Positions 1 to 64,000 of a stretch of DNA of 64,000 nt are shown here, piece by piece; the stretch's first letter is position 1, and each line of letters begins with the position of its first letter. Position numbers and translations under genes: made by a program. The stretch is from Bolinopsis microptera. Its lineage: Eukaryota; Ctenophora; Tentaculata; Lobata; Bolinopsidae. The notes under the pieces were generated by a model that ran no database searches, was not told the origin of the DNA, and worked only from the letters and a program-made list of their open reading frames with translations. Where the stretch lies: positions 1,304,001 through 1,368,000 of the forward strand of contig NC_087077.1 in assembly GCF_026151205.1 (NCBI RefSeq). Reading direction: 5' to 3'.

Positions 1-2530
1 CCCCTGGTCCAAACGGTGTACCATATGTGGTGTATAAGAGATGCCCGAGAACCGCACACATGATCTTCCAAACCCTATCTATCCTGTGGGACAAGAAGAT
101 AGTGCCACTACAATGGCGACTGAGGATCTGTCAGACCCAAGCAAGTTCAGGAATATTACAAAAACGAACACCAGCGGCAAGTTGAACATGGGAATTCTAG
201 CAGACAAGATGCTGGATTATATGGTGTCTAATAAGTACATAGACAAGTCAGTTCAGAAGGGCTTTCTGAAGAAGACTCCTGGTTGTCTTGAACACACCCA
301 AGTGCTTATGGAAGAGCTAAAAGACGCCAAATCTACTAGACGTCAGATATTCGTTGTCTGGGTGGATTTGATGAATGCATATGGCAGAGTCCCACACAAC
401 TTGATCCTCTATGCCCTCCGGCATTACAAATTCCCTGAATGGCTCATAGATTACATGTTTAAGTACTATGATGAACTGATTGTAAGGGTGGTAACCAAAG
501 ACTGGAAGTCAAATTGGTTGTACTACATGTTAGGCCTCTTTCAAGGAGACCCTCTTTCAGTAGTGTTGTTCCTGATTGTATTCAACTTACTGTCAGATCT
601 TCTACAAGATCAAAAAGAACTGGGTTATAAACCTTCCTTTAGCTCGCAACCTACATCGAATCGGGCTTTTGCAGATGACCTAACACTTATGTCCTCCAGA
701 CTAGAGAAGGTAAAGAAGCAGATAAAGTTGATGGAGCAGTTTTTGGATTGGAGTAGGAAAATGAAGGCCAAGCCTAGCAAGTGTGTCTCCCTGGGAATGA
801 AGGTGATAGATGGTACGTACCAGGCTTATGACCCAGAGATATTGATTGACGGCCAGATAATCAGCTATGTAGGAAACAACCCGATTAAGTTCCTGGGCCA
901 CTGGATCTATGTCGATCTAGGGTTAAATGACACTAAACAACGGATTGAAGACAAACTAAAGACTCTGTTTCAGACAGTGGATGAGTGTGGTCTCAACGGT
1001 GTCATGAAGTGTTGGATCTACAATAACATGCTGACTAGCAAGATGTCCTGGGATCTGATGATTTACAACCTTCCTGTAAGTTTTGTGTACGAACTTGATG
1101 CTATCTGCACCAGATTCTTGAAGAAGTGGTTGGGTGTCAATTACTGTGACAGTCCTGTACAGGAGCAAGGATTACTTTGGGCTAAACTTGAAGAAGTTGA
1201 GTGACTTATACAAGTCTCTTCAGGTATCAAAAGGACACGCCCTGAAGAACAGTGATGACACCAAAGTTGTAGAAGCCTATAATAACAAGAAAGAGAAACA
1301 AGAGAACAGCCCGAGATGGTCTTATACAACGGAGCTGACGGCAAGAGAGCGAGATCTTTACTTCCAGGAATTGTTTGGAGTAGTGACTAAAGACCGAGTA
1401 GGACTCGGATGCAAACCAAAGTTGACTGAGAGGCAGAAGCTAAGACAACTGGTAGAATCGGTGTCAGAGAACGACATGCTAGTCACCCTGGTAAACAAGG
1501 GAGTACAGGGCAAGTTCTTGACATGGGAGAACACGATGCAGTTAGACTTAGGATGGAACAGCCTTATCTACAACTACAAGATGAGCCCGGCTCTCCTTAA
1601 ATTGCGCCTAAACTCGACACACGACGTGGCTAATACCCCTGCAAACATGAAATTGTGGAACTACTCGAGTACAGGAAATTGTACACTTTGTGGTTGGAAG
1701 ACGTGCAACATCAAGCACATCCTAGCCGTCTGCAGTGTAGCAAGAAACTCCAAAAGGTACAACTGGAGACATGACAACGTCCTACGTGTTATAGCCGGAG
1801 CCTTGCTTGACCAACTCAAGATGTACAATTCCTCACGTTCCACGACCTCCGACAAAGAATGGATACGGTTCAAGTCGAAGGATGGGAAGTATGACCACCC
1901 AAAGCCAAAGTTGAGGAAGGAGAGGCCCTTTGAGAGAGCGAAAGACTGGAAGCTGATATGGGACGAGGATACACTACCTGCCCAGTTCCCACAGCACATC
2001 TACAACACAGCGGAGAGACCCGACATTGTAGTATGGTCGGATAGTTTGAGAGAAGTAGTTCTGATTGAACTGACTTGTGGTGACGAGAGTAACTTCAGTG
2101 ACCAAGAAGCACGTAAAGAAGCACGCTAAAACAGAGAGCTGATTCCTGGCATCGACGAGTGCGGTTGGAAAGCTCTGCTCTTTACGGTAGAGATTGGGTG
2201 TAGGGGCTTCTTGCACCATACTGTACCAGCTCTATTCAACTACTTTGGATTGGCGAAGAGAACGAAGAATAAAGCCCTGAATGAGGCTGCTTTGGTCGCT
2301 CTTCGATGTTCCTATACAATCTGGTTAGCCCGCGACAACAAGAAATGGTCTACCTGCTACGACATCGCAAGGAGGCCAGAAGTCATAAACTGTGAAAGCT
2401 GAGTGTTGGGCCCATAAAACATGTTGAAAGCTGCAACCAGGATCACAAGTACTGGTGGAATACAGAATGACTTGCTTATCAGATTTATAGATGGAGTTAC
2501 TATCGAAAGATATAGAACTCAGGTAAACAT
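1..2530 (+). mobile_element. 5'-truncated, decayed R2-like non-LTR retrotransposon (RT + CCHC + REL endonuclease)
   Basis: Reverse transcriptase remnant of a LINE whose endonuclease lies downstream of the RT. The frame from 41 to ~1135 holds RT motif A (VVWVDLMNAYG), motif B (FQGDPLSVVLF) and motif C (FADD). It then shifts at about 1133-1160 into the frame running to 2129. That second frame holds a zinc knuckle C-X2-C-X8-H-X4-C near 1680-1735 and a restriction-like endonuclease signature, RPDIVVWSDS followed by LIELT, near 2010-2075. An in-frame TAA at 2127-2129 interrupts the C-terminus, which resumes in the same frame to 2402. The motif order RT-CCHC-REL is that of R2-type elements. The 5' end is cut by the window edge. 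With one frameshift and one nonsense codon the copy is dead. The 3' limit (~2530) is approximate. Confidence 0.8.
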
Positions 2531-2563
2531 CTAACCTGTAATAGTTTATTGTTGATTTTCTAT

Positions 2564-4862
2564 AATTATTTTAGTCTCTTGAGTCTTGACACCATTTTAG
2601 GGTTATACGGATTCCTGCTCGAAAACTTAATAAAACAAAAATATTAACGTATAAAATATTATACTAACTTCTAATAACATTAATATAGATTTTATGATAT
2701 TCCCTGATTATTGATTATAATTACTTAACTTTATAGAACCAGACAGTTTAATTTATACTTTGTCACAAATCCCCCCAATGTACATTGTTATAGTAAAACT
2801 ACTAGGATTTATTAAACGATTTAAGTCAGCATTGTGCTAATTGATATTTGATTTGAACCAGAAACTTCGTGTTGTAGAGTATAAGGTAGGTGGGACAGTG
2901 GGAGCAGGTGTGAGAATAGATTCACCAGGTGAGAGGAGCTGCAGGGTGAAACTTGTGTGATGCTGGTTCAGGTTGGCAACTGGAGAAGGAACTGGGAGGT
3001 AAGCTGGAACTGGAAAGAAAGGGGTCATCGAAGTACAGAGGCTTTACAAATGTAAGAGGCTTCACGAAAGGTAGAGGCTTAACAAAAATGGGTCCTCGAA
3101 CACTATCTTTTTGAGAGAAAGTCGAAGCCTGAGAGTTATTCCGCTGATACAGTTTTTCGCCAGTATGAGTCATCTGATGGCGAACTAGGAGTGAATTTTT
3201 GATTGAACTGTAGGAACATTCAGAGCATTTATACGGTTTTTCAACGTTATGAGTCATCCGATGATTAACTAAGTCTGATTTTTGGCTTGAACTGTAGGAA
3301 CATTCGGTGCATTTATATGGTTTTTCACCGGTATGAGTCATATAATGGCGAACCAGGGTTGATTTCCAGCCAGTACTAAAGGAACATTCAGAGTATTTAT
3401 ATAGTTTTTCACCGGTATGAGTCATATAATGGCGAACCAGGGTTGATTTCCAACCAGTACTAAAGGAACATTCAGAGCATTTATACGGTTTTTCGACGGT
3501 ATGAGTCATCTGATGACTAAGCAGGTTTGATTTTTGGCTTGAACTGTAGGAACATTCAGAGCATTTATACGGTTTTTCACCGGTATGAGTCATATAATGG
3601 CGAACCAGGGTTGATTTCCAGCCAGTACTAAAGGAACATTCAGAGCATTTATACGGTTTTTCGACGGTATGAGTCATCTGATGACTAAGCAGGTTTGATT
3701 TTTGGCTTGAACTGTAGGAACATTCGGAGCATTTATACGGTTTTTCACCGGTATGAGTAATCTGATGTTTACTTAGGTTTGATTTTCGGCTTGAACTGTA
3801 GGAACATTCAGAGCATTTATATGGTTTTTCACCGGTATGAGTCATCTGATGTCGAACCAGGGTCGATTTCCAGCCAGTACTAAAGGAACATTCGGAACAT
3901 TTATATGGTTTTTGATTTTCACCGGTATGAGTCCGCTGATGCCAAACCAGTGTTGATTTTTGACTTGAACTGAAGGAACATTCAGAGCATTTGTACGGTT
4001 TTTCACCGGTATGAGTTTGCTGATGTGAAACTAAAGCTGTTTTTTGGTTTGCATTGTAGGAAAATTCGGAGCGAATGTAAGCATTTTCACTGGTATTAAC
4101 CCACTGGTGGGGAGCTATTGCTGACTCCTGGTTGGGACAATCCAACTGAGAAACTGCATTCGAATACACTTCTGATTTAATAAGAAAATTATCTTCCTCC
4201 TTCTTAATCTCTGTCTTGATCAATTCTGGTGGAAAACTTTCTTCTTCCATCTTCATCTCATCTTTAACGTCTGGAACATTTTTCTGCTCCATTTCACTAA
4301 CAAGTCAAGGACTGTACAAAACTAAATGTCAGTGTTTATTTGAAGAGCTTTTCGATTTGTTTACATCTGACATCAGGCAGAAACAAGCTTTTAAAAAGTG
4401 ATGGTAGTAACCCAGAAAATAGAAAACAAGCGAATGTGGTTACCAAATTTGAAACAGGTTCAACTTAATGTTAACAAGGTATTCGGATAATGCTGATACT
4501 TATAAAGCTACATAAAGCTATTAAACTACGAAACTTAATGTTCTAAACATTTACTAGAAGTGATCTCCAAACTAAAGCTTCAGTACAACTGTTAGTTTGA
4601 GCTTCGCACCATATGTTTTAAATAACAGCAGTTCAGATGTTATATGAGCTAGCCTCTATGTGGTCCACAGGGCGGAGGAACAATACTGTGTGTGTATAAT
4701 AAGTGTATATTTTCACTGTATAACTGCAAATTACATTGTCTAAAGCCAAATATTTAACTTAAAACCCTCAATTTCAATGAGGTTCAGGAATAGCGATCGA
4801 GCTTGAGGAGTAATTAATTTTCCAAGTTTCGCCCTCTTTTGTCCTTTTTCAAGTATTGATAT
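2564..4862. repeat. Segmental tandem duplication, unit 1 (zinc-finger locus)
   Basis: This ~2.3 kb block is repeated at 5262-7730 with high identity. Both copies start at the same sequence (TAGTCTCTTGAGTCTTGAC) and end near TTTTCAAGTATTGATAT. Each carries one zinc-finger gene plus its flanks. The ~400 bp spacer 4863-5261 is unique and holds no recognisable gene. Confidence 0.85.
2922..4292 (-). CDS. C2H2 zinc-finger protein, copy 1 (456 aa)
   Basis: Probable DNA-binding nuclear protein of the poly-zinc-finger class. The N-terminus (residues ~1-55) is rich in Glu and Lys, with two IKxE-type motifs (LIKTEIKKEE, FLIKSE) that could be SUMO sites. A degenerate finger without its cysteines follows, then ten tandem fingers of the form YKCSECxxSxxxKSxLxxHxxTH with TGEKPY-type linkers. 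Finger 8 has its first Cys changed to Tyr (YKYSEC). The tail carries the triplet PLPFVKPLTFVKPLYF and ends PAAPLTW. Compared with copy 2 the tail is frameshifted by loss of about 8 bp near 2930 and the last exon sequence has lost ~80 bp, so its C-terminus is shorter. The start is ATG at 4292; no upstream exon was found. Target genes cannot be inferred. Confidence 0.8.
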   Translation of the reverse strand: MEQKNVPDVKDEMKMEEESFPPELIKTEIKKEEDNFLIKSEVYSNAVSQLDCPNQESAIAPHQWVNTSENAYIRSEFSYNANQKTALVSHQQTHTGEKPYKCSECSFSSSQKSTLVWHQRTHTGENQKPYKCSECSFSTGWKSTLVRHQMTHTGEKPYKCSECSYSSSRKSNLSKHQITHTGEKPYKCSECSYSSSQKSNLLSHQMTHTVEKPYKCSECSFSTGWKSTLVRHYMTHTGEKPYKCSECSYSSSQKSNLLSHQMTHTVEKPYKCSECSFSTGWKSTLVRHYMTHTGEKLYKYSECSFSTGWKSTLVRHYMTHTGEKPYKCTECSYSSSQKSDLVNHRMTHNVEKPYKCSECSYSSIKNSLLVRHQMTHTGEKLYQRNNSQASTFSQKDSVRGPIFVKPLPFVKPLTFVKPLYFDDPFLSSSSLPPSSFSSCQPEPASHKFHPAAPLTW

Positions 4863-5261
4863 CTTACTATATATATATAAAGCGAGACGATATATAAAGC
4901 GAGAACCCGGTGAATGTCCTTGCTGTACGGCAGTGTTAAACAAGGAACTGAAACCGAGGGGTTCCGTTCAGGCCCTTCACACTTTGTTTCTGTCTAGTTC
5001 TAATGTACCGTCACTATAGTGACTTTAAATATATGGATGGGTGGATCCGTACCATTTTACTGACACCACGGCATCAACTTTAACGTGACTTTCCACAAAA
5101 ACTGTAAAATATATACAACCGAAACCTTTTTGACTGGGTCAAATGCTTTGATGGCCTCCAAATCAGCATGAAAAAATAAAAATTGGCCAAGAAATAGTAG
5201 TTTTAAAGCCCAAAATTTGGACCCCCGAGTGGTGTCAAAAACGCGAATTAAATAGGTAATA

Positions 5262-7730
5262 ATTATTTTAGTCTCTTGAGTCTTGACACCATTTTAGGGT
5301 TATTTGGATTCCTGCTCAAAAACTTAATAAAACAAAAATATTAACGTATAAAATATTATACTAACTTCTAATAACATTAATATAGATTTTGTAATATTCT
5401 CTGATTATTGATTATAATTACTTAACTTTATAGAATTTATACTTTGTCACATATCACCCCAATATACATTGTAATAGTAAAACAACTAGGATTTATTAAA
5501 CCATTTAAGTCAGCATTGTGCGAATTGATATTTGATTTGAACCAGAAACTTCGTCCCCATCATAACATATCACATAAATTTTTATAAACGCCCCATGGTC
5601 GCTGAACTGGCAGGAAATATGTGAGGGGAAGGAAATGTTGTAGAGTATAAGGTAGGTGGGACAGTGGGAGCAGGTGTGAAAACAGATTCACCAGGTGAGA
5701 AGGTGAGAGGAGCTGCAGGATGAGACTTGTGAGATGCTGGTTGGTAACTTGAGAAGGAACTGGGAGGTAAGCTGGAACTGGAAAGAAAGGGGTCATCGAA
5801 GTACAGAGGCTTTACAAATGTGAGAGGCTTCACGAAAGGTAGAGGCTTAACAAAAATGGGTCCTCGAACACTATCTTTTTGAAAGAAAGTCGAAGCCTGA
5901 CCGTTTTCATGAAAAAAATTTGAGTTATTCCGCTGATACAGTTTTTTGCCAGTATGAGTCATCTGATGGCGAACTAAGAGTGAATTTTTGATTGAACTGT
6001 AAGAACATTCAGAGCATTTATACGGTTTTTCGCCAGTATGAGTCATCTGATGGCGAACTAAGAGTGAATTTTTGATTGAACTGTAGGAACATTCAGAGCA
6101 TTCATACGGTTTTTCGCCAGTATGAGTCATCTGATGGCGAACTAAGAGTGAATTTTTGATTGAACTGTAGGAACATTCAGAGCATTTATACGGTTTTTCA
6201 CCGGTATGAGTCATCCGATGGTTAACTAAGTTTGATTTTTGGCTTGAACTGTAGGAACATTCGGTGCATTTATATGGTTTTTCAACAGTATGAGTCATAT
6301 AATGGCGAACCAGGGTTGATTTCCAGCCAGTACTAAAGGAACATTCAGAGTATTTATATGGTTTTTCACCGGTATGAGTCATATAATGGCGAACCAGGGT
6401 TGATTTCCAGCCAGTACTAAAGGAACATTCAGAGCATTTATACGGTTTTTCGACGGTATGAGTCATCTGATGACTAAGCAGGTTTGTTTTTTGGCTTGAA
6501 CTGTAGCAACATTCAGAGCATTTATACGGTTTTTCACCGGTATGAGTCATATAATGGCGAACCAGGGTTGATTTCCAGCCAGTACTAAAGGAACATTCAG
6601 AGCATTTATATGGTTTTTCGACGGTATGAGTCATCTGATGACTAAGCAGGTTTGATTTTTGGCTTGAACTGTAGCAACATTCGGAGCATTTATACGGTTT
6701 TTCACCGGTATGAGTAATCTGATGTTTACTTAGGTTTGATTTTCGGCTTGAACTGTAGGAACATTCAGAGCATTTATATGGTTTTTCACCGGTATGAGTC
6801 ATCTGATGTCGAACCAGGGTTGATTTCCAGCCAGTACTAAAGGAACATTCGGAACATTTATATGGTTTTTGATTTTCACCGGTGTGAGTCCGCTGATGCC
6901 AAACTAGTGTTGATTTTTGACTTGAACTGAAGGAACATTCAGAGCATTTGTACGGTTTTTCACCGGTATGAGTTTGCTGATGTGAAACTAAAGCTGTTTT
7001 TTGGTTTGCATTGTAGGAAAATTCGGAGCGAATGTAAGCATTTTCACTGGTATTAACCCACTGGTGGCAAGCTATTGCTGACTCCTGGTTGGGACAATCC
7101 AACTGAGAAACTGCATTCGAATACACTTCTGATTTGATAAGAAAATTATCTTCCTCCTTCTTAATCTCTGTCTTGATCAATTCTGGTGGAAAACTTTCTT
7201 CTTCCATCTTCATCTCAACTTTAACGTCTGGAACATTTTTCTGCTCCATTTCACTAATAAGTCAAGGACTGTATAAAACTAAATGTCAGTGTTTATTTGA
7301 AGAGCTTTTCGCTTTGTTTACATCTGACATCAGGCAGAAACAAGCTTTTAAAAAGTGATGGTAGTAACCCAGAAAATAGAAAACAAGCGAATGTGGTTAT
7401 CAAATTTGAAACAGGTTCAACTTAATGTTAACAAGGTATTCGGATAATGCTGATATTTATAAAGTTACATAAAGCTATTAAACTTCAAAACTTAATGTTC
7501 TAAACATTTACTAGAAGTGATCTCCAAACTAATGCTTCAGTACAACTGTTAGTTTGAGGAACAATACTGTGTGTGTATAATAAGTGTATAACTGCAAATT
7601 ACATTGTCTAAAGCCGAATGTTCAACTAAAAAGCCTAAATTTCAATGAGGTTCAGGAATAGCGATCCAGCTTGAGGAGTAATTAATTTACCAAGTTTCGC
7701 CCTCTTTTGTTCTTTTTCAAGTATTGATAT
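5262..7730. repeat. Segmental tandem duplication, unit 2 (zinc-finger locus)
   Basis: Second copy of the block at 2564-4862. It is longer mainly because its gene carries two extra fingers and an intact 3' tail. Upstream flanks stay alignable to about 7730, with a ~90 bp deletion relative to unit 1 near 7557. Confidence 0.85.
5582..7249 (-). CDS. C2H2 zinc-finger protein, copy 2 (555 aa)
   Basis: Paralogue of the gene at 2922-4292, in the same orientation and nearly identical over the N-terminus. It has twelve C2H2 fingers plus the same cysteine-less leading finger. The last three fingers (SYSSIKNSLLVRH) are near-identical copies, so the gain is a recent tandem finger duplication; copy 1 has one of this type. 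Finger 8 again has Cys changed to Tyr, so that loss predates the gene duplication. Fingers 4 and 6 carry CCYSSS instead of CSYSSS. The C-terminal tail continues past PAAPLTF through SPGESVFTPAPTVPP to GRL and is probably the ancestral end. The start is ATG at 7249. Confidence 0.82.
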   Translation of the reverse strand: MEQKNVPDVKVEMKMEEESFPPELIKTEIKKEEDNFLIKSEVYSNAVSQLDCPNQESAIACHQWVNTSENAYIRSEFSYNANQKTALVSHQQTHTGEKPYKCSECSFSSSQKSTLVWHQRTHTGENQKPYKCSECSFSTGWKSTLVRHQMTHTGEKPYKCSECSYSSSRKSNLSKHQITHTGEKPYKCSECCYSSSQKSNLLSHQMTHTVEKPYKCSECSFSTGWKSTLVRHYMTHTGEKPYKCSECCYSSSQKTNLLSHQMTHTVEKPYKCSECSFSTGWKSTLVRHYMTHTGEKPYKYSECSFSTGWKSTLVRHYMTHTVEKPYKCTECSYSSSQKSNLVNHRMTHTGEKPYKCSECSYSSIKNSLLVRHQMTHTGEKPYECSECSYSSIKNSLLVRHQMTHTGEKPYKCSECSYSSIKNSLLVRHQMTHTGKKLYQRNNSNFFHENGQASTFFQKDSVRGPIFVKPLPFVKPLTFVKPLYFDDPFLSSSSLPPSSFSSYQPASHKSHPAAPLTFSPGESVFTPAPTVPPTLYSTTFPSPHIFPASSATMGRL

Positions 7731-8040
7731 AAGTATGATTTGCCATCTGATAAAATGCATTACTAATGAAATTACTTGGTACATTTTTGTTGGAGGAAAA
7801 AATTGACCCTAAATATACACTATTTATCACAATACAATGACGATGCAATACGGATTACGATAAATCGTTCAACACTAGTGACTAGATCATCATGTGACAA
7901 CATTTACACGTTTTAAGGATGGATCTGGCGGTAAATGTAAAACCCTAACTAAACCCTCTATTGAGTCTATTCTGACCACAACTTACGGTACGGTTATCTA
8001 TTATATGAAACCCCGGCAGGTTCCCACAAATGAGATTTTC
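7731..8040. other. Intergenic, no gene seen
   Basis: AT-rich sequence between the duplicated zinc-finger block and the palindrome cluster. I see no exon-like ORF, tRNA or repeat with another copy in the window. Confidence 0.5.
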
Positions 8041-8450
8041 TGATCGCTTCAGAGCGCTTTTTTTTAAACACCGCTTATAATCGTTTTTTTAGCGATTATA
8101 AGCGGTTCGAAAATAATTGCTTATAAACATTTATAATCGCGGGAATAATACGGGGAAGTGATTATAACTGTCTAAAAGCGCCTAAAAAGCGCTTATAAGT
8201 GTATCATAATCGCTTTCAGCGATTCGAAAGCGATTTTCAAGTAGGATTGCGGATTATAAGCGGTGGAAAAGAGGTCGGCCAGATAAGTCGTTTTTTCGAA
8301 CCATTTATAAGCGATTATAAGCCTTATAATCGATTACAATTTAGCCGTTTATAAATCGCTAAAAAATCGGGTTTTTATTTTAGGCATATTAACGACTCAC
8401 AAGCGCTTATGAGCGATTATAATCGATTGTAAGCGCTTTCCTCGCTAATA
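8041..8450. repeat. Cluster of TTATAAGCG / CGATTATAA palindromic motifs
   Basis: About 400 bp built from recurrent short elements (GCGATTATAAGCG, AGCGCTTATAAG, TTATAATCG) in both orientations, giving roughly a dozen TTATAA cores flanked by GCG or CGC. The spacing is irregular, so this is not a simple tandem array. No ORF is embedded. It may be a decayed palindrome-rich element or a protein-binding cluster. Confidence 0.6.
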
Positions 8451-8583
8451 AAACATTTACACTTTTATATCTTAAAGTCGTATTTTCCTTGTAACTACTA
8501 CATGAGTTCTTAGGCAATGAGGCTCCAGAGAAGAAAATGTGTTACTCGACCTGTTTTCTACTACACGACTATAGCAGATAGCT

Positions 8584-9402
8584 GTGCTGTTATGTGTGGG
8601 AATGCTACAGCTTCACTGCTACAGCTTCACTGCTTCTGAGGAGGGTTATATGTGCTGGACAACAGGGGTTGGGTCCCAAATTATAAATGAAACTATCATC
8701 AATCAGACCAAGAATTTGGTGGTTCAAGGCAGCGATGTTTTAACTCCTAATCTTTCCCCGAAATCAAGACTATATTTTGAAACGGATGCCTCATATAGAG
8801 AGCGCTTAGAACTGGAATCAAACATCCAGTGCTATGTTCAAGAAACTGGATAAGCCCTATTTTGATACAAGAGAGGGGTACAATGAAAGTTATGTGGACT
8901 CTCTACCTCTGCTCCGGAATATTCCAGACTACAGACCCCCTGGTTGAACATCACCTACCCCACCAGCAACACCACTGTCTCCGTCATCCTGAACTATCAT
9001 AATGAGGTTCTCTCTCTTCTGCTCCGCTCTATCTACACCATTCTAGCTGCTATTCCTCCACATAACTTATGTGAGCTGATATTGGTGGACGATGCCAGTA
9101 ATTTCACTTCTTATCCGGACTTGGAGAGGGTGGAGCCCCTTGTTTCTCAGTTCAATGTTACAGTCAGGTATTTCAGGTTTGAAACTAACAAAGGACTCAT
9201 TTTTTCGAGGGTCTTTGCAGCTAAAAAGGCTAGGGGTGACACTTTACTTGTTCTGGATAGTCATGTTGAGATGAAGAAGGGATTTGTGGAGCCTCTGCTG
9301 CAGATCTCTGACAGAAATTACCGCGCTATAGTTGCTCCCGTGTTTGATTTCTTCGAAAAACTTCATTTTAAAACGATATATCTCTCAGATTTGATACCAT
9401 AG
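8584..9402 (+). pseudogene. Polypeptide N-acetylgalactosaminyltransferase fragment (GT-A domain, frameshifted)
   Basis: Resembles the start of the GT-A catalytic domain of pp-GalNAc transferases, Golgi enzymes that begin mucin-type O-glycosylation. Frame 1 (8944-9402) reads VSVILNYHNE, then LCELILVDDAS, then ETNKGLIFSR, then LLVLDSHVEM; DSH is the expected DxH metal-binding motif. The preceding peptide (YNESYVDSLPLLRNIPDYR) lies in another frame (8834-8946) and an earlier part returns to frame 1 (8584-8853), so two frameshifts are needed. The frame stops at 9402, before the Gal/GalNAc-T and ricin-like lectin modules. I favour a pseudogene. A multi-exon gene with assembly errors is the alternative. 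Confidence 0.6.
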
Positions 9403-10654
9403 TGAAATATGCTGGTTTTATATACAGCGATTAGTTTATTCATTTCACAACGTTCTATAGGTCAATAATTAATGGTGATCTCCTGATTTCTATAAACAAT
9501 ATTCCAGACCAAAAAAATTCATCCGAGTTGACTGATAATGTTTTTGCTTAAAACATATTTTTTGCTTAAATCGTCTATCAAAATTACTTCTTTATTTCAA
9601 TTTGGTGTAAAATTAAACTTATAGAGTTATGTAGGAAGTTTACCTCAAACAGCATTGAATTAGCCTAGAAGTAGATCAATATATATAAAACTGACCCGGT
9701 CTCTTTGTAGCAGCTACCTGGACGAATATAACAAAGTATAAAACCCACTTCTTCATTCCAAATTTTTAGCTCATTAATGCTGCTTCCTGTTGCGAATTTT
9801 GTAATAATACCTTGATGATGATCGCTTGATGATGTACAAATTATAAATGGGCTCAGGAGTGAAAATCTATGAAAATATAATAAACAAGTGAAGAGCTGAA
9901 CGTTCAGTAAACTAACACAATACTAGGCTAAAGTTTTCCACTGTGGAGGAGGAGGAGGAGTCATCACGAGGGAATGATATTTGAATCGATGGTATATCAC
10001 AGGTCCACTAACGCTCTTATTTTGTATCATGTGTAGGTTAGCGCCCTCTGGCACCTGTTAGCTATCACGTGTTCACAACGCATTCGGTTAACAGTATGCT
10101 ACCTACAACTCGCCGTATAACGCCTTATAACGTTACGACCACAGTGGGTAGCACCACATTGTATCTAACAAATAACATGGTGAAGCAAAAGACCTTCACC
10201 GTATGTCCTTAGTTTCCTTATTGATCAAAATTTATCGCCGTGGATCAAGACTTGATCAGTAAAGAAACTGTAATATTAATTAAACCCTTGTTATTATTTG
10301 TGAGCTACGTAGTATGAAGTTTAGCAGTTTAACGACAGAATCAAAACACCACAAAAAACGATGCAAATTTAAATTTCATTGTGTACACAATAAATAACCG
10401 GCGGAAGAAACTGGTCTTTAGTTTAGTTGACACTACGCCGTGAAGTTTTACTGTTAGAGGAACAGTAAAATAATCATTATTTAAGGTGAAACAAAAAAAT
10501 GAACATTTTAAGAGGGCCACCTGGGTAAAAAATTCGTGACAAAAGCTTTTTGTTTAAAGAACTTTTGTGCAGATCAGAATTATAGTGTCGGCGAAAGCGT
10601 CTAATGTCCATCTCTGAATAATTGAACCTAACGGTGGTCGGTGATGAGGGGTTT
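9403..10654. other. Intergenic, no gene seen
   Basis: AT-rich sequence with a short GGA run at 9950-9960. No supported coding exon or repeated unit; ORFs here are short and lack family signatures. Confidence 0.45.
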
Positions 10655-11470
10655 GCAAGGACAAAAGGAAATCGCGGCACATGCGGAATCTCGATTTTTC
10701 CCATTCTCCGAGACAAATTGCGCATCTTCCTTTAAATCTGGTCACCAAATCTATTCACCAAATCTATTCACCAAATCTATTCACCAAATTCGCGTATTTT
10801 CCTTTAAATCTGCAGGTCAAATATAAGTATATGGATAATGGAACCAATCACGTCCACAGCCTGCCAAATGTATATACGGACTTCGAAAATCGAAAAAATA
10901 TTTTCGGCTAATAATATGATCAGGCTAGCATGAAACTTGAACAAAAGTAGTTTCCAGAAAAACTTTGAACAGATTTTGACTTATCGAGTAATTCTCGATA
11001 CGTACCTCTGAAGGCAGAGCTCCCGCTTCCGAGCTCGTATTGCAAAGGGGAGGCCTGCCTTCCGAGATCGCATTACAATGGGGAAGCATCGACTCCAAAA
11101 TCGTACGAAAATCGAGGAGTATGTACTACTACTAGGTATTGACTTCAGAAAACCAAAAAAAACATGTAAGGTTCATAATAATCAGGGTAGCATGAACCAT
11201 CACATGGCATGGAGTACGTTTAGACATGTGTAGTGTGTATTAATTGGATGTGACTGGACATTGTCTAGAATGTGTAGTGTGTGGACGGCAATTCCATAAC
11301 AATAACATATTGTAAGACTATTGTCCCTCGATCCTCGAGTCTCTCCCGATCGGCAACAATTAACACAGCACTCAGCAGCTCACTGTGCAATAATAAATAA
11401 AATAATAAACGCTATAATTAAAGTATATGTATAAAGGGACCAGGATGTATCCAATTCTTTTCAGATTCAT
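10655..11470 (-). repeat. Reverse-oriented diverged unit of the ~1.07 kb satellite (family A)
   Basis: Reverse complement of the units at 23.2-26.7 kb. From low to high coordinate it holds the CGCGATTT sub-repeats, the block around AACCAATCACGTCCAC, the GAGGTACGTATCGAG block and the GGACAATAGTCTTACA block. It also contains the module TTCCGAGCTCGTATTGCAAA, which the tandem units lack but the GGTCGG-array linkers at 36.7, 37.1 and 41.3 kb have. The order is conserved; several sub-repeats are missing. Confidence 0.75.
10741..10792. repeat. 13-bp microsatellite-like repeat (AAATCTATTCACC x ~3.5)
   Basis: Direct repeats inside the reverse family A unit, expanded from the single AAATCTGGTCACC present in the standard unit. 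Confidence 0.85.
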
Positions 11471-11659
11471 AGGCAGCGATCATATCAGTCAGGCCCCCCA
11501 TGATCAAATCTAGACTAGTACCTGAACATTACCAGAAAACCGAAAAAAATGTTAGGCTCATAATGATTTCCAGAAAATTGGTTTCCAGGAATCCACTTTC
11601 ACAAGCATTTCTTGACCCACTCCCACTCTACTCGCCTGCTGAGTGCTGACGTAACCTTG

Positions 11660-11770
11660 TTGGCCAAAGACTTGACCACTAGACATAAAGTTGACCACTT
11701 ATAGACATATAAAACTTGACAACTAGACATAAAATTGACCACTTGACATTAACTTAACCACTAGACAATC
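11660..11770. repeat. Degenerate repeat of TTGACCACTAGACATAAA
   Basis: Four imperfect direct copies of an ~18-26 bp motif (TTGACCACTAGACAT and variants). No coding potential. Confidence 0.6.
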
Positions 11771-12900
11771 AATGGATTATGATATCGTCCAGTAGGTGAA
11801 ATCAGTGTTGTTATTGACAAATTATCGTTAAATCGTTTAGTTTGCAATCTTCGCATATGCAGATCTGAATATTTTGCCTTTGGGGTTTGGTGTAACTGCA
11901 GCTCAATACAACCATTACTGACTTGTCAATTTCTATTTAAACGTCAACGAAAGCTCGTGATAATTGAACCAACCTCTTTTCTACAGCCTATACTAGACCA
12001 AGCAAATAAATCTTGTGATGTGCTCTGTTTGGCGTTTGCACGTGGTCGCCGCGGTTACCATGGCGTATGCAACGTATACGCGGTATGAGTACACGCTCAG
12101 TTAGTTTACAAGTTTACATAGTATTTATATCAAAGTCAATGGTATCAACAGCGGTCTTCCAAATTTAAATATATGCGCTCAAAACGTATTCCACTAAAGC
12201 CTATGAAAGTATGAAGTTGAACAAAGCGTGAGAAATTCCTGAAATACCATCAGCTTTCAAATTTAAGAACAAATATACTGCCATTATACTTATAGACTGT
12301 ACCCTCTTGAAGATCAACCCCCTCGTTGCCAGTTAGCGTTTCTTGATCATAATATGAATTGTTTATAATGTTGTCAATTTGAGGCAGGTGCAACTTTTCA
12401 CAGCTGTTAGAATTCATATTCTCTTCAAGAATTATGCGAGAAAGGTTGACAGGAATTGCGAATGAAGTTGGTGGGTTTTTAGATAGTTAGATATCCAACT
12501 ATTGACGTGTTTGCAGACTTACTCCGTAGTCTAAGGTAAAGCGATCAGTTTTGTTAAGCTATAAAAAGGTGTGGTTATAACTTTATAAAGATGTGAAAGA
12601 AATTTTTTAATTTACTTTGGTTTTTATTTTTGTATACTTATAATGATTGCTTATAGTTATAGTTTTTCCACTAGTTTGCACTAGTTTTGTAATTATGATC
12701 ATGACTAGGTTTTCGACTTTCGTCTGGTCATTGGCCATTGCACAGACGTATATAGGTATATATTTGACCAAAACCCATAGGCATAATTATGGGTAAAGTG
12801 GACCGCTGCCAGTGTCTCTTTTTCCCAAACAAAAGAAAATGATATTAATTTGAATAACCGTCTTCAAATGCAAAATGATACCGAGAATAAAATCGGTCAC
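11771..12900. other. Intergenic, no gene seen
   Basis: AT-rich stretch without convincing exons or repeats matching elsewhere in the window. A short GC-richer patch lies around 12045-12080. Confidence 0.45.
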
Positions 12901-12914
12901 TCACTTTTCACATT

Positions 12915-12962
12915 ATCGGTCACAGTACCGTTCACAGTACCGGTCATAGTACCGTTCACGGT
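12915..12962. repeat. Outlying degenerate block of the 12-bp minisatellite
   Basis: About four copies of the CACAGTACCGTT unit, roughly 250 bp before the main array, with substitutions (CATAGTACC, CACGGTAG). Confidence 0.8.
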
Positions 12963-13215
12963 AGACACGTTATTTTTGAATTGATGTTATTAGCCCATTT
13001 AATTTTAGAAAATTATTTAAGTATTGAATCTGCATTATCATCAACAATCAATATTCGAGACAAAGTGAAACAATGGAATACCGGGTCCCGAAATTCAAAA
13101 TTGTAGTCAGTGTTTGGTGTTGTTCTCTTTTTTTGTTTTTTGGAAGGACATGAACAATAACAATAATGAATTTTTAAATCTCGTCACAACTATTTCTCGC
13201 AAAACCCTGCACATT

Positions 13216-13772
13216 GTTAACGGTACCGTTCACAGTACCGTTCACAGTACCGTTCACAGTACTGGTCACAGTACCGTTCACAGTACTGTTCACAGTACTG
13301 GTAACAGTACCGTTCACAGTACTGGTCACAGTACCGTTCACAGTACCGTTCACAGTACCGTTCACAGTACCGTTCACAGTACTGGTCACAGTACCGTTCA
13401 CAGTACCGTTCACAGTACCGTTCACAGTACCGTTCACAGTACCGTTCACAGTACCGTTCACAGTACTGGTCACAGTACTGGTCACAGTACCGTTCACAGT
13501 ACCGTTCACAGTACCGTTCACAGTACTGGTCACAGTACCGTTCACAGTACCGGTCACAGTACCGTTCACAGTACCGTTCACAGTACCGTTCACAGTACCG
13601 TTCACAGTACCGTTCACAGTACCGGTCACAGTACCGGTCACCACAGTACTGGTCACAGTACCGTTCACAGTACCGTTCACAGTACCGTTCAACGTACCGT
13701 TCACAGTACCGTTCACAGTACCGTTCACAGTACCGGTCACAGTACCGGTCACAGTACCGGTCACAGTACCGT
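13216..13772. repeat. 12-bp minisatellite, ~46 copies (GTTCACAGTACC / GGTCACAGTACT)
   Basis: Highly regular array with unit GTTCACAGTACC and two main variants, GTT or GGT at the start and ACC or ACT at the end. One small indel (GGTCACCACAGTACT) lies near 13637-13650. Because 12 is a multiple of three and the unit has no stop in most frames, long ORFs appear on both strands; these are artefacts. The array ends ~105 bp downstream of the stop codon of the coiled-coil gene, so it may lie in that gene's 3' UTR. Confidence 0.95.
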
Positions 13773-13877
13773 TAACATAGTACAGAGCTCCGGGAGAAGT
13801 AGAGGAAATTAAAATATAAAATAAAAAGCTCCTTCTTTGTTTTATTTGGGCGAGGGCACTCCACGTAGAAAATCTGC

Positions 13878-15570
13878 TCAATGTGCGCCACTTTTCTTCG
13901 CATAGTAGGCTGCAAGAAATTTTGGTCCTTGGGTCAGCATAGGTAACTCCCAATTTGATCTACTGATTTTCATACTGGATATGCACTGGAATGGTAGATG
14001 GTTGAGGTTGTGCTTATCCAGTCTTGAAGAATTGTCACTCCTGTCCTTTTTAGTTTTGCTGTTAGCAGCCTGTTTGCAGCTGATCCTCCTGTGAGAGTAC
14101 CGAAATTAGTAATTCAAATTGTTATTAGTATTACCTTAATTTCAAAATTGCATCACAATAAAATCTATAAACGGTACATTTTTCAATTAAGTGGCTGGCC
14201 CGATGGAAATCAGGATTCATTATCGTTTCACAATTTCTGACTCCAATTCCCATTCCTACCTGGAGGATGTACTGCCGGTCGTACAAGTTGAAGCATCTTG
14301 GAATTCAGCTTGGACTTGGAGGGCACATTTCACATCTTTTACCTCTTTGTTCATAGATGTCGTTTTCGTCTCAAAATCCTGTAATAAGTTAAATCATTTA
14401 AGTTATTGTTAGTGTAAATTAACGTAAAAATCATAACTACCTTTACTTATCGGACAATATTTGAACGGACATTAAAATGAGATCCTTCAGCGTCCAATTA
14501 ATCTCCGTTCAAATTAAGTCCGAGGAGGGTAAAAGTTAAGCATTTAAAATTACAATTGTCTGTTTCGAAGCCATTATACAGACCAACCGTCCAACCAATC
14601 ATTCTTATCTTGCAGATTCCGAGATGAAAATTCAATAAACTTTTACATTATTTCAGCTCACCTTTTTGAGATTTTCGATTTCATCCTTGTAAGCTGCTAA
14701 ATCTTCTTTAGCCCTCGTCACAGCTAGGTCTAACTCCCGCGCTAAAGCATCTGCTCTTTTAGTAGCGGCTGTTAAATCCTCCTGTCTATTCAGTCGTGAC
14801 TGTAGGATTAGTGATCTTGATATTTCAAAGGATCGCTCCTCTTTAGCCAGCTGGCGTCTTAGACCGAAAATTGTGTCTTTCTGGCTCCACTTTTCCTGAG
14901 GAATAAATTAGTTATGGCAATGAAATTGTATTTGTACTAATCATTATATTTTCAGAAAAAATAAGGTTCGACAGCAGATTGATCAACCTTTATCCTATAA
15001 TTGCTTATAGGTATAACACTATAACAAGTTGAGAAATATATTTAGTATGGTGACATGACAGGTGACAGGTGGTTTGATATAAAAATAACTCTTTCACCTT
15101 TTCGAGGAGCTCTACTTTTTCTTTGAGCAGGTCATTCTCCGATGTCAAGATTTCAATCTCGTCTTTGAGAACACCTTTTTCGTTCGTTTCAAACCAAATC
15201 TGGCATTTATAAGTGTCCTTTTCCTCGATCAGTTGCCCCAGTTGTTGAAGAGCTACTTCTCTTCTTTGCTCTGAGTAAGAATGTTGGTCAGCTCTCACAA
15301 AGTCACTATCTCACTATGAAATTCAAATGCTAAACAAAATACAAATGTATGCAGCATGACTGGTGACTGATAAAAGACCAACATTTTCAAGTCGAAAATT
15401 GTTAACACAGTTTGAATATAAGCACCTAAAGAGTTGAGCGGGGCTGGTCGTCTTGTTCGAGAACATCTTCGAATAGCAGTTTGGATTGCTTTTTGAAATC
15501 CCATTGAAGATATTGTATTTTCAAGATATAGGATTATAGTGGTTAGATAACTGTGTTTGATAGCAGACAA
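13878..15570 (-). CDS. Coiled-coil protein, five exons (271 or 293 aa), family unknown
   Basis: Exons on the minus strand: 15570-15426, 15270-15098, 14895-14662, 14378-14260 and 14088-13878 (TGA at 13880-13878). Every junction is GT-AG and the phases agree (1, 0, 0, 2), giving one open frame. Translation may start at 15570 or at the inner ATG 15504 (MGFQKAIQTA). After a basic N-terminus (RRCSRTRRPAP), residues ~50-210 are Glu/Lys/Leu-rich heptad sequence (QLGQLIEEKDTYKCQ, TSENDLLKEKVELLEK, RELDLAVTRAKEDLAAYKDE), typical of a long coiled coil. The C-terminus is Ser/Lys-rich and ends AAYYAKKSGAH. It is probably a cytoplasmic scaffold or oligomerisation protein. I do not recognise the family. 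The 12-bp minisatellite lies just downstream. Confidence 0.65.
14451..14522. mobile_element. Short hairpin MITE-like element (CGGAC...GTCCG)
   Basis: A ~72 bp imperfect palindrome in intron 3 of the coiled-coil gene. Its left arm begins CGGACAATATTTGAACGGAC; the right arm is its approximate inverse ending AAATTAAGTCCG. A related, larger element is at 29511-29619. Confidence 0.6.
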
Positions 15571-16229
15571 CTAAGCAAGTTAACAAGTGTGGGAATAAAT
15601 ATGACCCGCGTGCATTTCAGGGATTTCAGCACATTTGTCGCGCGCGATTTTGTTCGCCATGACAACGCAACCAACACGTGCTAACGCGTATTATAAACAG
15701 ATCTGATATTATAATGGTATTAAAGATGGTGATAAGGTAATAGTATAGTATAATAGTATAGTACTATGTTTACAGTATGTACTGAATCCTAGGAAGTTTC
15801 CTGAACTTTTAACAGGTAACCCTCCCCATTTTACAACCCTCAATCAAGTTTCCTATCAGTCGACCGAATCAATTAAGTTACAACAAATACGTAATCAAAT
15901 CATCTTTTCGTGAAATATTCACAAGCTTCAAAGAATTTTAAAAGTTGAATGGAAATGCTCAAACTTAATGCAGCAATGCTTACTTATCGCTTGTCCGTGT
16001 CGGAATACAAATACGTTTCTTCGAGTCTCTACCCTAACCCAGATCAACTCGTTTTCATCTCCGAAAACGGAAAATGAAGATCCCGTACGGGTGAAGAAAT
16101 TCATAACCGCGGGCAGGGAGAGAAGTTTTTAAAGAAGATGCGGTTTCAACTTTTCAAGAGGCAATGATGGAATCAACTTCAGCATAGGGTGTTTCGTGAA
16201 GGAGAAATGTGGAGAAAATGAAGTACATT
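15571..16229. other. Upstream flank of the coiled-coil gene, no further gene seen
   Basis: Contains (TAGTA)-rich sequence near 15735-15765 and a GC-richer patch with CGCGCG at 15640. It probably includes the promoter of the gene transcribed leftward from ~15570, but I could not define a core element. Confidence 0.4.
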
Positions 16230-17209
16230 GGAGAAACTGAAAAAATAAAGAAACTTGCCGTTACACGAGCTCCAGCATGATGGCAGCCCCACGAACACCC
16301 GGATACAGTATTACACAGCGCCCCAGTAGCAACTTCTTTTAGTTTCCACTAACAAGCCAACTGCGAAAAGGAAAATAATGCTCCGAACGAACATCATGAA
16401 GTTGATTTGTTATTTATAAAATTATTCAAATCAGAAATAGAATGGTGCAGTGATATTTTAACAAGCTGTTTTATAAGTTTATAGCGAACTCTGGTTTTTC
16501 ACCAAACTGAGCCACCCTTGCCCTCCACCTGTTTTTAACTATGTTTGGCTCCTGCGTTAGTCAACTTACCAATTACCTCATTACCATAATCCCAGCATCC
16601 TCAATATATGGAGCTGTACTTAAAAACCTCATGTGATTTGTAATTAACACCCAACATTGCAAATAAAATTAAAGTCTGACTATTTCTGCAGTACCCTCAC
16701 AGACACGTTTACAAGAGGGGACTGGGAAAGTAAACCTGTCTGCTTATGTTTCCAATCGCCAGACTCCACCTGGCCTCTTTTGGTATTGTATTAGTCTATT
16801 TAACCATCACCATAATGCCGGCATCCCGAAAATAGAGTTTCGCAGCCTCATGACTCACGAGAGATTTATGTGGAAAATTCGAACAGACTTTCTAAGTAAT
16901 CAATTGCACTTAAAAGTAATGTGATATTTCAAAAGTAATATAAATTATAATGTGATATTTTCCCATTTTAAATGCTTTTTTACGAATTGGCAAATTTGAA
17001 ATTCGAGAGTTTACAAATTCGAGTTTACAAACTCGCAGTAGTTATAGTTAGCAATGATCATTAATCCTGACGCTACCATCCCGAGACAAATTTGTATAGC
17101 ATAGCCTCATGGAAATAAAGCTGAAAAATATCGGACGGTTTTTGTTGGCACAATCTGCAAACATTTGTTAACAAAATTAATAATTTTACGATAACTGCCA
17201 TTTTACAGA

Positions 17210-17930
17210 AGGTCAAATGATGTGGGTAGTTTGTTTCGAGATTTTGACTTCCAGTACCCCAATTTGGTTTCATACCATCATCAATTAACTGACTAATTGG
17301 TTTGTGGGCAAAAATTTCATCCAATCTGTCAAATGTGTGTTCAGAAATTTTTACATCTGAAAATGGGACAGAGATTTGAAAATACAACTTTTCGTTTTCT
17401 TAAGATTTCTGCTGTGAGCTTCCTCCGACCCGAATCAAACTTCCAGCACCTCAATCATGTCATTTGGCATCTATAAGTGACTGACTAATTGGTTGCAGGT
17501 CAGAAATTCGGCCAAAACTGTAAAATTTCGGCCCTGAAAATTTCAACTTCAAACACTAAAATGGGATAGAGATTGGGACAATATTATTTTCCAATTTTTT
17601 TCGAGATTTTGACTTCCAGTACCCCAATTTGGTTTCATACCATCATCAATTAACTGACTAATTGGTTTATGGGCAAAAATTTCATCCAATCTGTCAAATG
17701 TGCGTTCAGAAATTTTCGCATCTGAAAATGGGACAGAGTTTTGAAAATTCAAAATACAACATTTCCTTTACTTGACATTCCTCCGACCCGAATCAAACTT
17801 CCAGCACCTCAATCATGTCATTTGGCATCTATAGTTGACTGACTAATTGGTTGCAGGTCAGAAATTCGGCCAAAACTGTAAAATGTCGGCCCTGGAAGTT
17901 TCAGCTTCAAAAACTGAAAATGGGACAGAG
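17210..17930 (+). repeat. Family B satellite units (two)
   Basis: Two ~340-420 bp units sharing the blocks GAGATTTTGACTTCCAGTAC, CATCATCAATTAACTGACTA, TCCTCCGACCCGAATCAAAC and AAACTGAAAATGGGACAGAG. Related copies lie at 19500-19875, 22910-23250, 31235-31890 (inverted) and 32505-33290. Confidence 0.8.
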
Positions 17931-18840
17931 TATGGGACTGTGCCTATGGATCTGAAAAGTATGTAATACATCCAGGTTCCTTTATAGCGTTAATTATTTT
18001 GTTTATTGTTGCAAAGTGAGCTGCTGAGTGCTGTGTTAACTGTTGCTGATCGGGAGAGACTTGAGGATCGAGGGACAATAGTCTTACATGTTCTGGAATT
18101 GCCGTTCACACACTACACAGTACACATTCTCGACAATTACTACACACTGCACATTCTTAAATAATATCAAGTGTCTAAACGCACTTCATGCCATGAGATG
18201 ATCAAAATCGGGAGCTTTGCCTTCAGAGGTACGTATCGAGGATGACTCGAACCGAAAATTGTATAAGTCAACATTTTCTCAAAGTTTTTTTAGAAACTAA
18301 TAAAATATAAGTACTTTTGGTTCTTAAATTTGTTGTTAGTATATTCATATACTGAGTATCTAGTTTTTGGGTTATATCGCAAGGCCAGCCGCTTTGATAT
18401 CGGCAATTTTTATTTTAATTTTGATTGATGATATAATTATAAGGGGGATAAAAACAAATTATTTCATTTCATTTCAACTACTTTTGTTCATGATTCATGC
18501 TACCCTGATCATTATAAGCCTACAAATATTTGTTCGATTTTCGAAGTCCGTACCTACATTCGGAAGGCTGTTATGTGGACGTGATTGGTTCCATAAACTT
18601 ATACTTATAGAGAACGTGATATTTGACCCGCAGATTTATAGGAAAATACGTGAATTTAGTCACCAGATTTTAAAGAAAATGCGCTATTTGTCGCGGAGAA
18701 CTTAAAAAATCGCGAGTTGTCGTAAGGATCTGAGAAAATCACGAATTGTCGCGGCAAAAGTGAAAATCGCGATTTGTCGCGGAGAATGGGAAAAATCGCG
18801 TTTCTGCACGTGCCGCGATTTCCTTTTGTCCTTGATGGGA
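17922..18840 (+). repeat. Single family A satellite unit
   Basis: Same order as the tandem array at 23.25-26.7 kb: the TGAGCTGCTGAGTGCTGTG block, GAGGTACGTATCGAGG, the GACGTGATTGGTTCCATAAA block and the AATCGCGATTTGTCGCGG sub-repeats. Confidence 0.8.
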
Positions 18841-18925
18841 CAGTATGATTTTCCAATTTTTTTCGAGATTTTGACTTCCAGTACCCCAATTTGGTTTCAT
18901 ACCATCATCAATTAACTGACTACCT

Positions 18926-20784
18926 TAAAGTTAAAAGACATATTTATGTGGATCATAATTCTGGGGATCGGAATTAGGGGGGAACGAAAATATGGGGATT
19001 TTTTTCCTAAATCCCCAAATTTCGTACCCCAAATTAAATTGTCGCATTTTCACGCTAAATTATTTCAGAGAAATCAAAATTTTCGGAGCAGGATCCATTT
19101 GTTTAACAACAATGTTTAGCTGTTCAAGTTATTCCATAAGGGTGAAACTTGCATGTCTTCCTTATTCTATTTTGTACTTAATATTTTTCTAGTGTGAAAC
19201 TAGTCGTTGTTATAGAAGTCTATATAAAATTATATGTGAGATAATTTTGAATCTGACGCACGTTTTTCACGTAACACTGAAAAACCAGTATTTTCTATTC
19301 AGTAATTTTTATACTAAGTAACTTTCTATTTACCTGAGAAATGCGTATCCTTGTCTCACAAAACACGTAAAACAACTTATTTGACAAATTCACCTCAAAT
19401 AGGCCCTATTTATCACATAAAAATTAATGTGTGGGATTTTGAAATGGCGGCCACAATTTTGGTAGCACGAAAATATGGGGATTTTTTTCCAAAAATCCTC
19501 AAACTTCGTGGGCAAAAAATTCATCTGTCAAATGTGTGTTCAGAAATTTTCACATCTGAAAATGGGACGGAGTTTTGAAACTACAGCTTTTCGTTTTTTA
19601 AAGATTTCTGCTGTGAGCTTCCTCCGACCCGAATCAAACTTCCAGCACCTCAATCATGTCATTTGGCATCTATAGTTGACTGATTAATTGGTTGCAGGTC
19701 AGAAATTCGGCCAAAACTGTAAAATTTCAGCCCTGGAAGTTTCAGCTTCAAAAACTGAAAATGGGACAAAGTATGGGACAGTATGATTTTCCAATTTTTT
19801 TCGAGATTTTGACTTCCAGTACCCCAATTTGGTTTCATACCATCATCAATTAACTGACTAATTGGTTTGTGGGCACAGTGTGTTTATATAGACGGGCCAC
19901 ATGGCAGGAGCTCTAAACACACTGTGCCTTTTGACCCACGCCATGTGGCCCGTCGCCACATGGCGTAGTGTGGGCAGACCCTTATGTTATGAGCCTCTTG
20001 ATAGTGATATTCCCACTTAAGACCAAGTCCCACATACTGACTCTCTTACCATTCTTCCTAGTAGATCTCATATCTATGTAATTGTATCTAGGGTTGTAAT
20101 GTGAATTAAAGGACTTATAGCTTTATAGTTATAAAGACAATGAAACACTATAAATTATTTACCAAAATATGATCCTAAAATTTATGTCCAAAAATTTATT
20201 AAATTAACAGATGTAAAGCAACAATTTCGAAAAATCTTCTAAAACTTTCTATATAATATTTTAATTTTATCGCATATTCACAAGGGGTCCAAATCCAGGT
20301 CTAAAACCACTACACAATATGATTTTATATCGCAGTGTCATCAGACTGACAGACTACTTTTCACCAATAATTGTAATCGAGCACAGACTACCTATTGCAC
20401 AGTTGTTATTCCTGACTCTGTGACAATCTGAGTCCTTCGGACCTTTGAGCAACTCTCCTTAACTCCTTAAGACCGCGGTGTCCCGACAAGTAACACTATT
20501 CCGCACTGTACGAGCAAGTATCCGTGGTGAAGTTTATAGCGATTCCTGAAAGTAAATTAAGCTGAAAAATTACCTAGGCCTAAATCAAAATTTAGATCAA
20601 TAACATAATGCAATTGTTGCTCAAATATATTGAGCTGTTAATCATAGAGAATATGTAGTTTAGGATTACCTTTCACTCAAAGTTTGGGCATCAGTACCCA
20701 TCACAATTTTGGTCATGGGCCACTAGTTTGTTGGTCACCTACTATCTCGAAGTTTTGCAAAAATTCAGGATAAACCCCCACCCT
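18926..20784. other. Mixed non-coding segment between duplication copies
   Basis: Begins with unique sequence and two related stretches of AAATATGGGGATTTTTTTCC (18990, 19472), continues with a family B unit (19500-19875) and the interleaved inverted repeats at 19872-19966, then unique AT-rich DNA. The part at 20650-20790 (AGAATATGTAGTTTAGGATT and onward) is related to 42440-42850. No gene is supported. Confidence 0.5.
19872..19966. repeat. Interleaved perfect inverted repeats (A-B-A'-B'-B'')
   Basis: Arm A is 19872-19886 (GGCACAGTGTGTTTA), perfectly inverted at 19914-19928. Arm B is 19891-19905 (GACGGGCCACATGGC), perfectly inverted at 19940-19954. The order A-B-A'-B' crosses, as in a pseudoknot. 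In addition 19938-19949 pairs perfectly with 19955-19966 (12 bp), competing with the B/B' pairing. The block interrupts a family B unit directly after TTGGTTTGTGGGC. Confidence 0.9.
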
Positions 20785-21636
20785 CCCTTGGAGAAACTGA
20801 AATAAACTTGCCGTTACACGAGCTCCAGCATTGACCATGATGGCAGCCCCATCCGGATACAGTATTACACGGATAGTCAGCGCCCCAGTAGCAACTTCTT
20901 TTAGATTCCACCAGGGATAAAAGGATTTCGCGGTAATTTTGGCCAAAAATCGCGATACCGCGAATTAAATTTCGCGGTATATTAAACTATACATAAAATT
21001 TGTCGCAAATAATGGGAAAAATCGCGATTCCGTACATGCCACGATTTCCTTTTGTCCCTGGATTCCACTACCAAGCCAACTGCGAAAAGGAAAACAATGC
21101 TCTGAACGAACATCATGAAGTTGATTTGTTATTTATAAAATTATTCAAATCAGAAATAGAATGGTGCAGTGATATTTTAACAAGCTGTTTTATAGCGAAC
21201 TCTGGTTTTTCACCAAACTGAGCCACCCTTGCCCTCCACCTGTTTTTAACTATGTTTGGCTCCTGCGTTAGTCAACTTACCCATTACCATAATCCCAGCA
21301 TCCTCAATATATGGAGCTGTACTTAAAAACCTCGTGTGATTTGTAATTAACACCCAACATTGCAGATAAAATTAAAGTCTGACTATTTCTGCAGTACCCT
21401 CACAGACACGTTTACAAGAGGGGACTGGGAAATTAAACCTGTCTGCTTATGTTTCCAATCGCCAGCCAGACTCCACCTGGCCTCTTTTGGTATTGTATTA
21501 ATCTATTTAACCATCACCATAATGCCGGCATCTCGAAAATAGAGTTTCGCAGCCTCATGACTCACGAGAGATTTATGTGGAAAATTCGAACAGACTTTCT
21601 AATAACATAAACCCGCCACGCAAAGGGTTTATATAA

Positions 21637-21744
21637 CAGATCATCCCGCGCTAGCGGGATGATCTGATAAACACATACGAGTGCGCGCAGCGCACGAGTT
21701 TTGTGTTAATATGTAATCCCGAAGCGCCAGCTGAGGGATTACAT
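21637..21744. repeat. Three terminal hairpins of the Crypton-like element
   Basis: Hairpin 1: 21637-21649 with 21654-21666, 13 bp perfect (CAGATCATCCCGC), loop GCTA. Hairpin 2: GTGCGC with GCGCAC at 21681-21695, loop GCA. Hairpin 3: ATGTAATCCC with GGGATTACAT at 21711-21720 and 21735-21744. Confidence 0.9.
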
Positions 21745-21816
21745 TTATTTAGCCCTGAGCGTGAAGTGTTTATGGATTATAATTATCTCCGGCGATTTCG
21801 ACAAGGGATTTATACT

Positions 21817-22212
21817 TTAGAAGAGAGTGATGAAATAGTTTTTATTTCGGAATACGGGTCTGATTTTAGTAATATTTTCATTTCTATTTGAAATGTAGTT
21901 GAGTCGTTGAACAGGAATTTGGTCAAAGTCATTGAAGTCACGAGCAAATCTGGATGACTGAAGCCAAGAATTAAATTTGTTTAGAGCCCAGTTGTTGACT
22001 CTAACTGTACTGTCCGGAACACGATTGGAAAGCAGTTCATCAATCTGAATGTCAAACCGATCTGCAATAGCTTGAACGTTAGCAGGAACAAGAGCTGGAA
22101 GGAGAGCAAGCAAAACAATACAATTTTTAGGGCACGGACAAGGGTAGCTGGCTAGTCGCCAACTTCTCACGCTACGCGTTGGAGAAATTCCAAGAATTAG
22201 CTGCTTTGGCAA
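21817..22212 (-). CDS. Tyrosine-recombinase-like N-terminal (SAM-like) fragment, 131 aa
   Basis: The segment IDELLSNRVPDSTVRVNNWA, followed by LNKFNSWLQ, resembles the N-terminal helical DNA-binding part of Crypton/DIRS-type tyrosine recombinases and their domesticated relatives, where a helix with an N-T/S-x-R core precedes a conserved Trp. The N-terminal ~45 residues are Cys/Pro-rich and the C-terminal part after QRLN looks unrelated. The catalytic domain is missing. A transposition role is inferred for the ancestor only. Confidence 0.4.
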   Translation of the reverse strand: MPKQLILGISPTRSVRSWRLASYPCPCPKNCIVLLALLPALVPANVQAIADRFDIQIDELLSNRVPDSTVRVNNWALNKFNSWLQSSRFARDFNDFDQIPVQRLNYISNRNENITKIRPVFRNKNYFITLF

Positions 22213-22264
22213 CGTTCCCAGGAATTTGCGTGTAAAAGAAGTGGACGGTTACGATGTTTCATAT

Positions 22265-22348
22265 CACGTGGTGCGCTTTCGTGTCACGTGGTATAGACTC
22301 GGCGTATGCTATTGGTGGCACGTGGTACACACGTGACGCGCCCACGTG
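22265..22348. promoter_or_regulatory. Five CACGTG E-boxes within 84 bp
   Basis: CACGTG occurs at 22265, 22285, 22319, 22330 and 22343, each in a slightly different context. The cluster is 53-136 bp upstream of the recombinase-fragment ATG (22212, minus strand), inside the inserted element. CACGTG is the canonical site of bHLH factors such as Myc/Max, USF and Clock. Function here is inferred. Confidence 0.55.
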
Positions 22349-23247
22349 ATCGCGCGTCTAACTGTTCTACTATTATCGAGTTCTAATCAGCAGTATCATT
22401 GATTATTGTAAGTCGGAGAATTGAATGATAAACATCAGTTACGACTAAAAAGCGGGCCGGGTTTATACAAATTTCCGGGGCGGGATGATATCACCTTGAG
22501 ATGTTTATCTAACAGCGGGCCGGGCTGAGTGATAATATGATCCCGCGTCGAAATCCCGGAGATATTTATAAGTAATCAATTGCACTTAAAAGTAATGTGA
22601 TATTTTAAAAGTAATATAAATTATAATGTGATATTTTCCCATTTTAAATGCTTTTTTACGAATTGGCAAATTTTCAAATTTGAAATTCGAGAGTTTACAA
22701 ATTCGAGTTTACAAATTCGCAGTAGTTATAGTTAGCAATGATCATTAATCCTCGCGCTACCATCCCGAAACAAATTTGTATAGCATAGCCTCATAGAAAT
22801 AAAGCTGAAAAATATCGAACGGTTTTTGTTGGCTCAATCTGCAAACATTTGTTAACAAAATTAATAATTTCACGATAACTGCCATTTTGCGGAAGGTCAA
22901 ATGATGTGGGTAGTTTGTTTCGGGATTTTGACTTCCAGTACCCCAATTTGGTTTCATACCATCATAAATTAACTGACTAATTGGTTTGTGGGCAAAAATT
23001 TCATCCAATCTGTCAAATGTGTGTTCAAAAATTTTCACATCTGAAAATGGGACAGAGTTTTGAAAATATAGCTTTTCGTTTTTGAAAGATTTCTGCGATG
23101 AGCTTCCTCCGACCCGAATCAAACTTCCAGCACCTCAATCATGTCATTTGGCATCTATAGTTGACTGACTAATTGGTTGCGGGTCAGAAATTCGGCCAAA
23201 ACTGTAAAATTTCGGCCCTGGAAGTTTCAACTTCAAAAACTGAAAAT

Positions 23248-26200
23248 GGGACAGAGTATGGGACTGTCAACTGTGCCTATGAATCTGAAAAGTATGCAAT
23301 TCATCCAGGTTCCTTTATAGCGTTTATTATGTTATTTATTGTTGCAAATTGAGCAGCTGAGTGCTGTGTTAACTGTTGCTGATCGGGAGAGACTCGAGGA
23401 TCGAGGGACAATAGTCTTACATGTTCTGGAATTGCCGTTCACACACTACACAGTACACATTCTCGACAATTACTACACACTGCACATTCTTAAATATTAT
23501 CAAGTGTCTAAACGCACTTCATGCCATGAGATGATCAAAATCGGGAGCTTTGCCTTCAGAGGTACGTATCCAGGACGACTCGAACCGAAAATTTTATAAG
23601 TCAACATTTTTTCAAAGTTTTTCTAGAAACTAATAAAATATAAGTACTTTTGGTTTTTAAATTTGTTGTTAGTATATTCATATACTGAGTATCTAGTTTT
23701 TGGGTTATATCGCAAGGCCAGCCGCTTTGACATCGGCAATCTTTATTTTAATTTTGATTGATGATATAATTATAAGCGGGATAAAACAAATTATTTCATT
23801 TCATTTCAACTACTTTTGTTCATGATTCATGCTACCCTGATCATTATTAGCCTAAAAATATTTGTTCGATTTTCGAAGTCCGTACCTACATTCGGAAGGC
23901 TGTTTTGTGGACGTGATTGGTTCCATAAACTTATACTTATAGAAAACGAGATATTTGACCCGCAGATTTATAGGAAAATACGCGAATTTAGTCACCAGAT
24001 TTTAAAGAAAATGCGCGATTTGTCGCAGAGAACTTTAAAAATCGCGAATTGTCGTAAGGATCTAAGAAAATCACGATTTGTCGCGGCAAAAGTGAAAATC
24101 GCGATTTGTCGCGGAGAATGGGGAAAATCGCGTTTCCGCACGTGCCGCGATTTTCTTTTGTCCTTGATGGGACAGTATGATTTTCCAATTTTTTTCGAGA
24201 TTTTGATTTCCAGTACCCCAATTTGGTTTCATACCATCATCAATTAACTAACTAATTGGTTTGTGGGCAAAAATTTCATCCAATCTGTCAAATGTGTGTT
24301 CGGAAAAACTGAAAATGGGACAGAGTATGGGACTGTGCCTATGAATCTGAAAAGTATGCAATACATCCAGGTTCCTTTATAGCGTTTATTATTTTGTTTA
24401 TTGTTGCAAAGTGAGCTGCTGAGTGCTATGTTAACTGTTGCTGATCGGGAGAGACTCGAGGATCGAGGGACAATGGTCTTACATGTTCTGGAATTGCCGT
24501 TCACACACTACACACACACTACACAGTACACATTCTCGACAATTACTACACACTGCACATTCTTAAATATTATCAAGTGTCTAAACGCACTTCATGCCAT
24601 GAGATGATCAAAATCGGGAGCTTTGCCTTCAGAGGTACGTATCCAGGACGACTCGAACCGAAAATTTTATAAGTCAACATTTTTTCAAAGTTTTTCTAGA
24701 AACTAATAAAATATAAGTACTTTTGGTTTTTAAATTTGTTGTTAGTATATTCATATACTGAGTATCTAGTTTTTGGGTTATATCGCAAGGCCAGCCGCTT
24801 TGACATCGGCAATCTTTATTTTAATTTTGATTGATGATATAATTATAAGCGGGATAAAACAAATTATTTCATTTCATTTCAACTACTTTTGTTCATGATT
24901 CATGCTACCCTGATCATTATTAGCCTAAAAATATTTGTTCGATTTTCGAAGTCCGTACCTACATTCGGAAGGCTGTTATGTGGACGTGATTGGTTCCATA
25001 AACTTATACTTATAGAGAACGTGATATTTGACCCGCAGATTTATAGGAAAATACGCGAATTTAGTCACCAGATTTTAAAGGAAATGCGCGATTTGTCGCG
25101 GAGAACTTAAAAAATCTCGAATTGTCGTAAGGATCTGAGAAAATCACGATTTGTCGCGGCAAAATTGAAAATCGCGATTTGTCGCGGAGAATGGGGAAAA
25201 TCGCGTTTCCGCACGTGCCGCGATTTCCTTTTGTCCTTGATGGGACAGTATGATTTTCCAATTTTTTTCGAGATTTTGATTTCCAGTACCCCAATTTGGT
25301 TTCATACCATCATCAATTAACTAACTAATTGGTTTGTGGGCAAAAATTTCATCCAATCTGTCAAATGTGTGTTCAGAAAAACTGAAAATGGGACAGAGTA
25401 TGTGACTGTGCATATGGATCTGAAAAGTATGTAATACATCCAGGTTCCTTTATAGCGTTTATTATTTTGTTTATTGTTGCAAAGTGAGCTGCTGAGTGAA
25501 TTCCTGTGTTAACTGTTACTGATCGGGAGAGACTCGAGGATCGAGGGACAATAGTCTTACATGTTCTGGAATTGCCGTTCACACACTACACAGTACACAT
25601 TCTCGACAATTACTACACACTGCACATTCTTAAATATTATCAAGTGTCTAAACGCACTTCATGCCATGAGATGATCAAAATCGGGAGCTTTGCCTTCAGA
25701 GGTACGTGTTATATCGAGGATGACTCGAACCGAACATTTTATAAGTCAACTTTTTTTTAAAGTTTTTCTAGAAACTAATAAAATATAAGTACTTTTGGTT
25801 CTTAAATTTGTTGTTAGTATATTCATATACTGAGTATCTAGTTTTTGGGTTATATCGCAAGGCCAGCCGCTTTGACATCGGCAATCTTTATTTTAATTTT
25901 GGTTGATGATATAATTATAAGCGGGATAAAACAAATTATTTCATTTCATTTCAACTACTTTTGTTCATGATTCATGCTACCCTGATCATTATTAGCCTAA
26001 AAATATTTGTTCGATTTTCGAAGTCCGTACCTACATTCGGAAGGCTGTTATGTGAACGTGATTGGTTCCATACACTTATACTTATAGAGAACGTGATAAT
26101 TGACCCGCAGATTTATAGGAAAATACGCGAATTTAGTCACCAGATTTTAAAGAAAATGCGCGATTTGTCGCAGAGAACTTAAAAAATCGAGAATTGTCGT

Positions 26201-26725
26201 AAGGATCTGAGAAAATCACGATTTGTCGCGGCAAAAGTGAAAATCGCGATTTGTCGCGGAGAATGGGGAAAATCGCGTTTCCGCACGTGCCGCGATTTTC
26301 TTTTGTCCTTGATGGGACAGTATGATTTTCCAATTTTTTTCGAGATTTTGATTTCCAGTACCCCAATTTGGTTTCATACCATCATCAATTAACTAACTAA
26401 TTGGTTTGTGGGCAAAAATTTCATCCAATCTGTCAAATGTGTGTTCAGAAAAACTGAAAATGGGACAGAGTATGTGACTGTGCATATGGATCTGAAAAGT
26501 ATGCAATACATCCAGGTTCCTTTATAGCGTTTATTATTTTGTTTATTGTTGCAAAGTGAGCTGCTGAGTGAATTCCTGTGTTAACTGTTACTGATCGGGA
26601 GAGACTCGAGGATCGAGGGACAATAGTCTTACATGTTCTGGAATTGCCGTTCACACACTACACAGTACACATTCTCGACAATCTCCAGTCACCTTAATCA
26701 CATACTATTACTACACACTACACAT
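23248..26725 (+). repeat. Family A satellite: 3.2 tandem units of ~1.07 kb
   Basis: Units start at the GGGACAGAG anchor at 23248, 24317, 25390 and 26462; spacings are 1069, 1073 and 1072 bp. Each holds the TGAGCTGCTGAG block, a CACACACTACACAGTACACA tract, GAGGTACGT, a unique ~400 bp segment, 3-4 sub-repeats around AATCGCGATTTGTCGCGG, and a shortened family B piece. The last unit breaks off at ~26690, about 70 bp before the first ORF of the MFS gene. No coding capacity is maintained. Confidence 0.9.
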
Positions 26726-26760
26726 TAACTTGAATGTGGTTGTAATGTTTTAGCTGATTT

Positions 26761-28470
26761 ATGGACTATCATCTCGTAGATAACTCTACGGATGATCTTG
26801 AAGTTGACGGCAAATATTGCAATATTGTTTGTTTTATGGATCGTTTCAATGTTATGATAGTACACACTCAAACCAGAAGAAGCTTCCAAATAATAATGGA
26901 AAACGGTGAGAATGACGTCCTGGTTGATAAAGACGACCAGCAACAAACAACTTGGACAAGGAATGATAAGATGTTGTTGATATGTTGCCTTCTATGCGAC
27001 TTTGCAGATGGAACAGAACTGGATTTGCCTGGTTGGTGTAACTTTCAAAGTTGTATCTACTTCTGTCTCGATTTATTTTTGAAGTGAAAATTTTTAATTT
27101 CTTTCTGCACATTTCATTTTACAAGATAGCCTTCCTTGTATTGAAAACCTCACTCCTAATCTGTAAAACACACGAGGAAGCCTGATAACCATATTTCCTC
27201 ACGTATTAGGAATGTTAACTCAACAAGTTTCATGTGACATTGGACTGTCTCATTGGAAAGAAGGATTATTGGATTACATTCTGTTCTTCTCTTTAGCAGT
27301 TTCAGTTATGATTGCAGGACCATTGGCAAAAGGGTAGGGTCAAAGTATTTTTCTAGACGATTTTAACTGTAACCCTCAAGCTGCAGTGAAACATTTGCTA
27401 GTAGTAATACAGAAATTCGAAAAATAGATTTAATGATATTGTATCTCAGGTTTGGAAAACGGAAGACGGTTTTAATCTCGCTATATCTGAGTGTATGCAG
27501 TTTAGTTATCCTTGGCATAGTTGCAAACTTTACAGCTCTTCTTCTTGCTCGAGCCCTCCTTGGCTTTTGTTGTGGACTCAGATACAACAGTCTTTTTGTT
27601 TGGGCCGCTGAAATAGCTTACAATAAAAAGATTCTAGACAGGATTTTGTTGATAACACAGATATTCTTCATTGCCGGGTCAATGTGGTCGTCAGTGTTGG
27701 GGTTCCTACTACTTGATTGGATTGGATGGAGGAAGTTTCTACTTTTCTCGACATTGCCCGTACTCATTCTTCCGATCATCATGGTTCACTTCTGTGTAAA
27801 AGATACAAAAGTCCCACAAATAGAAGGGTCAGAAGAAGCAGAACAGCCAGAAACAGTGACTGAACAGCCAGAAACAGTGACTGTTTCAAACTTCGCAGCT
27901 AGAACCACAAAAATGGGGCTGCTCATTGCTTGTGTTTCTTTTAATGGCTGGTTGACCACCCTCCTCGTTCCAGCGTTGATCCAGCTGCTTAAGATCAATG
28001 AAGCAGGACCAAACATTGATTGCTCAGTTACCATGACTCAAGGGCCGGAACTCTTGTTACTGGCACTTGTTAACTTCGCAGGTATGCCCGCTTTATTCCT
28101 TATGCACTGTATAAAAGACAAAATTGGATTTCGTAAACTGCAGGGGTTTGTTTCCCTAATATACGTAGCAAACTTTGTACTGATGCTCACACAACAAAAC
28201 CTTGCGGTAGCGATTTTAACTAACTTCATGACGAGGTTTTTGAATGGGATAATTGATTTGGGCTACACCTATGTCCTCTACGACGTGAATAACTTCGGAA
28301 CGTCAAACTTTGAAGTAGGAACTAGCATTGCAACCACAATTGGCTTGATTGGTGGAATGGCTGGGTCGGGCATGGTTTCATTTGCCTCCACATCATCTGT
28401 TATAATCACTGCTTTGATGGTCAGTGTGGTTCAGGTTATGGTTGTTGTTTCTATGACAGAGGTTCAGTAA
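26761..28470 (+). CDS. MFS transporter, SVOP/SLC22-like, three exons (426-471 aa)
   Basis: Twelve-helix secondary transporter, likely for organic ions; substrate unknown. Exons: (26761 or 26896)-27031, 27210-27333 and 27450-28470. Splice junctions are GT-AG and phases match across both introns. Start candidates are ATG 26761 and the inner ATG 26896 (MENGEND), the latter giving 426 aa with a short acidic cytoplasmic tail. Helix 1 (MLLICCLLCDFADG) and helix 2 (LLDYILFFSLAVSVMIAGPL) lead into MFS motif A, AKGFGKRKT, formed exactly across intron 2. The central loop carries a duplicated heptad EQPETVT. The C-terminal half has six further helices ending VQVMVVVSMTEVQ. The length is slightly short for SVOP relatives. 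The family A satellite ends just upstream. Confidence 0.75.
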
Positions 28471-29073
28471 CAATATGCTGAATAGGTGAGCAGGTTTAAA
28501 TAGTCACGGACACAAGGTTAGATAGAAAAGTGCTCAACACATTAGGCCAGGTTTCAAAACGAGGAAGTGATCTGGAAGTCCTTTCCGAAACTTAGTTAGA
28601 GCTGAGGAATAATCTGAAACTGTTTATTTTAGATTCCGTATCAACCCTGACAGCTTAGAATTCTAGACTTACACTTACACTTTACAGTTATGAGTTATAT
28701 CACGACAAACTTTCGACCTAATATGACCGTTAGACACTCTCACTGCAAAGAGACACAAACATTGTCCACTTTTAGAAGAACATCCCAGATTTCCTGCATG
28801 AAAGCGAAGTTGATAAGAAAAGACGGAGACTAAAAACACAAAGGATTGGAGAATAACAATCAGAGAGTCTTCTTCTCAACCTATCTGGGGACCATCCCGG
28901 TTCAATCCCTTTGTCATATTTTCAAGTAATTCTAGTTTATCCATATTCCATAAATGTATAATACTTACATAAATACATCTGAGTAACAAGATTTGAAGTT
29001 TATTTAATTGTTTCAACCATGTACAATGTACATGTAATAATGTGTTGAACTAAATTAGCGTAATTCCTTCAAT
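28471..29073. other. 3' flank of the MFS gene
   Basis: No further exon or repeat recognised. Short AT-rich tracts near 28950-28985 could serve polyadenylation. Confidence 0.4.
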
Positions 29074-29440
29074 TTATGTGATCAATTCACATAAATTCAT
29101 GATACAAGTTTGATTGTGTGTTGTTTTACTGAGAAGCATGAGAATCATGATCAAACTGTGCATCATTAAACGACGGTCGTTGCCTTTGCGAATTGAAAAT
29201 ACTGTAAAGATGTAATTTATAGTTTGCTTAACTTTCAAATATTGATGATTTACCGTAATATCTAGAGGCTGGAACAAGTTTGTCATGTTGGCGGGGACTA
29301 GCTCATGAACTATGTTGTTGAGTGCCATAATTTCGTTGACTTTTTCCGCCAAGTGACCCTTGAAAACATCATATACTAGTAAAGTTTTCTGTGCCTCTGG
29401 CAGACCAAGGAGAACCTTTCCTTCGTTAACTTACGGCACA
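29074..29440 (-). mobile_element. pogo/Tigger-like DDE transposase remnant
   Basis: On the minus strand a frame reads KVLLGLPEAQ, then LLVYDVFKGHLAEKV, then VPANMTNLFQPLDITVN. The YDVFKG block and the later PAN-T-FQPLD-TVN block are characteristic of the C-terminal half of DDE_1 transposases of the pogo/Tigger/CENP-B class. Only ~120 codons remain, one stop is visible upstream (near 29430), and the N-terminal DNA-binding part is absent. Confidence 0.65.
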
Positions 29441-29510
29441 ATAAAGTTCTCATAGTTGTCATATTCTGAACAAAAAGTTCGAAGTGGAAAAATGTTTGAA
29501 AAAAATTCAA

Positions 29511-29619
29511 CGGACTTTAACTTAGACGGACCTTAAATGAACGGACTTTGTTTGAACGGACATTAAGATGAACGTTAGGGCGTCCAGCGTTCAATTAATG
29601 TCCGTCCAAATAAGGTCCG
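29511..29619. mobile_element. Hairpin MITE-like element related to 14451-14522
   Basis: The core palindrome at 29542-29619 has a left arm with CGGACTTTGTTTGAACGGAC and a right arm that is its near inverse, ending TAAGGTCCG. An additional half copy lies at 29511-29541. The direct motif GAACGGACNTTAA recurs. Confidence 0.65.
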
Positions 29620-29699
29620 ATAAGGTATATTTAGCAATAGCATTAAGACTATACATTCATGTTATTTTCTTACCTTTCTTTTGACGTATCACCTAGAGA

Positions 29700-29880
29700 T
29701 CATTGGACCTCGTTAGTCGTTAGACATCTATAAGGATCCAGTTAGTGACGAGCTCTGAAGTAATCATTCGACCTCATTAATACTGATCCTGCCAGTTACG
29801 AGCTATGAAGTTGTTATTCGACTTCGTTAATGCTGATTCTGTCAGCGAAGAGTTGTGAAGAAATTAATGAAGGCCTTGTT
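29700..29880. repeat. Degenerate ~55-bp direct repeat, three copies
   Basis: Three imperfect copies of the pattern CGACCTCATTAAT, then CTGATCCTG, then CAGTTACGAGC and TGAAGT. No ORF. Confidence 0.6.
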
Positions 29881-30409
29881 GATATCCTCGTTCAACAAAT
29901 ATAATCATCTGGTAACCAAATCCCTTATGGCCTGCTTCCGACAATATGAAGATCCGAAAACCAAGTGTACCCATATCGGAACTTACTGACTTCATTAGAG
30001 CTTTAGAGAATAATCGAGAAATCGTTATTTAGTTCCAAGATCTGAGAAAAGTTCCATGTCGAATCAAAAGAAACAACTTGAACTAACACCCACCAGTAAC
30101 ATTGCAAACGTATACGAGTTACAAATAGTAAGCCACGACCGCTCCTGGAAGTCCCTGTCTCTCCGTCCTAAACCGATGGGGTTGCACTAGAGGCGGTGCA
30201 TTGGTAACAGAGCTTCAAGACTCCAAGAATCTGTTGCCTATATCTATGATTATTGATTAATATGAATATACACTTTGGGAGTCCCTCTCCAGCAGGAGGA
30301 GTTGGAGACTGGAGAGGTATGGACGCGTTGAGAAAGCCGCCGTTCAGGCAGGCTTACAGTCTAAACCAACCAATAAAAAGAAGAAGAACTCTGGATGTAA
30401 TTATATAAG

Positions 30410-30765
30410 GTATAATGTAATGTTACAGTTAACTCTGAAGTTACAGTTAACTCTAAAGTAAGGTACAAGATAATTTTAACTTTAAATGTAAGGTATAATG
30501 TAACGTTAACTCTAGATGAAAGGTATAATGTAACGTTAACTCTAGATGTAAGGTACAAGATAATTTAACTTTAAATGTAAGGTATAATGTAACGTTAACT
30601 CTAGATGTAAGGTATAATGTAATGTTAACTTTAGAGGAAAGGTACAATGTAACGTTAACTCTAGATGTAAGGTATAATGTAACATTAACTCTAGATGAAA
30701 GGTATAATGTAACGTTAACTCTAGATGAAAGGTATAATGTAACGTTAACTCTAGATGAAAGGTAA
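30410..30765. repeat. 30-bp minisatellite, ~11 copies
   Basis: The unit combines AAGGTATAATGTAACG with TTAACTCTAGATG; variants are shortened near 30460-30480 and 30560-30580. The 30-bp period leaves frames open on the minus strand, giving the artefactual repeat peptide LELTLHYTFH. Confidence 0.9.
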
Positions 30766-31234
30766 ACATATCCGTAAGTAGCCCTAACACAATCTTAAAA
30801 TACCGTTTGTTCATCCTAAAACCTCTATGAAGACTTGAAATACCGATATAGAAGTCCCGATACAATCCTTGGTAGTCCTTTTCGATATTGGTTGAAATCC
30901 TTATTCGTTAATCTTAAGCAAATATGGATAAATTTCTTTCGTCTGAGATCTTTCCTTCATAAGCCCGATTATTAGCTGAGAATTAGTGGCGTCGTTGTTT
31001 ACAATAACTGAGATTCGGCAAAGAAACTGGTGCCACCCGATAAGCCGCTCTGGCGCTTAGCTTATAATAACATCTATGACATACAAGTGCATTTTTAAGC
31101 AATTTACCCTTGAGTATGATAATTATTACCAGTTTTATCGTGTTCGGCGTCCTCTAAAACATAGGGTTACATGATTTCCGCTACGATATTCATTAACAAA
31201 AAATCCTTCTATTTTCAAATCTCTGGGCTAGTAC
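30766..31234. other. Intergenic, no gene seen
   Basis: Unique AT-rich sequence between the 30-bp minisatellite and the inverted family B copies. Confidence 0.4.
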
Positions 31235-31890
31235 TAGTAGTCTGTCCCATTTTCAGTTTTTGAAGTTGAAACTTCCAGGGCCGAAATTTTACAGTTTTGG
31301 CCGAATTTCTGACCCACAAACAATTAGTCAGTCAACTATAGATGCCAAATGACACGATTGAGGTGCTGGAAGTTTGATTCCGGTCGAAAAAAGCTCACAG
31401 CAGATTTCTTAAGAAAACGAAAAGTTAAGTATTTTCAAAACTGTGTCCCATTTTCAGATGTGAAAATTTCTGAACACACATTTGACAGATTGGATAAAAT
31501 GTTTGCCCATAAACCAATTAGTCAGTTAATTGATGATGGTATGAAACCAAATTGGGGTACTGGAAGTCAAAATCTCGAAAAAAATTGAAAAATCATACTG
31601 TTATGTCCCATACTCTGTCCCATTTTCAGTTTTTGAAGTTGACATTTTCAGGGCCGAAATTTAACAGTTTTGGCCGAATTTCTGAACTGCAACCAATTAG
31701 TCAATCAACTAAAGATGCCAAATGACACGATTGAGGTGCTGGAAGTTTGATTCGGGTCGGAGGAAGCTCACACCAGAAATCTTTTAAAAATTAAAAGCGG
31801 TATTTTCAAAACTCTGTCCCATTTTCAGATGTGAAAATTTCTGAACACACAAGAAGTCAAAATCTCGAAGAAAATTGGAAAATCATAGTG
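31235..31890 (-). repeat. Family B satellite units, inverted orientation
   Basis: Two units in reverse orientation relative to all family B copies at 17-26 kb and to the pair at 32505-33290. The second unit is truncated. Confidence 0.8.
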
Positions 31891-32504
31891 TCCCAATTTA
31901 GGGCCTGTCGTGATATCATAGATCGCTTAAGTTCCACCAGGATCTGGTAGTCCTCATAATTCTGCGGCAGTAGTGCGTCCAGGAATGAAGGTGATTGAAG
32001 AAGACATGTTGATGTTGTTCGATGCTTTGGTAGAATTTCATCGTGACCTTATACTATATGGCCCAAGCATATGAACTTGTTATCACAATCGGAGATATAC
32101 CTTCATACGATGCGTGTGATAGGAATGAGGATCATATATGCTGCTTACGAGTTTCAGTTACCCGGTGGATCACACACTGCATACGTGGCTTGAACTGACC
32201 CGAAGGAATTGTGATCAGTGGATCACTTCGAAACACGTGATGTGAACCGACGAATCGTATTCGCAAGATCACTTCGAAATAAGTGACATGAACCGACCCG
32301 ACAAATCACTTAATGGTCCATAAGAAGGATAGGATGTGACCTGAACTTGGAAATAAGTCAGGATATTTTGTCGCAGTAGAGTACACTACCTGGATCGTAG
32401 TGAGACACCTACCCTAGTGCGACAGAGGGTGTTTTTGTCGGACTTCGCACTAGAGTACGTGTCACACTAGAGTACGTGTCGCACTACAGTACGATTACCT
32501 GATT
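31891..32504. other. Unique segment between inverted family B blocks
   Basis: About 610 bp with short internal repeats: ATCACTTCGAAA three times near 32220-32280 and CACTAGAGTACGTGTC twice near 32450-32480. No gene recognised. Confidence 0.5.
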
Positions 32505-33290
32505 TTCCAAGTTTTTTCAAGATTTTGACTTCCAGTACCCCAATTTAGTTTAATACCATCATCAATTAACTGACTAATTGGTTTGTGGGCAAATATTTCA
32601 TCCAATCTGTCAAATGTGCGTTCAGAAATTTTCACATCTAAAAATGGGACAGAGTTTTGAAAATACAACTTTTCGTTTTTTTAAGATTTCTGCTGTGAGC
32701 TTCCTCCGACCCGAATCAAACTTCCAGCACCGCAATTGTGTGCTGGAATTAGTTGACTGACTAATTGGTTGCGAGTCAGAAATTCGGCCAAAAATGTAAA
32801 ATTTCGGCCGTGGAAGTTTCAGCTTCAAAAACTGAAAATGGGACAGAGTATGGGCCAGTATGATTTTCCAATTTTTTTCGAGATTTTGACTTCCAGTACC
32901 ACAATTTGGTTTCATACCATCATCAATTAACTGACTAATTGGTTTGTGGGTAAAAATTTCATCCAATCTGTCAAATGTGCGTTCAGAAATTTTCAAATCA
33001 GAAAATGGTACAGAGTTTTGAAAATACAACTTTTCGTTTTCTTAAGATTTCTGCTGTGAGCTTCCTCCGACCCGAATCAAACTTCCAGCACCTCAATCGT
33101 GTCATTTGGCATCTATAGTTGACTGACTAATTGGTTGCGGGTCAGAAATTCGGCCAAAACTGTAAAATTTCGGCCCTGGAAGTTTCAGCTTCAAAAACTG
33201 AAAATGGGACAGAGTATGGGACAGTATGATTTTCCAATTTTTTCGAGATTTTGACTTCCAGTACCCCAATTTGGTTTCATATCATCATCT
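32505..33290 (+). repeat. Family B satellite units, two copies
   Basis: Same sequence family as 17210-17930. With the inverted block at 31235-31890 it forms a large inverted repeat around ~610 bp of unique DNA. Confidence 0.8.
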
Positions 33291-34860
33291 AAAACTCCTG
33301 ATACTAACACCATCAGTAAAATAGAACACTATTGATATTTCAGTCTTCTTTGGTTGTAAGAGGGATAAGTTGAAACGTGAATATTGTTACTTCTCCTCGT
33401 GAATGTGGGTCCTAGTCCTTCAAACTAACGATTTTATTATAGGTTTAAAGTTCACTTAAGGAAAGTTATCGATCCTAATTTCCAACATGCTTGGAAGAAA
33501 TATTATCATCAATCAGCTTTTATAACACCCCAAATATACCAACTGTGTTATAGAAACTGTCTCCATTAAAGAATACTGGTTTAAAATTAACCTTTAACCT
33601 TCTTCGCCATTATAAGCTTGAATCATTTCTTCACAGTCAAGTAAGAGAACAGTCAAACACTGTGTGTGGGGAGCGACGTAATAACGGACGATTGCTCCAA
33701 GCTCTGGAACGCTATTCTTATTGATAGAAAATATCACTATCTTCTGATTTCGTGTCAAGATGAAACCTCTAAGTTTTCAGCAATTCTGAGAAAGTGGGGC
33801 CCCAAACAAGTAGAATAATCTCTCACTCCATATGCGAGTATAAAATTGGGAAATACGTCCGATATAATATACCGATACGTTACAAGTAACCATTACCTTT
33901 ATCGATACCCCAACTTTCACTTTCGCTTTTGGGAGTAGGAATACCCCCAACTCTAGCATACTCCTCTCACTATCAAAGAAGAAACATTGAGATACATGTC
34001 TAAGCGTTTAATCCCAGCACCCTTCCTCCAATGAGGAACTGGAGCTAACCTCGCCATAAACGGATAATGATTGGATTAGTTATTTTTTACGGATATTTGT
34101 TTTTTTAACTTCTCTCAAATACTTCAACTTATCAGTACCATATAAGCTCCTTCACCGGATTAGTACTTTCGGTACAGAGATAGAAAATGAAGATGAAAAA
34201 GATAGTCCAATTGCTCGTTATGTAATCACAACCTCGAAAATATCTCTTCTCACCACATATTTATTGACTGTCCACACAAGCTCTATCCTACAGGAGTAAA
34301 TCTGTTTTATTAAATCGAATATTGACGCAAATTAAGACACCCAATATTCGCCCACTATTTGAATTGCTTAAATCACAGAGATAAAATTTGTTAACTTCAA
34401 TAAATTCGGTTTTGCTGTTGTTTATTGAGAGTTTCCCAGAACAATACCACTATTTCTGGGCGCGATAGCTTAAACACTAACTTTTCTTATTAGTGAAAAA
34501 CCGGATATTATACGTGCCATAATATAAAGACTATATACCTTATGACCATTTTATACCAAATTCTGGATCCACCCCTATACACTCTTGTTTTATTTATCTC
34601 TCGAAATTACAGCCGTGCCCTTACCTTTACCCTTTATTTCACAAGTTGTAGCCAGTGGAGTATCTCCACTACTAGTATGATATAAAGAGTCATATTTAAA
34701 ACCAGTAGTATCTCTCCTTTTTTCTCTCCATCTTATGTGCATTTTATACTCAATACCACTGACTTTATTCGATCGTATTATCTAAAAGAATTTAAAAATT
34801 GTGTGCGTGTGATTTTTTATATTTTATTTTGCTGCTACGCGCAAGTAAACCCCAGGGCTA
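33291..34860. other. Intergenic, no gene seen
   Basis: AT-rich sequence. ORFs are short and carry no family signature. Nothing repeated elsewhere in the window was noticed. Confidence 0.4.
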
Positions 34861-35057
34861 ACACAGCCCCGGAAGAAAGCCTGAAATGACCACTCTCTTG
34901 AACCCTTGGTGCCGCTCGCCGCTCAGATTTTGCCTCTTGGCTGGTAAGCCGAGTCTTGATCGGATTAACTCACTTCTTCGTACACACAGACCGTAGGGTA
35001 CTTTACCGCTTTGAAGCCGTTGGTATCCTCCTGTGTCCCTGGGGTTTGGCAGTTCTC

Positions 35058-35089
<32 letters not shown>

Positions 35090-35107
35090 CAAAAAAAAAA
35101 AAAAAAA
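34861..35107 (+). mobile_element. Possible SINE or other retroposed fragment with A-tail
   Basis: GC-richer ~200 bp (around AGGGCTAACACAGCCCCGG) ending in an almost pure A-run at 35063-35107. The compositional step and long terminal A-tract suggest a retroposed sequence. No clear target-site duplication or RNA polymerase III promoter was found. Confidence 0.35.
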
Positions 35108-36310
35108 CTATATATGAATTTGAATATAGATTTGCGAATGACAGCTGAGCGCGGCCCCTAATAATGTATATTGGGAAAATGCAGTATATAAAATGTATAT
35201 ATTACTATTAGGTAATACGACGCCCAATTTGTACATGCACCGTAGTGTATTGATGTGTACAACTGATATAGTATACCTTTGCTGAATACTTTCTTGAATT
35301 TTACAGATACAATTAATTCTCCGCATTGAACTTGAATGTCAAGTGTTTCCCGTAGTTATGCATAATTTATCCAATATTAATAACATGAAATTGAAGTGAC
35401 TTGATTGAGCTTATACTTCAATTGATAGTAAATGTAAATGGAATCTAGCGTCCGCCAAAACGAAACAACGGGAGCAATTCCTGTTAAAAAATTTGTACCA
35501 CTGTTTCCTAGAGACTGTGAGAAAATTTTCGCAATACCCAATTTGTTATACCTTTTTGGGAAAGATTATAAAAATTCGCCTAGGGCCGATATTTGATGGT
35601 GCGCCGCTTTGGGAAACAAAATTAGCTCAAAATACTGTAAAAGTTTCGTAATTTGACAAAATTCGTTGATTTTTGTCGTAATAATTCGATATATCTTCAC
35701 CTACCTTGATGAAATCATTGAAACTTAGCGACGGACCTTTCAATAGGCTTTTACAACTGTCCGAAAAGTATGGGTAGATCTAAATATCGGATTGATATAT
35801 CTGATATAGTGATCAAAACAGCAAAATACCGCTGCTTTTAGCTAGCTGTAACATAATGTCTGATGTTGGATGGATTATGCTTTTAAATTTTCGGACAACT
35901 TGCCTAGTAAGTCAATGATAAGAGCAATACCAATTTTTGTTGCAAATTGGAGTCGGAAGTATACTCATTATCTATTTGTTTGATGAAAATTGTGCTGGCC
36001 GAAATTAGCGCTAAACAAACCATTCTACAGTCGGCAACGCGCGCTCACTGTACGATGGCGCACTACCTACTTTTTCGTCAACGTAGACCCGTCGGGCCAC
36101 CTCAGATATCCAAACCCGATTACTTATCCCTACATTCTTTTTTTGCTTTTCGGCAAGAGCTAAGGATAAAAATTAAGGAAAATGTCAAAATTCTGAGAAC
36201 GCTCATAAAAATGGTTAAACTACATAAGCACTACAAGCATGATGATAACGCCTTATATTAATGTGACCTGTGGGTGATATATATCATTAAATCTTTATAA
36301 AACGGATTAC
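35108..36310. other. Intergenic, no gene seen
   Basis: No exon with recognisable protein similarity. A 104-codon plus-strand ORF at 35947-36261 has no supporting signature. Confidence 0.4.
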
Positions 36311-36314
36311 TATT

Positions 36315-37260
36315 TAAGGGCGCCGTCCGGCGGTAGTGAACGCCGGTCGGTAGGTCGCCCTGAGGTCGGTGGAGGTTGGTCGGAGGTCCGTCCGGAGGTC
36401 GATACGAAGGTCGGTCCGGAGGTCGGTCGAAGTGAAAGGTCGTCGGAGGTCGGTCGAGGACGGTCGGAGGGGTCGGTCGGAGGTCGGTCGGAGTCGGTCG
36501 GAGGCGGTCGGAGGTCGGTCCGGAGTCGGGCGGGCTCACGGTCGTCGCGTTGGTCGGAGGTTTGTCGAGGTCGGTCGGAGGTCGGACGGAGTCGGTCGGG
36601 GTCGTCGGAGTCGGTCGGGCGCCGTCCGGAGGTCGGTCGGAGTCGGTCGGAGGTAGTCGGCGGGGCGACCAATCATGACAACAATTTTGGACTTCGGGCT
36701 CCCCCTGTAAAGTGATCTCGGAAGCTGGGGAGGCCTCCCCTTTGCAACACGGCTCGGAAGCGGAGCTCTCGATACAGAAGGTACGTATCGAAAAGAGTCG
36801 GACCGAACTTTTCTAAGTCAAGTTTTTTCGGGCGGGCGCCGTGGGAGTCGTTGGGGCGCCGTCGGAGGTCGGTCCGGTAGTCGGTCTGGTGCCGGTCGGA
36901 GGTCGGTTGGAGGGTTCGGCCGAGGTCGGTCGGCGCCGTCGAAGGTCGGCGGGCGCCGGTTGGGCGCCGGTCGGAGGTAGGTCGAGGTCGGTCGGAGGTA
37001 GGGGTCGGGCTACCCTTCTATGACACAATATTGGACTCGAGGCTCCCCTGGTAATGTGATCTCGAAGGCAGGCCTCCCTTTTCCGGGCCTTTGCAACATG
37101 AGCTCGGAAGTTGAGCACTCGATACAGAAGGTACTTATTCGAGAATGATCGACCGAACATTTCTAAGTCCCCCAAATTTTTTTTTTCCCGGAAGTCGGTC
37201 CGGGGCGGCCGGTCAGAGGTTGTCGTGTGCCGGTAGTTGGTAAGCGGCGCGTCTGGCGCC
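36315..37260 (+). repeat. GGTCGG(A) minisatellite arrays with two ~165-bp linkers
   Basis: GC-rich arrays of GGTCGGAGGTCGGTC-type units at ~36315-36665, 36830-37015 and 37190-37260. They are separated by two related linkers (36670-36828, 37018-37185) that contain GATCTCGGAAG..., GAGGCCTCCC, GAGCTCGGAAG, GATACAGAAGGTAC and CGACCGAACATTTCTAAGTC-like blocks. The linkers are related to parts of family A units. ORFs rich in Arg, Ser, Gly and Val here are repeat artefacts. Confidence 0.85.
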
Positions 37261-38387
37261 AAGGCTGGTTTATCGTTCCGGTCATTACATAAGCCATGCT
37301 GACTGCGCTGGGTCGGTCCGGACTGATACAGTCACTTTTCAAAAAGATACCTACATTATGAAATCCGAATACATTTACAAGCAAAAAAACGAAATGGATT
37401 AGTGATAATTTACAATTGTAGATGGTCCCGTTCGAGTAATGGTCAGCGGTGGAGACGGTGGTGACGCAACTCCAACATATTTAACCCAAGAAGAAATCTT
37501 TGTATCAACAACCATTGCATTATAGATCAGCTCCCACGTTTACATCCGTGGCGCGGTGTTCAGCAAGATGATAGCCGACATATAATCGTGAGTTACTAGA
37601 TTAGACGGAAAAGTACAATGTCGACATATGCGCTTTGCAGAAACTAAAGTCACCTGAAACATACAGCCTTGATTAGCGCAACGGTTTTAACTTGTTATCG
37701 GTCTCGAGCATTGGACAGCGTCCGCCATGAGGCTGGGTTTATAATCAGTCCTCGCATATAACTATGTGGTTTTGCTGGAAGTCATCATGACCGTATGCTA
37801 TGTCGAATTTGCAACCCCTCACGTACGGTACACCCCACGTTGCAGGGTGATCAATGCCGACTGTCCACATCAGGTAAGTCCGTAAAACTCCATGTTTGTG
37901 ATAACTTTTATGGCAGCTTAAAGAGGCCAAAAATGTACCCTCTAATTGGAGTTGCAATTTCTGGTACTTTAAATTCAAAATTGGGTAAATTATCCCCGTC
38001 CTTTTGGAAAAAAAAAAAAAAATATTGAACAGGGTTTTGGTATATACATGGGAATAACGAATGGGTAAGAACGAAAATGGTTCTAGATTACTGGATTTTA
38101 TCTCAGGAAAATAATCTGTTTGCTGTGAACACTAGTTTTTATACAACCCTAGCTGACGTGTTTCATCATTTACTGGTTGCGGAAGGAGTGGTCGGCTGGT
38201 CGTAACAGTAAGAAGACACGCCTGGGTATACTCTCAAATAGATACATACTATGCCGAAAATAGATCTAAGTGTCTTTTGACTCAATCAAGATACTTATGC
38301 CTGGTATAAAAACATTTCATCATAACTTTCCATTGCTCCATCAAGTTTTAGCAACATTCATCTTTGTTTCAAACCTAAAGCAACGTC
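37261..38387. other. Unique segment inside the inverted GGTCGG arrays
   Basis: No confident gene. A minus-strand ORF at 37745-37978 has no recognisable signature. Confidence 0.35.
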
Positions 38388-39790
38388 GTGTTCCGTCTAA
38401 AATATATCAGAACTTGTAAGCAACAAAGATATGCAACAAAATATCACTTGGTGGCCCTTGAAGGCAAGTTCCTCAATTTGAGGACCAGCAACGATCCAAA
38501 TGCCGACCTTCAAAATCTTATGTCTCATATTCGTGATGCTGCCAATGTTTCCATCGCCCAAAAAAAAACCAAAAGCTCGCTGAAACAATCAACAGCATGA
38601 TAGACACGCCTCAAAGAAGCTGTTGAAAACGTCAACGATCTCCGACAGCACTTAACAATAATCAATCTCTAGATCGAACGACATTGAGGTCATCCATCAA
38701 CCACCTCACTAATAGCATCCATAAAAGATTAGTTGAAGTGAGGACTGCTCAAGCTGATCAGACCTATAGTATATTACTAACCCAAACGATTCAAGGAAAA
38801 TGTTTGAAGCAGTAAGACATCTTCAGAAAAGTAAACCACCTATAAACTCGATTGTGTTCATGATGAAATGGCTGTTATTGATTGCATCCGACGACAGAAA
38901 GCTACGGTTGTTAGAGACTATCTCGAAAAACACTGACTCGCAATGAGCAACCTCTCGACCTTTGAGGTCTACCACGTTGCTCTCAATGTCCCCTTTTACT
39001 GGATTGAAATACATGCGCCAACCCTAGCTTGAAAAATGGAGGGCAAATGGTCCCGATGAATACCCAACGAGTACTATTAAGTAATCTAATAGTACAGTCC
39101 ATGAACATTTGCTGGAACATAAACAGTTGTTTTCGAGACCACATACTTTTCCCGCTTATCCCATTGTGAGCTCTATAACACCCTTACAGAAAGCCAAAAA
39201 AAACCTATTGTCCTTGAAGAATTTAACTCCACTCCCCTTGTCCAATGCAGCCAAAAAATTCTGTCTATGGCTAATCTTAAAAGGATAAATAAAAGTGACG
39301 CCTTCACTGGTCCATGCAGTGTGCATATAAAACGCGCTCGTTCATGTGCTGAAATTGTTTTGGTGTCAGCGAGTTCTACTGTCATTGGTCCAAAGGAAAA
39401 ATGGGATGTAACCATCGCATGGCATTGATATGTCTATCCTAGTGCGTTTGACACCGAATCAAACGCACTACGAGTCTTTAACTCCTGTAAACTGATGCTG
39501 TACGGAGAGAGCTGAGATTGTCCGGTTGTTGTTGTCCAACACGAATGCTACGTGTGAAGGAACAGGAGGTTCTTTCACTGAGTTTTTAATCTCCTTGGAG
39601 CTTTCCAAGGTGACGTCTAATCCGGCTTCGTTCACACCTTGTCTTGGCTGGTGCTTTGAATGAACTTAGATGGACATAACAATCAATTAGATAGGCCGAT
39701 CCCCCCGATTACTATTGCGCCTTCCACTTGACACTGAATATGCTGATGATGTAGAACTTCAATGAGAAGAGAAGACAACTTGAGAGCTAG
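38388..39790 (+). mobile_element. Heavily decayed non-LTR reverse transcriptase
   Basis: Remnants of a LINE RT spread over all three frames with many stops. In order: a pre-RT stretch with RANGPDEYPTSTIK near 39035; a KNL-P-LSNAAKKF segment near 39200-39260, corresponding to the RT region before motif A; GIDMS then SAFDT (39441-39455), motif A; FQGDV (39602-39616), motif B; and EYADDV (39736-39753), motif C. Order and spacing fit an RT domain. It is an old, non-functional copy. Confidence 0.65.
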
Positions 39791-40960
39791 GTTGCCCCAG
39801 GCAACAGCTACTAAACTCGTAGATAATGCGGAATTTTTGCTAGAAGTTTTAATTTTTTAGTTTTTGTTTTAGGAAAGATTAGACTTGGGCGTTGGTTTAT
39901 GATTAACTATCCCTTGTTTAAGAACTTTGATTAATAATAGAATAATTAGTTATAGAATAATTATTATGTAATATAATAGTAGGTAAATTAATAATTCTAT
40001 CGATTAATTTGTACTTATGGTACAGAATATTTTAAAACTCTTCAACATCATCTCCGCAAAAATGGCGGCTGCTCTTGCTTCTTTCAAATGCTTGGAGTGG
40101 GGATTACTCTGCTGGGCTGCTCATTTAGGCCTCCATTCTGATCCTTCCGTTGGCCCGAGCTCATCTTTTGACGAGTTCCAATAAGTCCGGGGGGGGGGTG
40201 GTCGAGACTCCAGCTCTCCGATCCAACGACGCCGTCTGAAGACCCTCTACTGATACTCCATGCCTTTTATCGTGTGACGTTCCCGGGATCCATTACTGTC
40301 CATCGTATCTTATTGGACAATCTATCTAATCGAACTCTGCACTACAATCGCTTCGTGATAAGGCGGCTGGCCGGATAGTGAGCTGGACTATCTGGACATG
40401 AGCTGAAACGTAAGGCCTTGACCAGCAGCATCAGGTGGTCATCGTCCGGTTGGTGTGGCAACAGAATATGATGGCTGTGTCGGAGAGGACTATACGCTGG
40501 AACTAAAACGTTGCACTAAACCTTTGCAAGTTGGACCCCGCCAAATACGGAAAGTAAAAAGCTTATTTAATTTGATATCACCTATCATTGAACTTTTTAT
40601 TATTAAATGTCTAGTTATCATCACTTAAATTGAACTAGTTAGTTTCACTATTGAGTCTTGACGATAGTAATAATCACTTGAACTATTATAGTTTAATTTT
40701 AACTACACAAAATTAATTACTATTGAATTAAAAAAATTGAATATAATTATAGCAGCATTACTCTAAGCACGCAAACTTATAAAAACTGTACTGAAAGCAT
40801 ACATCTCATAAGAACTTTCGGTAAGTGAGAAGTCGTGGAAGGTCCCTGCTACACATAAGCTTGCTTTGTCTTGTTGCCGATTAGCCCCTTCTGTTCAAGG
40901 CCTACAAACATGACATTCGAGGTCAAGTGCACTCGCAGAGCGTCGTCCACCTTCTTCGAA
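39791..40960. other. Intergenic, no gene seen
   Basis: Includes a G9 tract near 40188 and moderately GC-rich sequence at 40070-40550, possibly the 3' end of the decayed LINE, followed by AT-rich sequence. No coding signature. Confidence 0.35.
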
Positions 40961-40969
40961 TTGAACACT

Positions 40970-41645
40970 CTTCGCGTGGGTCCGACCGACTTCCGACTCG
41001 GCGCCCGACCGACCTCCGAACCGGCCCCCGACCGACCCGACCGCCCCGACCGACCTCCGACCGACCTCCGACCGACCTCCGAACCGACCTCCGAACCGAC
41101 CTACGACCGACCTCCGACCGAACTCCGACCGACCTCCGACCGACCTCCGACCGAACTCCGACCGCCCGCCCACCGACCTCCGACCGACCTCCGACCGACA
41201 ATCCGACCCGACCGTCCGACCGGCGCCCAACCGACCTCCGAACCGGCGCCCGAGCACCTCAAAAACTTGAGCTTAGAACATTTTCGGTCCGACTCATTCT
41301 CGATACATACCTTCGTATCGATGCTCTCCCGCTTCCCGAGCTCGTGTTTTACAAAGGGGAGGCCAGGAGACCTCGAGTCCAAAATGTGTAATAGAATGGT
41401 CGGCCCGACCTACCTCCGATCGACCTCCGACCGACCTCCGACCGGCGCCCGACCGACCTCCGACCGACCTCCACGACCTCCGACCGACCTCCGACCGCGC
41501 CCGACCGGCCCTCCGACCGACCTCCGACCAACCTCCGACCAACCTCCGAACCACCGCCGACCAACCTCCGACCGTCCTCCGACCGGCTTCACCTACCGCC
41601 GGACCGGCCCCGACCGACCTCCGACCGACCCACCGACCGACCACC
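40970..41645 (-). repeat. GGTCGG arrays in inverted orientation, with one linker
   Basis: Arrays of CCGACCGACCTCC at ~40970-41258 and ~41400-41645, with a linker at 41259-41399 that is the reverse complement of the linkers at 36.7 and 37.1 kb (CGATACATACCTTCGTATCG, GAGCTCGTGTTTTACAAAGG). The block is inverted relative to 36315-37260. Arg/Pro-rich and Val/Gly-rich ORFs on both strands are artefacts. Confidence 0.85.
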
Positions 41646-42058
41646 TTGTCTATCTATTGACGAATATCTGTAGAGCATATAACTATTTAACAAAAGAAGA
41701 TCGAAAATGTCACAACCATGCTTCGTGAAAAAGTTTTGTAACTGTGATAAAGGTGTCAACTAGCGTTTTAGCGACAAGCGTTTTTCACGACAGTGTATTA
41801 AGTTGACATTGGTGTTTCGAGGGTTTCGATGGTAAATTCCGTAGCAGTATGAACGATCGAACGCGTTTCCACTTCCTTTGTTTAGGATTCTTGTTGTTTT
41901 GTTTGGGGACCCGGTTTAATTTTGGACAACTCGGCCAAATTTTAAAAAATCATAATTGATACATAACAATATAATAATTTAATAAAGGAAATGAAATTGA
42001 AAAGTTGATGTAACCCCTTATTATTTTATTAAAAACATACAATTTTTGATTTTTGCAT

Positions 42059-42093
42059 TTTTTTTTTTTTTTTTTTATTTTTTTTTTTTTTTT
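42059..42093. repeat. Poly-T tract
   Basis: About 34 T with one interruption. It lies directly before the two inverted repeats at 42095-42127 and 42140-42226. Confidence 0.95.
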
Positions 42094-42094
42094 G

Positions 42095-42226
42095 ATGCGG
42101 CCATCCACAAAAGAAAAGCGGCCGCATTTCTTGTTGATTTAGGCCTCCAAAAAAATTTGGCGGCCAAATTCCAAAATTTTCCCGGAAAAATTCAGAATTT
42201 GGCCGCCAAATTTTTTTGGAGGCCTA
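42095..42226. repeat. Two perfect hairpins, including a 32-bp arm
   Basis: A small inverted repeat ATGCGGCC/GGCCGCAT lies at 42095-42102 and 42120-42127. It is followed by a perfect 32-bp inverted repeat, 42140-42171 with 42195-42226 (arm begins TAGGCCTCCAAAAAAATTTG), with a 23-nt loop. Confidence 0.92.
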
Positions 42227-42231
42227 ATTCA

Positions 42232-42925
42232 AAAATCTGTTCTCAAAATAAGGTGGAAATGCGATTTAGAGTCGATTCCGAAAATTTCATGCAAAAATTT
42301 TGAAAACTGATTGAGTTGTTACAATTTTAATGAGATCAATTCCGCAAATATCGCGAACCAAGATACGGGCAATTTAGTTCATTTTTTGTGGTTTTTTCGC
42401 CTTAGTATCCACATTTAAACAGATATAAAGCTATAACTTACAGAGAATATGTATTTTAGGCTTACCTTTCTTATAAAGTAAGTTTCATTCAAAAATATTG
42501 ATATTTGCCCAATTTAAGGGACGAAATCTACCAAATTTGGTGCGTATGCCCAAATATGGGCATATGGTTTTTGGCCCATAACTCAGTCATTTTTTGTCCA
42601 ATCTTGATGAAATTTCATATACGAGTTCAGGAGATCACTAGCTACAAGTAGAGCACCTAAAATCAGGGTTTTGGGCATGTTCAGGGTATTTGGCTAAATT
42701 GGGCCTAATTTGGACCAAATATGGGCGTGGCTGCCCCGCGGGCACCGTTTGGCGGTTAGGGTCCGGGACCCCCTCAAAAGTTCGGTCACTGGTCCTAGTT
42801 TGTTGGTCAACTGCTATCTCGAAATCAAGTTTCACAAAAAAATATCCATTGTCCCCCCCCTTAAACGGCCCAAATCTTCAACAATTACCTATCTAGCTAA
42901 AACACTCATAAATTTGTAACGTTAA
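42232..42925. other. Non-coding, related to 20650-20790
   Basis: Shares AGAGAATATGTATTTTAGG and the CTAGTTTGTTGGTCA segment with 20.65-20.79 kb, so it is another interspersed repeat. None of the missing EXO1 exons could be found here. Confidence 0.5.
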
Positions 42926-42930
42926 ATTAC

Positions 42931-44240
42931 CTGAACTTCTCGATAGACCATCCATCGAATCTAGGTTCATCAGTTGACTTGCCCAGGTCGGACAAGTCTA
43001 TCTCAATACCGTACCCTTGCTCGTCCATCTTAAAGAGGACTTTCTGAGGGTGATAATGTCAGATCTATTTATAGAACAGTGGATCTGTTTAGTTATGAAA
43101 AGTAGTAATAATTTATTAAAAAATTATGAAACATGGAGATGACAATAAGGGACATTCTCCAATTCTTACCTGGCAGCCGAACGGTAAAAGATCGGAATCC
43201 TCTGTAATAGCGAAATCAACCACCCCAGATTTAACGAGATAAGTAATCTGAGCATCGGCTTCATACGGTGCTACAATAACAGGGACATTCATCGCGCTAC
43301 ATTCCTTTATCACCTGAGAAACAGATATGAGAAACTAAACTAATAGATATGTTTTTTAGGACAATGAAAAAATCGAAAAGAAGTGGTATGGAGAATATAA
43401 AGATAAAATAACGTAATAAATAAACAGCAGATCAGGGTTTACCTCAACAACCATATCGTTGGTGATGCTGATAGCTTTTTGGAACATGTCCACTGCCCCA
43501 CTCTTGTTTCCCTCCGCAAGCAACTTCTTTCCTTTCTCTCTATTAGCCTGGGGATAAAAGTAGAATTTAGATGTTTTATTTTCCAAGTATTTTCCAAGTA
43601 TTTTCCAAGTATTTTCCAAGTATTTTCCAAGTATTTTCCAAGTAAAGGTTCTAAAACACGATACTAAGTATTAATTAAGCGAGTGAGGGTTGCAAATATT
43701 GAGGAAATATTTAAGATAACATTGTTTATAACTGACATGTCTGACATCCCTTCTCTTTTCATTGGTATTCTTCTTGGAGGGAGTGTTACAACCATCAAAC
43801 ACCATCACAGGGTAGACTTTGTTATAGAGCAGTAGTTTTATACGCTTCGCTATGTAGTTCACATACCTTGTCGTGGGTTGTCCTGAAAATAGAGTTGGAC
43901 TCAAACCTTGAACATGAACATTTGTAAAACTAGATGCTGTCAATACGATGAATCTAAAATTTTGCTGCATATACACAAACAACTTGTTTTGATGAAACGA
44001 TGAATTGTAACGATGAAGTGTAACGATGAAGTGTAACGATGAAGTGTAACGATGAAGTGTAACGATGAAGTGTAACGATGAAGTGTAACAAATACCTGTA
44101 GCAAGCTCGAAAGCACAGGAGAAAGCACCGCGATGTAACCAGCAGGAGGTATCAACAGCCACACACCGCCCAGCATACTGACCTACGTGCACTTTCTTGT
44201 GGATGTTGGAGAGGAATGGGAGCAGTCCTGTTATACCCAT
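42931..44240 (-). CDS. EXO1: Exonuclease 1, N-terminal nuclease exons 1-5 (3' end missing)
   Basis: FEN1/XPG-family 5'-3' exonuclease used in mismatch repair and end resection. Exons: 44240-44096, 43882-43746, 43547-43443, 43313-43170 and 43043-42931. All junctions are GT-AG and phases are consistent (1, 0, 0, 0, 2), giving ~214 residues in frame. Metal-binding residues are in place: D30 (VAVDTSCWL), D78 (VFDG), E147 and D149 (APYEADAQ), D168 and D170 (TEDSDLL). K85 and R92 of the helical gateway are also present. The helix-2-turn-helix and the long C-terminal regulatory region should follow, but no exon is seen downstream (below 42931), so the gene is cut short or continues elsewhere. Introns 1 and 2 hold 13-bp and 11-bp minisatellites. 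Confidence 0.88.
43576..43643. repeat. 11-bp minisatellite in EXO1 intron 2 (TTTTCCAAGTA x 6)
   Basis: Six near-perfect direct copies between exons 2 and 3. Confidence 0.95.
43999..44090. repeat. 13-bp minisatellite in EXO1 intron 1 (GATGAAGTGTAAC x 7)
   Basis: Seven copies; the first has GATGAATTGTAAC. It ends next to the 5' splice site of exon 1. Confidence 0.95.
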
Positions 44241-44660
44241 CCTATTGGAGAGATTATGGGCTAACAAGTCGTGTTGAAATGGATGGAAACCGAATAAATC
44301 ACCTATCTGATTCTGAGTTGTAACTTGATAGGATATTATACATTTATCAACGCGAAGAATGACAAAATTATGATAAACCGGTAAATTCGTAAGGTATGAA
44401 AATATAAGTAAGTAATAAATTAATTTCATCATAATTGCACATATATGGTTGATAAAAACAGGCAGATGTCATCGAACCTCTACAAATACTAAGGTTCAAG
44501 GGTCACAAGTTGCTGTAAGTATTCAAGAAACTATTTTCTGTGTCTAATTTAGTGTAATCATACAGTTTTGAGTTTTCACTACGTTTGCAGTAAATATTAT
44601 TTCCTCTCGGCCCGGTATTCAAAATTAGCTCATTCTGTGCTCTAAATACACATTAACTGC

Positions 44661-46454
44661 TCACATCTCATCGTCTAACTGATCAAAAATGTTCCCTATA
44701 AGATTATCATCATCATCAATATCCTTCTCATGCAAAACGTCACTAATCATACTGTCGGTAGTTGACAGTTTGAATCCTAGCATGGCTTCCAACTTGAGAG
44801 ATTGTCTTAAACATTCGTCTGTAGTGATGGGAGATTCCAGTAATTCTTCTGACTCTAGTATCTGCGGGAATTTAAGGCTTATTCCCTAATTCATATCAGT
44901 ATGACTAAACCTAGTGATAATGTTATTAAGATGAGAATTTGTTTTGCATATTATAATCAGAATAAAGCTCGATTTGATAGCGATACATCATGCAGTTTGG
45001 GGACTGGTTTGTAAGCCAGCCAATGTTTACGAATATAATAACTTTATTACATAATCATAAATATATATCATAAATAGATCAAATCTGAAACAGAAATTTG
45101 CACGCAGTTAATAAATTAAAAAAAAGGAAATGAAAAAAGAAAGGTTTATTGATAAAACAAAATATGGAGCACTCTGTGCTTCCAACAGCCTTTCAGACTC
45201 GCGCTAAGTTTGTTAGGGACTGATTTAGGATATCGTAGATATTGCTATGCCATGCCATTAGTTTGGATATATGTAGTGTTGTGATTGTTAAAATCAATTA
45301 ATTAAGTAGTGAGTGCTGTATTATTCTATCGACGTCTCGAATGAACTGTTAGTTTACCGTGAGGATGAGCCGCTTCAGCTCAACTCCGAATTGTGAATCA
45401 ATCTCATCCTCTGGAGTTTTCAAAAGGTAAGCGTCCAATCCACCGCATTCTGCTATTCTGGTTACCGCATAATCGGTGGTCCCAATGTGATATGATTCTC
45501 CCGTTATCTGAGAAAAGTGATCCGACATTAGTAAAGAATGGTGATCCTCCGAAATCTGGTGCACAAGAGACTTCGGAGGTGGTGCTTGAACTAACTGCTG
45601 ATCTCAGATCTGAGATAATTAACGCAACATCATGATTACTGACTAGACAGTCGGTCGGATACCGAAATTTAAATGACATGATGCGCGCGAGAATTTTGGC
45701 CATTTCTGCGCGTAATTGTGCGCAGCGAACCTACTAAAACTTTCTCCGCCGCCTACATAACAGTACAAGAGGCCATGTGTTCACGTCAAGAGATTTGCCC
45801 CACTGTCACAAACGACTTGAAACATGAAACTTAAGGGCCAAGGATGGAGGACAATATATTGTGTACAGCGGTCAAATGCAATATACACTGAGCAACAGGT
45901 CAAACTCGTGAGTAATTCTAAAATTTAAAAGCAATTTTAACTTTATGACGTGAGATTAAAGTTCAGCGTGGATTAAAAAGGAAGTAAAATGACTTTTGAA
46001 TGCAAGCAGTTATCAGTTATCTAGATTCTAACCTCTGATTTGATGGTCCGCTTATCATTGAAACCTTCTGGAACATAAGGAACTGTAGGAAAGTAACTCA
46101 CACTGAAAATAATGAAATCTGTTTTAAGGAATTCATCGTTATAAACACCACTCATGCAACAAATGGTAAAATCTGATGCAAAATTCATTAGAATCATTAG
46201 AATCACCATTAAAATACTTCTAAATTATGTGATGTAACTTACAAAGATGCAGCCCTCCAGTTACCGAACGGTATTTCCTTATGAAACAAGCCCTTCTCAC
46301 CCTCGATAACCTGGAAATCACCAGGCACGCTCCTTATCCGAGATTTGTGTATGGGTATAGTTTTGGGTACAGAAGTGTGTCTGCTGTCGGAGGATTTATA
46401 TCGTAGGTTTGTGAGGGATATTCTGTGTTTACAGAACAGACGGGGTTTTAACAT
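44661..46454 (-). CDS. Mitochondrial ribosomal protein L28-like, four exons (210 aa)
   Basis: Exons: 46454-46243, 46102-46033, 45507-45358 and 44861-44661 (TGA at 44663-44661). All introns are GT-AG and phases agree (2, 0, 0), so 633 coding nt make 210 aa. The N-terminus (MLKPRLFCKHRISLTNLRYK) is basic and free of acidic residues, as in a mitochondrial targeting peptide. Exon 3 (TDYAVTRIAECGGLDAYLLK, then TPEDEIDSQFGVELKR) resembles the C-terminal segment of bL28m, where a Gly-Leu-Asp core and an ILKTP motif are conserved. The C-terminus is very acidic (DIDDDDNLIG). Exons 1-2 do not resemble L28 clearly, and the protein is shorter than the ~256 aa human protein. It ends ~420 bp upstream of the EXO1 start. 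Confidence 0.5.
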
Positions 46455-47085
46455 TTTGCTTGGGTGAGGTTTAATTTGATGGTTATTGTTATCGTTTGAT
46501 TGTGTTCTGAACTGTATAGATTATAGGGGAAACTAAGTTTAAATACAAGGTCATTGATTTAATTATAATTTAAGTTCTACACAATTAAATGAAGAAACTT
46601 ACAAAATAATGATTACAAATTGGTCCTAAAACCAAACAGTACAACAATTGGAATACAAAATACACAAAGAATTTAACCTCAGATGTGTTAATAATCAAAA
46701 ACTAAAACTAAAAATCAGAACATAAAGAATCTTCAAAACAACATTTTAAAAATTAATACAGTTTATTAATCAGCTAACTTCCTCATCAAACTTTTTCTGA
46801 CATTAATGATTTAAATAAATATCAGAACAGTAAATCAATAACTCATACAAAAATTACAAAATTAAAATCTGCAGTTATTGTGAATACCTTTTTGTAAAAA
46901 CCCTGGTGCATCAATTACAATTATTATTATGTGTGACACCTGAGTAAAAGAATACAACTTTATTGAGCAATCAAAACAACGTTAATAATAATTTACATAA
47001 TCAAATTTAAAATTCAAAATAAAATGATGAACAAGTTTACACACATTATGCATAGGATGGAGGTTATTTTTGCAAACCAGCCATC
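46455..47085. other. Intergenic; partly duplicated at 49860-50090
   Basis: AT-rich. The part from ~46860 onward aligns with 49862-50090, so the 3' flank of the BTB gene is included in the duplication. No gene seen. Confidence 0.55.
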
Positions 47086-47665
47086 GTCTTTTACAGTAGG
47101 CCTCTATTACAGTAGGCCTCTTTTACAGTAGGCCTCTTTTACAGTAGGCCTCTTTTACAGTAGGTCTCTTTTACAGTAGGCCTCTTTTACAGTAGGCCTC
47201 TATTACAGTAGGCCTCTTTTACAGTAGGCCTCTATTACAGTAGGCCTCTTTTACAGTAGGTCTCTTTTACAGTAGGTCTCTTTTACAGCAGGTCTCTTTT
47301 ACAGTAGGTCTCTTTTACAGTAGGTCTCTTTTACAGTAGGCCTCTTTTACAGTAGGTCTCTTTTACAGTAGGCCTCTTTTACAGTAGGCCTCTTTTACAG
47401 TAGGTCTCTTTTACAGTAGGTTTCTTTTACAGTAGGCCTCTTTTACATTAGGCCTCTTTTACAGTAGGTCTCTTTTACAGTAGGTCTCTTTTACAGTAGG
47501 CCTCTTTTACAGTAGGTTTCTTTTACAGTAGGCCTCTTTTACAGTAGGCCTCTTTTACAGTAGGTCTCTTTTGCAGTAGGCCTCTTTTACAGAAGGTTTT
47601 TTTACAGAAGGTCTCTTTTACAGTATGTCTCTTTTACAGTAGGTCTCTTTTACAGTAGGTCTCAG
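47086..47665. repeat. 17-bp minisatellite, ~34 copies (TTTTACAGTAGGCCTCT)
   Basis: Direct repeats with a C/T variant (GGCCTC or GGTCTC). They lie ~30 bp downstream of the BTB gene stop codon and are probably transcribed in its 3' UTR. The duplicated flank at ~50090 has only one CTTTTA at the equivalent position. Confidence 0.95.
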
Positions 47666-47697
47666 AGGCATCGAGACAAAGCTATCCATTGTCTTTT

Positions 47698-49608
47698 TTA
47701 AATATTTCGACTATCACTGCACTCGTCAGTACGCTTGTAAAACATAAAGCGAAATTCTTTAGAACATTTAGTGAGATCTTCAATGGTGGAAAGACAAGAA
47801 CTCCTAACAAATAGAGGATATTTGGGAAGATGAGGTTTAGAAGCATCAAAAAGAATAAAGCTATGAATTTTACTAAGCGAAACATCATAATTGTACTGAT
47901 ATCTTTTCCCGTTACCGTGTGATTGCAATGATATGCACGATGACTTATTTCCAGGTGAGAAATCAATATCATAGTACAATTTATCAAAACCTAATTGATA
48001 TTGCAATGTTTGGAGAAAATAGATCTTCCCTGGCATCGTGGCAACTCTCATGTCCCTTAATTGAAGCCCTGTGTCTTGGTCTGAATGTTCATGAGAACAA
48101 GTTAGGTCGGTTATATCAGGAAAAATTGTCAGGACACTTGGTAGCAGAATATTTTCTTTATATAGTTTAGGTATCTTCCGAAAACACACTGTGTCCAGGA
48201 GCAGCTTGATTTTGTCCTTCTGAAGCGGATTAGCTAACGCCCAAAGCATTATCAATTCAACCTGTCCACATCCTTCAAACCTTTCAGAATAGATACTGTG
48301 CTTACTGTACTTATCCATCCTTTTGAATTCATGTTTACAATCGAACTCTAAAAGATGATCCAGAATTGCCGAATTTGTTAAAATTGCTGATATCGTTTGA
48401 AATGATACCTCATGCCAAGGAATGTTGTACAATACTTCGTAGTTTCTACTGATACAGTGCTCCAAGAATAGCCATAACAATTTAGGACTAGGATAGACAT
48501 CATAAACTGGAAGAATTCTATCATAAAATTTGAAATAAGGGTTGTAGCTGCAAAGATAATTGACGAACACTTCTCGATCATTATCCACCATGAATTTCAA
48601 CTTATCAGTTATAACGGATGTTAGTTCTTCTTTTGAGATGACGATTGCGTTGTCTCCTTCTTTCCTCTCACCTCGCATCCACAGAGCTACTTTACGTAAA
48701 CATTCATCATTCTTAGGAGAAAAGGTTCTGACTACAGCTGAACTGCTAATCCATGATCTACGCGGTTTCTCCGTGATCATAAAACGGGTATTTCGTTCTG
48801 GAACCTGTTTCATTGAATTCCTTACCTTCTTAAGAACAGTTTTCCTCGAACAATCAGGGAGATTTGGTTGTTCCAAAACAAAATCAAATACTGCATCCGA
48901 TAAATAATCGCTTTCAATTAAGTGATATTGAATACTCTCCAAGATGGCACCAAAATTGTGACAGCGACTTGAATTCAATTTCAGCCAAGCTACAACTAAA
49001 TCAAACACATCTTTCTCGGGAATCTTCAGTTGATCTGATGATGTGATCGATTTTATTGTAAAGAAATCGAATTGTGAAATTACATCAGGCTCAGAAATTC
49101 TATCAAGCAGACTCAGAATCAAGAAGCTCACAACAGTATCAGACAAATCAGTGCACCAAATGGACTGAGCAAACTTCAGAATCTCCACAAATCTCTCGCA
49201 GCCTTCATCTTTCTTTATGTAATCTACAAAACTTGGTCTAACATAGTCCATTATCCACTGAATAGAATAACATTTGGCAAACTTGTAAACAATTTGCATG
49301 TTTTCCTCAACAACATCAAGCTTGCCAGTATAAAAACTGTTCACTATCTCAGAAACTAGTTGAAAGTATTCCGAGAATTCCGGTACAACTTCAATCTCAA
49401 TTAAATCAGACTGTTTGTTGTAAGCGACATCTCCAGAAGTTAAAAGGGAACTGTTAAGTTGTAGGGCTGTTTTGTGGACAGGAATACGTTCAGTGCCCAC
49501 TATAATGCAGCTGTCTGGGGGCTCAGTTGAAGGCAGAGACTGAAGATTATTCAAAACCTCCATCTGCCATTTTTTAAAAGACTCGCTTTTCTCAACTGCC
49601 TCCGCCAT
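47698..49608 (-). CDS. BTB/BACK-domain protein (636 aa)
   Basis: BTB/POZ protein, probably a Cullin-3 substrate adaptor or scaffold. I take ATG 49608 (MAEAVEKSES) as the start, since a 3' splice site (TTTATTCAG at 49621) lies just upstream, implying a 5'-UTR intron; the frame is open to 49635. The BTB fold covers about residues 25-135 (DSCIIVGTERIPVHKTALQL, VNSFYTGKLDV), with the usual HK after the first strands. A BACK domain follows at ~150-270 (FVEILKFAQSIWCTDLSDTV). The remaining ~360 residues show no Kelch repeats and I recognise no further domain. The coding part is a single exon. A partial copy of its 3' end lies at 50130-50560. Confidence 0.75.
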   Translation of the reverse strand: MAEAVEKSESFKKWQMEVLNNLQSLPSTEPPDSCIIVGTERIPVHKTALQLNSSLLTSGDVAYNKQSDLIEIEVVPEFSEYFQLVSEIVNSFYTGKLDVVEENMQIVYKFAKCYSIQWIMDYVRPSFVDYIKKDEGCERFVEILKFAQSIWCTDLSDTVVSFLILSLLDRISEPDVISQFDFFTIKSITSSDQLKIPEKDVFDLVVAWLKLNSSRCHNFGAILESIQYHLIESDYLSDAVFDFVLEQPNLPDCSRKTVLKKVRNSMKQVPERNTRFMITEKPRRSWISSSAVVRTFSPKNDECLRKVALWMRGERKEGDNAIVISKEELTSVITDKLKFMVDNDREVFVNYLCSYNPYFKFYDRILPVYDVYPSPKLLWLFLEHCISRNYEVLYNIPWHEVSFQTISAILTNSAILDHLLEFDCKHEFKRMDKYSKHSIYSERFEGCGQVELIMLWALANPLQKDKIKLLLDTVCFRKIPKLYKENILLPSVLTIFPDITDLTCSHEHSDQDTGLQLRDMRVATMPGKIYFLQTLQYQLGFDKLYYDIDFSPGNKSSCISLQSHGNGKRYQYNYDVSLSKIHSFILFDASKPHLPKYPLFVRSSCLSTIEDLTKCSKEFRFMFYKRTDECSDSRNI

Positions 49609-49635
49609 CACATGAATCCTGAATAAAGATGACAA

Positions 49636-50115
49636 TTATTTCATAGTGATTCGTAATTCGTAATTTCAAATATCAACCAAGTCATGATATTCATACCTTC
49701 ATGAATTCAAATTTCGATCACTAATTTCGATGACTTAAACAGAGGTAGGCAGGAACAAAGCTTCTTTTAGCAGAATGAACTATGATGTGTATTTGAACTA
49801 ACATTTTAACTTACAAAAGTATACTAAACTCAACATACAGTTGGAATTGGGGGAATAACATTTAAACAATTAAAATGTGCGGTTATTGTGAATACCTTTG
49901 ATCAATTACAATTATGATCATGTGCTACACTTGAGTAAAAGAATAAAATATAATTGAGCAGTCAAAGCGACGTAACGTCCCTCTATTAATTTACATAATC
50001 AAATTTAAAACTCAAAATAAAATGATAAACAAGTTTACACACATTATGCACAGGTTGAAGGTTATTTTTGCAAACCAACCATCGTCTTTTATAGACATTA
50101 AGACAAATTTCTTCG
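49636..50115. other. 5' flank of the BTB gene and duplicated 3' flank
   Basis: The left part presumably carries the BTB gene promoter and first non-coding exon. From ~49862 the sequence is a second copy of the BTB 3' flank. Confidence 0.5.
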
Positions 50116-50562
50116 TTAGCTTTTTAAAATATTCTGACTATCACTCATCAGTGCGTTTGTAAAACATAAAGCGAAATTCTTTGGAACATTTAGTGAGATC
50201 TTCAATGACGAATAGTCCAGAATCCCTAACAAATAGAGGATATTTGGGAAGATGAGGTTTAGAAGCATCAAAAAGAATAAAGCTATGACTTTTACTAAGG
50301 GAAGAATTATAATCGACCCATCCTTTCCTGTTACCGTGTGATTGCAATGATATGCATGAAGATTTATTTCGAGGTGAGAAGATAATTTCATAATACAATT
50401 TATCACCAGGTAATCGATCTTTGCATTCTTGGAATAAAAAGATGTTCCCTGGCATCGTGGCAACTCTCATGTCCATTAAATGAAGTCCTGTGTCTTGGTC
50501 TGAATGTTCATGAGAACATATTAGGTCGGTTATATCAGGAAAAATTGACAGGACACTTGGTT
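50116..50562 (-). pseudogene. Partial duplicate of the BTB gene C-terminus
   Basis: Encodes ~145 residues collinear with the last part of the BTB gene (MRVATMPGNIFLFQE, SFILFDASKPHLPKYPLFVR, CSKEFRFMFYKRTDE). The frame from 50476 is open down to 50141, but homology stops abruptly after GACACTTGGT at ~50560 and there is no BTB or BACK domain. Differences are mostly substitutions, suggesting a moderately old 3' fragment duplication. Confidence 0.75.
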
Positions 50563-50599
50563 ACTTACTTTGTTACTTTGTAGGGTTTCATAGAATCCT

Positions 50600-50782
50600 C
50601 TATCGGGCCATCGAAAAAGTCGACCCCCCGGACAGTGTAGAAACTGTTTTATCACCACTCCAATCAAGCAAGGAGTTTCCATTCCGACGGCTGTATCCTG
50701 GAGCTGGAGGCTCGTCCGGAAATGACTTCACAAAGTTCGTTAAAGCCGCTTTGAATTGCATAGGATCCTCGATGGTGTGCAT
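50600..50782 (-). mobile_element. Non-LTR retrotransposon ORF2 C-terminal fragment (tentative)
   Basis: The ~60-codon frame (FKAALTNFVKSFPDEPPAPG, then NSLLDW) resembles the C-terminal tails of CR1/RTE-type reverse transcriptases in invertebrates, with a PDEP...GY...NSLLDW pattern. It is cut off by a G-tract at 50799. Confidence 0.4.
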
Positions 50783-51252
50783 ATGTTGATTACGGGCGAG
50801 GGGGGGGGGGGGGGGTTCGGTCGTTGATTACGTAATCAAAATTTTCTTATTATACCTCTAGTAATAATACACAATTTGACGATATTATTAATTCAAATTC
50901 ACTCAATTTCACTCTGATAATGATAAAATTTAGAAATTGACTCAGAATATCGGCCTCTAATAGTCAGTAGTTTAGAAGGTGCTTGGCCGGATTAATTCAC
51001 AAACCATAAATGATTTCGGTCATCATGATAGCATGATCAGGTATCATGAAATGTAGAGGAAAAGTGTTTTCAAGGAAAAAAGTCAAGGGGGGGGGGGTGG
51101 GGGGGGGGGTTCACAGGCCATGATTACGTAATTTGCTGTCAGGAGGGGGGCGGGGGGTTGGGTCTGATTACGGTTGATTACGGAAGGGGGGGAATTTAAA
51201 AAAGGGAAAATGGAACCGACTATCTGGAGGTTCTTTAAATAATATAGGGCAT
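50783..51252. other. G-tract and TTGATTACGTAATCAA-bearing segment
   Basis: Holds long G runs at ~50799-50815, 51088-51108 and 51146-51157. GATTACG occurs at 50826, 51124, 51167 and 51176; the first lies in the 16-bp perfect palindrome TTGATTACGTAATCAA (50824). No exon of RPB2 is found here although intron 10 should continue into it. Confidence 0.55.
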
Positions 51253-54200
51253 CATCGTGGAAGTGTTTTTTTTTTTTTTTTAAGAGAGGCTGGGCCAAGA
51301 TAGCCCACGAGAGGATAGCATTGAGATGCTCTGCCTACCTCTGGGGTGTGGCAACCTTGGGGAAGGTTGCCGGTGAAATCAGAGTGATTGGTGGAGGATG
51401 GTGTAAGATGATATATGAGTCAAAATGATACGCTTAAATGCCAGCTGGGTTTGGAAAAGTAAAACGAGACGAGACAGCATATGAGCTAATACTTTAAGTC
51501 ACCCCGGTCTGATCCAGCTCTTCCGGCACAATTAAGCGTTTGGTGCGGTTTGCGAAATTGACAATTGTGGTGATGTGTTGGTTGTCGAATATGTCATTGA
51601 CAGAGAGGTAGTAGTCCTGGAAATATTGACCTCTAATTTGGGCAATAGCTGGACACTGTCCAAGGAAGTGTGAGACAGTTTCCTCTCCGTCGCCGCACAT
51701 AGGACAAGCACTGGTGTTTGATTTGCAAATGGTGTGAAGGTGTTTGTTTAAGCCGCAGTGACCCGTGATGAGGTGAACTGCAGTTCTGTAATCTTGTCTG
51801 TTTTTGCTGAGTGTAGTGTTGAGGTTTTTGATGATTTTGGCATGCTTGTGGCCGAGTGTCAGTTTGGTGTGTCTGGGACCGTCAGTTAACCAAGTTTCCT
51901 GATTCAGTCTGTTGACTTTGTTGTCGATTTGACGCTTGATGTAGGATTGTGGAATTGGACACTTCAAAGTGGATTCACTGGTTGTACCAAGCTTGGCCAG
52001 CTCATCTGCTTTTTCGTTCCCCCACAATCCGATGTGTGCTGCAATCCATCGTATCTCTAGCGTGTTGTTGGATCCGAGTGCATTAAGAGAGTCGTAACAG
52101 TCTCTTGTAGTTCTACTTCGCGTTGAAAGCGCAGAGATAGCTTGAATAGATGAGAGACTGTCAGACCATATGATGATATGTGTGTTGGTATAGGTAGAGA
52201 GATATTTGCAAGCTTCAATGATGGCGGTGAGCTCTGTTTGGTAAACAGTGCAATAATCAGGGAGCTTGAATGATCTTTCTTCAAGGGTGGTGTTATTGTT
52301 GTCAGTTGTGATGATATAGCCAGCCCCGCATCCTGAGTCTGTGAGTGACCCGTCAGTGTAGCAGGTGATCGTTTCACTGGTAATGTTGTCGATGGTGTTT
52401 TGAAGTGAATTTCTATATTCAGTGGTATCGGCTCCAGGAGTTGTGACGGTGAAGTGCCGTCCCAGCATCATGGTTGGTGTTGTTAGGTCTCTCGTTGCTC
52501 TAGGTGGGATAATGAGGTCTGCCATGAATTGTTTGTTGATAGTGGTATGATTTTTGATAGTTCCCTTCCTGAAAGCGATAGTTTCAAGAGTGAGGCTGCC
52601 ATAAGCTTGTAGCCTGGCCGCACCCTTTGCTGCTTCGCCTTGCAGGAACAGTATGATGTCAGAAGTGTCGGTGAGGTGATTCAATGCGATAAAAGGTGTG
52701 CTTGGCATGGCACCAGACATCATTCTGAGTGCCAATGCCTGAACACGTTTGAGTTTCTTCGCGTTATAGTCCGTTTGAGTGGCCCTGATCCATATACTAC
52801 AGCAGTAGGATAGGATTGGACGGATGACAGCCGTGTACATCCATTTGCATGTTTTTGGGCTCATACCCCATGTGGGGCCGACAGCTCTTCGACATTGCAT
52901 GAGGGATGCCGTGGCTTTTTTGGTGGTGTTGATGATATGTTCATTGAAGTTGAGTTTGCTGTCCAAGGTCACTCCTAGAAATTTAGCAGACTTGGAAAGA
53001 CCTATAATGTTGTTGCCAACTGTTATAGGTCTTAGAGTCCACTTACTATTCCAGGTAAACATGACTATCTGAGTTTTAAGGGCGCTAATAGATAGCTCTT
53101 TGGTTCTGCACCAATTTTCTATCGTTTTAATAGTTTTGCATGTTCGGTCCCAGATGATGTCTAAATCATCCCCTTCCGCTAGAGACAACAGATCATCCGC
53201 AAAGGCTTGCAGGTAACCCGGGATGTCTTTTGCGGTAAAGGAAAGGAGATCGTCGACTACCAGGTTCCAGAGAAAAGGAGAGAGAATGCCTCCTTGGGGG
53301 CAACCTCGCCTGATCCGTACCCTTCTCGACTTATCCTTATGATTTAGTGTGATGAATCGATTGGTTACCATGTTGATGATCCACTGTGCTGTAGCCAAGT
53401 CCACTTTCGTAGCCTTGACTGCTTCAGAGATAGCCTTGAACGAGACATTATCGAAGGCGCCCTCTATATCTAGAAAGACACCTAGGACATATCCTTTCTT
53501 GGCTATTCTGCGCTCAATGGTGTGAGTAACTTTATGAAGTGCCGCTTCTGTGGAGCAGCCCTTCTTAAAGCCGAATTGTCGTTTGTTGATATCATTAGCT
53601 ATGTTGAGGTCATGTTGCATATGCCATAAGATCACTTTCTCCTGCAACTTTAACATCACAGGCGAAAGAGTGATCGTTCGAAATGACTTAGCTTTGTTGT
53701 AGTCGGTTTTTCCAGGCTTAGGGAGAAAGATTCCAAGAGAGTCCCTCCACAAAGTTGGGATGTGTTGCGTTTCATGGTTTTTTGTCATAATGTTTTTTGT
53801 TATGTCTTTGATATGAGCCCAGGCTTTCTGGAATATGATAGGTTTTAGAGTGTCAGGTCCTGCAGCCTTCAAGGGATCGAAGGATAGGAGAGCCTTTTCG
53901 ATTCTTTCAGGGCTGTAGATTTTGTCTAGTAAGTCTGTGGAGATGGGTAAGGGGCAGAGAGGCGGAACTGGCGGATCAGTAACACTCTCCTTGAAGTGGG
54001 TTTGTGTCATGACCTCCAGTGTCTCCTCTGCGTTTTTGGTGAGTTCGCCATTTGGTTTATAAACGGCTTCAAGTTTGTTATTGGTGTCAGTACAGGTTTT
54101 CAGAATCTTGTTCATCCTTCCAGATTCCTTAACCGATTCTGTGTCTGCGCAGAATTTCCGCCACGCATTGCGCTGGGAGTTGGACAGGATCTTGTTGTAT

Positions 54201-54545
54201 TGCTTGTTGCTTTCTCTAAGAGCGAGCCACGAAGCATCAGTTTTGATTCGACGAGCTGTGATGAGTTTGCGTCTTATACCCCTCTGTGCTTCCTCAACTT
54301 CTCGAGTTAGCCAGGGTGGTTTTCTGACAGCGCTGGAGATGTAAGTAATGGGACATGCCTCCTCGAAGGCCGCTCGGAGAGCAGTATTAATGGTGTTAAC
54401 TTTGTGATCAATGTCGTCTGGTGTGTTAACGCAGGTGTTGTGGAGATCATTGTTGTTGTAAAGAATCTCGTCAAATTTCGCCCAGTCAGTGTTCTTGACT
54501 AGGCGTATTTGTCTTGGTTCTTTTTTGGGACCATCGTGGAAGTGT
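51253..54545. repeat. 14-bp target-site duplication flanking a LINE
   Basis: CATCGTGGAAGTGT occurs at 51253-51266 and at 54532-54545, directly flanking the LINE on both sides with no mismatch. Confidence 0.92.
51267..54531 (-). mobile_element. Young 5'-truncated LINE with RNase H (I/R1/LOA-like group)
   Basis: Minus-strand insertion: a 3' A-tail (T-run 51267-51281 on the plus strand), a ~210 bp 3' UTR, and a continuous ORF from the 5' junction to the stop at 51494-51496 (~1012 codons). RT motif A is FLDIEGAFDNV, B is GCPQGGILSPFLWN, C is AFADDLLSLAEG. RNase H residues are YTDGS, TELTAI, WSDSLSS and a GNEKAD motif. The C-terminal zinc knuckle is C-X2-C-X8-H-X4-C (CPMCGDGEETVSHFLGQC). The 5' part with the APE endonuclease is missing, so the copy is truncated. 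The apparent N-terminus MIVDLATHFHD belongs to the target site and the neighbouring snoRNA-like repeat, not to the element. No stops or frameshifts plus a perfect TSD mean recent insertion. Confidence 0.92.
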
Positions 54546-54669
54546 GTAGCAAGATCTACTATCAAGGAACAGAAACTGACAATCTGTTGCTAGCGAATAT
54601 CCTGCGTTTTCTATAGCAAACAATACTATGTGATAAACCAAAATAGTAAACCACAACTCTCAGTTGCAT
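54542..54669 (-). ncRNA. H/ACA box snoRNA candidate, copy A (RPB2 intron 10)
   Basis: Sense-strand copy of the 128-nt family. The H box reads AGAAAA and the ACA box is at 54545-54547, followed by CAC. This is the most diverged copy. Its 3'-hairpin lower stem is GCAGGAT with ATCTTGC instead of GUAGGGA with UCCUUGC: two base pairs are replaced by compensatory changes. Both pocket strands (UUCGC and GAUAGUAG) are unchanged. The LINE target-site duplication starts at the ACA tail, so the insertion may have disturbed processing. Confidence 0.7.
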
Positions 54670-54767
54670 TGAAGTTAGAATATTATAAACCTAAATTTCA
54701 CGTAAGATATCTAAATTTAAATAACAAAATTCAAATTAAGTAATCAAGCATATAGAAGTATAATAAC

Positions 54768-57700
54768 CTGAGGGCAGAAGAGCAATCCTTCTTGACGAAA
54801 CGTTTAGGAGCATCAGCCTCAGTCTCCTCCTCAGGTAGCAGACAAGTTTTACCGATTATAATATCATCTCCACTAACCTGAAGGGGGGAATCGGGTTAAT
54901 ACTTGCAGAATCCAGAACTACCAGAAAATTGGAGGGTGCGTGCAATTGGAGGGTGCGTGCAATTGGAGGGAACGGTCAAGGGAAACTGTAAAAACTCGAA
55001 GAAGCAAAGGAATTGACAAGGGAAATGTGAACTAAGAAGCAAGTATCATACCCTCATGCCAGGAGCGATGAGACCATCATCCTCTATTTTCTCATAGATA
55101 GCACGTCTCATTCCTTTACATGTGTTAGGGTCTGGTATCTCGAACTGTTCTTCTTGGTCTAACCCTTTCTTTGTCTCGCTGTCACGATATGATCTGCAGG
55201 GAGTTTGGTCAGGATACTAGTGTAATAACAACGTGTATATACCTTAAGATTGTGACTTTGATCTACTCAAATAATTAAAATCATAGCAAAGTATGTAGTA
55301 AGGACTACTATCAAGAAACAGAAACTGACAATCTGTTGCTAGCGAATTCCCTGCATTTAATCTAGCAAACAATACTATGTGATAAACCAAAATAGTAAAC
55401 CACAACTCTCAGTTGCATGACATGTGTTACATGTGTTACATGTAACATGCGTTACATGTGTTACGTGTGTCACATGTGTTACACCTGTGTTTAACGAACC
55501 TGTAGAAGACGGATCTGAAGTAGCCTCTCTCGATGGCGCTTTGATTGAGGATAACAGAATCCTCCTGGTTGTACCCAGTGTAACACATGATACCAACTAT
55601 CGTGTTAATACCAGCTGGTAACTCTCTGAAATAAGTAGGTTTAGACTATTTAATTAACTTTGACAATTGGTTAAGTTGAAGGATGAAAACAGTCGGGAAT
55701 GTGATCAAGAATAATCAAAAAGAACAAATCCTAGCGTTTGTTTATAATTCTAGTTCCATATTAGTGTAGAATATAAACCAGCTAACCTGAAGTGAAGATA
55801 TTCCATACTACGAGTAGTGGAGAGAGGTTTCTGAGGGTAGAATAGCACGTGAGCTAGGGTGTCCATACGAATGTGGAAGTTTGTGATGTACACTCCCATA
55901 GCTTGCTTACCTGAGGAATATAACGTTTTAGCATACGCGTTGGATAAATCTAGTGATTCATTTAAAAGGGCCGAGAAGTTGAACTCATTTATTAGAAAGA
56001 ATCCCACAAAGCACTAAGATAAACTCAATGTAACACAAAGATAAACTCAATGTAACACAAAGATAAACACTGACCCATAGCACTTTGGTAAGTGTTCCTG
56101 GGACTAGCGTTGTGATCAGGAAAGGGTATAATACTCGCGCACACTCCTAGAACCATACTAGGGTGGATCTCTGAGTGGGTGAAGGTTTTGGAGTACACTT
56201 TCTTTTCTTCTAGGTCCTCTGGTAACATCGCTATCATGCAGTTCTCTTCCTCGTGCGTGTCTGGAATATTTCACAATTTAGAATATTTAATTTCTAGAGA
56301 GAGCGAATATTATGAGATAAGGAGATACCTAACAATGTTGCAAGGACTACTATCAAGGAACAGAAACTGACAATCTGTTGCTAGCGAATTCCCTACATTT
56401 ACTATGGCAAACAATACTATGTGATAAACTAAAATAGTAAACCACAACTCTCAGTTGCATTACGTGTTCAAATAATTTGTTAAGGGTTTGTAAACTAAAC
56501 TTACCGATATACTCCACGATTCCGTTCTGCACCAAGTCCTGCCACCCGAAGTTTGTGTTGTCTCGGTTTTTGAGCTTGTCAATATGATGTTTCTTCAGAA
56601 TCAGTTTACCGTTGTCAACGATTAACAGTGGCCTTGAAATTCGACCAGCATCCGCCCAGATATTGATCTAGAGAAAATAGATTTTAGGATAATCTAGTCA
56701 GATGTATGTGGTTGAATAGAACTGAAATTTCAACATTTTGTAAATCGAAATAGAAGCTAGCAGAAGTAATAGAATTTTCCACCCTGATTGAATAACGTAA
56801 CACTAGGTACAACCCACGACTAACCTCTTTATTACGGATGTCCCTGACTATGGAAACTTCACTAGCAACGATATCCATCTCTCTCCTCAGTTTCCTAAGA
56901 GTGAACATCAGTTGATCTGGTATCCTGTGAATACCCACCCAGCAGCCATTTACAAATATCTTGGTAGCATTTGCAATGGACGCCGCTGTGATCTCCTCTA
57001 GATTCTCCGTTGCCCACTCCTCCAAGAACTCCAAAATGAAGGTAGGATCAGACCCAACAGACACGTAAGCCATGAGAGCTAAGTTCTTGACGAGACCCAC
57101 AGCACCTCCCTCGGGAGTCTCTGCAGGACATATCATGCCCCAGTGAGTGTTGTGAAGTTGCCGAGGTCGGGCTATCTTACCGTCTCGTCCTATGGGGGAG
57201 TTAACCCGCCGGAGATGAGAGAGGGAGGAGGCGTACGTGAGTCTGTTGAGCACTTGGGACACACCAGCTCGAGCTTGGTGAGCTTTCTTCTGGTCACCCC
57301 AGTTACCCGTGGCTAAGGAGTATCTCATGCCGTTTGTAATTGTGTCTGGTCTAACAGCGACTGTCAAGTTGAAATCCTTGCCTTGATCCACAAACTTCTG
57401 GCAGTACAATCTGATCTCTTTCTGAAGTTTCTTGAACAAAGTTCTGAAGAGGAAGTTAAGAAGGGGTCCAGCTAGATCGAGACGTTTGTTACCGTAATGA
57501 TCTCTGTCATCCAGCTCACGACGACCTAACGCTCCGAGCAAGAGTCTGTGAACCATATAACCCAGGAAATAAGCTTTCTTCGTCTCGAAGAAATCACCGA
57601 TACCCACGTGGGGCAACATTTCCTTTTTCAAGATGTCCTTGGCATATTTGATACGTTTGTTTTTGGGAACTCCCGCTCTCGCTCCTCTGACTCCGATGAA

Positions 57701-59541
57701 GTTCAGAGCAACTTCTTGCTCCTGAACAACAAAAGCTTCGTCAAGTGACGGTTTCAGCATTTCCATAAGCTCCTGATCGTCGAAATCATAAATGATATGC
57801 TCCAAAATGTCTCGATCTGACACAAAACCGAGGGCACGGAAGATGATCATGATAGGGATCTCCTGTTTGACATACGGGAGAGTAGCCACTATTCTCTGTC
57901 CAATACCAGTCTTACGACTGCTCTGTCCACCCCTGGCCAACATGGAAACCCACATGGTACTCACTGGCCGGGAAGAGTTCTCAATCATGGACCTAATCTC
58001 AGCAACATACGCATACTTAGAATCCTTCTTCTGGAAAATGAACACAGTGTTTGTTGTCATCTTCTCCTGAGCGATCAGTACTTTCTCTGATCCATTGATT
58101 ACGAAATAACCGCCCGGATCTAGCGGACACTCGTTAACCTCGTTAAGATCACGATCTGATAGTTTGTTGAGGAGACAGCAGACTGATCGTAACATGACCG
58201 GGAGACGACCGATAAATGTTCGCTCGTGCATGTACTCCTCAGGTTCGCAGTCTTCTTTTTCTACTCGCTTTACTATGTCTGAGGAAAAAGGTATTGATTA
58301 GTGAACCGTGTTGAACAGAAAAGTTAAACAGTCATTTTTATCATATAATGGGTGAAATCAAGCGACGCATGAAGAGATTTGCATGCAAATCAACGCAATG
58401 AAATCAAAAAATGTAGCAAGGACTACTATCAAGGAACAGAAACTGACAATCTGTTGCTAGCGAATTCCCTACATTTTCTATAGCAAACAATACTATGTGA
58501 TAAACTAAAATAGTAAACCACAACTCTCAGTTGCATTACGTGTTCAGATTGATTTAGCTATAAAAATATTCATGGATTAAAATTATGTTTTTTCAAACAT
58601 ACTAACCAGCGAACAGCATAGAAGAATAAGTAAGATTGCGAAGTCTAGCCTCGTTAGGCATTAGAGGAGACCCGGAGCCGTCCTTCTCGTAATGAGTGGG
58701 TTTCTGGAGGTAGATCTGCTCAAACTTGATAAAGTATCTAGTGGGAATGTCCTCTTCTGTTGAGGTGTACTGTTGCTCAGCTACTAGCTCTATTGGAGGA
58801 GACTTCTCTACTATGGACTGCACTTTTTTCTGAGGAAATGGGCGTCTTGATTAACCTATTGAAGATTGATAGATCTGTCAAAAAATGGAGGGGACACGTC
58901 GCAAGTAATTAAACGAAGATAATTATTTCATCATAAAAGCCGAAATAGTTGCATATTGACATTGTGTTGACAGATCAAAGGAAACAAATCAAAGGAAACA
59001 AATCGACCTACACTTATATAATTTATGATACTAACTTAAATAATAACTTAATCTCACCAGGATGAACTGATCGAAAGACTCGAGCTGCTGAATGACAAGA
59101 CCCTTCTCAGCGAAGTAAGAGGATATGATGTGCCAGCAGGCCTCCTGCCACATCTCTGTAACCTCGTTACCGTCGTCATCTTGGTCCTGGATGGATGCTG
59201 TGAAACTTGAGATTATTGTACCAATTCATTTAATTTAAAGATCGTATCAAGCATAATATCTTTTCAACAATGTCCAATGTTTATAAAAGAACCGATGGAC
59301 TATAACCGAAGGATCTTGACTATGATGTAGGCGAATGATAAAAATTTAAATATGTAGCAAGGACTACTATCAAGAAACAGAAACTGACAATCTGTTGCTA
59401 GCGAATTCCCTGCATTTTCTATAGCAAACAATACTATGTGATAAACCAAATTAGTAAACCACAACTCTCAGTTGCATTAAGCGTTCAATTAATTTTATGG
59501 ATATTGATTTTTACCTGATAGTATTGCTCGTAATCGTCCAT
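54768..59541 (-). CDS. POLR2B: RNA polymerase II second-largest subunit, exons 1-10 (C-terminus missing)
   Basis: RPB2, catalytic-core subunit of RNA polymerase II. Exons: 59541-59515, 59186-59058, 58829-58607, 58278-56825, 56667-56505, 56260-56075, 55910-55787, 55625-55500, 55193-55052 and 54877-54768. All introns are GT-AG and phases are consistent, giving ~894 codons without a stop. Hallmarks: [20 protein letters not shown] (lobe/protrusion), [36 protein letters not shown] (fork) and GYNQEDSV near the active site, then [11 protein letters not shown]. The last ~280 residues (hybrid-binding, wall and clamp regions, including GDKFASRHGQKG) should follow in further exons, but the next DNA is a LINE, then repeats and the BTB locus. 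So the gene is truncated, rearranged or misassembled here. Introns 1, 3, 5, 8 and 10 each hold an H/ACA-like RNA. Confidence 0.93.
54933..54970. repeat. 17-bp direct repeat in RPB2 intron 9
   Basis: About 2.2 copies of AATTGGAGGGTGCGTGC, next to exon 10. Confidence 0.85.
55292..55418 (-). ncRNA. H/ACA box snoRNA candidate, copy B (RPB2 intron 8)
   Basis: 127 nt, sense to RPB2. H box AGATTA still fits ANANNA although the surrounding bases differ from the other copies. The ACA box is at 55295-55297, followed by TAC. Pocket strands UUCGC and GAUAGUAG are conserved. One lower-stem pair (C with A) is mismatched, so this copy may fold less well. It starts 81 nt from the 5' splice site of intron 8. 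Confidence 0.7.
55420..55490. repeat. ACATGTGTT-type microsatellite in RPB2 intron 8
   Basis: About seven imperfect 9-bp units (ACATGTGTT and variants) between snoRNA-like copy B and exon 8. Confidence 0.8.
56333..56460 (-). ncRNA. H/ACA box snoRNA candidate, copy C (RPB2 intron 5)
   Basis: 128 nt, sense to RPB2. H box ATAGTA. The ACA box is at 56336-56338 followed by TTG; the base before ACA is A instead of U and would extend the lower stem by one pair. Guide strands are unchanged. It lies 44 nt from the 5' splice site and ~75 nt from the 3' splice site. Confidence 0.72.
58409..58536 (-). ncRNA. H/ACA box snoRNA candidate, copy D (RPB2 intron 3), reference copy
   Basis: Sense order: 5' hairpin, H box AGAAAA, 3' hairpin, ACA (58412-58414) with 3-nt tail. 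The 5' hairpin has an upper helix UGUGGU with AUCACA, a UU/UU internal loop and ACUA with UAGU; its base lies 16 nt before the H box. The 3' hairpin has a lower stem GUAGGGA with UCCUUGC (7 pairs, two G-U wobbles possible only on this strand) and an upper helix AACAGA with UCUGUU. The pocket strands are UUCGC (58460-58464) and GAUAGUAG (58423-58430). The upper pocket edge is 16 nt from ACA, as the 14-16 nt rule demands. The pocket is complementary to 5'-CUACUAUC, UA, GCGAA-3', a conserved eukaryotic large-subunit rRNA segment (recalled, not searched). Confidence 0.78.
59350..59477 (-). ncRNA. H/ACA box snoRNA candidate, copy E (RPB2 intron 1)
   Basis: 128 nt, sense to RPB2. H box AGAAAA; ACA box at 59353-59355, tail TAT. 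A U-G pair of copy D's lower stem is C-G here, keeping the stem. In the 5' hairpin ACUA pairs with UGGU, retaining a U-G wobble valid only on this strand. Guide strands are unchanged. It begins 38 nt from the 5' splice site of intron 1. Confidence 0.74.
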
Positions 59542-60114
59542 TATATCTTCAGTTGTGCGTTGGAAAATGGACAATAATTATTGTCTACATCTTGCTAGAG
59601 AGTAAACAGATTAATTAAATGTTATTTTAAATTGCGAGTCATACAATTTGAAGGAGATTAACTGTGGCCAATTTCACTGTCACTCACAAAGCACGCATAA
59701 AATTTCAAAAGTTTTATCGATAATACAAGGTCAGAATTGAGAAAGGTAACACCCCGTTAACAATTAAAGCGTTAACAATCGTAACAGCACATTTTGTATT
59801 CAATAAAATCAATATTCAACATTTTAATTACAAATATTTGTAATCGCTATCAAAACAAAATCAAGTAAATTTCAAGAAAATCAAATTATTCAACTATTTA
59901 CAACGAAACAAAATACAAAAAAGATAGCATCGCATGCAATGCATACTGAACAGCACTGAGAATATTGACATATCTGTCTCTATTCTAAAAGTATAATATA
60001 TTTCAATCGTCCATAATATAGCAGAAAACATTCCAGGTACTGGGCCGTGACCTCATCATACTACCCAAATAAACCATAGTTATTATTAACTGTTCTGGTT
60101 AGTTTCACTCATTA
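59542..60114. other. Intergenic region between Beclin-1 stop and RPB2 start
   Basis: About 570 bp, AT-rich; it should contain the Beclin-1 3' UTR and the RPB2 promoter. No TATA or initiator could be assigned with confidence. Confidence 0.45.
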
Positions 60115-62107
60115 CTACTTCGCAGGTTTGCTGTGAGCAACTACAGTCAGTGCCCACTTTAGGTTTATCAGCATAAACTTCAACGCTTTGGTCCACTGTT
60201 CTTCACTGTTGAAATGTAACTTGATGCTGTAGAACCCTTTCTGGTCGCCTATTTTAGATTTGTCGATCTTGTAGGGAAGTTGAAGGAACCTTTTTTCTCA
60301 ATAGAATCTAGAAATTGCTTGAGACAGTCTAAGAAGGCCACCATGCCTTGGTCGAACTTGGCATCCCAGAATAATCTTAGACCACCGTTGGTGAAGAGAG
60401 GCAACTTAGTTTCACCTTCCAGGTAACTCTGACTGCCAAACGGAACAATCTGTAAAACAAAACATTGATAAATTGAACAAAATAGCTTAGCTATAACACG
60501 TCTTGATATAAAATATTGCCTAAAAAACATCGTGCAACTGGATACCGAAGAAATATAATTCGTCACAGGACATTATGAAACGACTTGTATCACGCACGTA
60601 GAAATGCTTGACGACATGTGAGTTTTAAGTTTTATTGCGGTAAATCAATTGTGTAGACAAAATCATCATTTCGTTAGCAAACCTTATATCTTTGGAAGAC
60701 GAAGCTGTTAGCATTAGCAAGTGAGTAAAGAAGCAGAGCAGTCTGACCCCACGCCGCGTTCACCTCATCCCACTCCACATTAAAAGTTGGCAATCTGCCC
60801 AATCTGAACCCGTTGATCGTCCCAAAGTGCCCCTCGTGCCAGATGTGGAACACTGTGTTAAACACGTTTGTTTTCTTCAGTTTCTCCAGCTCGTTGTGGG
60901 AGTACTTCAGTTCGTCATCCAAACACTTTTGCTGTAAGTTCACCTGGTGGAGACGATTTTGGTGATTATTTTTGAATGAAATGTTAAGTCATGTCAATCA
61001 CATCCTTTCTTATTCTATATACCCTGTATTTTAAAACATTCTAATAAAGTTATATAAAACCTGTCCCCACCTCAGATAGTCGGTGCTATATACCCTGTAT
61101 TTTAAAACACTCTAATAAAGTTATATAAAACTAGTCCCCACCTCAGATAGCCGTTGCTCATACTGGTTAATCTCCCTGTGGAGCTGCTCCTCCTCCTTCT
61201 CCAGCTCCTTCTCACTGAGCTGCAGTGCTGCCAGTTCTGCAGCTACACTCCCCCTCTCCTCTGATACATCCTCCAGCTCCTTCAACAGTGCTTCTTCTTC
61301 AGCACGCAGGTTCTCGATATCGTCATCCAGTTGGGACGTGATAGCGGAGTCTTGTTGCTGGAGTTGGGCTAGAACTTTGCGGTAGTCAGCACAGTCCTGA
61401 GTAGCGCATCATTATTGTGGTTGGTTCGTGTATTTTGGTATTAAATGTATGTAATTTTACTGGAATGATATTCTAACTCTCACGATATGAAAGCTAAGAG
61501 AAAAACATTTGAGGTAATTTCCGTACCTGTCTCAAAGTTCGGAGCTGTGAATCTAGCTGGAGGAAGAGGACGTTGGTACATTCTTCACACAGCGGGTGGT
61601 CTATCTCAGAGTTCTCGGACAGAATATCAAACAGCTGCATTGCTACTCGTAGCTTGTAGCTGAACGCTTCCGTCTTCGCTGCTTCTGGCTTGGCAAGGAC
61701 ACAGAAATCATCTTTACTTGTGTTGTCTATGATAATCTTTCTGTCAGCACCATCGTTGGAGTGAACGTCAATTGGTGGGTTGGCGAGGTAGTCTGGGGTG
61801 GGTTGGGTGGAACTCCTTCCATCAGTTAGATGGGCTGAGGGAACAAGGAGTCAGGACTACCGCAACAATAATGGGAAACGAAATACTATTGGAATACATT
61901 GTTTTGTCGATTTGACTGGCTGGATCAAAAGTAGTTTTACTGGTTGTGCGCATCAATTCAAAGATAGTGAAAATATGAAAACACACCGAAGTTTTTGAGG
62001 GATACATTCTGGAGGGATGTGGCAAGTTTGAGGGGTCTAGCGCAACGTTGGCAACAGAAGCTTACTGGAGTGGAAGTGGGACTTCCAACGCTGCTTCCGG
62101 AACTCAT
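60115..62107 (-). CDS. BECN1: Beclin-1, five exons (~426 aa, one-base frameshift in last exon)
   Basis: Autophagy regulator, core of the class III PI3-kinase (VPS34) complexes. Exons: 62107-61987, 61834-61527, 61396-61142, 60943-60683 and 60449-60115; all GT-AG, phases 1, 0, 0, 0. The N-terminus has [14 protein letters not shown], with the zinc-type CQRC at residues 19-22. The BH3-like region is residues ~100-113 ([14 protein letters not shown]), followed by HPLCEEC (120-126). Exon 3 is a Glu-rich coiled coil (~144-228). Exons 4-5 form the evolutionarily conserved domain ([44 protein letters not shown]). In exon 5 the frame breaks at an A6 run (60296-60291); the following LPYKIDKSK and [14 protein letters not shown] continue in another frame to TAG at 60117-60115. 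One extra A would restore it, so a sequencing or assembly error is likely. Confidence 0.93.
61014..61152. repeat. 71-bp tandem duplication over the Beclin-1 exon 3 donor site
   Basis: The stretch CTCTAATAAAGTTATATAAA through CCCCACCTCAGATAG is present twice with period 71 (compare 61070 and 61141). The distal copy recreates CTATCTGAG followed by GTGGGG, so intron 3 carries a second copy of its own 5' splice site. Confidence 0.85.
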
Positions 62108-62342
62108 TACATACTTTAGCCTAGATGAGGTTAGCAGTTGAGTTGACGAAAGAATGAAATTTCAAATAATTAAAAAACAATTTCTGAAAGATGAGCTTAT
62201 CAATAACATCGTAATGCTATTCGAACAAAAATAGTTCGTGGACAATTAACACGAAATAATCTGCAACTTGTATTAATTAATTAATTATCAGCATATAACT
62301 ACAAAGAGAATTTTTACAAAAAAAATAACAAACAAATATAAT

Positions 62343-63074
62343 TTAATTCTTACTGTAATCAAATACAAAGACATCCTGATCCGGACGATATTCAATCTTA
62401 ACGTAATGTTTGACAATAACAAGCAAAACAGTAGCTACAAAAAGTGACGAGGGAACTTTATCTCTCTTTAAAATTTCTGTTACTCTTCTAGTTTGATAGA
62501 GACAATATCCCAAAAACAGTTCCAGAGGATTCGAAAATCGCTCGGCACTCATGTTATTTCTTGATCTAAACCTTCCTCGGATGATAGTCCCGTTGTGATT
62601 ATCGAACTTCTTAACAGAGCAGTAAACTAAGAGGAATCCTGTACAGCTAAATACTAAGAAGAGTTTGTTGCGCTTTATAGTGCTCAGAATCTCCGAAAAG
62701 TGCAAGTCTTCTAGTATCTCTTTTATGTCCAAGTCTTTCAAAAGGAGTTGCTTAAGTTTAGCAAACCTTTCCCAGAACCAACTAAGATGAGTGTTACCTT
62801 GAATACTCTCCCAAATCCTACCAATATAGGTTTTATCTGGAAATATATCCAGTTTATCTACCTCTTGTTTCGACTTCAAGGGAATCCTCTCCTTTACATG
62901 TTCAATAATCTCATCTTTTAGGGAGAGATAATCCTGAACTTTCTCAGCGAATACTTTAGCGTAGACAATGCTAATATCAGCTGATACAGGTCGATTGTAC
63001 TGGTAGTAGTATCCTAGTGCACCTCCTGCACATGCTAGGCAGAGAGTACTCCAGTTGCTTGTAAGATAGTCCAT
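62343..63074 (-). CDS. Uncharacterised single-exon membrane protein (243 aa)
   Basis: Complete ORF from ATG 63074 to the stop at 62343. A hydrophobic N-terminal segment (STLCLACAGGALGYYY, residues ~9-25) looks like a signal anchor. Two further membrane segments are LFLVFSCTGFLLVYCSV (~140-156) and SLFVATVLLVIVKHYV (~212-227). Between segments 1 and 2 is a charged, helical region (ILEDLHFSEILSTIKRN). I do not recognise the family. It lies 236 bp upstream of the Beclin-1 start in the same orientation, as an independent gene. The length, the ATG next to the membrane anchor and intact coding favour a real gene. Confidence 0.55.
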   Translation of the reverse strand: MDYLTSNWSTLCLACAGGALGYYYQYNRPVSADISIVYAKVFAEKVQDYLSLKDEIIEHVKERIPLKSKQEVDKLDIFPDKTYIGRIWESIQGNTHLSWFWERFAKLKQLLLKDLDIKEILEDLHFSEILSTIKRNKLFLVFSCTGFLLVYCSVKKFDNHNGTIIRGRFRSRNNMSAERFSNPLELFLGYCLYQTRRVTEILKRDKVPSSLFVATVLLVIVKHYVKIEYRPDQDVFVFDYSKN

Positions 63075-63567
63075 TTAGATCCTACATCTCTGTTCCAGTG
63101 AGAGCATTAACACCTAACACAGTATCTATTCTAATATTATCAAAATTCAGAGCAATGCAAAACTGCCAATTCAATTGTTTTACCGTTAAGTGGGGATCTA
63201 ATTCACTAAAAAGTAACAACATGCAATATTCAGTGGTTAAACACGCAAAGACAATGCACAAATATCTCAAATCTGGAATATTAACGGTATGTAATGTACA
63301 ATTTATGTAAAATATAAGTACACCGTAAACTTTAAAATTATTGTTGACATAAATGCATGCAAAATTATTAATTAGTAACTATGAACAATTTGTAATATTA
63401 CGAAAACCTCTAGTCTAATGTAATAAATGTTTGACACATTCTCATAAATTTAGTGTAAAAATAATCTCGAGCTTTTAATTTATGAGAATCTATCAGAGTA
63501 AATGATAGTGAGACAAGCCACGAAATTGGTTCCAGGGTTGGTTCGGTTATCCTTGGTCTGGATTCTG
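63075..63567. other. Intergenic, no gene seen
   Basis: AT-rich. It probably holds the promoter of the 243-aa gene and the 3' flank of the edge ORF. Confidence 0.4.
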
Positions 63568-63993
63568 TCATGGACCTTTAGCTTGGATAGGGGACGTCTT
63601 ATAAATGTACCTAATCTGGTACAAGAGGATTTTCTTGGCCATGCAAATGTCTTCTGGTTCAGAAGTATAACTCTGAAGTACTTTTCCATGTTTTACGAAG
63701 TCAACGTTGCTTGCGAGGTATAAGTTCTGAAGGGACGTAGCAGATAAAAAGTCAGCAGGTTTAGAGTTCTCTGTTGATAGAAACGAGTCGGGCTGGTGTA
63801 CTTTGTGTTCAGCAACTCCAGATTTTAACAAGATGCCGTCATCTTTTACATCAGCTGGGACTCTAAAAACATTTGATTCAAATGTTTTTAGATGTGGATT
63901 AGGACCGGGCTCAACATCTCCTTTCACATTTAGATCATCTCCTTGATTACCACGATGGTCTTCAGATATGTCTCTTATTAATGCCTCTACCAA
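63568..63993 (-). CDS. Partial ORF at the right edge (141 codons), unknown
   Basis: Minus-strand frame open from the window edge to the stop at 63568. The composition is protein-like (VEPGPNPHLKTFESNVFRVP, DSFLSTENSKPADFLSAT) but no domain is recognised. The apparent ATG 63993 is only seven bases from the end, so the gene probably continues beyond the window. A second frame at 63689-63480 (TFAWPRKSSCTRLGTFIRRP) overlaps its end and is probably a shadow. Low confidence. Confidence 0.35.
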   Translation of the reverse strand: MVEALIRDISEDHRGNQGDDLNVKGDVEPGPNPHLKTFESNVFRVPADVKDDGILLKSGVAEHKVHQPDSFLSTENSKPADFLSATSLQNLYLASNVDFVKHGKVLQSYTSEPEDICMAKKILLYQIRYIYKTSPIQAKGP

Positions 63994-64000
63994 AGTATTC

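Follow-up and report, generated by a model that had tools for sequence, protein, structure and literature searches.

RPB2 and Neighboring Features in the Window

The window, meaning the whole stretch of 64,000 nucleotides that was analysed, carries on its minus strand exons 1-10 of the gene for the RNA polymerase II subunit RPB2 (Table 1). When joined, the exons are free of stop codons, with GT at all 10 donors and AG at all 9 acceptors. The product was 74% identical to human RPB2 over 886 residues. Moreover, the large exon matched the Pol II RPB2 of solved structures among the PDB chains with 878 bits, which ruled out a Pol I or Pol III paralogue. Judged from their letters, the Pol I and Pol III genes are presumably those on C9 and C5. 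Searches of contig 6 past exon 10 with two Pfam models and a human C-terminal query did not find the 3′ exons, which make up the 3′ third of RPB2. Their absence may be due to a misassembly at the LINE in intron 10 or to a real break.

This LINE is separate from the snoRNA copy in the same intron, and its low end in Table 1 is the end of its ORF. Past the ACA of copy 5, the LINE homology sets in after 11 nt, at position 54533. The family had at least 41 matches in the genome, and among the matches listed, 26 other places were at least 98% identical over 530-634 nt. The LINE machinery thus seems, from these sequences, to be active in this genome. Beyond the LINE, the same strand carries a BTB-BACK gene (47698-49635) and then an ORF with an XPG_N domain (43671-44468), which we take to be EXO1-like. 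In addition, an inverted repeat lies at 42135-42236, nearly perfect and about 100 nt in length. It matched several miRNA families below threshold on both strands and looks like a small palindromic element.

Table 1. Features of the RPB2 locus, in positions of the window.
Feature	Position	Strand	Description
Host gene, Pol II RPB2, exons 1-10	54768..59541	-	894 open codons
Copy 1	59350..59478	-	H/ACA snoRNA, intron 1; RF00091 36.5 bits
Copy 1, boxes	59417-59422 (H box); 59353-59355 (ACA)	-	H box ATAGAA
Copy 1, 3′ pocket left arm	59399..59405	-	UUCGCUA; identical in 5/5 copies
Copy 1, 3′ pocket right arm	59364..59369	-	UAGUAG; identical in 5/5 copies
Copy 2	58409..58537	-	Intron 3; H box ATAGAA; ACA 58412-58414; RF00091 30.9 bits
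Copy 3	56333..56461	-	Intron 5; H box ATAGTA; ACA 56336-56338; RF00091 31.0 bits
Copy 4	55291..55419	-	Intron 8; H box AGATTA; ACA 55294-55296; RF00091 29.1 bits
Copy 5	54542..54670	-	Intron 10; H box ATAGAA; ACA 54545-54547; RF00091 35.0 bits
Young LINE	51494..54533	-	ORF encoding RT and RNase H; in RPB2 intron 10, close behind the 3′ end of copy 5

Five Copies of One Block in the RPB2 Introns

A preliminary description of this DNA had placed near-identical blocks in RPB2 introns 1, 3, 5, 8, and 10, on the sense strand of the gene. All of them were located, giving five copies of 129 nt, one in each of these introns, all on the sense strand of RPB2 (the minus strand of the window). The introns had also been called alternate, which is not strictly the case for this series. 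Pairwise, the copies differed at 3-10 of 125 aligned columns (columns 2-126). A covariance model built from the five copies gave its own members 161-168 bits and the rest of the window at most 13.7 bits, which ruled out a chance repeat. Furthermore, a DNA search of the genome (264.65 Mb, 232 contigs) yielded five candidates and five matches, each of them one of the RPB2 intron copies, although the lack of a match elsewhere in such a search is not proof of absence. At 55420-55483, a tandem repeat with a unit of 9 nt (7.3 copies, ACATGTGTT) abuts the 5′ end of copy 4.

The lengths of the introns were then compared. After subtraction of the 129 nt, introns 1, 3, 5, and 8 measured 199, 199, 115, and 177 nt, respectively, and the copy-free introns 2, 4, 6, 7, and 9 measured 228, 157, 164, 161, and 174 nt. 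Since the copy-bearing introns without their 129 nt resemble the copy-free ones, the snoRNA appears to have been added to pre-existing introns. The distance from the ACA to the 3′ splice site was 75-166 nt in introns 1, 3, 5, and 8. The length of intron 10 was not measurable because of the LINE homology close to the ACA and because the searches of the contig gave no RPB2 exon beyond exon 10.

H/ACA Architecture of the Copies

In box H/ACA snoRNAs, the ACA lies 3 nt from the mature 3′ end, and the guide pocket pairs on both sides of a U, 14-16 nt upstream of the box. An ACA was present in all five copies. Read in one common register, hinge columns 57-62 were ATAGAA in three copies, ATAGTA in one, and AGATTA in the other, so that ANANNA fits every copy. 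The ANANNA hinge of the preliminary description was thereby retained, but not its register, since the AGAAAA on which it had been read sits 2 nt further on, where the pattern fits just three of the five copies.

A structure of 26 pairs with the order hairpin, hinge, hairpin, and tail was drawn from these sequences. It paired 99.2% of 130 cells over the five copies, compared with 33-52% when the same structure was slid. The folding energy of single copies was unremarkable (z −0.06 to −1.70). The minimum-energy folds contained the 5′ upper stem in all copies and lacked the canonical 3′ hairpin in copies 4 and 5. By hairpins, ANANNA hinge, and ACA, the identification of the blocks as box H/ACA snoRNA genes holds. 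The H/ACA architecture that had been proposed for them is also supported by homology to E2, by guide-target pairing with a 14-nt spacing, and by two compensatory pairs, which are described below.

Kinship With SNORA62/SNORA6 (E2)

At gathering thresholds, Rfam gave no match in the window. The preliminary description had suggested a covariance search as a check, and RF00091 (SNORA62/SNORA6) did match all five copies over the full model, but all of them below the cut-off, with 29.1-36.5 bits against a gathering score of 80. We therefore call the RNA an E2-like H/ACA snoRNA and not a formal member of RF00091. The E-values of these matches were 0.00023-0.012 in a search of 5.2 kb and 0.0028-0.15 in the scan of the whole window. 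In the latter scan, the palindrome at 42135-42236 scored similarly or better to miRNA families. Since an unrelated palindrome scores as well, sub-threshold Rfam matches alone are weak evidence.

When copy 1 was searched alone, the five families that matched it in Rfam at E ≤ 5 were all of the H/ACA type, with SNORA62 as the best (1e-5). The alignment of copy 1 to RF00091 was best in the hinge and the 3′ half, where it included UUCGCUA, UUGAUAGUA, and the ACA end. In a genome-wide search with RF00091 at E ≤ 10, the two hits listed were copies 1 and 5 (E 0.003 and 0.006), among the 38 of 8608 first-look candidates that were scored, and copies 2-4 (29-31 bits) were absent from that listing.

Guide Pockets and the Predicted 28S Target

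The first base of the right arm of the 3′ pocket lies 14 nt before the ACA. This pocket can form 7 + 6 = 13 Watson-Crick base pairs with 28S CUACUA[UC]UAGCGAA around the U, and the predicted modified U stands within the 28S word CUACUA[U]CUAGCGAA. The 28S word CTATCTACTATCNAGCGAAACC had one exact match in the genome, located on contig 5 within a stretch of rDNA, and the pairing is with this stretch. When 3′ pockets were shuffled and compared with six stretches, 4 of 200 reached the same pairing score. The 13-bp pairing alone is therefore modest, and its weight comes from the same pocket being common to E2. For the 5′ pocket, no target above chance was found among the stretches searched, since 96 of 200 shuffles were equally good. 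The rDNA stretches L006 and L009 (C5:2293600-2313500) scored 345 and 892 bits for LSU and 448 and 1606 bits for SSU. This rDNA looks degenerate, and the intact rDNA may have been collapsed in the assembly.

According to a passage in PMC2850357, SNORA62 targets 28S U3830 and U3832. Judging from complementarity and homology, the 3′ pocket of the RPB2 intron copies probably guides pseudouridine formation at the E2-type 28S site. The five guides would most likely be redundant for this one 28S pseudouridine.

Variation Between the Copies

The alignment contained 15 variable columns, none of which was among the 34 columns that make up the two pockets (hypergeometric test, 0.006, with pocket columns that were picked after the alignment was viewed). 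For the 15-column 3′ pocket considered alone, the value was 0.13. Elsewhere, the 10-column hinge held 5 variable columns, and the 3′ lower stem, with 14 columns, held 6. In this stem, copy 5 carried two compensatory changes (G-C to A-U and A-U to U-A), copies 2 and 3 changed C-G to U-G, and copy 4 had one pair broken by a C-A mismatch.

A control of 500 trials, in which the 3′ letters were shuffled, was used for the covariation, on a structure drawn from these same sequences. Two double changes were reached in 81 trials, the covariation score in 50, and the further pair types in 255. Strong covariation statistics are out of reach with just five close copies.

Origin of the Copies

Identity between the copies dropped within about 10 nt on either side. 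The preliminary description had conservation halting at the ACA in all five copies. The rapid fall-off beyond it was confirmed, but the border is not exact, since a T also follows the ACA in four of the five. Just upstream, copies 1-3 had 7-9 of 10 nt in common, and farther 10-nt bins held 0-7 identities. No flanking direct repeat longer than 5 nt was found within 30 nt of either side of any of the five copies, and the 30 nt that follow each of copies 1-4 held no A-run longer than 3 nt. The run of 6 A after copy 5 is located inside the LINE. Inverted repeats of at least 8 nt joining both ends were found in none of the five copies, and the arms that were found were internal or overlapping.

Both retroposition and intron-to-intron copying had been suggested earlier, and the latter is the natural reading of these flanks. 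In retroposition, processed snoRNA would have been copied back into the introns by the LINE machinery. The copied unit is indeed close to the snoRNA in length, the genome contains an apparently young LINE family with one member next to copy 5, and human H/ACA copies are argued, in passages of PMC8178906, to come mostly from retrotransposition. However, this route meets neither an A-tail nor a target-site duplication, although old marks could have decayed; all copies lie in one gene and in one orientation with none found elsewhere; and the nucleotides that copies 1-3 share upstream of the unit point to copying at the DNA level. We consider retroposition unlikely. A MITE or another short mobile element resident in the RPB2 introns would also give five near-identical units of about 130 nt with differing flanks. 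The genome-wide search, in contrast, found no dispersed copies: its five matches in the 265 Mb all fall within a single gene, on the sense strand. These units lack inverted arms of at least 8 nt that join their two ends and lack flanking repeats over 5 nt, and they do have H/ACA boxes, homology to E2, and a guide pocket. A mobile element was rejected on its single locus, single orientation, and lack of terminal repeats, and we hold it to be extremely improbable. DNA-level copying within RPB2 is favored.

Discussion

We are highly confident that the five genes encode one divergent, E2-related H/ACA snoRNA, which would be processed from introns, guide modification of 28S, and have been duplicated into pre-existing introns of RPB2, with divergence outside the pockets. 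From established knowledge of H/ACA RNPs, each copy would be released from the spliced RPB2 intron by exonuclease trimming, and the H/ACA proteins, dyskerin and its partners, would protect the released RNA. The 3′ pocket would then direct the conversion of one 28S uridine (CUACUA[U]C-UAGCGAA) into pseudouridine. Expression of the copies is presumed. The copies would have been made by duplication into introns that RPB2 already possessed, and would then have diverged outside the guide pockets, with selection keeping the structure.

Instead of acting as guide RNAs, the blocks might act in cis on the splicing or expression of RPB2. All copies are inside one Pol II subunit gene, and cis functions of snoRNAs are discussed in part of PMC11028025, but neither the conserved E2 pocket nor the 14-nt spacing nor the ACA and H boxes would be expected from a cis role, which we judge very improbable. 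A different possibility, compatible with the snoRNA reading, is that one or a few copies are functional and the set includes decaying pseudocopies, with copy 4 as the foremost candidate. In copy 4 the hinge is altered and the lower stem has the C-A mismatch, yet the pockets and the ACA are preserved and the H box still fits its pattern, so we are rather doubtful of such decay. Going further than five redundant E2-like guides, one may suppose that RPB2 is, in this lineage, a dedicated multi-copy host, with all copies of the family residing there, and that the five-fold amplification in cis ties the dose of one rRNA modification to RPB2 transcription. This we put forward only as a tentative idea, with the balance against it.

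With this finding, the E2-type guide and its predicted 28S target are extended, in a different host gene, to a eukaryote that shares 74% identity with human in RPB2. Part of PMC3511168 describes guides that keep their target yet move between broadly expressed hosts, and an E2-like guide in RPB2 fits this pattern. Five copies with readable variants would be a natural test of copy number against modification level, and they would also inform how snoRNAs get copied between introns.

Among the papers listed, none treated RPB2 as a snoRNA host when judged by title or start of abstract, and none dealt with ctenophore snoRNAs. For Drosophila H/ACA isoforms, the passages found held nothing bearing on copies, and those of PMC7033134 were uninformative. 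The preliminary description knew of no account of such an arrangement, but cis-duplication of snoRNAs is in print (PMC2653536, PMC3412847, PMC8178906, and PMC1821038, each in the passages available). Passages in the first three describe paralogous snoRNAs that occupy separate introns of a single host gene. Since cis-duplication is already known, the RPB2 host and the copy number look like new details of a familiar phenomenon. Another cis-duplicated snoRNA in this genome is perhaps represented by two sub-threshold matches to U14 (SNORD14), 5 kb apart on one strand (C3:15816148-15816224 and C3:15821295-15821371).

Among known systems, SNORA62/SNORA6 is like the RPB2 intron copies in its two hairpins, its 3′ pocket (UUCGCUA / UUGAUAGUA), its ACA tail, and, for the copies as predicted, its 28S target. 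The RF00091 model has 154 positions, whereas the copies have 129 nt. Moreover, the host of SNORA62 is RPSA (intron 4 in sheep, according to a passage in PMC2850357), while here the host is RPB2, with five copies in one gene. In arrangement, the copies resemble the cis-duplicated snoRNA paralogs of chicken (PMC2653536, in part) and an H/ACA snoRNA of sponge in two neighboring RPL13A introns, 5 and 6 (PMC3412847, in a passage that also mentions nematodes and platypus). In these cases, too, near-identical snoRNAs with conserved guides are spread over separate introns of the same protein gene. The sponge RPL13A has two copies, compared with five here in RPB2. Finally, the mfl gene of Drosophila carries the four copies DmSnR60 a-d in introns 6-9, as described in a passage of PMC1821038. 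Here, one snoRNA likewise occupies several introns of one gene, one copy per intron, but these are four box C/D snoRNAs for 2′-O-methylation, whereas the RPB2 introns hold five copies of the H/ACA type.
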